From Deltaproteobacteria bacterium (GTDB lineage Bacteria > Desulfobacterota > Syntrophia > Syntrophales > UBA2210), in the NCBI GenBank assembly GCA_016933215.1, contig JAFGBH010000042.1:1-40622 (forward strand): 40,622 nucleotides of DNA, read 5' to 3'. Positions within the stretch are counted from its first letter, which is position 1; each line of letters opens with the position of its first letter. Below, piece by piece: positions 1 to 40,622 of this stretch. Under the pieces are notes generated by a model. The model ran no database searches, was not told where the DNA came from, and saw only the letters and a list, made by a program, of their open reading frames with translations. Both the position numbers and the translations under genes were made by a program.

Positions 1-37
1 ATCTTGGCATTTTTTATATACTTGTTACTTATTGACA

Positions 38-78
38 TGACTAGACTTTTAGCACATTTCATAGTGCTGTTCTAGTCA
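38..78. repeat. imperfect hairpin just beyond the truncated FGE-like gene
   Basis: Outer arms TGACTAGA (38-45) and TCTAGTCA (71-78) are perfect complements, and inner arms AGCAC (51-55) and GTGCT (64-68) pair around an 8-nt loop, with an asymmetric internal loop between the two stems. It begins 6 nt past the stop of the leftmost gene. It could help end that transcript, although no T-run follows on the minus strand, or it could mark the edge of the event that truncated the gene. Confidence 0.4.
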
Positions 79-83
79 AGACC

Positions 84-989
84 CTAACCGAAATAATATG
101 CAGCCATACTCTCCGCCTGTCGGGCATAGTCTTCAAAATTATCTTCATAATCACCGAAATGATATGCAGTCATACTCCCTGCTCGACAGGCATATTCCCA
201 CTCGGCCTCAGTAGGAAGACGATATTTGCTTGTTTCCTCCCTCTCATTCAGCTTATTGATGAATGCCTGGGTATCATGCCAGGATACGCTCTCCACAGGA
301 CAATCATCGCTACAGCCCTTATTATAATATGATGGATTATTTTCCATAAGCTTCTTCCACTGCCCCTGAGTGACTTGGGTTGTCTGCAGGTAATAGGGTT
401 TCGTGAGCATTACCTGATGCTGCTGTTCATCTCCTCCACGCCTCTCTTCATTCTTGGGGCTCCCCATCATAAAGGTTCCCGGCTCGATCAGAATGAATGT
501 CATGCCGAAGGTGTTGGTGAAAACCCTCGGCACGATGGCTTCTATCCTTCTTTTCATGGTCTCCGGATCGGGTACAAAATACTCCATGTCCCTGAAGAGC
601 TTCATGGCTTTTTCGAGATCGCCCGTCTTCTCCGCCTCTTCAATAAACTTTTCAAGTTTTTCAAGATTATTCAGACGGCGGCTCACGGCCTTAAGCATGG
701 ATCGGGCCTCTGAATGTAGTGGTTCACGCCCCAGCACTATTTTGAGCAATGCTGCCACATTAGCTCGCCGTCGAGCCTTACTGGAGTTTCCGGTTCCTTC
801 TTTCTCGACATTGCCATGAATGGAACCGACGGAGGTTCTTCCCTGTTGGCTTGTGTCTCTTGTGTCACCAATACTCGTGCCAGTGGAAACTGGTGTGGCG
901 TTCGGCGGGGCGACACGGGTCCCGCACTGGGGACAGAACTTGCTGGAATATGAGATCTCAATCTCGCACGCAGGATTCGGGCATTTCAT
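84..989 (-). CDS. zinc-ribbon protein with C-terminally truncated formylglycine-generating-enzyme (SUMF1/FGE-sulfatase) domain
   Basis: About 301 residues. An N-terminal zinc ribbon has Cys 3, 8, 19 and 22. A charged helical middle (TPR-like in character) follows, and then the opening half of an FGE-sulfatase domain from about residue 160 (FGMTFILIEPGTFMMGSP, later YRLPTEAEWEYACRAG). Full-length family members continue with a HGNVWEWC-type segment and catalytic residues; none is present here or in the 83 bases left of the stop, so formylglycine-forming or similar oxygenase activity is unlikely. The start at 989 is preferred over an ATG at 1010 because AGGAG lies 10 nt upstream of 989 and nothing comparable precedes 1010. 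The last codons are a degenerate 66-bp tandem duplication of the RAGSMTAYHFG stretch, ending in a stop. It is probably a decaying gene. Confidence 0.7.
   Translation of the reverse strand: MKCPNPACEIEISYSSKFCPQCGTRVAPPNATPVSTGTSIGDTRDTSQQGRTSVGSIHGNVEKEGTGNSSKARRRANVAALLKIVLGREPLHSEARSMLKAVSRRLNNLEKLEKFIEEAEKTGDLEKAMKLFRDMEYFVPDPETMKRRIEAIVPRVFTNTFGMTFILIEPGTFMMGSPKNEERRGGDEQQHQVMLTKPYYLQTTQVTQGQWKKLMENNPSYYNKGCSDDCPVESVSWHDTQAFINKLNEREETSKYRLPTEAEWEYACRAGSMTAYHFGDYEDNFEDYARQAESMAAYYFG
88..194. repeat. degenerate tandem duplication, 66-bp period
   Basis: Bases 88-128 and 154-194 match at 33 of 41 positions. In the minus-strand frame they encode YARQAESMAAYYFG and YACRAGSMTAYHFG. The duplication sits at the truncation point of the FGE-like gene, so it is probably linked to loss of the 3' half of that gene. 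Confidence 0.7.
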
Positions 990-1160
990 CGAATCACTTC
1001 TCCTGGACATTCTGCATTGTAAATGAAGCCTTTGATTTGTTTTAGATAAATCTGGGATTTACCCCCACGGAAAGCATCCATAGACAAGCATTTTTATTGA
1101 ATGTTGTCAATGATTTTGAATATAAACATTTCAAACGGGAATTGACAGGTCTGTGAGGTT

Positions 1161-1371
1161 TGAATTGAGCAGCGAGCGCATTCCCCGCTGCCTTTAGGCG
1201 AGGGAAGCGAGAATAAAAAACAGATATTTTCCCCAATCCCGACAATCGGGATAAGTGCGTTAACGACTTTATTTTCTGTGTTTTCTGACAGAAAATAAAG
1301 TCTAACTTACTAAACAATCGGAGATGCCCCGCAACTTGTCGGAGTTATACGGGATTGCGGGGAGCTTCAAT
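1161..1371. repeat. dispersed hairpin repeat, copy A (interrupted)
   Basis: Starts TGAATTGAGCAGCGAGCG, followed by CATTCCCCGC and a degenerate second AGCGAG. The 3' part holds CCCCGCAA (1327-1334) and TTGCGGGG (1355-1362) as stem arms and ends GGGGAGCTTCAAT. The same order of blocks is seen at 30.14, 32.46, 35.91 and 40.53 kb. This copy is split by about 72 bp of unrelated sequence. Confidence 0.7.
1242..1321. repeat. small hairpin element flanked by 8-bp direct repeats
   Basis: ACAATCGG occurs at 1242-1249 and again at 1314-1321. The 64 bp between them contain a perfect 14-bp inverted repeat (GACTTTATTTTCTG at 1265-1278, complement at 1289-1302) with a 10-nt loop. This is what an insertion of a miniature hairpin element with target duplication would look like; whether it is mobile is an inference. 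Confidence 0.5.
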
Positions 1372-1580
1372 CTTCTCGACTCGCAGGCAAAGAGATTGCT
1401 TTCGAAGTAGGTCGGTTCGGGTATGAGATTTTTCTGAAACTCCACCTCTTCCTTACTGAAATACAGGGTTTAGATTTTTATCTGAATATCAACGATTTCA
1501 TTTGATAACATGGAAACAGTTTGATAGCAAAAACAAGACCTGACCCCAAAATTCCGTTCGGCTAAAAGAGGAATTAGATA

Positions 1581-2510
1581 ATGCGCGTAAATACAAAAAT
1601 ATTTCGGAGAGATTGGGAACAGCAATGCAAATCAGGTAAAAATCATTTTGTGAGCCTGGTTATCTGCTTGGTGTTTTTAATTTCAGCCTTTGCATATTTA
1701 CCCGCAGAAGCCCAATGGCCCCGCATTGCCTATTCAAAAGATGGAACACCAATCTCATATGAAACCTTCGGCACAGGAGAACCAACTCTGGTATTTGTAC
1801 ATGGTTGGAGTTGCGACGCCCGCTACTGGCGTTCCCAGGTGCCAGTGTTTTCGAAAAAACATCGTGTTGTCGTTCTGGATCTTGCAGGCCATGGCCATTC
1901 AGGGATGACCCGCACTAAGTATACCATGGCATCTTTCGGCGAGGATGTTCGGGCAGTAACAGAATCAACGGGCAGTCATAGCGTTATTCTGATAGGTCAT
2001 TCCATGGGCGGCTCAGTGATTGCAGAAGCGGCCCGCCTCATGCCTGAACGGGTGATTGGCTTGATCGGTATCGATACCCTTGAAAACATTGAGTACCCGT
2101 TAACTCACGAAGAACTCAGAAAGATGATCGCCCCCCTGGAGGAAAATTTTCGAGATGGAAGCAGGCAGTTTGTGGGCGAGATGATAGCATCCAGCACCGA
2201 TCCACAGCTTCGCGAATGGATACTCTCAGATATGTCAGCTGCGCCGACCAGCGTTGCTCTAAGCGCTATGAATGAAATGATGACTCAGTACATTACCGGT
2301 GAAGCGGCAAACGTATTTGAGCACATTCGAATTCCAGTTATAACTGTAAATGGGGATATGTGGCCCATCAATTATGAAGGAAACCGTCGACATATGTTTT
2401 CTTTCAATGCTATTGTCCTGAAGGAAGCGGATCATTTCTTGATGATGGATCGTCCCATTGATTTCAACAAAGCATTGGAAAAAGCAATCATTAAACTAAC
2501 AGGAAAATGA
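1581..2510 (+). CDS. secreted alpha/beta hydrolase
   Basis: 309 residues. An N-terminal signal sequence (hydrophobic stretch about 23-40, followed by PAEAQ) points to export. The mature part is an alpha/beta-hydrolase fold: oxyanion region VFVHGW (71-76), nucleophile elbow GHSMGG with Ser141, predicted acid Asp259 in VNGDMW and His285 in EADHF. The cap region lacks features that name a substrate, so esterase, lipase or dehalogenase-like roles are all open. AGAGGAA lies a suitable distance before the ATG. It is transcribed alone: the upstream neighbour is on the other strand and 254 bp separate it from the acylase gene. Confidence 0.85.
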   Translation: MRVNTKIFRRDWEQQCKSGKNHFVSLVICLVFLISAFAYLPAEAQWPRIAYSKDGTPISYETFGTGEPTLVFVHGWSCDARYWRSQVPVFSKKHRVVVLDLAGHGHSGMTRTKYTMASFGEDVRAVTESTGSHSVILIGHSMGGSVIAEAARLMPERVIGLIGIDTLENIEYPLTHEELRKMIAPLEENFRDGSRQFVGEMIASSTDPQLREWILSDMSAAPTSVALSAMNEMMTQYITGEAANVFEHIRIPVITVNGDMWPINYEGNRRHMFSFNAIVLKEADHFLMMDRPIDFNKALEKAIIKLTGK

Positions 2511-2701
2511 TCGAAGAATCCGAACAAGGTCATCCAGTGGATCGCAAAAGGTATGCACCCGCTGATGCCCACAGTTATATCTATAAACATTTCTATTTGT
2601 AATTCTTGATTAACATATACAGAATCATCCAATGATTTGCAGGCGGAGTTACTAATCTGATTTTTCTTGAAATCCTGTCAAGTAGCAGTCTCAGAATCCC
2701 T

Positions 2702-2730
2702 TTGCACTAAGTAGTTCAAAATACTATAAT
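2702..2730 (+). promoter_or_regulatory. sigma-70-type promoter for the acylase-family gene
   Basis: A consensus -10 TATAAT (2725-2730) lies 17 bp after TTGCAC (2702-2707, a weak -35). The acylase ATG is 35 bp downstream, behind the strong Shine-Dalgarno AAGGGGGG. Confidence 0.6.
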
Positions 2731-2764
2731 CATCAACATATTAGGCTTTTTCAAGGGGGGACCA

Positions 2765-4933
2765 ATGAAACTGAAGACCAATAGAGTCGTTCTTGATGGC
2801 CGTGACGGGAAGATAGAAATAGAGAGAAACCGGTTCGGCATCCCTGAAATATCCGCACATAGCCTTGCCGACCTTCAATTCGGATTGGGGTGGGTCCATG
2901 CCAGTGACCGGCAGGTCCAGGTCCTGTTAACAAGAATTCTCCTGCAGGGAAGGGCCGCGGAATGTCTGAAGAACGATGAGGCCCTGATTGAAATTGATAA
3001 ATATATGAGACGGATGAATTTTCTGCCCGATGCCGAAGAAGAGGTGGAAAAACTCGATGATGACGTAAAAATACAGATCGCTTCCTACGTTGACGGATTC
3101 AATCGTTACCTTTCGGATAATAAACCGGTCTATGAATTCAGACTCATGGGATACGTCCCGGAGCCCTGGGATATCAGAGACTCACTCCTGATTGCCAAGA
3201 TAATCGGATTTATCGGGCTTGCCGATGCACAGGGCAACATGGAAAAGCTCCTCATTCAGATGATACAGAATGACGTGGAAGAGGCGAAGCTGCGTGAACT
3301 TTTCCCCTACCTGTCCGAAGAGATCGACTATGACCTCATCAAGAAAATCAGTCTCGATCCGCCGCTCATTCCCGAGGCGGTCAAGTGGCTCGACAAACTG
3401 CTCAGATTTTCCGCATCCAATAACTGGGCCGTTTCGGGAAAGCTCACCGAATCGGGGAAGCCGATCCTCTGCGGCGATCCACACCTTGAGGTAAACCGCC
3501 TTCCCTCGGTCTGGCAGGAGATCGTGATGATTCTTCCCGGTAATAAACTGATGGGGGCAAGCATACCCGGTTTGCCCGGTCTCATCATCGGCAGGACAAA
3601 TGATATCGCCTGGAGCGCCACCTATTCCTTCATGGATATGCTCGATTACAGGATCGAACACTGTCGTGACGGCAAATATAAAAGGGAAGACGGATGGAAG
3701 GACTTTACTATCAGAAAAGAGAGTATCGACGTCAAGAAGGGCGATTCCATCGAAATCGATGTCTATGAAAATGAACACGGCCTTCTCGAAGGGGATCCCG
3801 AAAAGGAGGGGCATTATCTCGTCCAGTCCTGGTCTGCGAAGGATGGCTGCGGAAGCGGTGATTATAACGCAATCCTAAAGCTGCCCCATGCGAAGACCGT
3901 TAAAGACGCCATGGACTGTTTCAAGATGCTCGATGCCGTCTCCATGAACTGGGTCGTGGCGGATAGATCTGGCAATATCGGCTATCAGATGAGCGGACGG
4001 CTCTTTAACAGGCCCCGGGGAGTAAGCGGAATGCTGGCACTCCCTGCATGGGAGACACAATATGACAATGACGGTTTTGTCGATAAGGATAAACTCCCAT
4101 CAGTTTATAATCCGGAAGATGGCATTGTAGTCACGACAAACCAGGACCTGAACTACCTCGGCGAGGCAGATCCCATCAATCTTCCCATGGGTACCTACCG
4201 GGCTGAGAGAATACGGGACCTTCTGCTGAGCGGCGAGAAATTGAATGTCGAGTCTATGAAGAAAATACACTTCGACCTCTATTCTCTGCAGGCGGAACGT
4301 CTCATGGAAACGATAAGACCGCTCCTGCCCGAGACGAATAACGGAAAGATTTTGAAGGAATGGGATATGCGGTACGATACCGACTCGAAGGGAGCCATGC
4401 TTTTTGAATCGGTCTATCGGGCCCTCATCAATGTTGTCTTCGGAGACCACGGCATCGGAAGAGACGTCGTCGAGTATATCCTGAAGGAAACAAGCCTCTT
4501 TAACGATTACTATGCAAATCTGGATAATGTATTGCTGCAAGAGACTTCGGCCTGGTTCGAGGGCAGGGAAAGAGTGGAGCTTTTCAAAGAAGCAATCGAA
4601 GAGGGGCTCAGGGTCGATGCGGTGAGGTACGGGGATTCGAGAAAGATTATGCTTTCCCACCTTCTCTTCGGGGGACAGATTCCGAGCATCTTCGGCTATG
4701 ACTATGGTCCCGTGGAACTCCCCGGTTCCTGCGCGACGATACCCCAGGGCCAGATTTTCAAGTCTGCGGGCAGGGTCACCACATTCTGTCCCTCCTACCG
4801 GTTTATCGCCGATATGGCCTATGAGGGAATCCACTCCAATATTGCCGGCGGCCCCACGGATCGGCGATTCTCACGGTGGTACACCAGTGATATCGAAAAC
4901 TGGCGCCATGGTGTGTATAAGGTTTTACCGTAG
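2765..4933 (+). CDS. penicillin acylase family protein (Ntn hydrolase)
   Basis: 722 residues, the usual size of an uncleaved penicillin-amidase-family precursor. The small-chain motif RNRFGIPEISA is at 21-31. Autocleavage is predicted before Ser218 in RFSA-SNNWAVSG, giving an N-terminal nucleophile serine; the following block GKPILCGDPHLEVNRLPSVW is also typical. The enzyme would hydrolyse an amide (beta-lactam side chain, N-acyl-homoserine lactone or another acyl amide); the natural substrate cannot be read from sequence. Unlike many family members it has no visible signal peptide, so it may act in the cytoplasm, or an upstream leader has been lost. It is convergent with the ClC gene, 12 bp apart. 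Confidence 0.9.
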   Translation: MKLKTNRVVLDGRDGKIEIERNRFGIPEISAHSLADLQFGLGWVHASDRQVQVLLTRILLQGRAAECLKNDEALIEIDKYMRRMNFLPDAEEEVEKLDDDVKIQIASYVDGFNRYLSDNKPVYEFRLMGYVPEPWDIRDSLLIAKIIGFIGLADAQGNMEKLLIQMIQNDVEEAKLRELFPYLSEEIDYDLIKKISLDPPLIPEAVKWLDKLLRFSASNNWAVSGKLTESGKPILCGDPHLEVNRLPSVWQEIVMILPGNKLMGASIPGLPGLIIGRTNDIAWSATYSFMDMLDYRIEHCRDGKYKREDGWKDFTIRKESIDVKKGDSIEIDVYENEHGLLEGDPEKEGHYLVQSWSAKDGCGSGDYNAILKLPHAKTVKDAMDCFKMLDAVSMNWVVADRSGNIGYQMSGRLFNRPRGVSGMLALPAWETQYDNDGFVDKDKLPSVYNPEDGIVVTTNQDLNYLGEADPINLPMGTYRAERIRDLLLSGEKLNVESMKKIHFDLYSLQAERLMETIRPLLPETNNGKILKEWDMRYDTDSKGAMLFESVYRALINVVFGDHGIGRDVVEYILKETSLFNDYYANLDNVLLQETSAWFEGRERVELFKEAIEEGLRVDAVRYGDSRKIMLSHLLFGGQIPSIFGYDYGPVELPGSCATIPQGQIFKSAGRVTTFCPSYRFIADMAYEGIHSNIAGGPTDRRFSRWYTSDIENWRHGVYKVLP

Positions 4934-4945
4934 CGGTATTCGGAC

Positions 4946-6709
4946 TTACTTTTTGACTCCCTCAATGAGCGATCGGTTGATCAGCGCCTTGTTGTAGGCG
5001 GCGAAGATGTCTCTCCGTGAGAGTATTCCCACGATCTTTCGGGGATTTTCGTTGTCCACCACGGGGAGCTGTTCGATGTTTTTAAACCCGATTTTTTCAA
5101 GTGCACTGTCGAGGTTTTCGTCCTTCGTGATGGTGATTACCTTTGATGTACAGATGTCCTTTGCGATGACCAGATCCTCAAGCCCCTCTTCCATGATGAT
5201 TGCCTTGAAGTCCTGAAAAGTGATGATTCCGCTGAGGAGACCTTCTCCATCTACGACGGGGAAGCTCGAGTATTTGCTGGCGAGTGTGGATTGGAGCAGG
5301 ACGTTGAGATGCATGGTTTCAGAAACGGTTTCCACGTCCTTTGTCATGGCATCCTTGACCAGAAGCGACTTCATGATGTTGACTTCTCGTCCTGCCTTTA
5401 TGTCCGTTCCCCGCCTTACGAGTTTCAGCGTGAAGATCGATTCCCTGTTGATCTGAGACGCTATAATGTAGGCGATAATGCAGGAAAGCATAAGGGGAAT
5501 GATGCTCTTATAATCACCCGTCATCTCAAATATGATGAGTATGGCGTGCAGGGGTCCGTGCGTGGTTGCCGCCAGAACCGCTCCCATTCCGACGAGACCG
5601 TAAGCACCCGATGACGCCGTTATGCTGGGAAAGAGAAGGTGGATAAAATAGCCGAATGAACCTCCGGCCATGGCCCCGATAAAAAGGGACGGCGCAAATA
5701 CCCCGCCGGAACTCCCCGATCCTATGGTAAGCGACGTGGCCGCAATCTTTACAAAGACGAGGATGACCAGCATATACCATGCAATATCTTCCCAGAGTGC
5801 GAGATTGATGGCATCATATCCTACCCCGAAAATGTGGGGCAGAAATATGCCGATAAACCCCACCATAAGGCCCCCCACTGCGGCCTTTGTATAATTGGGA
5901 ATGGGTATGCGCTTGAAAAGGTCTTCCGTTTTGTAGAGCATGGTGGTGAACAATACACCCGCCAGACCAGCCACAACGCCCAGGATTATATAGAAGGGGA
6001 GTTCAAGGGGGCTGACCAGTGTAAAGGGAGGGACGAGAAAGGCGGGATAATCTCCCAGGTGTATTCTGGAGATAACGGTTCCCATCACGGAAGCGACGAT
6101 TATCGGGCTGAAGGTGGCGATTCCGTAGTTGCCGATAACTATTTCCATGGCAAACATGACGCCCGCGATGGGTGCATTGAAGGTGGCCGCTATTCCCGCG
6201 GCCGCCCCGCAGCCGACAAGGGTTCTCATTCTGTCCGCCGAAACCCTGGTCAACTGTCCGAAGAGGGAACCGATTGCCGAACCTATCTGGACAATGGGGC
6301 CTTCACGCCCCGCCGATCCCCCGGTCCCTATACAGAGCGCAGAGGCGAGAATCTTGACGAGAAAAACCCTCTTCCTGATTATGCCCCCTCTTATGGCCAC
6401 GGCTTCTATTGTTTCCGAGACACCCGGCCCTCCTGCTTCTCTGGCAAAGAAGTAGACAATGGGGCCTACGATGAGGCCGCCTATTGCAGGGGGGAGCAAT
6501 TTTGCGTACCAGGGCAGCGCCATGACATGTTGCAGAAAATTTGTATCGCCGGCACCGAAAGAAATGGACTGGAAAAAACGGATGAACAATCTGAAGACAA
6601 CCGCCCCATAACCGCCGAGCACTCCTACAACGATTGCCATCACAATCATGATAACGTGCTCATTCAATCTGAAGTGAAAATTAATGCCGCTCAGCGGATA
6701 CTTTTTCAT
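4946..6709 (-). CDS. ClC-family anion transporter with C-terminal CBS pair
   Basis: 587 residues. A polytopic ClC core (about 15-440) is followed by two CBS domains (about 450-575) that in other ClCs sense adenine nucleotides. Hallmarks are GREGP (134-138, gating Glu136) and GSGSSGGVFAPSLF. Two positions differ from the classical Cl-/H+ antiporter. The selectivity-filter serine position (GSGIP in E. coli ClcA) reads GGPGV here, with Pro95, as in plant nitrate-exchanging ClCs. The inner proton glutamate (ClcA Glu203) aligns with Ile190. So the anion may not be chloride and proton coupling is uncertain; these alignments were made by eye. It is monocistronic and convergent with the acylase. No good Shine-Dalgarno is visible. 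Confidence 0.93.
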   Translation of the reverse strand: MKKYPLSGINFHFRLNEHVIMIVMAIVVGVLGGYGAVVFRLFIRFFQSISFGAGDTNFLQHVMALPWYAKLLPPAIGGLIVGPIVYFFAREAGGPGVSETIEAVAIRGGIIRKRVFLVKILASALCIGTGGSAGREGPIVQIGSAIGSLFGQLTRVSADRMRTLVGCGAAAGIAATFNAPIAGVMFAMEIVIGNYGIATFSPIIVASVMGTVISRIHLGDYPAFLVPPFTLVSPLELPFYIILGVVAGLAGVLFTTMLYKTEDLFKRIPIPNYTKAAVGGLMVGFIGIFLPHIFGVGYDAINLALWEDIAWYMLVILVFVKIAATSLTIGSGSSGGVFAPSLFIGAMAGGSFGYFIHLLFPSITASSGAYGLVGMGAVLAATTHGPLHAILIIFEMTGDYKSIIPLMLSCIIAYIIASQINRESIFTLKLVRRGTDIKAGREVNIMKSLLVKDAMTKDVETVSETMHLNVLLQSTLASKYSSFPVVDGEGLLSGIITFQDFKAIIMEEGLEDLVIAKDICTSKVITITKDENLDSALEKIGFKNIEQLPVVDNENPRKIVGILSRRDIFAAYNKALINRSLIEGVKK

Positions 6710-6905
6710 AGGAAGATTCGTAATTTTTGATACTGATTTTTTTTAAACTTCCTTTTATTATCTTTGAACCCCCTTTTTTGCAATAGAAATATTATAGTTA
6801 CGCAATGTTGGCCTTTTTTTCTACGCCAATCTTGTTTTGCCCTCTTCAATGATGTTGTGTTATAGACGTCCCGTATCGGTAATTTTCTTTCTGTAAGAAA
6901 CGATT

Positions 6906-7490
6906 ATGAAGATTATATCCGCTGAGTTCATAAAAAGCGCCACCGACCCGTCTCACTATCCCGAGGATACACTTCCCGAGATAGCCTTTGCGGGAAGATC
7001 AAATGTGGGGAAATCCTCCCTCATCAACACCCTTCTTCAGAGAAAGAAGCTGGCGAGGATGAGCAACACACCCGGACGCACCCAGCTTATCAACTTTTTT
7101 CTCGTCAACGATGAGCTTTTTTTTGTCGATCTCCCCGGCTATGGCTACGCAAAGGTGCCCCTTGAGATAAAAAAGAAATGGGGTCCCATGGTGGAAAGAT
7201 ACCTGAAGTCGAGAAAAAATCTGCGGATGGTGATCCTGATCCTCGATATCAGGAGAGATCCCACGAAAGACGATCTCTCGCTTGTAAGCTGGCTTTATAC
7301 CTACGGCATTAAACCGGTCTTTGTGCTGACGAAGTCGGATAAGCTTTCAAAAAGCAGGGTGGCCGTGAGGCGTCGTGCAATCGGAGAGACCCTGGAAGTA
7401 TCCGATGATGCGCTGGTAACATTTTCGGCCAGGACCCGCGAGGGAAGAGAAACTGTCTGGAATGTGATTGTTGATTCGATCACAGTATAG
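6906..7490 (+). CDS. engB: ribosome biogenesis GTPase EngB/YsxC
   Basis: 194 residues, the full family length. All GTPase motifs are present in order: G1 GRSNVGKSS (30-38), the switch region TPGRTQ (55-60), G3 DLPG (75-78) and G4 TKSD (142-145). EngB is a cytoplasmic TRAFAC GTPase needed for assembly of the large ribosomal subunit. The first hydrophilic residues MKIISAEFIKSA match the family's usual beginning, supporting this ATG despite a weak ribosome-binding site. It is divergent from the ClC gene (about 200 bp AT-rich spacer) and 187 bp before hdrA. Confidence 0.96.
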   Translation: MKIISAEFIKSATDPSHYPEDTLPEIAFAGRSNVGKSSLINTLLQRKKLARMSNTPGRTQLINFFLVNDELFFVDLPGYGYAKVPLEIKKKWGPMVERYLKSRKNLRMVILILDIRRDPTKDDLSLVSWLYTYGIKPVFVLTKSDKLSKSRVAVRRRAIGETLEVSDDALVTFSARTREGRETVWNVIVDSITV

Positions 7491-7569
7491 CTTTTAATGT
7501 AACTCATTATAATCTCGCACTTCTTGAATTATATCCTTTGTCAGAGCTCAAAAAACTTTCAATTCTGCC

Positions 7570-7598
7570 TTGACATGAAAGTTAATTTCTGGTACCTG
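7570..7598 (+). promoter_or_regulatory. possible promoter of the hdr-flx operon
   Basis: Perfect -35 TTGACA (7570-7575), 17-bp spacer and a poor -10 TACCTG (7593-7598). A perfect 5+1+5 palindrome GACCGCCGGTC lies at 7620-7630, between this site and the GTG start at 7678, where it could be an operator. The weak -10 suggests that an activator may be needed. Confidence 0.4.
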
Positions 7599-7677
7599 CA
7601 CCCACGATAAAAAAGTGCTGACCGCCGGTCATTCTCATAGACAAATTTTCATATATGAAACACGAGGTGTAATAGAC

Positions 7678-10600
7678 GTGGTTAAAGATAATGATAAAGT
7701 AGGCGCCGTAATGGTTGTAGGTTCGGGTATTGCAGGAATTCAGTCTTCACTGGACCTTGCAAATTCGGGTATGAAGGTATACCTCGTTGAAAATGATATC
7801 AGCATTGGCGATGTCATGGCTCAGCTCGACAAGACCTTTCCCACCAATGATTGTTCAGCCTGTATCCTATCTCCGAAACTTGTCGAAGTAGGAAGACACC
7901 CGAATGTAGAAATTCTTACGAGCAGAACGGTAAAATCTGTTGACGGTGAAGCGGGTCGCTTTGATGTAACGCTTAAAAGAGCCCCACGCTTTGTCGATGT
8001 CAACAAGTGTACGGGATGCGGAGATTGTGCAAATGTCTGTCCCGTAACCGTTTCGAATGCCTTTAATGAAGGCCTGGATGAGCGCAAGGCCATCTACCGA
8101 AAGTTTCCCCAGGCAATTCCAAGTGCATTCGCCATAGAAAAGATAGGAACAGCCCCCTGTAAGGCGGCCTGTCCCACCCATATCAGTGTTCAGGGCTATG
8201 TTGCTCTTATAGGAGAGGGAAAATATAAAGAAGCCCTGAAACTCATAAAGCAGGAAAATCCCTTTCCCGCTGTCTGCGGAAGGGTCTGTAACCATCCATG
8301 CGAAGCCGCCTGTAAAAGAGGAGAGGTGGATGAGCCCGTTTCGATCATGTATCTCAAGCGGTACGTTGCCGATCTCGATCTCAATGATGAAACCAAATTT
8401 GTTCCCGAGATAAAGGAAAAGAGAGATAAGAAGGTGGCAGTAATCGGCGGCGGACCTGCCGGGTTAACGGCGGCCTATTATCTTGCCGTCCAAGGCTATC
8501 AGGTTACCGTTTTTGAGGCGCTTCCCGTTGCCGGTGGCTGGCTCTCTGTCGGAATTCCTGAGTACAGGCTGCCGAAAGACATCGTCAATGCAGAGATAAA
8601 GATTATCGAAGAGCTTGGCGTTGACATACGGCTCAATACAAAAGTGGGTACCGATATCTCCTTCGATGATATTAAGAAAGATTTTAATGCCATATTCCTT
8701 GGAGTCGGGACGCATGTCAGCAGCAAACTGGATGTCCCCGGCGAAGAACTCGAAGGGGTCGTCCACGGTATCGACTTCTTAAAGCGTGTCAATCTGGGTG
8801 AGAAGGTCTTTCTCGGTAACCGCGTTGCCGTGGTTGGCGGTGGTAACGTTGCCATGGACGCCGTTCGAACGGCGCTCAGAACCGGTTCCAAAGAGGCCTT
8901 TATTCTCTATAGAAGGACGCGTGCCGAGATGCCCGCAGCTCCCGAGGAAATCGAAGAGGCGCTCCAGGAAGGGATTAAAATGGAGTTCCTCGCTGCCCCG
9001 GTCAAGGTAGTCGGGAGCAACGGAAAGGTAACGGGTATTGAGTGTATCAGGATGGAGCTGGGTGAGCCCGACGAGAGCGGTCGCAGACGCCCCGTTCCGA
9101 TCAAGGGTTCGGAATTTACCCTGGACGTCGATGCCGTCATCCCCGCAATCGGCCAGAAAGCAGACTTTTCCTTTGTACCGGAAGGGAGCAATATTTCAGT
9201 CAATAAATGGAACACTTTCGATGTTGACGACGTAACCTTTGCGACCAGTTCAGAGGGTGTTTTTGCCGGCGGTGACGATGTGACAGGACCTGCTACAGTT
9301 GTGGAAGCAATTAATGCGGGCAAGGAAGCAGCAAAATCGATCGATCGCTACCTCAGGGGCGAAGATATAGCACTCGGGCGCGCTCGTAACTGGAAGGTAG
9401 GTATTGCCGACAAGGGTGACGTAAGTTCCGTACCGAAAGAAAGCCGCCCCGAACTCAAGGAACTTGACCCCAATGAACGAAAAACGCATTTTAAGGAAGT
9501 AATAGATGTATACACTGAAGAGGAGGCCGTAAGGGAAGCGAAAAGGTGTCTCAGTTGTGGTGTCTGTTCGGAATGCTATCAGTGTGTTGATGCTTGTATC
9601 GCCGGCGCAATTGACCATGAAATGATAGAGGAAGAAGAAACAATTCAAGTTGGATCTGTGATTGCAGCGCCCGGAACAGAGCTCTTTCATGCGTCGCTCA
9701 GAGGTGAATATGGATTCGGTATTTATGACAATGTGGTAACCAGTATACAGTTCGAAAGAATCCTTTCCGCTTCCGGCCCCTATTTTGGTCATGTGCAGAG
9801 ACTTTCCAATGGCCAGGAACCTAAAAAAATTGCATGGATCCAGTGTGTAGGCTCAAGAGACGTGAATTGCGGGAACAGCTGGTGTTCATCTGTCTGCTGT
9901 ATGTATGCGACCAAACAGGCGATTATTGGAAAGGAACATGCCAAGGACCTTGAACCCACGATTTTCTACATGGATATTCGTGCCTACGGCAAGGATTTTG
10001 ACAGGTTCGTCGAGAGGGCGAAGAACGAATACGGGGTCAGATATATCAGATCCATGCCCTCATCGGTAAAGGAACTGCAGCAGACCAAGAATCTTCTTCT
10101 TACCTATGTTCAGGAAGACGGGACACTGATAGACGAGGAGTTTGATATGGTCGTGCTTTCCGTGGGTCTCATGCCGCCGAAGGAAGCGGTGACCCTGGCA
10201 GAGAGCCTCGGCGTTAAACTGGAAGAGCACGGTTTCTGTGAGACCGCCCTGGATAATCCCGTCCAGACCTCCCGTGAAGGCGTGTTCGTCTGCGGTGTTT
10301 TCGGAGGTCCGAAAGATATTCCCGAAACGGTCATGGAGGCGAGCAGTGCTGCCGCCTGTGCCGAGGGACTTCTCGCGTCTCAACGCGGAAGCATGATTAC
10401 CGAAGAGGAACTTCCCCTGGAAAAGGATCTTCGGGGCGTGGGTCCGAGAATCGGCGTCTTCATCTGCCACTGCGGTATCAATATCGGCGGTGTGGTGGAT
10501 GTTCCCGCAGTCGTGGAATATACCAGGACACTCCCCAACGTTGTCTATGTTGAAGATAATCTCTTTACCTGTTCCCAGGATACGGCGGTCAAGATGGGCG

Positions 10601-12102
10601 AGGTAATTAAGGAACAGAATCTTACCAGGGTGGTGGTCGCATCCTGTTCACCCAGAACGCATGAACCGTTATTCCAGGAAAACTGCGAAAAGGCGGGCCT
10701 CAACAGATATCTCTTTGAGATGGCGAACATCAGGGACCAGGATTCATGGGTACATATGAATGAACCGGAGGCGGCGACGGTAAAGGCAAAGGATCTGGTG
10801 CGCATGTCAGTGGCAAAGGCACAGTATCTGAAGCCTCTGAAACCGGGACAACTGAATGTAACAAAGGCCGCATTGATTATTGGTGGCGGGCTTGCCGGTA
10901 TCACGGCGGCACTTTCGCTCGCCGATCAGGGATTCGAATCGCACCTGGTCGAGAAGGAAGCCGAACTGGGCGGTAACTACGGCAAACTTTACTATACCTT
11001 GGAGGGAATGGATACGGTAAAACACCTGGACGGTCTTCTCGATCGTGTTGAAAAGAGTGACCTGATCCATGTCTACACCGGAGCAGAGATAAAGAATATC
11101 GAGGGCTTTATCGGTAATTACAAAACAACGGTTGAAGCCGGCGGGACGGAAAGCCAGTTTGAACATGGTGTGGTGATTGTTGCCACCGGTGCCTATGAAA
11201 ACAAGACGACAGAATATCTCTACGGTCAGCATGAGAGCGTCGTAACCCAGCGTGAACTGGAAGAGATGATCCATAAGAAGGATGCAAAGGCAGCAAAGGC
11301 GAAGAGCGTCGTCATGATCCAGTGTGTCGGTTCGCGCTGTGACGAGAGACCTTACTGCAGCAGGTACTGTTGCAGTGAAGCGATCAAAAACGCCCTGAGA
11401 CTGAAAGAGGCCGATCCCACGACAGATGTGACCATTCTCTACCGGGACATACGGACCTACGGGCTCAAAGAGGATTACTATAAGAAGGCACGGGAGGCCA
11501 ATGTAAAGTTTGTCCGTTACGAAGAGAATATAAAACCGGAAGTAACCGGTAAAGGATCGAAAATAAAGGTGTCCGCCTTCGACTACATATTGAGCGAGAC
11601 GGTGGAGATGGAGACCGATTTGCTGGTATTGAGCGTGGGTACGGTACCGAACCCAGCCAATGATGACATCGCAAAGTGGCTCAAGGTGCCGGTGAATCAG
11701 GACGGGTTCTTCCTCGAGGCGCATGTGAAATTACGGCCCGTGGATTTTGCCACCGACGGTGTGTTCATGTGCGGCATGGCACATTCACCGAAGATGAGCG
11801 ATGAGGCGATCTCACAGGCAAATGCCGCCGTATCGAGGGCGTGTACCATTCTGACCAAGGATTTCATTGAGGCTGAGGGTAAAACGGCCTTCGTGAATAA
11901 GGACAGATGCATGGCCTGCGGTCTCTGCGAGGAAAACTGTCCCTTTGGCGCCATAGAGGTTGATATGAACGAGGGATGCGCCGTGGTCAATGCAGTATTA
12001 TGTAAGGGGTGTGGTGTCTGTACCGCATCGTGCAGAATGAATGCCGTCGATCTTAACGGCTTTAATAACGAAGAAATACTGGCGCAGATAGCAGCTTTGT
12101 AA
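7678..12102 (+). CDS. hdrA: giant HdrA fusion: HdrA core with inserted GltD/NfnB module plus second HdrA
   Basis: 1474 residues from the GTG at 7678 (AGGTG 8 nt upstream); a GTG at 7615 would add 21 residues but has no such site. Order: FAD-binding HdrA start (GSGIAG near 14-19; NDCSAC near 57-62); a 4Fe-4S motif with Cys 111, 114, 117 and 121; the HdrA segment KFPQAIPSAFAIE; then from about 155 to 600 a complete GltD/NfnB-like unit (CKAACP...CGRVC...CEAAC cysteines, GGGPAG FAD site, GGGNVAMD NAD(P) site, GEPDESGRRRPVPIK), closed by the Cys-rich stretch beginning CLSCGVCSEC near 624. The rest of the first HdrA follows (CHCG motif), then a second HdrA FAD domain from about 1065 (GGGLAG), and a C-terminal two-cluster ferredoxin (CMACGLC, CKGCGVC). 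It is expected to be the flavin-bifurcating hub linking NAD(P)H, ferredoxin and HdrBC. It heads the operon. Confidence 0.9.
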   Translation: MVKDNDKVGAVMVVGSGIAGIQSSLDLANSGMKVYLVENDISIGDVMAQLDKTFPTNDCSACILSPKLVEVGRHPNVEILTSRTVKSVDGEAGRFDVTLKRAPRFVDVNKCTGCGDCANVCPVTVSNAFNEGLDERKAIYRKFPQAIPSAFAIEKIGTAPCKAACPTHISVQGYVALIGEGKYKEALKLIKQENPFPAVCGRVCNHPCEAACKRGEVDEPVSIMYLKRYVADLDLNDETKFVPEIKEKRDKKVAVIGGGPAGLTAAYYLAVQGYQVTVFEALPVAGGWLSVGIPEYRLPKDIVNAEIKIIEELGVDIRLNTKVGTDISFDDIKKDFNAIFLGVGTHVSSKLDVPGEELEGVVHGIDFLKRVNLGEKVFLGNRVAVVGGGNVAMDAVRTALRTGSKEAFILYRRTRAEMPAAPEEIEEALQEGIKMEFLAAPVKVVGSNGKVTGIECIRMELGEPDESGRRRPVPIKGSEFTLDVDAVIPAIGQKADFSFVPEGSNISVNKWNTFDVDDVTFATSSEGVFAGGDDVTGPATVVEAINAGKEAAKSIDRYLRGEDIALGRARNWKVGIADKGDVSSVPKESRPELKELDPNERKTHFKEVIDVYTEEEAVREAKRCLSCGVCSECYQCVDACIAGAIDHEMIEEEETIQVGSVIAAPGTELFHASLRGEYGFGIYDNVVTSIQFERILSASGPYFGHVQRLSNGQEPKKIAWIQCVGSRDVNCGNSWCSSVCCMYATKQAIIGKEHAKDLEPTIFYMDIRAYGKDFDRFVERAKNEYGVRYIRSMPSSVKELQQTKNLLLTYVQEDGTLIDEEFDMVVLSVGLMPPKEAVTLAESLGVKLEEHGFCETALDNPVQTSREGVFVCGVFGGPKDIPETVMEASSAAACAEGLLASQRGSMITEEELPLEKDLRGVGPRIGVFICHCGINIGGVVDVPAVVEYTRTLPNVVYVEDNLFTCSQDTAVKMGEVIKEQNLTRVVVASCSPRTHEPLFQENCEKAGLNRYLFEMANIRDQDSWVHMNEPEAATVKAKDLVRMSVAKAQYLKPLKPGQLNVTKAALIIGGGLAGITAALSLADQGFESHLVEKEAELGGNYGKLYYTLEGMDTVKHLDGLLDRVEKSDLIHVYTGAEIKNIEGFIGNYKTTVEAGGTESQFEHGVVIVATGAYENKTTEYLYGQHESVVTQRELEEMIHKKDAKAAKAKSVVMIQCVGSRCDERPYCSRYCCSEAIKNALRLKEADPTTDVTILYRDIRTYGLKEDYYKKAREANVKFVRYEENIKPEVTGKGSKIKVSAFDYILSETVEMETDLLVLSVGTVPNPANDDIAKWLKVPVNQDGFFLEAHVKLRPVDFATDGVFMCGMAHSPKMSDEAISQANAAVSRACTILTKDFIEAEGKTAFVNKDRCMACGLCEENCPFGAIEVDMNEGCAVVNAVLCKGCGVCTASCRMNAVDLNGFNNEEILAQIAAL

Positions 12103-12130
12103 AAGCAATTGCCGATGGAACGAGGATTGT

Positions 12131-12571
12131 ATGACTGAGAATAAAGCAAACGAAAACTGGGAACCCAAAATTATAGCCTTTGTGTGTAACTGGTGTACCT
12201 ATGCAGGAGCAGACCTGGCCGGGATCAGCAGGCTCCAGTATCCCCCCAATGTGAGGCTGGTGAGACTGCCCTGCTCGGGAAGGGTGAATCCCTTTTATGT
12301 GGTAAAAGCATTGCAGGAAGGTGCCGATGGTGTTTTGGTCTCGGGATGTCATCCCGGAGAGTGTCACTATATAACGGGGAACTTGTCTGCCCGTCGCAAA
12401 TTTTCCATGCTGAAAAATTTTCTTTCCTACGTGGGTATCGAGCCGGACAGAACGCTCTTTACCTGGGTCTCGGCATCGGAAGGCGAGAAGTTTGCTCATG
12501 TTGTAAAGGGAGTGACTGAAAAGGTAAAGGCACTGGGGCCGGCGAAAAAGCTGGTGAAGAAGTTCGAATAA
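12131..12571 (+). CDS. flxD: MvhD/FlxD-type iron-sulfur subunit
   Basis: 146 residues of the MvhD family (methyl-viologen hydrogenase delta subunit), which carries a [2Fe-2S] cluster and passes electrons to HdrA in hydrogenase-Hdr and Flx-Hdr complexes. Visible hallmarks are CNWCTYAGAD near the start, RLPCSGRV, and SGCHPGECHY with family cysteines. No hydrogenase large or small subunit lies nearby, so electrons are likely to come from the NAD(P)H-binding Flx-like protein at the end of this operon, which favours FlxD over MvhD. It starts 28 bp after hdrA with GAGGA in front. Confidence 0.92.
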   Translation: MTENKANENWEPKIIAFVCNWCTYAGADLAGISRLQYPPNVRLVRLPCSGRVNPFYVVKALQEGADGVLVSGCHPGECHYITGNLSARRKFSMLKNFLSYVGIEPDRTLFTWVSASEGEKFAHVVKGVTEKVKALGPAKKLVKKFE

Positions 12572-12618
12572 TGCGTTGATCGATAACATCAAATAACAGG
12601 GACGAGGAATCGAAGACT

Positions 12619-13629
12619 GTGGAAAATATAGAAAAACAATTGCGGGAAGAGGCAAAAAAACTCCTTGCTGAAAAGAAGGTGGATGTCATCGTCGGGTACG
12701 AAGAAGGAACGCTTCCATATCAGGCGGCACCCTGTTTCATCGAGGATCCCGAGAGTGCTGAAAGGCTCGTGTGGAATAAATATTGTTCCGTGAATCTTGC
12801 AAAGTATGTTCACGATCTTATCTTTCAACACAAGGAATCGCAGAAGAGGACCAAACCGGAAGAGCGAACGAAAAAAATCGTCGGTGTCGTGGCCCGCGGA
12901 TGCACCACGCGATCGATCGTGTTGCACCTGCAGGAAAAACAGTATGACAGGGATCAGGTCGTCGTTATCGGTGTTCCCTGCACGGGGTACATATCGAAGA
13001 AGAAACTTGCCGCTGCCGTTGACGGAAAGGAAGTAATAGAATGTTCTGTTGCGGGTGATGCACTTTCGGTAACAACGGTTGACGGAACAAAGGATATTCC
13101 CCTCAAGGAAGTCACTGCCGCCAATTGTCTTACCTGCCGTTTCAATAATCCCGTGATCTCGGATATGATGATCGGTGATCCCGCTCCTGCGATGGATGTG
13201 GATAACGAATACAAAGAGGTGGACGAGTTTGAGAGCCTTTCCGAGGAAGAGCGGTGGACATATTTTACCAAGGAAATGGGTAAATGCATACGCTGTTACG
13301 CCTGTCGGAATACCTGTCCCTCCTGCTACTGCAAGGTGTGTTTTGTTGAACAGAGTCAGCCGAAATGGGTTGGTGCCGGTATTGACGAGACGGACACGCA
13401 GGTTTTCCAGTTTATGAGAATGTTTCATATGGCGGGACGGTGTGTTGACTGCGGCTCCTGTCTTGAAGTATGTCCCATGGGTGTGGATTTGAGAACATTC
13501 CTGAAGAAGCTCGATAAAGATGCCTATAACCTGTTTGATGAATACAGGGTTGGGGAATCGCTCGATACCTTGCCGCCTCTGAGTGCACATTCAACAGAGG
13601 ATAAAGAAGAGTTTATTTTTGAACCGTAA
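12619..13629 (+). CDS. FrhB-like iron-sulfur protein with two C-terminal 4Fe-4S motifs (FlxC-like)
   Basis: 336 residues from a GTG start with GAGGA 10 nt before it. The first two thirds resemble the FrhB/F420-hydrogenase beta-type flavin domain (VVARGCTTRSI, GVPCTGYI, and ANCLTCRFNNP followed by SDMMIGDP). The last third has two ferredoxin-like cysteine sets (CIRCYACRNTCPSCYC and CVDCGSCLEVCPMGVD). In Desulfobacterota Flx-Hdr loci an Fe-S protein occupies this role. It should shuttle electrons between the NAD(P)H reductase and HdrA, perhaps with its own flavin. Whether it binds F420 cannot be told; no F420 genes are seen here. The naming by analogy to FlxC is tentative. Confidence 0.8.
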   Translation: MENIEKQLREEAKKLLAEKKVDVIVGYEEGTLPYQAAPCFIEDPESAERLVWNKYCSVNLAKYVHDLIFQHKESQKRTKPEERTKKIVGVVARGCTTRSIVLHLQEKQYDRDQVVVIGVPCTGYISKKKLAAAVDGKEVIECSVAGDALSVTTVDGTKDIPLKEVTAANCLTCRFNNPVISDMMIGDPAPAMDVDNEYKEVDEFESLSEEERWTYFTKEMGKCIRCYACRNTCPSCYCKVCFVEQSQPKWVGAGIDETDTQVFQFMRMFHMAGRCVDCGSCLEVCPMGVDLRTFLKKLDKDAYNLFDEYRVGESLDTLPPLSAHSTEDKEEFIFEP

Positions 13630-13651
13630 AGAGAAAGTGAACGGAGAAAAC

Positions 13652-14176
13652 ATGAGTACTTTTTTAGAAGATGTCAATGAGCGAATTGGGGGAGTCCCCA
13701 TTCAGGGTTGCTATCATTGCCGGAAATGTACAGCGGGGTGCCCCATAGCCTTTGCCATGGATTATAATCCCAACGCAATTATCAAGATGATCCAGATGGG
13801 GATGCGGGACAGGGTCCTTAACAGCTCGACCATCTGGCTCTGTGCTTCCTGTGAAACCTGCGTAACGCGATGCCCTAATAATGTGGATATCGCCAGGATG
13901 ATGGATGTTTTGAGAGAAATGGCCATCGAGGAAAATGTGGATGCCAAGGAAAAGAATGTCCTCAAATTTCATGAGGCCTTTCTTTCAAATATAAAGTTGG
14001 GGGGGCGGATTAACGAACCTCTGATGATTGCGCTCTATAAGATGAAGTCGGGTGACTATTTCTCGGACCTCGGTATGGGAATGAGTATGTTTATGAAGGG
14101 TAAGATCAAGCTCCTGTCACCGAGAACCAAGGACATGAAATCGATAAGAAATATATTTAAATCAACCGGTAAATAG
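13652..14176 (+). CDS. hdrC: heterodisulfide reductase subunit C
   Basis: 174 residues from the ATG at 13652 (GGAG 5 nt upstream); an in-frame ATG 69 bp upstream lies inside the preceding gene and lacks a site. Two classic HdrC 4Fe-4S motifs appear: CYHCRKCTAGCPIA (residues about 17-30) and CASCETCVTRCPNNVDI. HdrC carries electrons from HdrA to the catalytic HdrB. The remaining helical tail is usual for the family. It lies directly before hdrB. Confidence 0.95.
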   Translation: MSTFLEDVNERIGGVPIQGCYHCRKCTAGCPIAFAMDYNPNAIIKMIQMGMRDRVLNSSTIWLCASCETCVTRCPNNVDIARMMDVLREMAIEENVDAKEKNVLKFHEAFLSNIKLGGRINEPLMIALYKMKSGDYFSDLGMGMSMFMKGKIKLLSPRTKDMKSIRNIFKSTGK

Positions 14177-14212
14177 CAGAACGTTTTTTACCGACGTTGA
14201 AGGAGGCTTTAG

Positions 14213-15061
14213 TTGAAAGTTTCATATTATCCAGGATGTTCGCTTCACGCCACGGGAAGAGAATATGATGAATCTGTAAAGGCTGTAAGCAAGGCTTTGG
14301 ATATAGAGCTGAACGAGATAGATGACTGGTCCTGCTGTGGTGCGTCATCTGCCCACATGACCAATTTCAAATTATCTGTGGCCCTGCCTGCCAGAAATAT
14401 CATCGCTGCCGAGAAGGATGAATTGGATGTGATGGTTCCCTGTGCCGCCTGTTTTAACCGTTTTAAATCGGCGCAGTATCATCTCGGAAACGACGAGGCC
14501 TTGAGGGCGGAAGTTGAAGGTATTATCGGTGAGGAATATAAGGGCACCGTTGCCGTCAGGAATCCCATCGATATCATCTACAACGATATCGGCGTTGACA
14601 AATTAAGCGAGGTGGTCACCAAAAAGCTGGAGGGGTTGAAACCGGTTTCCTATTACGGCTGTCTTCTTCTGAGGCCGCCCGAGGTGTGTGAGTTTGACGA
14701 TTATGAAAACCCCACTATAATGGATGCGCTGATGACGAGTCTCGGGGCGGAATCACGCAAATGGTCATGCAAGACCGATTGCTGCGGAGGGAGCCTTACG
14801 CTGGGGAAGACAGAGATAGTAAAGCGCCTTATTGACAGGTTGATGACGATGGCGAGAGAAGCGGGTGCAAACTGTATCGTTACCGCCTGCCCGGTCTGCT
14901 TTGCAAACCTCGACACGAGGGCGAGCGAAAATGTCGTCCTTCCCGCTTTCTATTTTACGGAGCTCATAGCGCTGGCGTTAGGCCTGGACGGGTCTGATGC
15001 GTGGTTTAAGATGCACAACGTGGATCCCAGACCGCTGCTCAGTTCACTGGGATTGATTTAG
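14213..15061 (+). CDS. hdrB: heterodisulfide reductase subunit B (CCG domains)
   Basis: 282 residues. Two CCG cysteine-rich domains bind the pair of non-cubane [4Fe-4S] clusters at the disulfide-reducing site: YYPGCSLH, WSCCGAS and PCAACFNR in the first, YYGCLLLRP, KTDCCGGSL and TACPVCFANL in the second. All expected cysteines are present. The start is TTG, backed by a textbook AAGGAGG six bases upstream. The physiological disulfide in a bacterium without coenzyme M/B is not known from sequence; DsrC trisulfide or another thiol carrier are candidates from the literature on sulfate reducers. Confidence 0.96.
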   Translation: MKVSYYPGCSLHATGREYDESVKAVSKALDIELNEIDDWSCCGASSAHMTNFKLSVALPARNIIAAEKDELDVMVPCAACFNRFKSAQYHLGNDEALRAEVEGIIGEEYKGTVAVRNPIDIIYNDIGVDKLSEVVTKKLEGLKPVSYYGCLLLRPPEVCEFDDYENPTIMDALMTSLGAESRKWSCKTDCCGGSLTLGKTEIVKRLIDRLMTMAREAGANCIVTACPVCFANLDTRASENVVLPAFYFTELIALALGLDGSDAWFKMHNVDPRPLLSSLGLI

Positions 15062-15064
15062 ATG

Positions 15065-15089
15065 CATGCAGATGCTGCATGATGTTTTT
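15065..15089 (+). terminator. hairpin with short T-run between hdrB and the next Fe-S gene
   Basis: CATGCAG (15065-15071), loop ATG, CTGCATG (15075-15081), then ATGTTTTT. The stem is only 7 bp and the T-run is offset by two bases, so it is a weak intrinsic terminator at best. It could reduce expression of the distal Flx genes relative to hdrABC or act as an mRNA processing site. Confidence 0.4.
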
Positions 15090-15125
15090 AAATAGCGAAT
15101 ACTACTAGGTTTACTAAGGAACGAT

Positions 15126-16151
15126 ATGGAAAAGAGAGTGATCAAAAAGGATGCCCTGGCCGGTATAATCAAGAATATATCGAATGACATGCTGGTGTAT
15201 GCCCCGGTTCAGGATGAAGACAATGTGCTCTTCAAGGTCCTGGAGCCGGGAATGGAACCTCTTGTAGAGTATGCAAATACCAAGAATGCCCCGAAGAACT
15301 TTTTCTTCCCCCAGACGGAAACCATGATGAAATATTTCAGGACGGAGCGGGGACGCGAGCTTGCGGAAGTTGTTGAAGATGCAGCCGACGCGGTGCTCTT
15401 TGGAGTCAGGCCCTGCTATGCCAGAAGTTTTGTCCTTCTCGATAATATATTTGACGATCCGAAGTACAAGGATTCTTATTATATCGCGAGAAGAGAAAAA
15501 ACGGTCATTGTTTCGCTGGCCTGCGTGCATCCCCCCTACACGACCTGTTTCTGCACATCGGTGGGAGGGCATCCCATGTCTTTAGAGGGTTCCGATGTAG
15601 TACTGACCGATCTCGGGGACGTGTATCTTGCCGAATTTCTGACACCGAAGGGTGAAAAACTCATCGAAAAAATGGGGAACCTCGAGGCCGCAGATGAGGC
15701 CCTGGATGCAAAGAAACAGGAACTTTCTGATACTGCCGAAAAAGAAATCAAATCACATATACCGGCGAATGACATAAAACCCTGGCTGGATGAAAACTTC
15801 GAGAATCCTTTCTGGGATACCATCCATCGAAGCTGTCTCGCCTGCGGAACCTGTACCTATCTCTGCCCGACCTGCCACTGCTTTGATATTACCGATGAGG
15901 TCAAGGGGGAAGAGGGAAGAAGGATACGAACATGGGATTCCTGTATGTCATGGCTCTTTACGATGGAGACCTCGGGTCACAATCCGAGGACATCACAAAA
16001 GGAGCGATGGCGCCAGAGGCTCATGCACAAGTTCAAATACTTTGTGGATAATTTCGGCGCAGTTGCCTGTGTGGGGTGCGGCCGTTGTGTCATCAATTGT
16101 CCCGTTAATATTGATATAAGAAAAATCGTAACCGATATTTCGAAATTATAG
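15126..16151 (+). CDS. 4Fe-4S dicluster protein of the Flx/AsrA type (FlxB-like)
   Basis: 341 residues. The N-terminal two thirds are like anaerobic sulfite reductase subunit A and hydrogenase beta-type proteins (LFGVRPCYARSF, SLACVHPPYTTCFCTSVGGHP). The C-terminus has two ferredoxin motifs, CLACGTCTYLCPTCHC and CVGCGRCVINCPVNID. It is followed 14 bp later by the FAD/NAD(P)-binding partner, the same pairing found in AsrAB and FlxBA. A role in passing electrons from the NAD(P)H reductase into the Hdr complex is inferred. AAGGA lies just upstream of the ATG. Confidence 0.85.
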   Translation: MEKRVIKKDALAGIIKNISNDMLVYAPVQDEDNVLFKVLEPGMEPLVEYANTKNAPKNFFFPQTETMMKYFRTERGRELAEVVEDAADAVLFGVRPCYARSFVLLDNIFDDPKYKDSYYIARREKTVIVSLACVHPPYTTCFCTSVGGHPMSLEGSDVVLTDLGDVYLAEFLTPKGEKLIEKMGNLEAADEALDAKKQELSDTAEKEIKSHIPANDIKPWLDENFENPFWDTIHRSCLACGTCTYLCPTCHCFDITDEVKGEEGRRIRTWDSCMSWLFTMETSGHNPRTSQKERWRQRLMHKFKYFVDNFGAVACVGCGRCVINCPVNIDIRKIVTDISKL

Positions 16152-16165
16152 TTTTGGAGATCCTA

Positions 16166-17008
16166 ATGCAAAATAATCCTTATGTACCCATACCCGTTGA
16201 TGTTGATAAGATTATAACGGAAGTAACCACGAAGGACATCAAGACCTTTCGCTTTACTTTTGTGAATAAAGAGGACGAGGAAAATTTCAAGTATCTGCCC
16301 GGCCAGTTCGGCGAACTCTCCATATTTGGAAAGGGTGAATCTCCCATCGGCATCGCCTCCTCGCCGACACAGCCCGGCTATATCGAATTTACCGTTCAGA
16401 AGGCGGGAGTCGTTACCTCGGAACTCCATAGCATGGAAGAGGGCGCTCGAATGGGGATCAGGGGCCCGCTGGGAAATACATGGCCAATCGAGTATCTGGA
16501 GGGGAAGAATATTGTGATCGTGGGCGGCGGATTTGCATTTACGACCCTGAGATCTCTCATTAATTATATGATTTTTGAAGAAAATCGATCGAGCTTCGGA
16601 AATATTACCGTCGTATACGGGGCACGGGAACCCGGTCTTCTTATTTACAAGGATGAACTGGCAGCGTGGGAAAAAAGGGATGACATCAACATGAATGTCA
16701 CCGTCGACAAGGGCGATGAGACCTGGACGGGGAGAGAGGGCTTTGTTCCCACCGTCTGCAAAGAGGTGGCGCCCAGTTCGGAAAACGCCGTGGCGGTTAT
16801 ATGCGGGCCTCCCATAATGATTCGCTTTACCCTGCCCGTCTTCTTTGAACTCGGGTTCTCCAAAGAGAATATCTATACCTCGCTTGAGATGCGGATGAAG
16901 TGCGGTATCGGCAAGTGTGGGCGCTGTAACGTGGGCAACAAATATGTATGTAAGGACGGACCCGTTTTCTCTCTTGCAGAGCTGGATACACTGACAAAAG
17001 AATACTAA
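16166..17008 (+). CDS. FAD/NAD(P)H-binding reductase with C-terminal [2Fe-2S] site (FlxA-like)
   Basis: 280 residues from the ATG at 16166 with GGAG six bases upstream; a TTG four codons earlier overlaps that Shine-Dalgarno. The fold is ferredoxin-NADP reductase/DHOD-PyrK type: flavin motif GIASSP, nucleotide-binding VGGGFAFTTLR, VICGPPIMI, and a C-terminal cysteine set CGIGKCGRCN...YVC for a [2Fe-2S] cluster. It is the likely NAD(P)H entry point of the Flx-Hdr complex. NADH versus NADPH preference cannot be read with confidence. It closes the hdr-flx part of the block; 163 bp with a promoter-like sequence follow. Confidence 0.9.
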   Translation: MQNNPYVPIPVDVDKIITEVTTKDIKTFRFTFVNKEDEENFKYLPGQFGELSIFGKGESPIGIASSPTQPGYIEFTVQKAGVVTSELHSMEEGARMGIRGPLGNTWPIEYLEGKNIVIVGGGFAFTTLRSLINYMIFEENRSSFGNITVVYGAREPGLLIYKDELAAWEKRDDINMNVTVDKGDETWTGREGFVPTVCKEVAPSSENAVAVICGPPIMIRFTLPVFFELGFSKENIYTSLEMRMKCGIGKCGRCNVGNKYVCKDGPVFSLAELDTLTKEY

Positions 17009-17050
17009 CTATAGACCGGATATCACCATAAGAGTGCAAATGTTTATTGT

Positions 17051-17079
17051 TTGATAAGGATAGATGTTTGTGCTATATG
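17051..17079 (+). promoter_or_regulatory. sigma-70-like promoter for nfnAB
   Basis: TTGATA (17051-17056), 17-bp spacer, TATATG (17074-17079), about 90 bp before nfnA. It suggests nfnAB can be expressed independently of the hdr-flx genes. Confidence 0.5.
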
Positions 17080-17171
17080 CCTGCCTAAATTTAGCGATTT
17101 GCGGATCGGTTTCATCACTCAAATTTCTTCTGAGTTCAATCTTATTATTTAATTTCGAAGGGGAGTAAACA

Positions 17172-18008
17172 TTGAACGAAATAATTAATCGTGTTTTTTT
17201 ATCCGAAAATGTCATCAGGATGGTGGTCAGTGCGCCGGAGATTGCTGCGAAGCGAAAGGCGGGCCAGTTTGTCGTTCTTATGACGGACGAAAAGGGCGAG
17301 CGGATACCACTGACTATTGTCGAAGATGATAAGAAAAAGGGTACGATAACGATAATCTTCCAGATCGTCGGAAAGACGACGACCGATCTTGCCGGGATGA
17401 AAGAAGGTGATTCCCTCTTCTCCGTTGTCGGTCCCCTCGGGCATCCCACGGAGATAGAAAACTTCGGTACCAGTGTCTGTATCGGCGGAGGCGTTGGTAT
17501 CGGTGTCGTCTATCCCATCGCAGCTGCCCTCAGGGAAACGGGAAATGAAGTGATCTCTATCATCGGCGCGAGGACGAAGGATATCCTGATTCTCGAGGAG
17601 GAAATGAGATCAGTAAGCGATGAGCTTCTCGTTGCCACCGACGACGGGAGCTACGGCTATCACGGTTTTGTCAGCGACGTGCTGAAAAATGTGATCGATT
17701 CGGGAAAAACAATTGATCGTGTCTTTGCCGTCGGACCTGTGCCGATGATGCGGGTGCTTGCTGAGGTTACACGACCCTTTCATATAAAAACCATTGTGAG
17801 CCTGAATCCGATCATGGTGGACGCAACGGGGATGTGCGGCGCCTGTCGTGTTTCGGTGGGGGGTGAAACGAAGCTGGCCTGCGTTGACGGTCCCGAATTT
17901 GACGGCCACGAGGTCGACTTTGACCTTTTGATGACTCGTCTCAGGATGTATTGCGATCAGGAGAAAGCGGCGATGGATGCGTCGAGGTGCAGATGCAATG
18001 GAAGATAA
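17172..18008 (+). CDS. nfnA: NfnA, small subunit of NADH-dependent ferredoxin:NADP+ oxidoreductase
   Basis: 278 residues, the size of NfnA/SudB. An N-terminal flavin domain (GQFVVL), Rossmann segment GGGVGIGVVYP, FAVGPVPMM, and a C-terminal [2Fe-2S] motif GMCGACR with a later cysteine in LACVDGPEF. NfnA binds NADH and FAD; with NfnB it couples NADH and reduced ferredoxin to NADP+ reduction by flavin-based bifurcation, reversibly. The start is TTG with AAGGGGAG at ideal spacing. It overlaps nfnB by 11 bp. SudB (sulfide dehydrogenase) is the same family and cannot be excluded as a side activity. Confidence 0.94.
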   Translation: MNEIINRVFLSENVIRMVVSAPEIAAKRKAGQFVVLMTDEKGERIPLTIVEDDKKKGTITIIFQIVGKTTTDLAGMKEGDSLFSVVGPLGHPTEIENFGTSVCIGGGVGIGVVYPIAAALRETGNEVISIIGARTKDILILEEEMRSVSDELLVATDDGSYGYHGFVSDVLKNVIDSGKTIDRVFAVGPVPMMRVLAEVTRPFHIKTIVSLNPIMVDATGMCGACRVSVGGETKLACVDGPEFDGHEVDFDLLMTRLRMYCDQEKAAMDASRCRCNGR

Positions 18009-19404
18009 AAAGAAAAAGATAAAAATACCGCGACAGTCGATGAGAGAGCAGGACCCTCAGGTTCGAAGCAAAAACTTCGATGAGGTCCCTCTGGGATATA
18101 CGGAGGAAGAGGCAATCCTGGAGGCAAGCAGGTGCCTCCACTGTAAAAAGCCCTTCTGTGTGGCAGGATGTCCCGTCGATATCGATATCCCCGGTTTTAT
18201 ACGCCTTATTTCGGAGAAGGATTTTATCGGTGCCGCCCGCAAGATAAAGGAGACAAATTCTCTCCCCGCTGTCTGCGGAAGGGTCTGTCCTCAGGAAAAT
18301 CAGTGTGAAGAGGTGTGTGTCCTCGGTAAAAAAGGTGACCCCGTTGCAATAGGAAGGCTCGAACGGTTCGTGGCGGATTATGAACGAACAGCCGGAGATA
18401 TTCTGATACCGGAGATTTCTTTGAAAACGGGTAAGAGAATCGCCGTCGTTGGTTCGGGGCCGGCAGGGCTTACCATAGCAGGGGATCTTGTAAAACTAGG
18501 TCACGACGTAACCATATTTGAGGGGCTACACAAGGCGGGAGGTGTTTTGATTTACGGCATACCGGAATTCAGGCTTCCCAAGGATATCGTTGACGCCGAG
18601 GTTGAGTATCTTGAAAAATTGGGTGCGGAGATCGTAACCAATACGGTTGTCGGCAGGGGCAAAACGGTTGATGATCTTCTCGAAGAGGGGTATGATGCAG
18701 TCTTTCTTGGTGTTGGTGCCGGTGCACCGGTTTTCATGAACATACCGGGTGAGAATCTGAGCGGCATTTATTCGGCAAACGAGTATCTTACCAGGTCGAA
18801 TCTCATGAAGGCATACCGGTTTCCCGAGTACGATACACCCATCGCGCGCGGTAAAAACGTAGGCGTTATCGGCGGCGGCAATGTGACCATGGATTCGGCC
18901 AGAACGGCCCTCAGGCTGGGTGCCGAGAATGTCTATGTCATTTACCGGAGGACCGAGGTGGAGATGCCTGCCAGAATCGAGGAAGTCCACCATGCCAAAG
19001 AAGAAGGCGTCCAGTTCAAGCTCCTTACCAACCCTGTCGAGTATATCGGTGATGACAATGGGTGGGTGAAGGGTGCGAAATGCATTCGAATGGAACTGGG
19101 AGAGCCCGATGATTCGGGAAGGCGGAGACCCGTTCCCATAAAAGATTCCGAGTTTGTCATCGATGTCGATATGGTCGTTGTTGCCATCGGCACCATGGCA
19201 AATCCGGTGATACCGGTTACCACGCCCGGCCTGGAGACGAACCGCCGGGGGTATATCGTGACGAAGGACGAAACGGGTGAGACGAGCCGCGAGGGAATCT
19301 ATGCCGGGGGAGATATCGTGACCGGTTCAGCCACGGTCATTCTGGCAATGGGCGCGGCCAAAAAGGCGGCCAGGGCAATCGATGAGTATCTGAAAAATAA
19401 ATGA
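17998..19404 (+). CDS. nfnB: NfnB, large (bifurcating) subunit of ferredoxin:NADP+ oxidoreductase
   Basis: 468 residues from the ATG at 17998 (GAGGTG 8 nt upstream), inside the end of nfnA. The N-terminal Fe-S domain has CLHCKKPFCVAGCPV and CGRVCPQENQCEEVC; FAD site GSGPAG; NADPH site GGGNVTMD; then GEPDDSGRRRPVPIK and the closing YAGGDIVTG. This is the GltD family, but the adjacent nfnA and absence of a glutamate synthase large subunit identify it as NfnB. Its sequence is strikingly like the GltD module inside the giant HdrA of the same block, so the two probably share ancestry. Confidence 0.94.
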   Translation: MEDKKKKIKIPRQSMREQDPQVRSKNFDEVPLGYTEEEAILEASRCLHCKKPFCVAGCPVDIDIPGFIRLISEKDFIGAARKIKETNSLPAVCGRVCPQENQCEEVCVLGKKGDPVAIGRLERFVADYERTAGDILIPEISLKTGKRIAVVGSGPAGLTIAGDLVKLGHDVTIFEGLHKAGGVLIYGIPEFRLPKDIVDAEVEYLEKLGAEIVTNTVVGRGKTVDDLLEEGYDAVFLGVGAGAPVFMNIPGENLSGIYSANEYLTRSNLMKAYRFPEYDTPIARGKNVGVIGGGNVTMDSARTALRLGAENVYVIYRRTEVEMPARIEEVHHAKEEGVQFKLLTNPVEYIGDDNGWVKGAKCIRMELGEPDDSGRRRPVPIKDSEFVIDVDMVVVAIGTMANPVIPVTTPGLETNRRGYIVTKDETGETSREGIYAGGDIVTGSATVILAMGAAKKAARAIDEYLKNK

Positions 19405-19416
19405 TAGTTGGCACCC

Positions 19417-20505
19417 ATGACCGATGAATCCTATATGAAACGTGCCCTCTCACTTGCCCGCAGAGGGAAGGGATGGACAAGTCCGAATCCGATGGTGGGA
19501 TGCGTTGTTGTAAAAGATGGCGAAATCATCGGAGAAGGGTATCATAAACGGTTCGGCGAGAATCATGCGGAGATCAACGCGATCAACAGTGCCACGAAAT
19601 CCCTTGAGGGCTCTACTTTCTATGTAACGCTGGAACCCTGCTCACATTATGGAAAGACACCGCCCTGTGTCGACAGAATTATTGAGTCAGGAGCGGCCTG
19701 CGTTATAGCCGGGGTTCTGGACCCGAATCCCTCAGTTTCCGGGAGGGGAATCGAAAAACTGAAAAATCACGGCATTGAAACCCGTGTCGGGGTCCTCGAA
19801 GAGGAATGCCGGGACCTGAACGAAACGTTCTTCACCTTTATGAAGACGAAGCTACCCTTTGTAACACTCAAGTATGCCCAGACCATCGATGGAAGAATCG
19901 CCTCTGCAACCGGTCATTCGCAGTGGATAAGCTCGAAAGCCTCGCGCCGTTTTGCCCATGCCCTGAGGGCGGAACACGATGCCGTCCTGGTCGGTGTCGA
20001 TACGGTGATACAGGATGATCCCGAGTTGACCGTCCGTCTCGCCCGGGGAAAAAATCCGGTGAGGATTATCGTCGATTCGACACTGAGAATACCCGAGAAT
20101 GCCACAGTACTTCAAAACCAGAAGAAGGCGACAACACTGATTGCCGTGACGACGCAAAGCTCTAAAAAAAAGCGATCATATTTTAATGAACGGGGAATCG
20201 AGACTCTGGTAATCGATAAAGATGGTGCTGGGCGTGTAGACCTCGGAAAACTCCTCATTGCAATGGGGAAAAGAGGAATATCATCAATTCTCGTGGAGGG
20301 GGGCGCACAGATTATTACCTCCTTTGTGCGAGAAAGACTCCCCGACAGGATCGTTATCATAACGGCGCCGAAGATTCTTGGAAAGGGAATCGAAGCGGTC
20401 GGCGATCTGGGAATTCAAACGGTTGATGACTCTCTTCATCTCTCGGTCAAAAGAATTATGAAAAAGGGAGATGATATTATCGCCGATTTACGGATTACGA
20501 AGTAA
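19417..20505 (+). CDS. ribD: riboflavin biosynthesis protein RibD (deaminase/reductase)
   Basis: 362 residues from the ATG at 19417; a TTG three codons upstream is less likely because family members start close to MTDESYMKRAL. The N-terminal deaminase has zinc ligands His50 (HAE, with Glu52), Cys75 and Cys84 (PCSHYGKTPPC). The C-terminal reductase starts near VTLKYAQTIDGRIA and contains SILVEGG. It converts the GTP-derived pyrimidine by deamination and NADPH reduction toward FMN and FAD. Placement right behind the flavoprotein-rich redox operon, 12 bp after nfnB, makes cotranscription likely. No other rib gene is visible. Confidence 0.95.
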   Translation: MTDESYMKRALSLARRGKGWTSPNPMVGCVVVKDGEIIGEGYHKRFGENHAEINAINSATKSLEGSTFYVTLEPCSHYGKTPPCVDRIIESGAACVIAGVLDPNPSVSGRGIEKLKNHGIETRVGVLEEECRDLNETFFTFMKTKLPFVTLKYAQTIDGRIASATGHSQWISSKASRRFAHALRAEHDAVLVGVDTVIQDDPELTVRLARGKNPVRIIVDSTLRIPENATVLQNQKKATTLIAVTTQSSKKKRSYFNERGIETLVIDKDGAGRVDLGKLLIAMGKRGISSILVEGGAQIITSFVRERLPDRIVIITAPKILGKGIEAVGDLGIQTVDDSLHLSVKRIMKKGDDIIADLRITK

Positions 20506-20514
20506 GGGGTATTT

Positions 20515-21018
20515 ATGTCTTGGTACGCAGTACATACGAAGAGTCGGCATGAGGATAAGGTCGACATCCGTCTTACCCAGAAGTCGATAGAGACATTTCT
20601 TCCAAAGATGGAAATCTGGAGCATGAGGAAGGACAGAAGAAAGAAAATTAACGTTCCCATGTTTTCGAGTTACCTCTTCGTCGATATTCCAGAGTTGACC
20701 AATGAGAAAAAACTGGATGTGCTTACCACGGTCGGCGTCGTCAGGATGTTGGGAAAGCCCGACAGTCATGTTCCGATACCGGTACCTGACGAGCAGATCG
20801 AGGCGATTCAGCGTATCGTAAACTCGAAGGTCGAAATAGAACACTTTAACTATCCGAAGGAGGGGGAAAAGGCGAGAATAGCCGACGGGCCCTTCAAGGA
20901 TATCGAAGGAGTTGTTCTGAGTACCGATTATAAGAAGAATCTCTTTGTGGTATCCATCGATCTTCTGCAGCGATCGGTGGCGATCAAGCTCGAAGGATTT
21001 CAGATAGAAAAGATATAA
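20515..21018 (+). CDS. NusG-family transcription antitermination factor (RfaH/UpxY-like paralog)
   Basis: 167 residues. An N-terminal NGN domain (SWYAVHTKSRHEDKV; FLPKMEIW; SYLFVDI; VVRMLG) and a C-terminal KOW segment (GEKARIADGPFKDIEGVV). The true housekeeping nusG normally sits between secE and rplK; this one follows ribD by 9 bp, so it is more likely a specialised paralog of the RfaH/LoaP/UpxY kind that promotes readthrough of long polysaccharide or biosynthesis operons. The gmd-fcl sugar genes lie about 5.7 kb downstream, but no link can be shown. It is convergent with the RNase Z-like gene. Confidence 0.85.
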   Translation: MSWYAVHTKSRHEDKVDIRLTQKSIETFLPKMEIWSMRKDRRKKINVPMFSSYLFVDIPELTNEKKLDVLTTVGVVRMLGKPDSHVPIPVPDEQIEAIQRIVNSKVEIEHFNYPKEGEKARIADGPFKDIEGVVLSTDYKKNLFVVSIDLLQRSVAIKLEGFQIEKI

Positions 21019-21031
21019 GTTGCCACACCGT

Positions 21032-22063
21032 TTACTTAAAGTCCTCAAAGGCCGCCAGGGCCTCGTTTTCCAGGATTTCTCTCTGCCCCTTATATTTCGG
21101 TGAAAAGTGGAAGACCACGATCCTTTTTGCTTTGGCCTTCCGTGCAAGAGTCCCCGCCTGTTTTGCCGTAAGGTGATATTTCTCAGCGGCCCGCCCCGCA
21201 TCAGCATCAAGAAATGAGGCCTCGACAAACATGATGTCCGATCCATTGGCAATATCCACGATCTTTTCCGCATTTTCCTCACTGTAAAGGGCATCAGCGA
21301 TATAGGAGATCTTCTGCCCCGGTGTTATCTTGACGATCTTTTCCTTCAGCAATCCCAGGGGGAGCGTCGTTTCGATGGGCTTTCTCTCGTCATTTTTTCC
21401 GCTTATTGTTACAGGAGTTTCGTCATCTTCATTTCTCAGGATCCGATCCTTCAGATCGGTGAGCCACCTGCCCGAGGGGAGGCCCAGTTGCCTGAGCTCA
21501 TTTTTCAATATGTTTATGTGCGTCTTTTCCTTTAGAGAGAAGGCGAGAGAGGGTATCTTGTGATCGAGAAAAACGGTTCTGACAATAAAATTTTTCCGCT
21601 CCGTCACTATCCCCTCGAAGGGTGTATTCTCCTCTGTCGTTTCTCCCCTGAATGCGTCGCGGCAGTTATAGGACTTCGATGTCATGTCGTTTTCATGGAT
21701 CTCGGTCACGTGAAGGGCGAAATCATTTTCGTAGTTTTCGACGAGATTCCATGAGTAGGCGGCTATTTTACTCTCCACGTTCTTTATAAATCCGGGTGGT
21801 CCAAAAAGTGAAATATGCATGTTTCTTCCGAGGCATATACGCAGTATGTGATCGAATCCTACAAAATGATCCATATGGGTATGGGAGACGAATATGTGAC
21901 TTATCCTGAGGATTTTCCGTGAAGGAAGATGGTGGAGATCGCCCAGGTCGAAAAGAATCGCTTCACTCTTATACTTGAATTTTACATAGACGCCGGGGTC
22001 GGCAAAGGGGTCATTTATGAGTTCTGCGCTGAACATAAGGTTATGCTCGATGTCTGAAAACAT
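21032..22063 (-). CDS. RNase Z-like metallo-beta-lactamase-fold hydrolase
   Basis: About 343 residues. The zinc motif HTHMDH is at 61-66, with later metal-binding histidines in AEKYHLTAKQAG and VVFHFSPKY, as in RNase Z/ElaC. RNase Z cleaves tRNA 3' trailers; some relatives are phosphodiesterases. The start is uncertain. A TTG at 22075 falls at the -10 box of the only visible promoter, so I use the ATG at 22063, which would be almost leaderless. An ATG at 22036 is also in frame. An insert of about 100 residues between the first zinc motif and the C-terminal half is longer than in minimal RNase Z. Confidence 0.8.
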   Translation of the reverse strand: MFSDIEHNLMFSAELINDPFADPGVYVKFKYKSEAILFDLGDLHHLPSRKILRISHIFVSHTHMDHFVGFDHILRICLGRNMHISLFGPPGFIKNVESKIAAYSWNLVENYENDFALHVTEIHENDMTSKSYNCRDAFRGETTEENTPFEGIVTERKNFIVRTVFLDHKIPSLAFSLKEKTHINILKNELRQLGLPSGRWLTDLKDRILRNEDDETPVTISGKNDERKPIETTLPLGLLKEKIVKITPGQKISYIADALYSEENAEKIVDIANGSDIMFVEASFLDADAGRAAEKYHLTAKQAGTLARKAKAKRIVVFHFSPKYKGQREILENEALAAFEDFK

Positions 22064-22076
22064 TTGATATATCAAA
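22063..22076. promoter_or_regulatory. 14-bp palindrome at the RNase Z-like gene start
   Basis: TTTGATATATCAAA is a perfect palindrome overlapping the -10 region and predicted transcription start of the minus-strand gene. It is a candidate operator, although such an AT-rich palindrome could also be chance. Confidence 0.35.
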
Positions 22077-22103
22077 CATAACCGGTTATATCGCAGGTGT
22101 CAA
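22075..22103 (-). promoter_or_regulatory. sigma-70-like promoter for the RNase Z-like gene
   Basis: Reading the minus strand: TTGACA (22103-22098), 17-bp spacer, TATGTT (22080-22075). Transcription would begin about where the chosen ATG lies. Confidence 0.5.
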
Positions 22104-22384
22104 GGAGGAGGAAAAGGATTGACCGGGGGTACCTAGAAGCATAGCGAAGGGGGTCAGGCCTTTACTGTTAACTGGCTGTTATCCATGTTTAGTCATTTCC
22201 TTTATGGTTTCAAAATGACTCTGCATTTTTGTCTCTGACGATTCGTTCAGCCAAACGCCTCCTGTTATGGCTCAGTTAATAGTAAAGGCCTGACCCCTCC
22301 GTTATAGTAAAGGCCTGACCCCTCCGTCGCGCCATCGGCGATACGGCTGAGAAGTATCGATGCGTTCGGGATTAAGGAAGACAG
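22076..22384. other. 309-bp gene-free stretch with a repeat element
   Basis: It contains the RNase Z-like promoter at its left edge, the inverted-repeat element, and about 55 bp of leader before the release-factor-like gene with AAGGAAG as its ribosome-binding site. No other feature was found. Confidence 0.6.
22150..22327. repeat. inverted-repeat element with GGGGTCAGGCCTTTACT termini
   Basis: The left arm (22150-22174) and the complement of 22272-22296 agree at 24 of 25 positions, with about 100 bp between them. The right end is duplicated in tandem: ATAGTAAAGGCCTGACCCC plus CTCCGT at 22279-22302 and again at 22304-22327, identical. No open frame is inside, so it looks like a non-autonomous element of the REP/MITE type. 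Similar GACCTGACCCC words are known around REP-associated tyrosine transposases, but no transposase is present here. Confidence 0.7.
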
Positions 22385-22804
22385 ATGTCATTATTCAGTA
22401 TTTCTGAAAATAAAGAAAAGGCCCTCCTGGAAAGGATGGAGAAACTCGGGGTGAAAGAGGAGGATCTCAGAGAGACCTTTGTGCGCTCTTCGGGCTCGGG
22501 GGGACAAAAGGTCAATAAAACCTCATCCTGTGTGTATCTTGTCCATGTCCCAACCGGTCTTTCGGTAAAATGTCAGCAGGAACGGTCGCAGGCTATGAAC
22601 AGGTTTATTGCCCGGCGGCTCCTCCTCGACCGTATAGAGAGGATTAAAAAGGGAAGGGCGAGTGCCGAGCGAAAGCGGATAGAAAAGATAAAAAGACAGA
22701 AGAGGAGACGTTCAAAGAAGGCCAGGGAGAAGGTGCTCCAGATGAAGCATGCGCAATCTGAAAAGAAGGCCCTTCGCTCCAAGAATATTACAATTGATGA
22801 GTAG
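22385..22804 (+). CDS. release-factor-like protein with GGQ domain (ribosome rescue type)
   Basis: 139 residues: a single RF-1 catalytic domain with GSGGQKVNKTSS near 37-48 and a long basic C-terminal tail (RIKKGRASAERKRIEKIKR and on). The codon-recognition domains of RF1/RF2 are absent. This is the layout of ArfB/YaeJ and MTRFR-type proteins, which release peptides from stalled ribosomes that lack a stop codon, the basic tail entering the mRNA channel. It precedes the toxin-antitoxin pair by 110 bp, but that pair has its own promoter. The exact subfamily was not determined. Confidence 0.87.
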   Translation: MSLFSISENKEKALLERMEKLGVKEEDLRETFVRSSGSGGQKVNKTSSCVYLVHVPTGLSVKCQQERSQAMNRFIARRLLLDRIERIKKGRASAERKRIEKIKRQKRRRSKKAREKVLQMKHAQSEKKALRSKNITIDE

Positions 22805-22849
22805 GATAAAATTTCGGATTTTCCAGAAAAAGGTAGATTAAAATAGTGC

Positions 22850-22878
22850 TTGACATAAAAAGCGCTGAAATGTACATT
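22850..22878 (+). promoter_or_regulatory. promoter of the toxin-antitoxin operon
   Basis: Perfect TTGACA (22850-22855), 17-bp spacer and TACATT (22873-22878), 36 bp before the antitoxin start. Confidence 0.7.
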
Positions 22879-22885
22879 AGAGCGC
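22862..22885. promoter_or_regulatory. palindromic operator of the toxin-antitoxin operon
   Basis: A 24-bp near-perfect palindrome: GCGCT, two mismatched bases, AATGT, then the symmetric ACATT, two mismatched bases and AGCGC. It covers the spacer and -10 of the promoter, exactly where an antitoxin or toxin-antitoxin complex would bind to repress its own operon. Confidence 0.65.
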
Positions 22886-22914
22886 AAAAGGAGATAAAGA
22901 AAAGGAGAGGAATT

Positions 22915-23178
22915 ATGCCTACACGGGAAAGCGTAACAACGGTATTTGCACGTGACAACTTTGGAGATATAATTAATAGGGTTGCTTTTGGCAAGGAAAG
23001 AGTTTCACTTACGCGCCGAAATAAAACACTTGTGGCAATCGTTCCAATTGAAGATGTGGAAGTATTGGAGAAAATGGAAATGCTTCAAGACATAGAAGAT
23101 GCAAAATCGGCACTTAAAGAAGCAACGAAAAAGGGAACCATTTCTCTCGAAGAGCTTCGCAAAGAACTTGGTCTTTAA
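22915..23178 (+). CDS. type II antitoxin, Phd/YefM-like
   Basis: 87 residues from the ATG at 22915, which has AGGAGAGG just upstream; an earlier in-frame start would lie before the promoter's -10. The N-terminal half (SVTTVFARDNFGDIINRVAFGKERVSLTRR... then VAIVPIEDVEVLE) matches the Phd/YefM DNA-binding fold, in which a prevent-host-death motif is followed by a short strand. The acidic helical C-terminus (LKEATKKGTISLEELRKELGL) would wrap the toxin. It ends 19 bp before the toxin start and is probably autoregulated through the palindrome over its promoter. Confidence 0.83.
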   Translation: MPTRESVTTVFARDNFGDIINRVAFGKERVSLTRRNKTLVAIVPIEDVEVLEKMEMLQDIEDAKSALKEATKKGTISLEELRKELGL

Positions 23179-23197
23179 GGGCTTCGCGTGAAAAGCC

Positions 23198-23533
23198 GTG
23201 AAAACTTATTCAATTGAGTTTACACCAGCAGCAAGGCGCAATATAATCAAATTGGAAAAAGGGTTCCAAGAGGACATCCTTCGCTGTATTGAAAGCTTAG
23301 CAAGAAACCCGAGACCGAAAGGTACGGAGAAAATAGGCGAATTTTATAGAATCCACTATAATGATTTCAGAATTGTTTACAGTGTTGACGACAAAACAGT
23401 TGTAATCTTAGTTCTAAAAGTAGGAGATCGAAAAGATATATATAAAAATCAACCCACTCAAGTTCTCAAAAAGACCATGAAAACAACCTCCCGTCGTTTT
23501 ACCCTTCGAGATGGCGAATTTCATGAAAAGTGA
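23198..23533 (+). CDS. RelE/ParE-family toxin
   Basis: 111 residues from a GTG start. The core (SIEFTPAARRNIIKLE; RPKGTEKIGEFYRIHYNDFRIVYSVDD; VLKVGDRKDIYK) is a RelE-type mRNA interferase with the usual basic residues. About 25 residues (after KDIYKN) extend beyond the normal end of the family; they look like readthrough into former non-coding sequence, so a lost stop codon is possible. No good Shine-Dalgarno precedes the GTG; translation is probably coupled to the antitoxin. Gyrase poisoning (ParE) rather than ribosome-dependent cleavage cannot be excluded. Confidence 0.83.
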   Translation: MKTYSIEFTPAARRNIIKLEKGFQEDILRCIESLARNPRPKGTEKIGEFYRIHYNDFRIVYSVDDKTVVILVLKVGDRKDIYKNQPTQVLKKTMKTTSRRFTLRDGEFHEK

Positions 23534-23610
23534 GAGGTCATTCGTCTTTCATGAATTTGTGTCAGAAAAAAGTGCTACCTTAAAATGAGGCATTCTCTAA
23601 AATTTGACAA

Positions 23611-23650
23611 AAAAAGAGGGGAAGACGGTTTTTACGCTTCCCCTCTTTTT
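23611..23650. terminator. bidirectional intrinsic terminator
   Basis: AAAAAGAGGGGAAG (23611-23624) pairs perfectly with CTTCCCCTCTTTTT (23637-23650) around a 12-nt loop. It gives T-runs on both strands between the convergent toxin and c-subunit genes. Confidence 0.85.
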
Positions 23651-23667
23651 CCTTATAAAGCCGCCTC

Positions 23668-24045
23668 TTAGCCGAAAATGTATTTCAGCAATGGATTGGC
23701 GTAGAGTATTGACAGTGCGATAACCAGCGCGTAAATCGCGATGGACTCTGTCATTGCCATACCAACCAGCATGGTGAGCATGATTTTACCCTGTGCATCG
23801 GGGTTTCTGCCAACGGCATTTGCGGCACCACTCGTTGCCTGCCCCATTCCCAAACCGGGTCCAAATGCACCGATTCCCATTACGATACCGGCTGCAAGTA
23901 CACTACAGGCGATGACAAGCGCCTTTGCCGATAAATCTCCCGATGCAGCGGCAGCTCCCTCACTTGCAATCGCGAAAGAAGAGGTCACCATCAGTAGAAA
24001 TAATGTGAACAGACTGTAGACAATACCTTTCAACGATTTCCTCAT
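23668..24045 (-). CDS. atpE: F-type ATP synthase c subunit, first paralog
   Basis: 125 residues. A signal-peptide-like leader (about 1-28, ending SSFAIAS) precedes the two-helix hairpin, a form seen in other Desulfobacterota c subunits. Helix 1 has the glycine-rich GIGAFGPGLGMG, the polar loop is GRNPDAQG, and helix 2 carries the ion-binding Glu100 with Ser101 and Tyr105 (TESIAIYA). Ser after Glu and the Tyr are shared with sodium-type c rings, but the helix-1 glutamine of Ilyobacter-type rings is Met here, so ion choice is undecided. It lies alone, away from atpB. AGGAGG is 10 nt before the ATG. Confidence 0.94.
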   Translation of the reverse strand: MRKSLKGIVYSLFTLFLLMVTSSFAIASEGAAAASGDLSAKALVIACSVLAAGIVMGIGAFGPGLGMGQATSGAANAVGRNPDAQGKIMLTMLVGMAMTESIAIYALVIALSILYANPLLKYIFG

Positions 24046-24163
24046 GCTTCTAAATCCTCCTTTTTAAATTATTTTATGTTGTCTGTCTTCATGCCCCTGG
24101 GATTCGCTCCAGGTTCCCTTTTATTGTTACTGGAACTTCCCCACCATTTTAACAGACGGCATT

Positions 24164-24192
24164 TTATTATCCATAAGAAAATAAATTGTCAA
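24164..24192 (-). promoter_or_regulatory. promoter of the first c-subunit gene
   Basis: On the minus strand: perfect TTGACA (24192-24187), 17-bp spacer, TAATAA (24169-24164). The complementary strand also reads TTGTCA here, so a divergent start toward ahbB is conceivable. Confidence 0.5.
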
Positions 24193-24224
24193 GAAATATT
24201 TGGATGTGTTAAGAGATTCTCCTA

Positions 24225-24686
24225 ATGATTACCGAAGAAGAAATTGCAGTAGCCAGCTGTATCCAGGAAGATATATCTCTCGAGCGGAGACCCTTTGCCG
24301 CTATCGGGGTCCGGATCGGTATGGAAGAAGGCGACGTTATCGATACCATCAATGGACTCAGGGAGAGGGGCATCATTCGAAAATTCGGTGCCATCGTCAG
24401 GCATCGGAAAGCAGGATACAGTGAAAATGCCATGATCCTCTGGGCGGTGCCGGAAGAAGATCTCGAAAAGGCGGGAAGAAGCCTCGCTTCCTACAGGGAG
24501 ATAAGTCACTGTTACGGAAGGACCCCTCCCTTTGAGGGGAAATACACCCTCTTTTCCATGCTCCATTTGGCAAAGGGGGAGGCGGAAGAGTTGGTGAGAA
24601 AGATTTCCGAAACGATCGCTATCAATGATTACCTGATACTCAGAAGTGAAGAAGAGTACAAAAAAACGAGTATGGGGTATTTTTAG
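24225..24686 (+). CDS. ahbB: siroheme decarboxylase subunit, AhbB-like (Lrp/AsnC fold)
   Basis: 153 residues. An N-terminal winged-helix segment (about 1-60) and a C-terminal RAM-like domain with the family signature [22 protein letters not shown]. AhbA/AhbB proteins decarboxylate siroheme to didecarboxysiroheme, the first step of the alternative heme pathway in sulfate reducers and archaea; they look like Lrp regulators but act as enzymes. The choice of AhbB over AhbA is tentative; the partner gene is not in the window. The stop codon shares a base with the hemL start (TAGTG), which ties it to tetrapyrrole synthesis. Confidence 0.85.
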
Positions 24687-25966
24687 TGGGAAAACGGTCT
24701 TCCGAACTTTTTGAAAAGGCCGGGAACTACATCTCCGGTGGTGTGAACAGTCCGGTACGCGCCTGCGGCTCCGTCGGGACCGCACCGCTTTTCATAGAAC
24801 GGGCCTCCGGCTCGAAGATATTTGATGTCGATGGAAGAGAATATATCGATTATGTTTCGTCATGGGGTCCCATGATTGTGGGTCATGCCCACCCTTCTGT
24901 TGTGGAAGCAATCAAAAAGGCGGCTGAAAAGGGGACAAGTTACGGTGCACCGACCGAGGCGGAGATCGAAATGGCGGAGCTGATTGTGAATGCCGTTCCT
25001 TCCATTGATATGGTGAGGATGGTCAACTCCGGAACAGAGGCCGCGATGAGTGCGATCAGGCTTGCCCGCGGATTTACGGGAAGGGAAAAAATCGTCAAGT
25101 TTGAGGGTTGTTATCACGGACATGTCGATTCCCTTCTGGTTAAGGCCGGATCGGGCGTTGCCACACTGGGAATTCCGGGAAGCCCCGGTATTCCCGGGTC
25201 CTTTGCGGAGATGACGATCACCGTTCCCTATAACGATATCGATTCCTTTCAATCGGCCATTGACATTCACGGAGATACAATTGCCTGCGTAATCGTGGAG
25301 CCCGTTGCGGGCAATATGGGCGTTGTTCCGCCGAGGCCTGGATTTCTCGAAAAACTGCGCACAATCACCCGTGAAAGGGGAATCCTTCTTATATTCGACG
25401 AGGTGATTACGGGTTTCAGGCTGACCTATGGCGGTTTTCAGAATCTGGCGAATATTGAACCCGATCTTACCTGCCTGGGGAAGATAATAGGGGGAGGGCT
25501 TCCCGTTGGTGCCTTCGGCGGGAAAAAAGAGATCATGGAAACTCTTGCACCGCTGGGTCCCGTCTACCAGGCGGGAACGCTTTCGGGCAATCCCCTCGCC
25601 ATGGCGGCCGGAATTGCGACGCTCAAGATCCTAAACGATAAAAAGGTGTATGAAGAGCTTGAACGGAAAACCTCGTATCTCTCAGAAGAAGCTGGTGCAC
25701 TCTTTGAACAGGCGGGAATTCCGCACCGCCTGAATCGTATTGGTTCGATGTTTACACTCTTCTTCACAGGAGAAGATGTCGTTGATTTTGCAACTGCTTC
25801 GAAGAGCGATACGGAACGCTTTTCACGATACTTCATCGGGATGCGCGAAAACGGTATCTACATTGCACCCTCACAGTTCGAGGCATCCTTCCTTTCGATT
25901 GCCCACAGCGATCAGAACATACAGGCAACGCTGGATGCATGTAAAAAAACACTGGAGAACCTCTAA
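24686..25966 (+). CDS. hemL: glutamate-1-semialdehyde 2,1-aminomutase
   Basis: 426 residues, the standard length. Diagnostic stretches are GGVNSPVRA (18-26), [23 protein letters not shown] and the pyridoxal-phosphate lysine Lys266 in [16 protein letters not shown]. It makes 5-aminolevulinate from glutamate semialdehyde in the C5 pathway, feeding siroheme, heme and cobamides. The GTG start overlaps the ahbB stop by one base, so the two are translationally coupled. No terminator is obvious downstream. Confidence 0.97.
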
Positions 25967-26294
25967 AAAAACCCGCGTCCACTCTAAGTATTTATCATTT
26001 TTATCTTTTTTCTTTGACAGAGGCAGGAATAAGCGTTATATGCACAAGTCTAAAGGCGCATCGCAAACATCACAAACATTATAAAGACTCCGCAAAACTA
26101 TTTATGTCTATAAGAAGCAGATATCTCACGAGAGGCGAGTGTGTCGAGGTGTTTATACGGAATGTCAAAAACCCTGTGAAAGGAGATCTTGCCGGTGTAT
26201 GAACCACGGTTTTAGAGGAGCGTTCTTCAATGAAGGAGAAACGCGCCTTAAAATCTATAACCCGCTACTATCAATAGAAAAGGAGGTATAGATT
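25967..26294. other. 328-bp gene-free stretch upstream of the ComEA-like gene
   Basis: It holds a promoter-like sequence near 26014-26042, a bulged hairpin around 26224-26246 (GCGTT-CTTC-AAT-GAAG-GAGA-AACGC) and the left arm of an inverted repeat at 26253-26268. A 62-codon frame at 26014-26202 starts inside the promoter and shows no protein-like character, so it is not called. Confidence 0.5.
26014..26042 (+). promoter_or_regulatory. sigma-70-like promoter, probably for the ComEA-like gene
   Basis: TTGACA (26014-26019), 17-bp spacer, TATATG (26037-26042). The same -10 sequence appears in the nfnAB promoter candidate. A leader of about 245 nt would precede the ComEA-like start. Confidence 0.5.
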
Positions 26295-26608
26295 ATGAAA
26301 CTTAAACGATATTTCGTGTTCTTAATCATTGTCTCTTTTGTGATTGCTATGGTTCCACTTTCTCTCGCTGCAGAGGGCGAGAAAATCAATATTAATACAG
26401 CTTCAGTCGAGGAGTTGGCTAAGCTTGACAGAATCGGGCCGAAATATGCCGAGCGGATTGTTCAATATCGAGAAATCAATGGTCCTTTCGAAAAACCTGA
26501 AGATATTATGAAAGTGAAAGGCATAGGCCAAAAGACGCTAGAGGTTAATAAAGATAGAATAACCGTGGACTAAAGTGATAGCATGAAAAAAGGTAGCGGG
26601 TTATAGAT
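26253..26608. repeat. 16-bp perfect inverted repeat bracketing the ComEA-like gene
   Basis: ATCTATAACCCGCTAC (26253-26268) and its exact complement GTAGCGGGTTATAGAT (26593-26608) enclose 324 bp that contain just one gene with its ribosome-binding site. This could be a small mobile cassette, or the arms could pair in RNA. No flanking direct repeat is evident. Confidence 0.7.
26295..26573 (+). CDS. exported helix-hairpin-helix protein, ComEA-like
   Basis: 92 residues: a signal peptide (about 1-26, ending SLAAEG) and then a single pair of helix-hairpin-helix motifs, ININTASVEELAKLDRIGPKYAERIV and FEKPEDIMKVKGIGQKTLE. This matches the DNA-binding end of ComEA. ComEA binds incoming DNA in the periplasm during natural transformation, but these short stand-alone versions are common in bacteria without proven competence. 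AGGAGGT precedes the ATG at seven bases. It lies alone inside an inverted repeat, with no other competence gene in view. Confidence 0.9.
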   Translation: MKLKRYFVFLIIVSFVIAMVPLSLAAEGEKININTASVEELAKLDRIGPKYAERIVQYREINGPFEKPEDIMKVKGIGQKTLEVNKDRITVD

Positions 26609-26686
26609 ATCTTTGCTATCAACTAACGAGATTACAGAAACGTGTTACTATTACAACAAAACGAATCCGATGGAGGAGCAAGGTAT

Positions 26687-27715
26687 ATGAAGAAGGCTTT
26701 TATCACGGGAATTACGGGACAGGACGGGTCATATCTGGCGGAATTTCTCCTGGAAAAGGGGTACGAGGTGCATGGTTTGATTCGACGGTCCAGCAGTTTT
26801 AATACCGATCGTATCGATCATCTCTATAAGGATTTTCACGATCCCGAGGCGAGAATGTATCTCCATTACGGGGATCTTTCCGTCTCCGCTCATCTTATTA
26901 ATCTTCTCAGCGATATCAAGCCCGATGAGGTCTATCACCTGGGGGCACAGAGTCATGTGAGGGTCAGTTTTGACATGCCCGAGTATACAGGAGATGTAAC
27001 AGGCCTTGGTACATTGCGACTTTTAGAGGCGATTCGCAAGACGGGCATTGGAGCGCGTTTCTACCAGGCATCGTCGAGCGAAATGTTCGGAGCGGCACCG
27101 CCACCCCAGAGTGAAGAAACCAAATTCGAACCCCAGAGTCCCTACGCGGCGGCCAAGGTTTATTCCTACTATGTAATCCGAAATTACCGGAAGGCCTACA
27201 ACATATATGCCTGCAACGGCATCCTCTTCAATCACGAATCACCGAGAAGAGGGGAGACCTTCGTGACAAGAAAAATCACCCGTGCGGCGACGCGGATCAA
27301 GCTTGGCCTTCAGGACAAGCTCTATCTCGGTAATCTCGAAGCAAAGAGAGACTGGGGTTTTGCCGGTGATTATGTGGCGGCAATGTGGATGATGCTTCAG
27401 CAGGATGAACCCGATGATTATGTCGTTGCCACCGGCGAAACACACTCCGTTCGCGAGTTCGCGGAAAAGGTGTTCCAGAAACTTGATCTCGACTACAAAG
27501 AATATGTGGATATAGATGAACGGTATTTCAGGCCGACGGAAGTTGATATTTTACTCGGGGATTCGACCAAGGCACGGGAGAAGCTCGGGTGGGAGCCGAA
27601 GGTGGGCTTTGATGAGTTGATAGATATGATGATCGATGCCGATATGGAGCACGCACGGAAGGAAAAGACTCTGGTAGATGCCGGTTATAAGAATGTAAGA
27701 AATAGCATACGGTGA
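26687..27715 (+). CDS. gmd: GDP-mannose 4,6-dehydratase
   Basis: 342 residues from the ATG at 26687 (GGAGGAG upstream); an upstream in-frame start adds an unrelated leader. An extended SDR enzyme: NADP site [11 protein letters not shown] (8-18), [13 protein letters not shown], catalytic SSSEMFG (129-135) and Tyr153-x3-Lys157 in YAAAK. It makes GDP-4-keto-6-deoxymannose, the precursor of GDP-fucose, GDP-rhamnose and related deoxysugars for surface glycans. It is four bases upstream of fcl, with which it forms a two-step pathway. Confidence 0.97.
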
Positions 27716-27719
27716 AGGA

Positions 27720-28649
27720 ATGAGGGAAAAACGAATCATTGTTACGGGTGGCAAGGGATTTCTCGGGAAACATCTGACGGGTAAGCTGACCGATAAGGGA
27801 TATAAACATATCCTTGTTGCCGATCTTCCGGACTATAATTTTGTCGAACTTCCTGATATCAAGCGGATGTATGATGATCTTGAGCCGGAGGTGGTGATTC
27901 ATCTGGCGGCGAAGGTGGGGGGTATTGGGTTTAACGAGAGAAATCCGGCAACGCTCTTTTATGAGAATCTAATGATGGGGGTTCAGCTTCTCCATGAGGG
28001 CTATCTGAAGAAGATCGATAAATTCGTTGCCATCGGGACGATCTGCGCCTACCCGAAATTCACCCCCGTTCCATTTAAAGAGGACGATCTGTGGAACGGC
28101 TACCCCGAGGAGACAAATGCACCCTATGGATTGGCGAAAAAGATGATGCTGGTCCAGTCTCAGGCATATCGGCGGCAGTACGGCTTTAATTCCATATTTT
28201 TACTTCCTGTCAATCTCTATGGGCCGGGCGACAATTTTGACCCTGAATCCTCTCACGTCATTCCGGCATTGATAAAGAAGTGTGTTGATGCCGTCGAGAA
28301 TCACGAGCAGGAGATCGAGGTATGGGGCACCGGTGAAGCGACTCGTGAGTTTTTCTATGTGGCGGATGCCGCCGAGGCGATCATATCTGCCATGGAACAC
28401 TATGAAAAGAGCGATCCCATAAACATCGGCGCCGGTTTTGAGATATCGATACGAGACCTGGTTGCTCTGATTGTTGAACTGACCGGTTTCAACGGCAACG
28501 TTGTGTGGGATACATCGAGACCCGACGGACAGCCGAGGAGAATGCTTGACACGAAAAAGGCCTATAATGAGTTCGGTTTCACGGCAAAAACCGGCTTCAG
28601 AGATGGCTTGAAAAAGACGATTGAATGGTATAGAGAGATATCAAAATAG
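27720..28649 (+). CDS. fcl: GDP-L-fucose synthase
   Basis: 309 residues. SDR enzyme with NADP site [11 protein letters not shown] (9-19), the GTICAYPK stretch with Cys109, and the catalytic pair Tyr136-x3-Lys140 in YGLAK. It epimerises and reduces the Gmd product to GDP-L-fucose. It overlaps no other gene and is likely cotranscribed with gmd. No glycosyltransferase lies next to the pair, so the glycan that receives fucose is encoded elsewhere. Confidence 0.97.
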
Positions 28650-28675
28650 GTCCTTTGGAGTGAGGAAAAAGATAA

Positions 28676-28704
28676 TTGACTTCATACATGCTTTATGTTA
28701 ATAG
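28676..28704 (+). promoter_or_regulatory. weak promoter candidate for atpZ-atpI-atpB
   Basis: TTGACT (28676-28681) is followed by 17 bp and TAATAG (28699-28704), 12 bp before the atpZ ATG. The -10 is poor and the leader would be very short. Confidence 0.3.
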
Positions 28705-28716
28705 CCGCATCGTCTA

Positions 28717-29007
28717 ATGGACAAAGAAGACAAGAAGCTACTTTTAGAATTAGGATATGCAAGCAGCCTTGGCATTGCCATGGCGATCGCGATCTTTGGC
28801 AGCATTTTGATCGGGGCATATATCGATCGTAAACTCGGAACGGGGACGAAATTCTCTGCCATCTTTCTTCTGGTAGGAGTTATCGCAGGTTTCAGGACCT
28901 TTTACGTCTTTATAAAACGATATTTACCCGACAAGGAAGTTAAGCCCGAAGGAAGGAATATGGCGAATGGGCCAGGTAACAAAAACCACCCTCCAAAGAA
29001 GAATTGA
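28717..29007 (+). CDS. atpZ: AtpZ/AtpI-family small membrane protein of the F0 operon
   Basis: 96 residues with two transmembrane helices (about 15-37 and 43-65), the turn having the family's GAYIDRKLGTGTKF pattern. These proteins precede F0 genes and have been proposed to help c-ring assembly or carry magnesium/calcium. The C-terminus is hydrophilic and runs 41 bp into the next gene. There is no clear Shine-Dalgarno. Confidence 0.85.
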   Translation: MDKEDKKLLLELGYASSLGIAMAIAIFGSILIGAYIDRKLGTGTKFSAIFLLVGVIAGFRTFYVFIKRYLPDKEVKPEGRNMANGPGNKNHPPKKN

Positions 29008-29389
29008 GATAGGATGTTGGGTGGTTTTAGGCATATCACTTATCATCGGTTTAGCCTTTTTCCCCTTTTACTTTACCCTTGGAATACTTTTAGGCGGTCT
29101 TATCAGTATCCTGAACTTCTACTGGCTTTCGAGGGATATTAAGAGGGTATTTCAGCAATATTCGAGCAAGGCAAAACCCTATATAATGATAAAGTTTTAT
29201 ATACGGTTCGCTGTTACGGGAGTTATCATCTTTTTTATCTTAACCCAGACGCCGGTGGATCTGATCGGCTTGATCGTTGGTCTTTCGCTGGTTGTCATAA
29301 ATATTTTGCTGATTGTTATAGCGACAAATCTGAAAAATCCCTTAAGGAGGCTGAAGAAGAAAAATGCATCCCCTTTTATTTCTCGATAA
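28967..29389 (+). CDS. atpI: ATP synthase subunit I (AtpI family)
   Basis: 140 residues, four predicted membrane helices separated by a basic segment ([19 protein letters not shown]) and ending in a strongly basic tail. Position between atpZ and atpB and this topology fit the ATP synthase I family, which assists c-ring assembly in other bacteria. GGAAGGA lies about 10 nt upstream. It overlaps atpZ by 41 bp and atpB by 26 bp, so the three are translationally linked. Confidence 0.85.
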
Positions 29390-30017
29390 TCCTTATTTTC
29401 CACCACATGTAACCTATACGTGGTTCATCATGCTGGTCCTGGCGCTGTTATCATTCCTGGCAACACGGAGGCTCAACCTTTATCCCGGGAGATTGCAGCA
29501 CGTCTTTGAGGTAGTCATTAACGGTATCAGAAATCTGATGTTGGATTCTATGGGGCCCGATGGACTCAGGTTTTTCCCCCTGATTGCCACGATTGCCGTT
29601 TTTATTCTTACTGCGAATTTGCTCGGTATTATACCGGGATTCGAGTCGCCGACGGCAAATCTCAATACCACTGTCTCCATGGCTCTGGTCGTATTTATCA
29701 TGACGCATATTGTCGGTGTCAGGGTACACGGGTTCGCCTATGTCAAACAGTTTTTGGGTCCCGTCTGGTGGATGGCTCCCCTGATGGTGCCGATCGAACT
29801 TATCAGTCATCTTGCCCGTCCCCTTTCGCTTTCCGTCCGACTTTTCGGAAACATAATGGGTGAGGATCTCGTTCTTGTCATTGTCCTCTTTCTGGTTCCC
29901 TTCCTCGTTCCATTGCCCGTTGTAATACTCATGATCTTCACGTCGGCAATCCAGACGTTGGTCTTCATGATGCTCTCGATGATATATATCAAGCTGGCGA
30001 TGGAGGGAGCACACTAA
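29364..30017 (+). CDS. atpB: F-type ATP synthase a subunit
   Basis: 217 residues, a compact version of subunit a. The essential stator arginine is Arg159 in [15 protein letters not shown]; the last helix has [16 protein letters not shown]. Together with the c ring it forms the two ion half-channels. It is unusual that no c-subunit gene follows: a strong terminator lies 27 bp after the stop. The two c-subunit genes of the window are elsewhere. Confidence 0.96.
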
Positions 30018-30043
30018 GAACTGCAGAATAATAGCCGTAATTG

Positions 30044-30080
30044 AAGGGGTTGAGATTCAACGAATCTCAACCCCTTTTTG
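30044..30080 (+). terminator. strong intrinsic terminator after atpB
   Basis: A perfect 15-bp stem (AAGGGGTTGAGATTC at 30044-30058, complement at 30062-30076) with a 3-nt loop, followed by TTTTTG and more T. Confidence 0.9.
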
Positions 30081-30107
30081 TTTTTGATACAGGATTACTC
30101 ATAAAAA

Positions 30108-30136
30108 AATCCCCCTTCAATCATTGAGGGGGGATT
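30108..30136. repeat. G/C-rich hairpin, 13-bp stem
   Basis: AATCCCCCTTCAA (30108-30120) pairs with TTGAGGGGGGATT (30124-30136), with one G-T wobble, around a 3-nt loop. On the minus strand it is preceded by the 36-bp palindrome and followed by a run of T, so it may end transcription from the minus-strand gene at 30245. Confidence 0.6.
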
Positions 30137-30143
30137 ACGGGTT

Positions 30144-30222
30144 GAATTGAACAGCGAGCGAATAAAAAAAGCATTTTCCTTAACATTGAAGCTCCCCGCA
30201 ACGTGTTGCGGGGAGCTTCAAT
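30144..30222. repeat. dispersed hairpin repeat, copy B (internal deletion)
   Basis: Reads GAATTGAACAGCGAGCG, then directly AATAA...GCATTTTCCTTAAC and an 18-bp perfect stem, ATTGAAGCTCCCCGCAAC (30185-30202) with its complement at 30205-30222. Against copy E it lacks one AGCGAGCG and the CCCCG hairpin that lies between the two AGCGAGCG words, as expected from recombination between them. Confidence 0.75.
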
Positions 30223-30244
30223 CAGTAGAGGTGTTTCCTGATTG

Positions 30245-30490
30245 TTACAGCTTGAGCAGTTTTTTCATTTCGACCCAGGCATCCCGGTAGAGTCGACCGA
30301 TGCAGAGCAAGATGGCCAGGAAGAGGAGACCGAACATGAACGTGGGCTGAGTACCGAAGATGGAATCGAGCCACCGGCCGAAGAGGAAGAAGAGGGCGGA
30401 GCAGATAACGAGGGTGAAGCTCCACACACTGATCTGGAATATCTGGGAGAAGCTTTCCATGTAATTATTTTTTTTGCGTGTGATCAACAT
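30245..30490 (-). CDS. small two-helix membrane protein, AtpZ-like
   Basis: 81 residues. Two hydrophobic helices are separated by FGRWLDSIFGTQPTF, which matches the G-x-W-L-D...G-T-x-P turn of the AtpZ family more closely than the atpZ gene at 28.7 kb does. The C-terminus is basic (YRDAWVEMKKLLKL). AGGAG lies seven bases before the ATG. It is the second gene of a minus-strand pair, 22 bp after its partner. A role in F-ATPase assembly is possible given the neighbours; assignment to the family is by eye. Confidence 0.6.
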   Translation of the reverse strand: MLITRKKNNYMESFSQIFQISVWSFTLVICSALFFLFGRWLDSIFGTQPTFMFGLLFLAILLCIGRLYRDAWVEMKKLLKL

Positions 30491-30512
30491 GGCATATCTC
30501 CTTTCGTGTCAG

Positions 30513-30788
30513 TTAGCTGACAACCGATTTCAAGGCCTCGATCACCGGAGCGGTGAAGAGGGCAATGAGAACGGTGTAAAGGGCGAAGGACCCGACGGCC
30601 TCGCTGAGGTAGATCTTTGAGTATTTGTGTTTCAGTGAGGTAATGATCATACCGCCCACGATCAGGCATCCAAGGTGGAAGTAGGGGAAGTTCGCCGCAT
30701 TGCTTGCCACATATTCTGCATAGCCGAACGATGCCGTGACGAGTACCACGAATATTGCCATCAGTGATGTTTGGAATAATTTTTTCAT
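30513..30788 (-). CDS. small membrane protein with signal-like leader, function unknown
   Basis: 91 residues: a leader (about 1-24, ending SFGYAEY) and two hydrophobic helices (about 36-51 and 64-85) joined by a basic loop (SLKHKYSKIY). The second helix, SEAVGSFALYTVLIALFTAP, carries a glutamate and faintly resembles helix 2 of a c subunit, but helix 1 lacks the glycine repeat and the loop lacks R-x-P, so it is not called atpE. AGGAGGT precedes the ATG. Its upstream region has a sigma-54-like sequence. I do not recognise the family. Confidence 0.6.
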   Translation of the reverse strand: MKKLFQTSLMAIFVVLVTASFGYAEYVASNAANFPYFHLGCLIVGGMIITSLKHKYSKIYLSEAVGSFALYTVLIALFTAPVIEALKSVVS

Positions 30789-30840
30789 GACCTGTAACCT
30801 CCTTTGAGGGTTTTTTATTTTCCATTTGTCTTTTAGTAAT

Positions 30841-30855
30841 GAAATAACCGTGCCA
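30841..30855 (-). promoter_or_regulatory. sigma-54-like promoter upstream of the small membrane gene pair
   Basis: Minus strand reads TGGCAC (30855-30850), five bases, then TTTC with A following. The -24 element is perfect; the -12 has TTTC instead of TTGC, which weakens it. It lies about 50 bp before the start of the pair. Confidence 0.3.
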
Positions 30856-31027
30856 GATTCACAGATTTCTGAAATAATATTTGTAAGCTGCCGGAAGTAA
30901 AGGGATATTGCATGATGAGGTAAACTGTAAAGAGGACCCCCAATGGCCAGAATCAGGACTATTCTTTAACAAAATGTTCAGTAAGATTGAATGAAATGTT
31001 GAAGAAAGGGATAAAGAATTACAATAA

Positions 31028-32407
31028 TCACTCTCGTTCGAAGGTGATACCGTACTTCTCCAGTTTTCTTTCAAATGTGGGGCGGGAAATACCAAGGATA
31101 TCGCATATCTCGCCCTTGTTTTTATCGGTATCTCTGATTACTTTTCTGATATGTCGCTCTTCTATCTCATCGAGAGTGAGAAACTCCCCGGCAATCGATT
31201 TTGTTTCCTCTTCACGTTCCGTCTCCATTTTCTTATAATCAACACTCTCGAACAGCACTGGAAAATCTTCCTTCGCGAGGATCTGTCCTTTGGCGACGAC
31301 AGCGGCCCTGACCAGAAGGTTTTCAAGTTCTCTGATGTTTCCCGGCCAGGAATACTGACGAAAGATATCCATCATCTCATCGGAAACACCGACGATCCGC
31401 TTATGAAGGTCACGATTAATTTTCGTGAGAAGATAGCCTATGAGGGGTTCAAGGTCTTCCATCCTGTTTCTCAGCGGTGGTATATCGATCGATACGATAT
31501 TCAGCCTGTAGTACAGATCATCCCTGAATTTACCTTCTTTTACCAGCGTCCGGAGGTCTTTGTTGGTCGCAGCTATGATACGCCCGTTTACCCTCACTTT
31601 GTCCTTACCGCCAACCCTTTCGAACTCCATCTCCTGAAGCACTCGCAGGAGTTTTGCCTGAAGGTTGAAGGACATCTCGCTGATTTCATCGAGGAAAACC
31701 GTTCCGTAGCGGGCAAGCTCGAACTTTCCTAATTTCCTCGTTATCGCACCGGTAAAGGACCCCTTTTCATGACCAAAGAGCTCTGATTCGAGAAGGGTTT
31801 CCACGATAGCGGAGCAGTTGACGGCAATGTAGGGTTCGCTCCTTGAGGTGTTGTTATGGATGACCTTTGCGATGAGCTCTTTTCCCGTTCCGCTCTCTCC
31901 CTGAATAAGCACTGTTGTCTTGCTCTGAGAAACGACGCCGATGGTCTTGAATATTTCGCTCATCTTTGGGCCGGTTCCGATAATATCTCCGAACTTGAAG
32001 TCGCGGCTCGGTTCCATGAGAAGACCGTTGATCTTCCGTTCCATATTAATGGTATTGATTGCCTTTTTGATTGCGATGTCGAGTTCATCAACATCAACGG
32101 GTTTGTGGATGTAGTCGAAGGCGCCGCCCTTCATTGCCTCGATGGTTGATTCCATATCGTGGTGGGCCGTAATCATAATGACCTTGACGTTTTCGTTTTC
32201 CTCTCTCAGATCCTCGAGTACGGTAAAACCATCAATATCGGGGAGTCTGATGTCGAGGATCACTACATCGGGAGAGGTCTCCACAAATCTGTTCAAGCCG
32301 TCCGTGCCTGTGAGGGCCGTCTGTACCTTATATCCTTCTTCTGTCAGATAGAGTTCGAGCGTTTCACAGATGGAACTGTCGTCATCAATAACAAGAATCT
32401 TTGACAT
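31028..32407 (-). CDS. NtrC-family sigma-54-dependent response regulator
   Basis: 459 residues in three domains. The receiver (1-120) has Asp8-Asp9, phospho-acceptor Asp52 and Lys102. The AAA+ domain (about 140-370) has Walker A GESGTGKE (170-177), the sigma-54 contact loop GSFTGA (216-221, a known variant of GAFTGA), and Walker B TVFLDEI. A Fis-type helix-turn-helix follows (about 420-455: NKGEICDILGISRPTFERKL). It should activate sigma-54 RNA polymerase when phosphorylated by the kinase encoded just upstream. GAGGT is seven bases before the ATG. Its target is unknown; the adjacent c-subunit promoter region is the obvious candidate. Confidence 0.95.
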   Translation of the reverse strand: MSKILVIDDDSSICETLELYLTEEGYKVQTALTGTDGLNRFVETSPDVVILDIRLPDIDGFTVLEDLREENENVKVIMITAHHDMESTIEAMKGGAFDYIHKPVDVDELDIAIKKAINTINMERKINGLLMEPSRDFKFGDIIGTGPKMSEIFKTIGVVSQSKTTVLIQGESGTGKELIAKVIHNNTSRSEPYIAVNCSAIVETLLESELFGHEKGSFTGAITRKLGKFELARYGTVFLDEISEMSFNLQAKLLRVLQEMEFERVGGKDKVRVNGRIIAATNKDLRTLVKEGKFRDDLYYRLNIVSIDIPPLRNRMEDLEPLIGYLLTKINRDLHKRIVGVSDEMMDIFRQYSWPGNIRELENLLVRAAVVAKGQILAKEDFPVLFESVDYKKMETEREEETKSIAGEFLTLDEIEERHIRKVIRDTDKNKGEICDILGISRPTFERKLEKYGITFERE

Positions 32408-32461
32408 GTCGGTAACCTCATTGGTTTATGGCCCTGAAATATTCCTGCTCTCTCATGGCCC

Positions 32462-32515
32462 TGAATTGAACAGCGAGCGTATTCCCCGCTTTCTGCAGCG
32501 GGGATCTTCAATTGT
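32462..32515. repeat. dispersed hairpin repeat, copy C, overlapping the kinase stop codon
   Basis: TGAATTGAACAGCGAGCG, TATTCCCCGCT (arm 32484-32490), loop, AGCGGGG (32497-32503), ATCTTCAAT. Outer ATTGAA (32465-32470) and TTCAAT (32507-32512) are complementary. The TGA stop of the histidine kinase (32510-32508) is part of the terminal TTCAAT. It lies in the kinase-regulator intergenic gap of 100 bp. Confidence 0.75.
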
Positions 32516-35500
32516 TGTCCGGGTTCTTTGTGCCAATCGGGAGCGTTACTCTAAACCGTGTTCCCTCTCCTTCTTTGCTTAATATTTCAACAGTACCCTC
32601 GTGCAGTTCAATTATCTTCTTGACCTGTGAAAGCCCCAGACCAGTACCGTATCTTTTCTTCGTAAAGAATGGATTGAACAGGTGAGCAAGGTCTTCTTTT
32701 TCTATGCCGCACCCGTTGTCATCAATCTCTATTACGACGTATTCGCTATCACGTGAGAGCCTCTTTGAGGATATCAGGAGGGTTCCCTTTGTCTCCATTG
32801 CATCGATGGCGTTGTGATAGACATTTAAAAAAGCCTGTTCAAGCATTGCCGGGTCGGCCTCAAGAAGTGGAATTTTCTTCTCGAACCTCTTTACTACCTG
32901 AATCTGTTTGTCCGAGATGGATTTTTCAGCCATAGCCAGCGCATGCTCGAGAATCCCCTTTATATCAGAAGGCTCCTTCTTTGGTGCTGACGGTCGTGCA
33001 AATATTAAAACATCATTGACAAGTTTTTCAAGGTGTTCAACTTCCCTCTGGGCGATCCTGAATCTTTTCAGATCGTTCCCGGAGGGTTGTATGCGCTTTT
33101 CCAGGATCTGAAGACTCATCTTTATAGACGACAGGGGATTTCTCACTTCGTGGGCGATTCCCGCGGAGAGCTGTCCCACGGCGGCGAGCTTCTGACTCTC
33201 GTAGTATTTGTTTTCGAGATTCTTGAGATCGGTTATATCTCTCTGAACAAGGACATACCGATCGGTCCCCTTAACGGGGCTCGGCGTTATGAGCAGATTC
33301 CTCCGTGAGCCGTCACGAGCGGTAACTTCAAGTTCGTAGGGTGTAAAGACCCCCCTCTTTGCAGCTTCCCATTTTTCAAGCATATATTCCCGATGCTCTG
33401 GTTCCACGAAATCGGTGAAGTGTTTACCCCTAATCTCCCTCGAGGCACCACCCCGTTCTTTCTTGATATCACGACTGACGTAATTAATGATTCCGTCACC
33501 GCTGAGATCAAAAATCTTCTCCGGCAGATTGTCGATAATCGACTGGAGATAATTATAGAGCTCTTCAATCTCTTTTCTGAGGTTTATATTTTCTGTCAAC
33601 TCTTTCTGGAGATTGTCGGCAAATTTTCTCAGATTCTGAGCCATTTCATTTTCTTTTGATATATCTTGAAGGGTTTCAATAACGGAGGTGATTTCACCCT
33701 TTTCATCATAGATCGGTGCCGCCAGGAAATAAAGATGACGATCTTCCCCCCCAAGATCCTTAAAGAAGTCCGTGGCCTCGTAGGCCCCTTTGACCCTCTC
33801 CGATTTTCTTATCTTTTTTTCACCGTAATAGTTTTCCAGTCCTTCAATGTCCTGGTCAATAATGAAATCGGCAATCACCGGCCTTTTATGAGTGTAAAAA
33901 GGGAGGTAGTGTCTGTCGGTTCCGATCATTTCCTCCGCGCTGCAACCGGTGAGCTCGGCACATGCCCTGTTCCAGAGGATGATCGTATGCTCTCTATCGA
34001 GCACGAAGGTGGGGATTGGTGACCCTTCGGTAATTCCTTCGATGGTCTTTTTTTCCCTCTGGATCGTTTCGGCGTACTCCTTCAGGTTATTGGCCATTTC
34101 TACCTCGTTTGATACGTCCTGAAGGGTTTCAATGACTGCGGCAATTTCCCCCTTTTCATCATAAATCGGTGCCGCCAGGAAATAGAGATGACGATCTTTG
34201 CCACCCAGTTCTTTGAAGAAGTCTCGTGCTTCGTAGGCACCTTCCACGGCTTTCGATTTTGTAATGCCCTGCTTTCCGTAGTAGTTTTCAAGTGTTTCAA
34301 AGTCCTGATCGATAATGAAATCGGCAATCACCGGCCTTTTGTGAGTGTAAAAAGGGAGGTAGTGTCTGTCGGTTCCGATCATTTCCTCCGCCCCGTAGCC
34401 GGTGAGCTCGGCACATGCCCTGTTCCAGAGGATAATTTTGTGCTCCCTGTCTATGACGAACGTGGGAATTGGTGACCCTTCGGTGATCCCTTCGACGGTC
34501 TTTTTTTCTCTCAGAAGTTTTCCCTGCCATTCCTCACGTTCCTGAAGGCGCTTCAACTGTTCCCTGAAATAGACATTCCGTGCGCTGGACCGGGCTATCG
34601 ATATTCCGGTAATAATGACGGCTATGATGAGGCCGAGGGCTCCGAGCATGATATTTCCGGAGGCTTTTCTCAGAAGGAGGATTACCGAATCGTAGGGAGT
34701 AACGACGGCAAAGGACCAGAGGTTTTCACTCATATGAATCGGTGCGTAGCCGATAATTGTCTTTATCGTTTCTCCCGTCCTGTTGCGAAAGAGAGAGATT
34801 CCATATCCTTTGGTTTCCCTTGGAAAGAATTCATTCATGGGTGCGGTCATTGTGTCTTCAGTGATGCGTGCCGCTGCCCCGATTATATCAGGATTTGAGT
34901 TAATGATGATCTGGTCATCTTCATCGACCATCAGAAAATCGTTGGTTGAGAGGCCGCGTGCCGGATACATATATCGATCCACAATCGCGTGAATGGAGAT
35001 GGTGGCAAGGACTGCGCCGGTGAACTCTCCCTCGGTATTGAGTTTTGGAATGCCGATGACGATTGAATCGATTTCCGTGCCGTTGCCCGCTGTTCCCGCT
35101 GCTTCTCGTATAATTTGCTTTCCTATATAGGGTGCGTGGCTCTTTCTTATTTTCTTAAAAAAGGGATATTCCTTGAAGCTTTTATCCCACATTCCCTCCA
35201 TATGAGAGTCAGGGTATCCGCAGATGACCGTTCCGCTTTCGTCCAATCGGACGATCATCTGGACCTTGCCGACGAGAAAGTCATAGATGGCCTGGATGCT
35301 TACCACCGTTTCCGGCGGGGCGCCGCTGTCTCCGCAGTGAAGACTGGAAAGGAGAAGGGAACTTTTTTCAATATTGACGATAAGGTCCTCTATGCCGTTT
35401 GCCACACTCCCTGCTATGGTGGCCTGTTGCCTGCTGAACTGCTCCACGATTGCCTTTTCCCTGGCGTGGTTCACGGTGAGAGCAAGGAGGAGAATCAGGA

Positions 35501-35567
35501 CAACGACGACCAGTGTCGCTATCCAGATGGAGAACTTAAATTCGGTTTTAAAAAAGCTTTGCTTCAT
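32508..35567 (-). CDS. membrane sensor histidine kinase with Cache and three PAS domains
   Basis: 1019 residues from the ATG at 35567 (AGGA six bases upstream); a TTG two codons earlier is less likely. Order: transmembrane helix (about 14-34), periplasmic double-Cache-like domain (about 40-295), second helix (about 305-325), two near-identical PAS units (from 360 and 511, period 151 residues), a third divergent PAS (about 672-785), the HisKA domain with His806 in GIAHEVRNP, and HATPase boxes NVYHNAIDAM, DNGCGI and GTGLGL. It would sense an extracellular small molecule and phosphorylate the NtrC-type partner. The last codons lie in a repeat copy. Confidence 0.95.
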   Translation of the reverse strand: MKQSFFKTEFKFSIWIATLVVVVLILLLALTVNHAREKAIVEQFSRQQATIAGSVANGIEDLIVNIEKSSLLLSSLHCGDSGAPPETVVSIQAIYDFLVGKVQMIVRLDESGTVICGYPDSHMEGMWDKSFKEYPFFKKIRKSHAPYIGKQIIREAAGTAGNGTEIDSIVIGIPKLNTEGEFTGAVLATISIHAIVDRYMYPARGLSTNDFLMVDEDDQIIINSNPDIIGAAARITEDTMTAPMNEFFPRETKGYGISLFRNRTGETIKTIIGYAPIHMSENLWSFAVVTPYDSVILLLRKASGNIMLGALGLIIAVIITGISIARSSARNVYFREQLKRLQEREEWQGKLLREKKTVEGITEGSPIPTFVIDREHKIILWNRACAELTGYGAEEMIGTDRHYLPFYTHKRPVIADFIIDQDFETLENYYGKQGITKSKAVEGAYEARDFFKELGGKDRHLYFLAAPIYDEKGEIAAVIETLQDVSNEVEMANNLKEYAETIQREKKTIEGITEGSPIPTFVLDREHTIILWNRACAELTGCSAEEMIGTDRHYLPFYTHKRPVIADFIIDQDIEGLENYYGEKKIRKSERVKGAYEATDFFKDLGGEDRHLYFLAAPIYDEKGEITSVIETLQDISKENEMAQNLRKFADNLQKELTENINLRKEIEELYNYLQSIIDNLPEKIFDLSGDGIINYVSRDIKKERGGASREIRGKHFTDFVEPEHREYMLEKWEAAKRGVFTPYELEVTARDGSRRNLLITPSPVKGTDRYVLVQRDITDLKNLENKYYESQKLAAVGQLSAGIAHEVRNPLSSIKMSLQILEKRIQPSGNDLKRFRIAQREVEHLEKLVNDVLIFARPSAPKKEPSDIKGILEHALAMAEKSISDKQIQVVKRFEKKIPLLEADPAMLEQAFLNVYHNAIDAMETKGTLLISSKRLSRDSEYVVIEIDDNGCGIEKEDLAHLFNPFFTKKRYGTGLGLSQVKKIIELHEGTVEILSKEGEGTRFRVTLPIGTKNPDNN

Positions 35568-35628
35568 TCCCAATCCTGATTTTCTTCATAACCTTTTATC
35601 AATCTAAAAGCATTTGGCGAAAGCCCCG

Positions 35629-35808
35629 CTATTCTTCATCGCGATTCCGTTTTTTCTCTTCATATTCTTTAATGCCTATCACGACGTAAACGACAACGGC
35701 GGCGCCGAGAGAAACAATAAGGGTAATAAATCCGCTTTCGATCCCTATACCCCACTTACAAATAAGCCAGGCAACAAGATAGGTTGCCACTGTTAATATT
35801 TCCTGCAT
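35629..35808 (-). CDS. small membrane protein, function unknown
   Basis: 59 residues from the ATG at 35808, chosen because GAGG stands seven bases upstream; a TTG two codons earlier is possible. Two hydrophobic helices (about 5-17 and 26-45) and a charged end (KEYEEKKRNRDEE). It lies 61 bp upstream of the histidine kinase in the same direction, so it may be the first gene of the kinase-regulator operon. No family recognised; a short accessory membrane peptide for the sensor is a guess. Confidence 0.55.
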   Translation of the reverse strand: MQEILTVATYLVAWLICKWGIGIESGFITLIVSLGAAVVVYVVIGIKEYEEKKRNRDEE

Positions 35809-35826
35809 TATCAAACCTCATCAAAA

Positions 35827-35855
35827 AAGTTATCTGCTCTCCTCGATGACGTCAA
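35827..35855 (-). promoter_or_regulatory. sigma-70-like promoter of the kinase-regulator operon
   Basis: Minus strand: TTGACG (35855-35850), 17-bp spacer, TAACTT (35832-35827). It stands 19 bp before the small membrane gene. The -10 is weak. Confidence 0.4.
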
Positions 35856-35909
35856 GCATTCCTTTTAGTGACTATCGAGAGATACCGTTTCTTCACCCTT
35901 CTCCGTGCC

Positions 35910-35960
35910 TGAACTGCGAAATGAGCGCATGCCCCGCAACGTGTTGCGGGAAACTACAAT
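35910..35960. repeat. dispersed hairpin repeat, copy D (degenerate)
   Basis: TGAACTGCGAAATGAGCGCATG followed in order by a perfect stem CCCGCAAC (35933-35940), GT, GTTGCGGG (35943-35950) and the worn end AAACTACAAT. The loop sequence and stem core are the same as in copy B. Confidence 0.65.
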
Positions 35961-36146
35961 TATACCTTTCGGAAAAGTGTCTGCACGGGATACTACAGAC
36001 CTTGCCGCTAATTTTCAATAAAATTATGTATCAGCGACGGGAGGGTGTCATTTCCTTGGTATCTCTCTTGCGTTTTGTGGGATGTATGATGTAAGAAGGC
36101 ATGACAGCTCAGCATGCACATTTTGGTTCTTCCATTATACTTTTCG

Positions 36147-36169
36147 TTCAATTTATGGGATAAATTGAA
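36147..36169. promoter_or_regulatory. 23-bp palindrome, candidate enhancer site
   Basis: TTCAATTTAT, GGG, ATAAATTGAA: two perfect 10-bp arms. Its centre is about 64 and 151 bp upstream of the transcription starts predicted for the two sigma-54-like promoters, the second being a typical distance for NtrC-type activators. The activator gene is 3.7 kb away in the same neighbourhood. Binding is inferred. Confidence 0.5.
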
Positions 36170-36194
36170 TAGAATGTTAAACACGTTAACCAAA

Positions 36195-36210
36195 TGGCAC
36201 AGTTACTGCT
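36195..36210 (+). promoter_or_regulatory. sigma-54-type promoter 1 upstream of the second c-subunit gene
   Basis: TGGCAC, AGTTA, CTGCT: perfect -24 element and -12 with GC at 36208-36209, exactly 10 bases between GG and GC. One mismatch (C for T) in the -12 box. Confidence 0.5.
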
Positions 36211-36282
36211 CGGTATGAAGGAGAAGTAATAAGCGAGTGATTACAGGCTTTTCAGTACAAAAGGTGTTATGTCAAGCATAAA

Positions 36283-36298
36283 TGGCATATCTGTTGCT
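36283..36298 (+). promoter_or_regulatory. sigma-54-type promoter 2 upstream of the second c-subunit gene
   Basis: TGGCAT, ATCTG, TTGCT: GG at 36284-36285 and GC at 36296-36297 with the required 10-base spacing, and a full -12 TTGCT. The transcript leader would be about 93 nt before the ATG. Confidence 0.55.
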
Positions 36299-36401
36299 TA
36301 TACGTAGAGACGAATTTGAGAACGATTATTTTTTCTCAAAGACATCACTTCGTACTGAAAGGTGCGGGTCAAATTACAGTTGTCCAGGAAAGGAGAAAGA
36401 A

Positions 36402-36776
36402 ATGTTAAGGAAATCAGTAAAGTGGGTATTTACTCTACTAACATCAGTGGCAGCTTTGTTGGTGTCTTCGCCGGTGGTATTCGCGGCTGAAGCAATTCCG
36501 GAGGATGGTTCGTATATTAAGGTCATCTTTGCTGTTGGTGCAATGGTTGGTGCCGGGCTTGCCATCGGTATGGGCGCAATCGGTGCCGGTGCCGGTATTG
36601 GTAATGCTGCAAGTGGAGCATGTAGTGCAGTTGGCAGGAACCCTGGGGTACAGGGAAAGATCATGATGACCATGCTGGTTGGTATGGCTATGGCAGAATC
36701 AATTGCTATCTATGCTCTTGTTGTTTCGCTTGTCCTTCTCTATGCAAACCCCTACAAAGCTTTTCTTTTTGGCTAG
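36402..36776 (+). CDS. atpE: F-type ATP synthase c subunit, second paralog
   Basis: 124 residues from the ATG at 36402, which has GGAAAGGAGAAAG in front. A signal-like leader (about 1-29) is followed by glycine-rich helix 1 (GLAIGMGAIGAGAGIGNAASGA), the loop GRNPGVQG and helix 2 with ion-binding Glu99, Ser100 and Tyr104 (AESIAIYA). It differs from the first paralog in helix 1 (GAGAGIG instead of GPGLGMG) and in the leader. It is the only F0 gene in its operon; a Cache sensor gene follows 61 bp later. Two sigma-54-like promoters precede it, an unexpected type of control for a core ATPase subunit. Confidence 0.95.
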   Translation: MLRKSVKWVFTLLTSVAALLVSSPVVFAAEAIPEDGSYIKVIFAVGAMVGAGLAIGMGAIGAGAGIGNAASGACSAVGRNPGVQGKIMMTMLVGMAMAESIAIYALVVSLVLLYANPYKAFLFG

Positions 36777-36837
36777 TTAATGAATACTAACAAACTATTA
36801 ACTCCAAGAAATCAATTAAAGTTAGGGGGAGAAGGAA

Positions 36838-38139
36838 ATGGCAGAAACTACAAGAGGTAAGCAGTTTTTTACGGTAGCGAGAGTATTCTTCCTGCTTATC
36901 GTCATTCCCCTCTTACTGATGTCTTTTCTAATCGCCAACGGCATTTTTCAATTAGGGGACACATCGAAAAAAGGGGCAATTTCTGTTCTTGATCAGAAAT
37001 CGCAGAGCGAGATCTTGGTGAGAACCACGAGCGTGGCCGAAAATGTCGCCGATTTTTTGCGGGACTGTGAGAAAGATGTCTTGGTCTCGACAATTCTGCC
37101 GACAACCGGTGAGGCATACAAAGAATTTGTGGAAAAGAACAAACAGGTTCTCTGGGCCAAGCAAGACGGAAAGATCGTAAAAGAGCTGAAACCCCTCTAT
37201 ACCGAGATGTCGCTTGTTGACAAGGCGGGGAATGAAGTCATCAAAATAGCTGGCGGTGAGATTGTACCGGATGGTGCGCTGATAAATGTCAGCGATCCTG
37301 CAAACACCCCATACAAGTCAGAAGATTACTTTTCAAAAACAAAACAGCTGAACAAGGGCGAGGTTTATATCTCCCATGTTACCGGCTGGTATGTAAACAG
37401 GACTGAGTTTGAAAAGGGAAAACGCTTTGCGGGCATTATTCGCCTGGCAACGCCGCTATTTGATAAAGAAGGATTCGCAGGAATCATAACACTTGCTCTT
37501 GATGTACAGCATCTGGCGAACTTCACGGACAATATAATACCGACTGAAGCCGGTCATGTCCTCGAAGCGGATGCATCGACGGGCAATTATGCCTATATGG
37601 TGGATAACAGGGGATTCGTTATTTCCCATCCAAACGATTATCACATTGCCGGTCTCTATAAGGATGGGTCTCCCGTTCCTCCAATTACGGGAGAGACATC
37701 CAAGGAAATGGCCGACAAGGGAGAAGAGGTCTTAAACCTCAATCTTCTCGAGGCTATGGATCCGGGATTACCGAAGGTAGCAAAGAGTGCTGATGAAGGA
37801 AATTCGGGTATAGAGGTATATAAATTTAGTGGTCACACCAAGGTTGTGGCCTACGCACCGATTCCCTTCTATAATGTCAGCTATCCTTCCCCTGCGGGAT
37901 TTGGATGGATCGGCATGGGTATCGATGTTGAAAGATTCAATGAGCAGGCCATGAGAGCCTCTGCGGAAATAGAAAAAGAGGCAAAGGCATGGATGACGAC
38001 AATCATTTTAATTCTCATCCTCGCGGTTGTTCTGCTCTTCATAATTTCTGCACTTCTTGCAAGGGGAGTTACCCGTTCAATTGATGCAGAAGTTCCCGAA
38101 GGTTCAAAAGAACCAGAGTATTATGATGACGAAGATTAA
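36838..38139 (+). CDS. membrane-anchored Cache-domain sensor without output domain
   Basis: 433 residues: a transmembrane helix (about 13-35), a large extracytoplasmic Cache-type region (about 40-375, including the ligand-domain signature YMVDNRGFVISHPND), a second helix (about 384-408), then only about 25 residues with a HAMP-like beginning (ARGVTRSID) and an acidic tail (EPEYYDDED). Receptors of this build normally continue into a HAMP and methyl-accepting, kinase or GGDEF domain. It probably signals through a partner, or the protein is a binding/co-sensor. A clean terminator follows. GGGGGAGAAGG precedes the ATG. Confidence 0.88.
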   Translation: MAETTRGKQFFTVARVFFLLIVIPLLLMSFLIANGIFQLGDTSKKGAISVLDQKSQSEILVRTTSVAENVADFLRDCEKDVLVSTILPTTGEAYKEFVEKNKQVLWAKQDGKIVKELKPLYTEMSLVDKAGNEVIKIAGGEIVPDGALINVSDPANTPYKSEDYFSKTKQLNKGEVYISHVTGWYVNRTEFEKGKRFAGIIRLATPLFDKEGFAGIITLALDVQHLANFTDNIIPTEAGHVLEADASTGNYAYMVDNRGFVISHPNDYHIAGLYKDGSPVPPITGETSKEMADKGEEVLNLNLLEAMDPGLPKVAKSADEGNSGIEVYKFSGHTKVVAYAPIPFYNVSYPSPAGFGWIGMGIDVERFNEQAMRASAEIEKEAKAWMTTIILILILAVVLLFIISALLARGVTRSIDAEVPEGSKEPEYYDDED

Positions 38140-38167
38140 GCAGTAGAACGAAGTAAAGAACACGAGA

Positions 38168-38199
38168 GGGCCGGAAGTTTAACTTCCGGCCCTTTTTTT
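38168..38199 (+). terminator. intrinsic terminator after the Cache sensor gene
   Basis: GGGCCGGAAG (38168-38177) and CTTCCGGCCC (38183-38192) form a perfect stem with loop TTTAA, then seven T. Confidence 0.92.
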
Positions 38200-38354
38200 A
38201 TATGGGAGCAGGGGTTGTAAGATAAACATTTCCCTACGGCGAATGACAGGCAAAAATCTTGAAGTGTTTGCAGAGGTATGGTAGTGCACAATAGACGTGT
38301 GATTAGCGGGCCGAAAATTACGGAAAGGCCGGTGCCAGGCCGGGGATTGATAGA

Positions 38355-38585
38355 ATGTCTGAAGATGATAACAGAGTGAAAGATGGCGATCGGATATACG
38401 ATCTTGTGGATGTAGTGGAAGAAGGGGCACGCAAACCTGCACCTGAAGCTATCCTGAATGAGGAGATAATCAGGAAGGTCGAGGAGATTTCCGAGAAAGT
38501 GGCCAGACAGATGTTCCCCCGTATAGCCGAGCGAATTATAAAAGAAGAGATAGAAGCATTAAAGAAAAAGATAGATGATGAGTAA
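38355..38585 (+). CDS. small acidic protein with PopZ-like C-terminal helix, function unknown
   Basis: 76 residues, soluble. The N-terminal part is acidic and probably unstructured (SEDDNRVKDGDRIYDLVDVVEEG). The C-terminal half is helical, with the pattern VARQMFPRIAERIIKEEIEAL, similar to a motif at the ends of PopZ/DUF2497 and several deltaproteobacterial polar or signalling proteins. Its last 11 bases overlap the next gene, indicating coupling. The resemblance is short, so no function is assigned. Confidence 0.65.
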   Translation: MSEDDNRVKDGDRIYDLVDVVEEGARKPAPEAILNEEIIRKVEEISEKVARQMFPRIAERIIKEEIEALKKKIDDE

Positions 38586-39771
38586 ATCACCGTGGGCAAG
38601 TGGTGGAAGAAATTTCCTGAAAAAAGTTCCCCTTGCCTTTTTTTTTGTTATGCTTTGTTGTGTGCTCTATCCCGCCCGGACATTCCCTCAGGAACAGTTC
38701 AATATCTGCGAGATAGAAACCGAGGGAGTTAGCGTTATTATAAGCGGTGATATGGCCCGTGCACGGGATAATGCAGTAAAAGAAGCCCAGAAACTGTCTA
38801 TAGAAAAGGCAGTCAAGACATTCCTCTCTCCGGAAGCAGTGGCCGAGCATTTCCAGGGCCTCAGTGACCATATTTATTCCAAATCAGGGGATTACATTCA
38901 GAACTATACAATTATAGAGGAACGAACGGAAGGCGATTATTATCGAGTCAGGATCAGGGCAGCCGTCATGGCGGAAGGCATACGAAATGACCTTGAATCG
39001 ATGGGATTTCCCGTGGCGAGAAGGAGCCTTCCCAGGGTTATGGTTATCATTTCTGGAAATGGTAATGAGTTGCGGGATATCGACAATACGCTGAAGCCGG
39101 AGGAATTGTCATCCTCGATATATATAATCAATGAAGATCTTTCAGAAGAGGGATTTATTATTGTCAGATATCCGCGCGATGACTATGGGGAAGAGGAGTT
39201 GAATGAAGATGATGTCGTATCGCTGGGAAGGAATTTCAACGCCGATCTCGTGATTGTCGGTAAGGCCTCGGTGGAGGAGATGAGTGTCATCGAGGGAACG
39301 GAAATAAAATCCTATGAAGTGCGTGTCTCAGCGAAGGCCATAACCACTGATAATGCTGAAGTCATTGCCTCGACCGCCGCACGGGCTGAATCGTACACAG
39401 CCGATAGTATTACGGGACGATTGGATGCTATCGAAAGGGCGACAAAAGAGGTGGCTGACTATCTGAAAGTGCGGATAATAGCCGACTGGCAGCGGGAAGT
39501 CAGCTCTGTCAAGGTAATTTCGGTTACGATTAGGGATATAATGAGCTATTCCGATTACGTTACCCTGAGAAATGTATTGAAAAACGAGACAAGGGGTGTA
39601 AAGAAGGTCTTTCAAAAGAGGATGGAATCAGGTATAGCGATCTTGGATATCGAGATGGAAGGGAATGCACGATTCCTGGCTAACGAACTCTCTTCCGATA
39701 AATTTAATGCATTCTCGCTTGGTATCGTCTGTACGGACGAGGACAGTCTGGAAGTAAGTATTATAAAATAA
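38575..39771 (+). CDS. exported protein with FlgT/LPP20-like N-terminal region
   Basis: 398 residues with a signal peptide (hydrophobic stretch about 19-34, likely cut near RTFPQ-EQ). The mature start (EIETEGVSVIISGDMARARDNAVKEAQKLSIEKAV) has the 'G-x-A-x-x-A-R-x-x-A-x-x-x-A' layout of FlgT N-terminal/LPP20 domains found in periplasmic outer-membrane-associated proteins. The middle contains DLVIVGKASVEE and AEVIASTAARAE, also as in that family. No flagellar genes are near. ATGATG gives two possible starts three bases apart. It overlaps the preceding small gene and precedes the lipoprotein by 94 bp. Confidence 0.7.
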   Translation: MMSKSPWASGGRNFLKKVPLAFFFVMLCCVLYPARTFPQEQFNICEIETEGVSVIISGDMARARDNAVKEAQKLSIEKAVKTFLSPEAVAEHFQGLSDHIYSKSGDYIQNYTIIEERTEGDYYRVRIRAAVMAEGIRNDLESMGFPVARRSLPRVMVIISGNGNELRDIDNTLKPEELSSSIYIINEDLSEEGFIIVRYPRDDYGEEELNEDDVVSLGRNFNADLVIVGKASVEEMSVIEGTEIKSYEVRVSAKAITTDNAEVIASTAARAESYTADSITGRLDAIERATKEVADYLKVRIIADWQREVSSVKVISVTIRDIMSYSDYVTLRNVLKNETRGVKKVFQKRMESGIAILDIEMEGNARFLANELSSDKFNAFSLGIVCTDEDSLEVSIIK

Positions 39772-39865
39772 GCGAAAGTCACCGAAGTCTTGCTGCAGGG
39801 ATCTCCATCTGTTGCGGATAACTTTTGATTGTATGATCCTGCCCTTCGGTTCATGAGGTTATCAT

Positions 39866-40525
39866 ATGTTTTCTTGGAAGTATACAGGGGTGTTTCTGGC
39901 GGTTTGTGCCATTTTCATATCTGGATGCAGAGGCACCATTCCTTCTTTTGTAGCCCCCGATTTTGATAAGAGGTGTATACGCCTTATCGCATTGATGCCC
40001 ATTGACAACAAGACCAAAGACCAGAAGGCGGCAGTTATATTGAGAAAGGAGTTGCTCGAAGAGCTCTATTTCAAGGGGTATCCCCAAATACCGCTCGATG
40101 TTATTGATGGGAAGATCAAAGAAATTAATGAAAGAAACCTTGTCACAACGGGGAAACGAATTCCGCCCGATGTGATCGGTGAGGCGCTCGGTATCGATGC
40201 GGTTATGTACTGTACACTGACTGAATGGGGGGTATCGCTCCGCTATCTCTACGCACCCACCACAGTTGCGGCTTCCTTTGAGCTTCTGAGCGCTAAAACG
40301 GGAGAGACCCTCTGGAGATCAAACCAGAAGGTTGTGGAGAGAGACTATGACATTACCCAAAAGAGACTCGAGATGAAGTCTCATGAGTCCTATGAAATAG
40401 CTGTTCGGGAAGTCTTGGATAAGGCCATAGCGACATTTCCAGACGGTCCCGATTGTCTGGGAGATCCGTCTTCCAGTACGGGAGTCAAGGATATTCTAAT
40501 ACGGTTGAAAAAGTCGGTACAATGA
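39866..40525 (+). CDS. outer-membrane-type lipoprotein, GNA1162/DUF799-like
   Basis: 219 residues. A lipobox FISGC places the lipidated cysteine at 21; the following residues (RGT) do not signal inner-membrane retention under the enteric rule. The body (LIALMPIDNKTKDQKAA; VIGEALGIDAVMYCTLTEWG; ASFELLSAKTGETLWRS) matches GNA1162/DUF799 putative lipoproteins, which resemble TolB-N/CsgG-associated folds. With the preceding exported protein it probably works in envelope assembly or export; the cargo is unknown. GAGG lies seven bases upstream. Confidence 0.82.
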   Translation: MFSWKYTGVFLAVCAIFISGCRGTIPSFVAPDFDKRCIRLIALMPIDNKTKDQKAAVILRKELLEELYFKGYPQIPLDVIDGKIKEINERNLVTTGKRIPPDVIGEALGIDAVMYCTLTEWGVSLRYLYAPTTVAASFELLSAKTGETLWRSNQKVVERDYDITQKRLEMKSHESYEIAVREVLDKAIATFPDGPDCLGDPSSSTGVKDILIRLKKSVQ

Positions 40526-40532
40526 TAAGCGA

Positions 40533-40622
40533 GAATTGAACTGAAAAGCGAGCGCATTCCCCGTTGCTTGCAGCGGGGTTAGCGAGCGAATAATAAGTAA
40601 CATTTTCCTTGACAGTCGGAGA
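40533..40622. repeat. dispersed hairpin repeat, copy E (cut by the window end)
   Basis: The most complete left half of the family: GAATTGAACTGAA, AGCGAGCG (40547-40554), CATTCCCCGTTG, loop CTTG, CAGCGGGG, TT, AGCGAGCG (40581-40588), AATAATAAGTAACATTTTCC and TTGACAGTCGGAGA at the edge. The end matches sequence at 1314-1323 in copy A, where the CCCCGCAA stem continues. Confidence 0.75.

Follow-up and report, generated by a model that had tools for sequence, protein, structure and literature searches.

We propose that the second F-type ATP synthase c-subunit gene of a Syntrophales-type bacterium, here called c2, encodes a rotor isoform of the main F1Fo ATP synthase that is switched by a two-component system. 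As an explanation of the locus as a whole, we consider this reading probable. Control of c2 by sigma-54 and an NtrC-type activator is strongly supported by sequence comparison, because the promoter is conserved, the predicted activator boxes stand in a fixed register, the regulator is linked to c2 and the two genes co-occur. Core F-ATPase genes are normally under housekeeping promoters. The first-pass annotation of this DNA had raised signal-dependent control of the c-ring subunit as a novelty; comparison among relatives supports such control for c2, but the other F-type c gene, c1, does not appear to be under sigma-54 control. A literature search, for which most subscription papers were beyond reach, turned up no description of a bacterial c-subunit gene under sigma-54 control.

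The locus

The window, that is, the whole 40,622-nt stretch of DNA analysed here, is contig C30 of a 2.69-Mb Syntrophales-type MAG. Its plus strand carries hemL-gmd-fcl-atpZ-atpI-atpB, and no c gene directly follows atpB in the window. After atpB, the minus strand carries sTM30.5-atpZ2, a small operon, followed by genes for an NtrC-family activator, for a histidine kinase with dCache and PAS domains and for a small membrane protein. Beyond the latter, again on the plus strand, lie c2, a dCache membrane protein and a strong terminator. The rotary ATPase genes and the neighbours of c2 are as follows:

23668 to 24045, minus strand: c1, canonical-type c-subunit, without a sigma-54 promoter (PF00137)
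28717 to 29007, plus strand: atpZ, before atpB (PF09527)
28967 to 29389, plus strand: atpI, before atpB (PF03899)
29364 to 30017, plus strand: atpB, F-type a-subunit (PF00119)
35629 to 35814, minus strand: small two-TM protein, conserved between the kinase and c2 (ORF and neighbourhood comparison)
36402 to 36776, plus strand: c2, second F-type ATP synthase c-subunit (PF00137, 67.7 bits, over the cut-off)
36838 to 38139, plus strand: dCache membrane protein, downstream partner of c2 (PF02743, 55.6 bits, cut-off 45)
38164 to 38196, plus strand: intrinsic terminator closing the c2-Cache operon (15-bp stem and T tail)

A PF00137 search found two F-type c genes in the genome, c1 and c2, both inside the window, and the earlier description of c2 as a second atpE was therefore correct. 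A V/A-type identity for c2 was ruled out; that type is represented by the remaining PF00137 matches, which lie in two V/A-type clusters on contigs C54 and C34. An N-ATPase identity was likewise rejected (TIGR03322, 67.6 bits against a cut-off of 130.85). Given the 61-bp gap between c2 and the dCache gene and the position of the terminator, we infer that the two genes are co-transcribed. Farther along, at 38355-40525, the window encodes a 76-aa protein, an FlgT_N-like protein and a GNA1162-like lipoprotein, which are neighbours of the locus only in the close family.

The c2 subunit and its dCache partner

The 124-aa product of c2 has a signal-peptide-like N-terminus and the features of an F-type c subunit, namely a two-TM hairpin, a TM2 carboxylate (E99) and a polar RNP loop (R79-N80-P81). 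The TM2 glutamate serves ion carriage and the RNP loop contacts F1; each is present in 90/90 c2 proteins. In the tree, c2 forms a single clade with support of 100/100 and a long stem. Beside the ion site, c2 has nearly fixed I66 (89 of 90 proteins) and A98, whereas c1 mostly has M66 (the residue in most c1 proteins) and T/I98. Residues of TM1 also differ between the two; the TM1 glycine pattern is identical and gives no ring-size prediction. Neither c1 nor c2 has the glutamine of the Na+ site (the Q32 equivalent that, together with E65/S66, defines the Na+ type). These missing residues rule out a Na+-type ring for c2, and a proton-type subunit is more likely.

Two relatives of one genus, G052 and G036, bear most directly on the role of c2. 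The genome of G052, a single contig of 3,179,300 bp that is 100% complete, has no c genes other than c2 and an N-ATPase-type one; G036 likewise has no c1, and its other c gene is of the N-ATPase type. Both genomes contain atpB and F1 gamma, and G052 keeps atpB in window-like synteny (hemL-gmd-fcl-atpZ-atpI-atpB-NtrC). As c1 is missing, c2 would be the only F-type c available to the atpB-containing synthase. The c2 gene of G052 is preceded by a perfect -24/-12 site (L269) and a perfect Box II; in genomes such as these the sole F-type c gene is c2, under predicted sigma-54 control. The Cache partner is absent from both, where a PEP synthase-type gene follows c2 instead (L268:5250-8399, L269:5656-8763). 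The loss of c1 in this genus could reflect a later change in the role of c2. From its single clade, the retained glutamate and F1-binding loop, and the two genomes in which no other F-type c is left, we conclude that c2 is probably a genuine subunit of the rotor.

A rotor subunit need not be a distinct isoform. It is possible, if not the reading that we favour, that c2 serves as a further gene copy that adds to the total supply of c when more ATP synthase is needed, the resulting rings being functionally alike. Indeed, c1 and c2 both keep all known essential residues and share the lack of the Na+-site glutamine. However, a pure copy would not be expected to remain so distinct and so conserved, with a fully supported clade, a long stem and fixed differences beside the ion site and in TM1.

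The Cache partner is a protein of 433 aa in which a dCache domain stands between two TM helices, the second followed by a short acidic tail. Its predicted model has a dCache fold (pLDDT 81, Foldseek E 5e-12). It has the periplasmic dCache domain of a sensor receptor but not the cytoplasmic output domain (kinase, MCP or GGDEF): such a domain was found in none of 17 diverse aligned homologues, all of which end in a TM helix and about 20-30 residues. No NCBIfam model matches this c-linked dCache family. A dCache gene nearly always follows c2, and about 40 genomes share the pair. Elsewhere in the phylum, homologous dCache domains are the sensors of large multidomain proteins. In the genome studied here, a 1144-aa ORF (G000:C69:21823-23064) includes a dCache domain that shares 54% identity with that of the c2-linked protein and may sense the same ligand.

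In one family, f52, c and Cache genes are paired twice: besides c2 and its partner, a c1-like c gene and a Cache paralogue stand together directly upstream of rnf genes (L262:3816-9781, L265:4121-10215). This recurrence of the pairing suggests a functional tie of the Cache protein to c-rings and not merely to the neighbouring kinase. The same family has ORFs of 326-576 aa in which PF00137 is repeated several times in tandem, that is, fused multi-hairpin c-subunits (G325:C38:10510-12197, G188:C47:245246-246956, G261:C95:113264-114961 and G090:C41:118968-120165), which are, to our knowledge, unusual for bacteria.

The constancy of the pairing, its recurrence in f52 with a c1-like c beside rnf genes, and the lack of an output domain would also fit a c2 that works outside the ATP synthase, in a c-ring of its own that serves as the scaffold on which the dCache protein forms a membrane sensor or channel complex. 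We regard this as unlikely, since all c2 proteins retain the F1-binding loop and the TM2 glutamate, and since in G052 and G036 c2 is the sole F-type c and lacks a Cache partner where atpB and F1 gamma are present. The rotor role that we prefer leaves the pairing of c2 with an output-less, sensor-like protein unexplained.

Regulation of c2 and of a second operon

The regulatory genes and the sites upstream of c2 are as follows:

31028 to 32407, minus strand: NtrC-family sigma-54 activator with receiver, AAA+ domain with GSFTGA, and Fis-type HTH (PF00072, PF00158, PF02954)
32508 to 35573, minus strand: histidine kinase with periplasmic dCache, PAS domains, HisKA and HATPase (domain search; next to NtrC in relatives)
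36135 to 36151, plus strand: predicted activator Box I, TTATACTTTTCGTTCAA (same register in relatives)
36147 to 36169, no strand: perfect 10+3+10 palindrome, TTCAATTTAT-GGG-ATAAATTGAA, covering the inner half-sites of Boxes I and II
36165 to 36181, plus strand: predicted activator Box II, TTGAATAGAATGTTAAA, consensus TTGAAY-N5-RTTCAA (same register in relatives)
36195 to 36210, plus strand: second sigma-54-like site, TGGCACAGTTACTGCT (present, but not conserved in relatives)
36283 to 36298, plus strand: conserved sigma-54 -24/-12 promoter element of c2, TGGCATATCTGTTGCT (site kept in 86 of 89 orthologous upstream regions)

The activator and the kinase do adjoin c2 on its other side, as the first-pass annotation had stated, and they are conserved neighbours across Syntrophales. 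The activator combines the receiver, sigma-54 AAA+ and Fis-type HTH domains of an NtrC-family response regulator, with a phospho-acceptor region (VVILDIRLP) and the GSFTGA loop; its best NCBIfam model is AtoC, with a score below the cut-off. An alternative ATG start of the kinase is possible at 35567. An orthologue of the activator (66-83% identity) is found in 47 of the 60 genomes of relatives. Both the activator and c2 are present in 42 of these and neither in 11, while two have c2 only and five the regulator only (Fisher p = 8e-7, in a test that ignores shared ancestry and MAG gaps, most of the genomes being incomplete MAGs). The activator normally adjoins c2; elsewhere it lies beside atpB (G052, G036) or c1 (G020, G039), and therefore follows the F0 genes.

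Upstream of c2, an enhancer-like palindrome had been noted. The perfect 10+3+10 repeat is indeed present, but as such it is not conserved in the aligned relatives. Instead, in the alignment of close relatives, the conserved upstream blocks resolve into two NtrC-type 17-bp boxes, of which Box I is a half-degenerate copy of the Box II type. The outer arms of the palindrome (TTCAA/TTGAA) are the inner half-sites of these boxes. As only these arms are conserved, the palindrome was ruled out as an operator; on this alignment it is a by-product of the two predicted boxes, and it is the pair of boxes that would be the enhancer. Relative to the -24 element, Boxes I and II lie at -148 and -118 in the window, and many families keep this register, with boxes at about -146 and -116; they thus fall ~100-150 bp away, as the upstream activator sites of a sigma-54 promoter do. 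The best box match has at most two mismatches in 67 of 89 c2 upstream regions, compared with ~6% of shuffled ones. In part of the Smithella-like group, sigma-54 sites are present but the boxes are weaker or displaced. When 60 genomes were searched for the combined pattern (box, gap of 84-112 bp, -24/-12), it occurred in 31 places, 28 of them upstream of c2, against one for the reversed control.

A first-look screen with an NtrC-type query gave several dozen candidate stretches per genome, so that other activators are likely to exist, and the binding specificity assigned to the neighbouring regulator is a predicted one. Nevertheless, we find it quite improbable that the sigma-54 site is real but used by another NtrC-family activator, with the neighbouring pair controlling something else, given that the neighbouring activator is linked to c2 or F0 genes across families and that the box pattern is nearly specific to c2 promoters.

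The promoter itself had been described as two sigma-54 sites with GG-N10-GC spacing. Both are present, 88 bp apart in the c2 intergenic region and each one mismatch from TGGCACN5TTGCW, but only the proximal one is conserved. The genome has one rpoN gene. As TGGCAYN5YTGCW has 25 matches in the genome and the reversed pattern 9, two sites at this distance in one intergenic region are far above chance. In 89 distinct c2 upstream regions from relatives, we scored the best GG-N10-GC site against the consensus. A site with at most two mismatches was found in 86, almost always 83-133 bp before the start codon, compared with ~1.2% of shuffled regions. This site corresponds to the proximal one at 36283-36298, which has the -24 GG and -12 GC, the 10-bp spacing and the TGGCAY-N5-TTGCW pattern of a sigma-54 promoter. 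The distal site, in register in none of 11 close relatives aligned, is probably not the main promoter, and two alternative c2 promoters were ruled out on the same ground. Upstream of c1, a site with at most two mismatches occurs in none of the 11 c1 genes within the test set, and one with at most three in none of a separate set of 30. Short motifs do arise by chance, as the nine reversed matches illustrate, but a chance origin of the sites in AT-rich intergenic DNA is refuted by comparison with relatives, both elements keeping their position across ~90 upstream regions, and we give that reading practically no weight. The comparison of this intergenic region in relatives, which had been suggested at the outset, upholds the proximal site and the boxes but not the distal site or the palindrome.

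A second operon, on the other side of the regulator, may be a further target:

30245 to 30490, minus strand: AtpZ-like protein (atpZ2), F0F1-ATPase gene-1 family (PF09527, 32.5 bits, cut-off 26.6)
30513 to 30788, minus strand: sTM30.5, small membrane protein, first gene of the operon (neighbourhood comparison)
30840 to 30855, minus strand: sigma-54-like site TGGCACGGTTATTTCA, perfect -24 and variant -12 (same site type in 7 orthologous loci including the window)
30965 to 30981, minus strand: predicted activator-type box (motif match)
30987 to 31003, minus strand: predicted activator-type box (motif match)

The two boxes lie 110-150 bp farther upstream than the sigma-54-like site. Orthologous sTM30.5-atpZ2 loci have a perfect or near-perfect -24 and a variant -12 at -56 to -70, with boxes usually at -180 to -215. 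In Smithella-type loci, the two genes lie directly downstream of the Cache gene. Proteins of the AtpZ/AtpI family are associated with F0 assembly.

A model for the control of c2

Based on these comparisons, we propose the following model. The membrane kinase would perceive a signal through its dCache sensor and phosphorylate the NtrC-type activator, which would bind the two 17-bp boxes ~120-150 bp upstream and turn on sigma-54 RNA polymerase at 36283-36298. The transcript would carry c2 and the dCache membrane protein without an output domain, and the operon of sTM30.5 and the AtpZ-like protein would be switched on at the same time. When induced, the cell would thus gain a different or additional rotor subunit together with an accessory sensor protein, and c2 would be incorporated into the ring of the main F1Fo ATP synthase. 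The function that we infer is signal-dependent rotor supply or isoform switching.

How many ions each ATP costs is set by the c-ring, which in bacteria is usually regarded as invariant and as expressed in a housekeeping manner. Syntrophs, for their part, live close to thermodynamic equilibrium. A more daring version of the model is a "gear shift", in which the kinase swaps the c-ring isoform and so alters the proton cost or the direction of ATP near the thermodynamic limit, the Cache protein being a c-ring partner that senses an extracytoplasmic ligand. This version is tentative, and we think it rather unlikely in its entirety.

The individual parts have known counterparts. Like NtrBC-type systems (NtrC, AtoC, ZraR), the locus combines a receiver-AAA+-Fis HTH activator, a histidine kinase, paired enhancer boxes and a -24/-12 promoter. 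However, those systems have nitrogen, acetoacetate or metal targets, whereas the putative targets here are a rotor subunit, a Cache protein and an AtpZ-like protein. The Cache partner shares with dCache_1 sensors (PctA/PctC, Mlp24, vpHK1S-Z8) a periplasmic dCache fold, here from a predicted model; in contrast to them, it has no kinase, HAMP or signalling domain, ends in a TM helix and acidic tail, and is paired with c genes. N-ATPase operons also supply a second set of rotary-ATPase subunits, including c, in many of the same genomes. Unlike c2, a lone c gene that coexists with N-ATPase-type c genes in relatives, they encode a whole separate enzyme. The closest parallel for c isoforms is Podospora anserina, in which Atp9-5 and Atp9-7 are two structurally different c-subunits with condition-dependent expression and different ATP yields (PMC4956034). 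These, too, are paralogous c-subunits of one ATP synthase, and they illustrate that control of c isoforms can change ATP yield, although they are fungal and mitochondrial and have no sigma-54, two-component regulator or Cache partner.

Through its link to c genes, a broadly conserved family of dCache proteins gains its first functional context. A regulated rotor isoform, if true, would bear on the long-standing question of whether the ion-to-ATP ratio can be changed on demand, and would make it directly testable. Our findings suggest that a large group of energy-starved anaerobes may use a signal to adjust the ATP synthase rotor.
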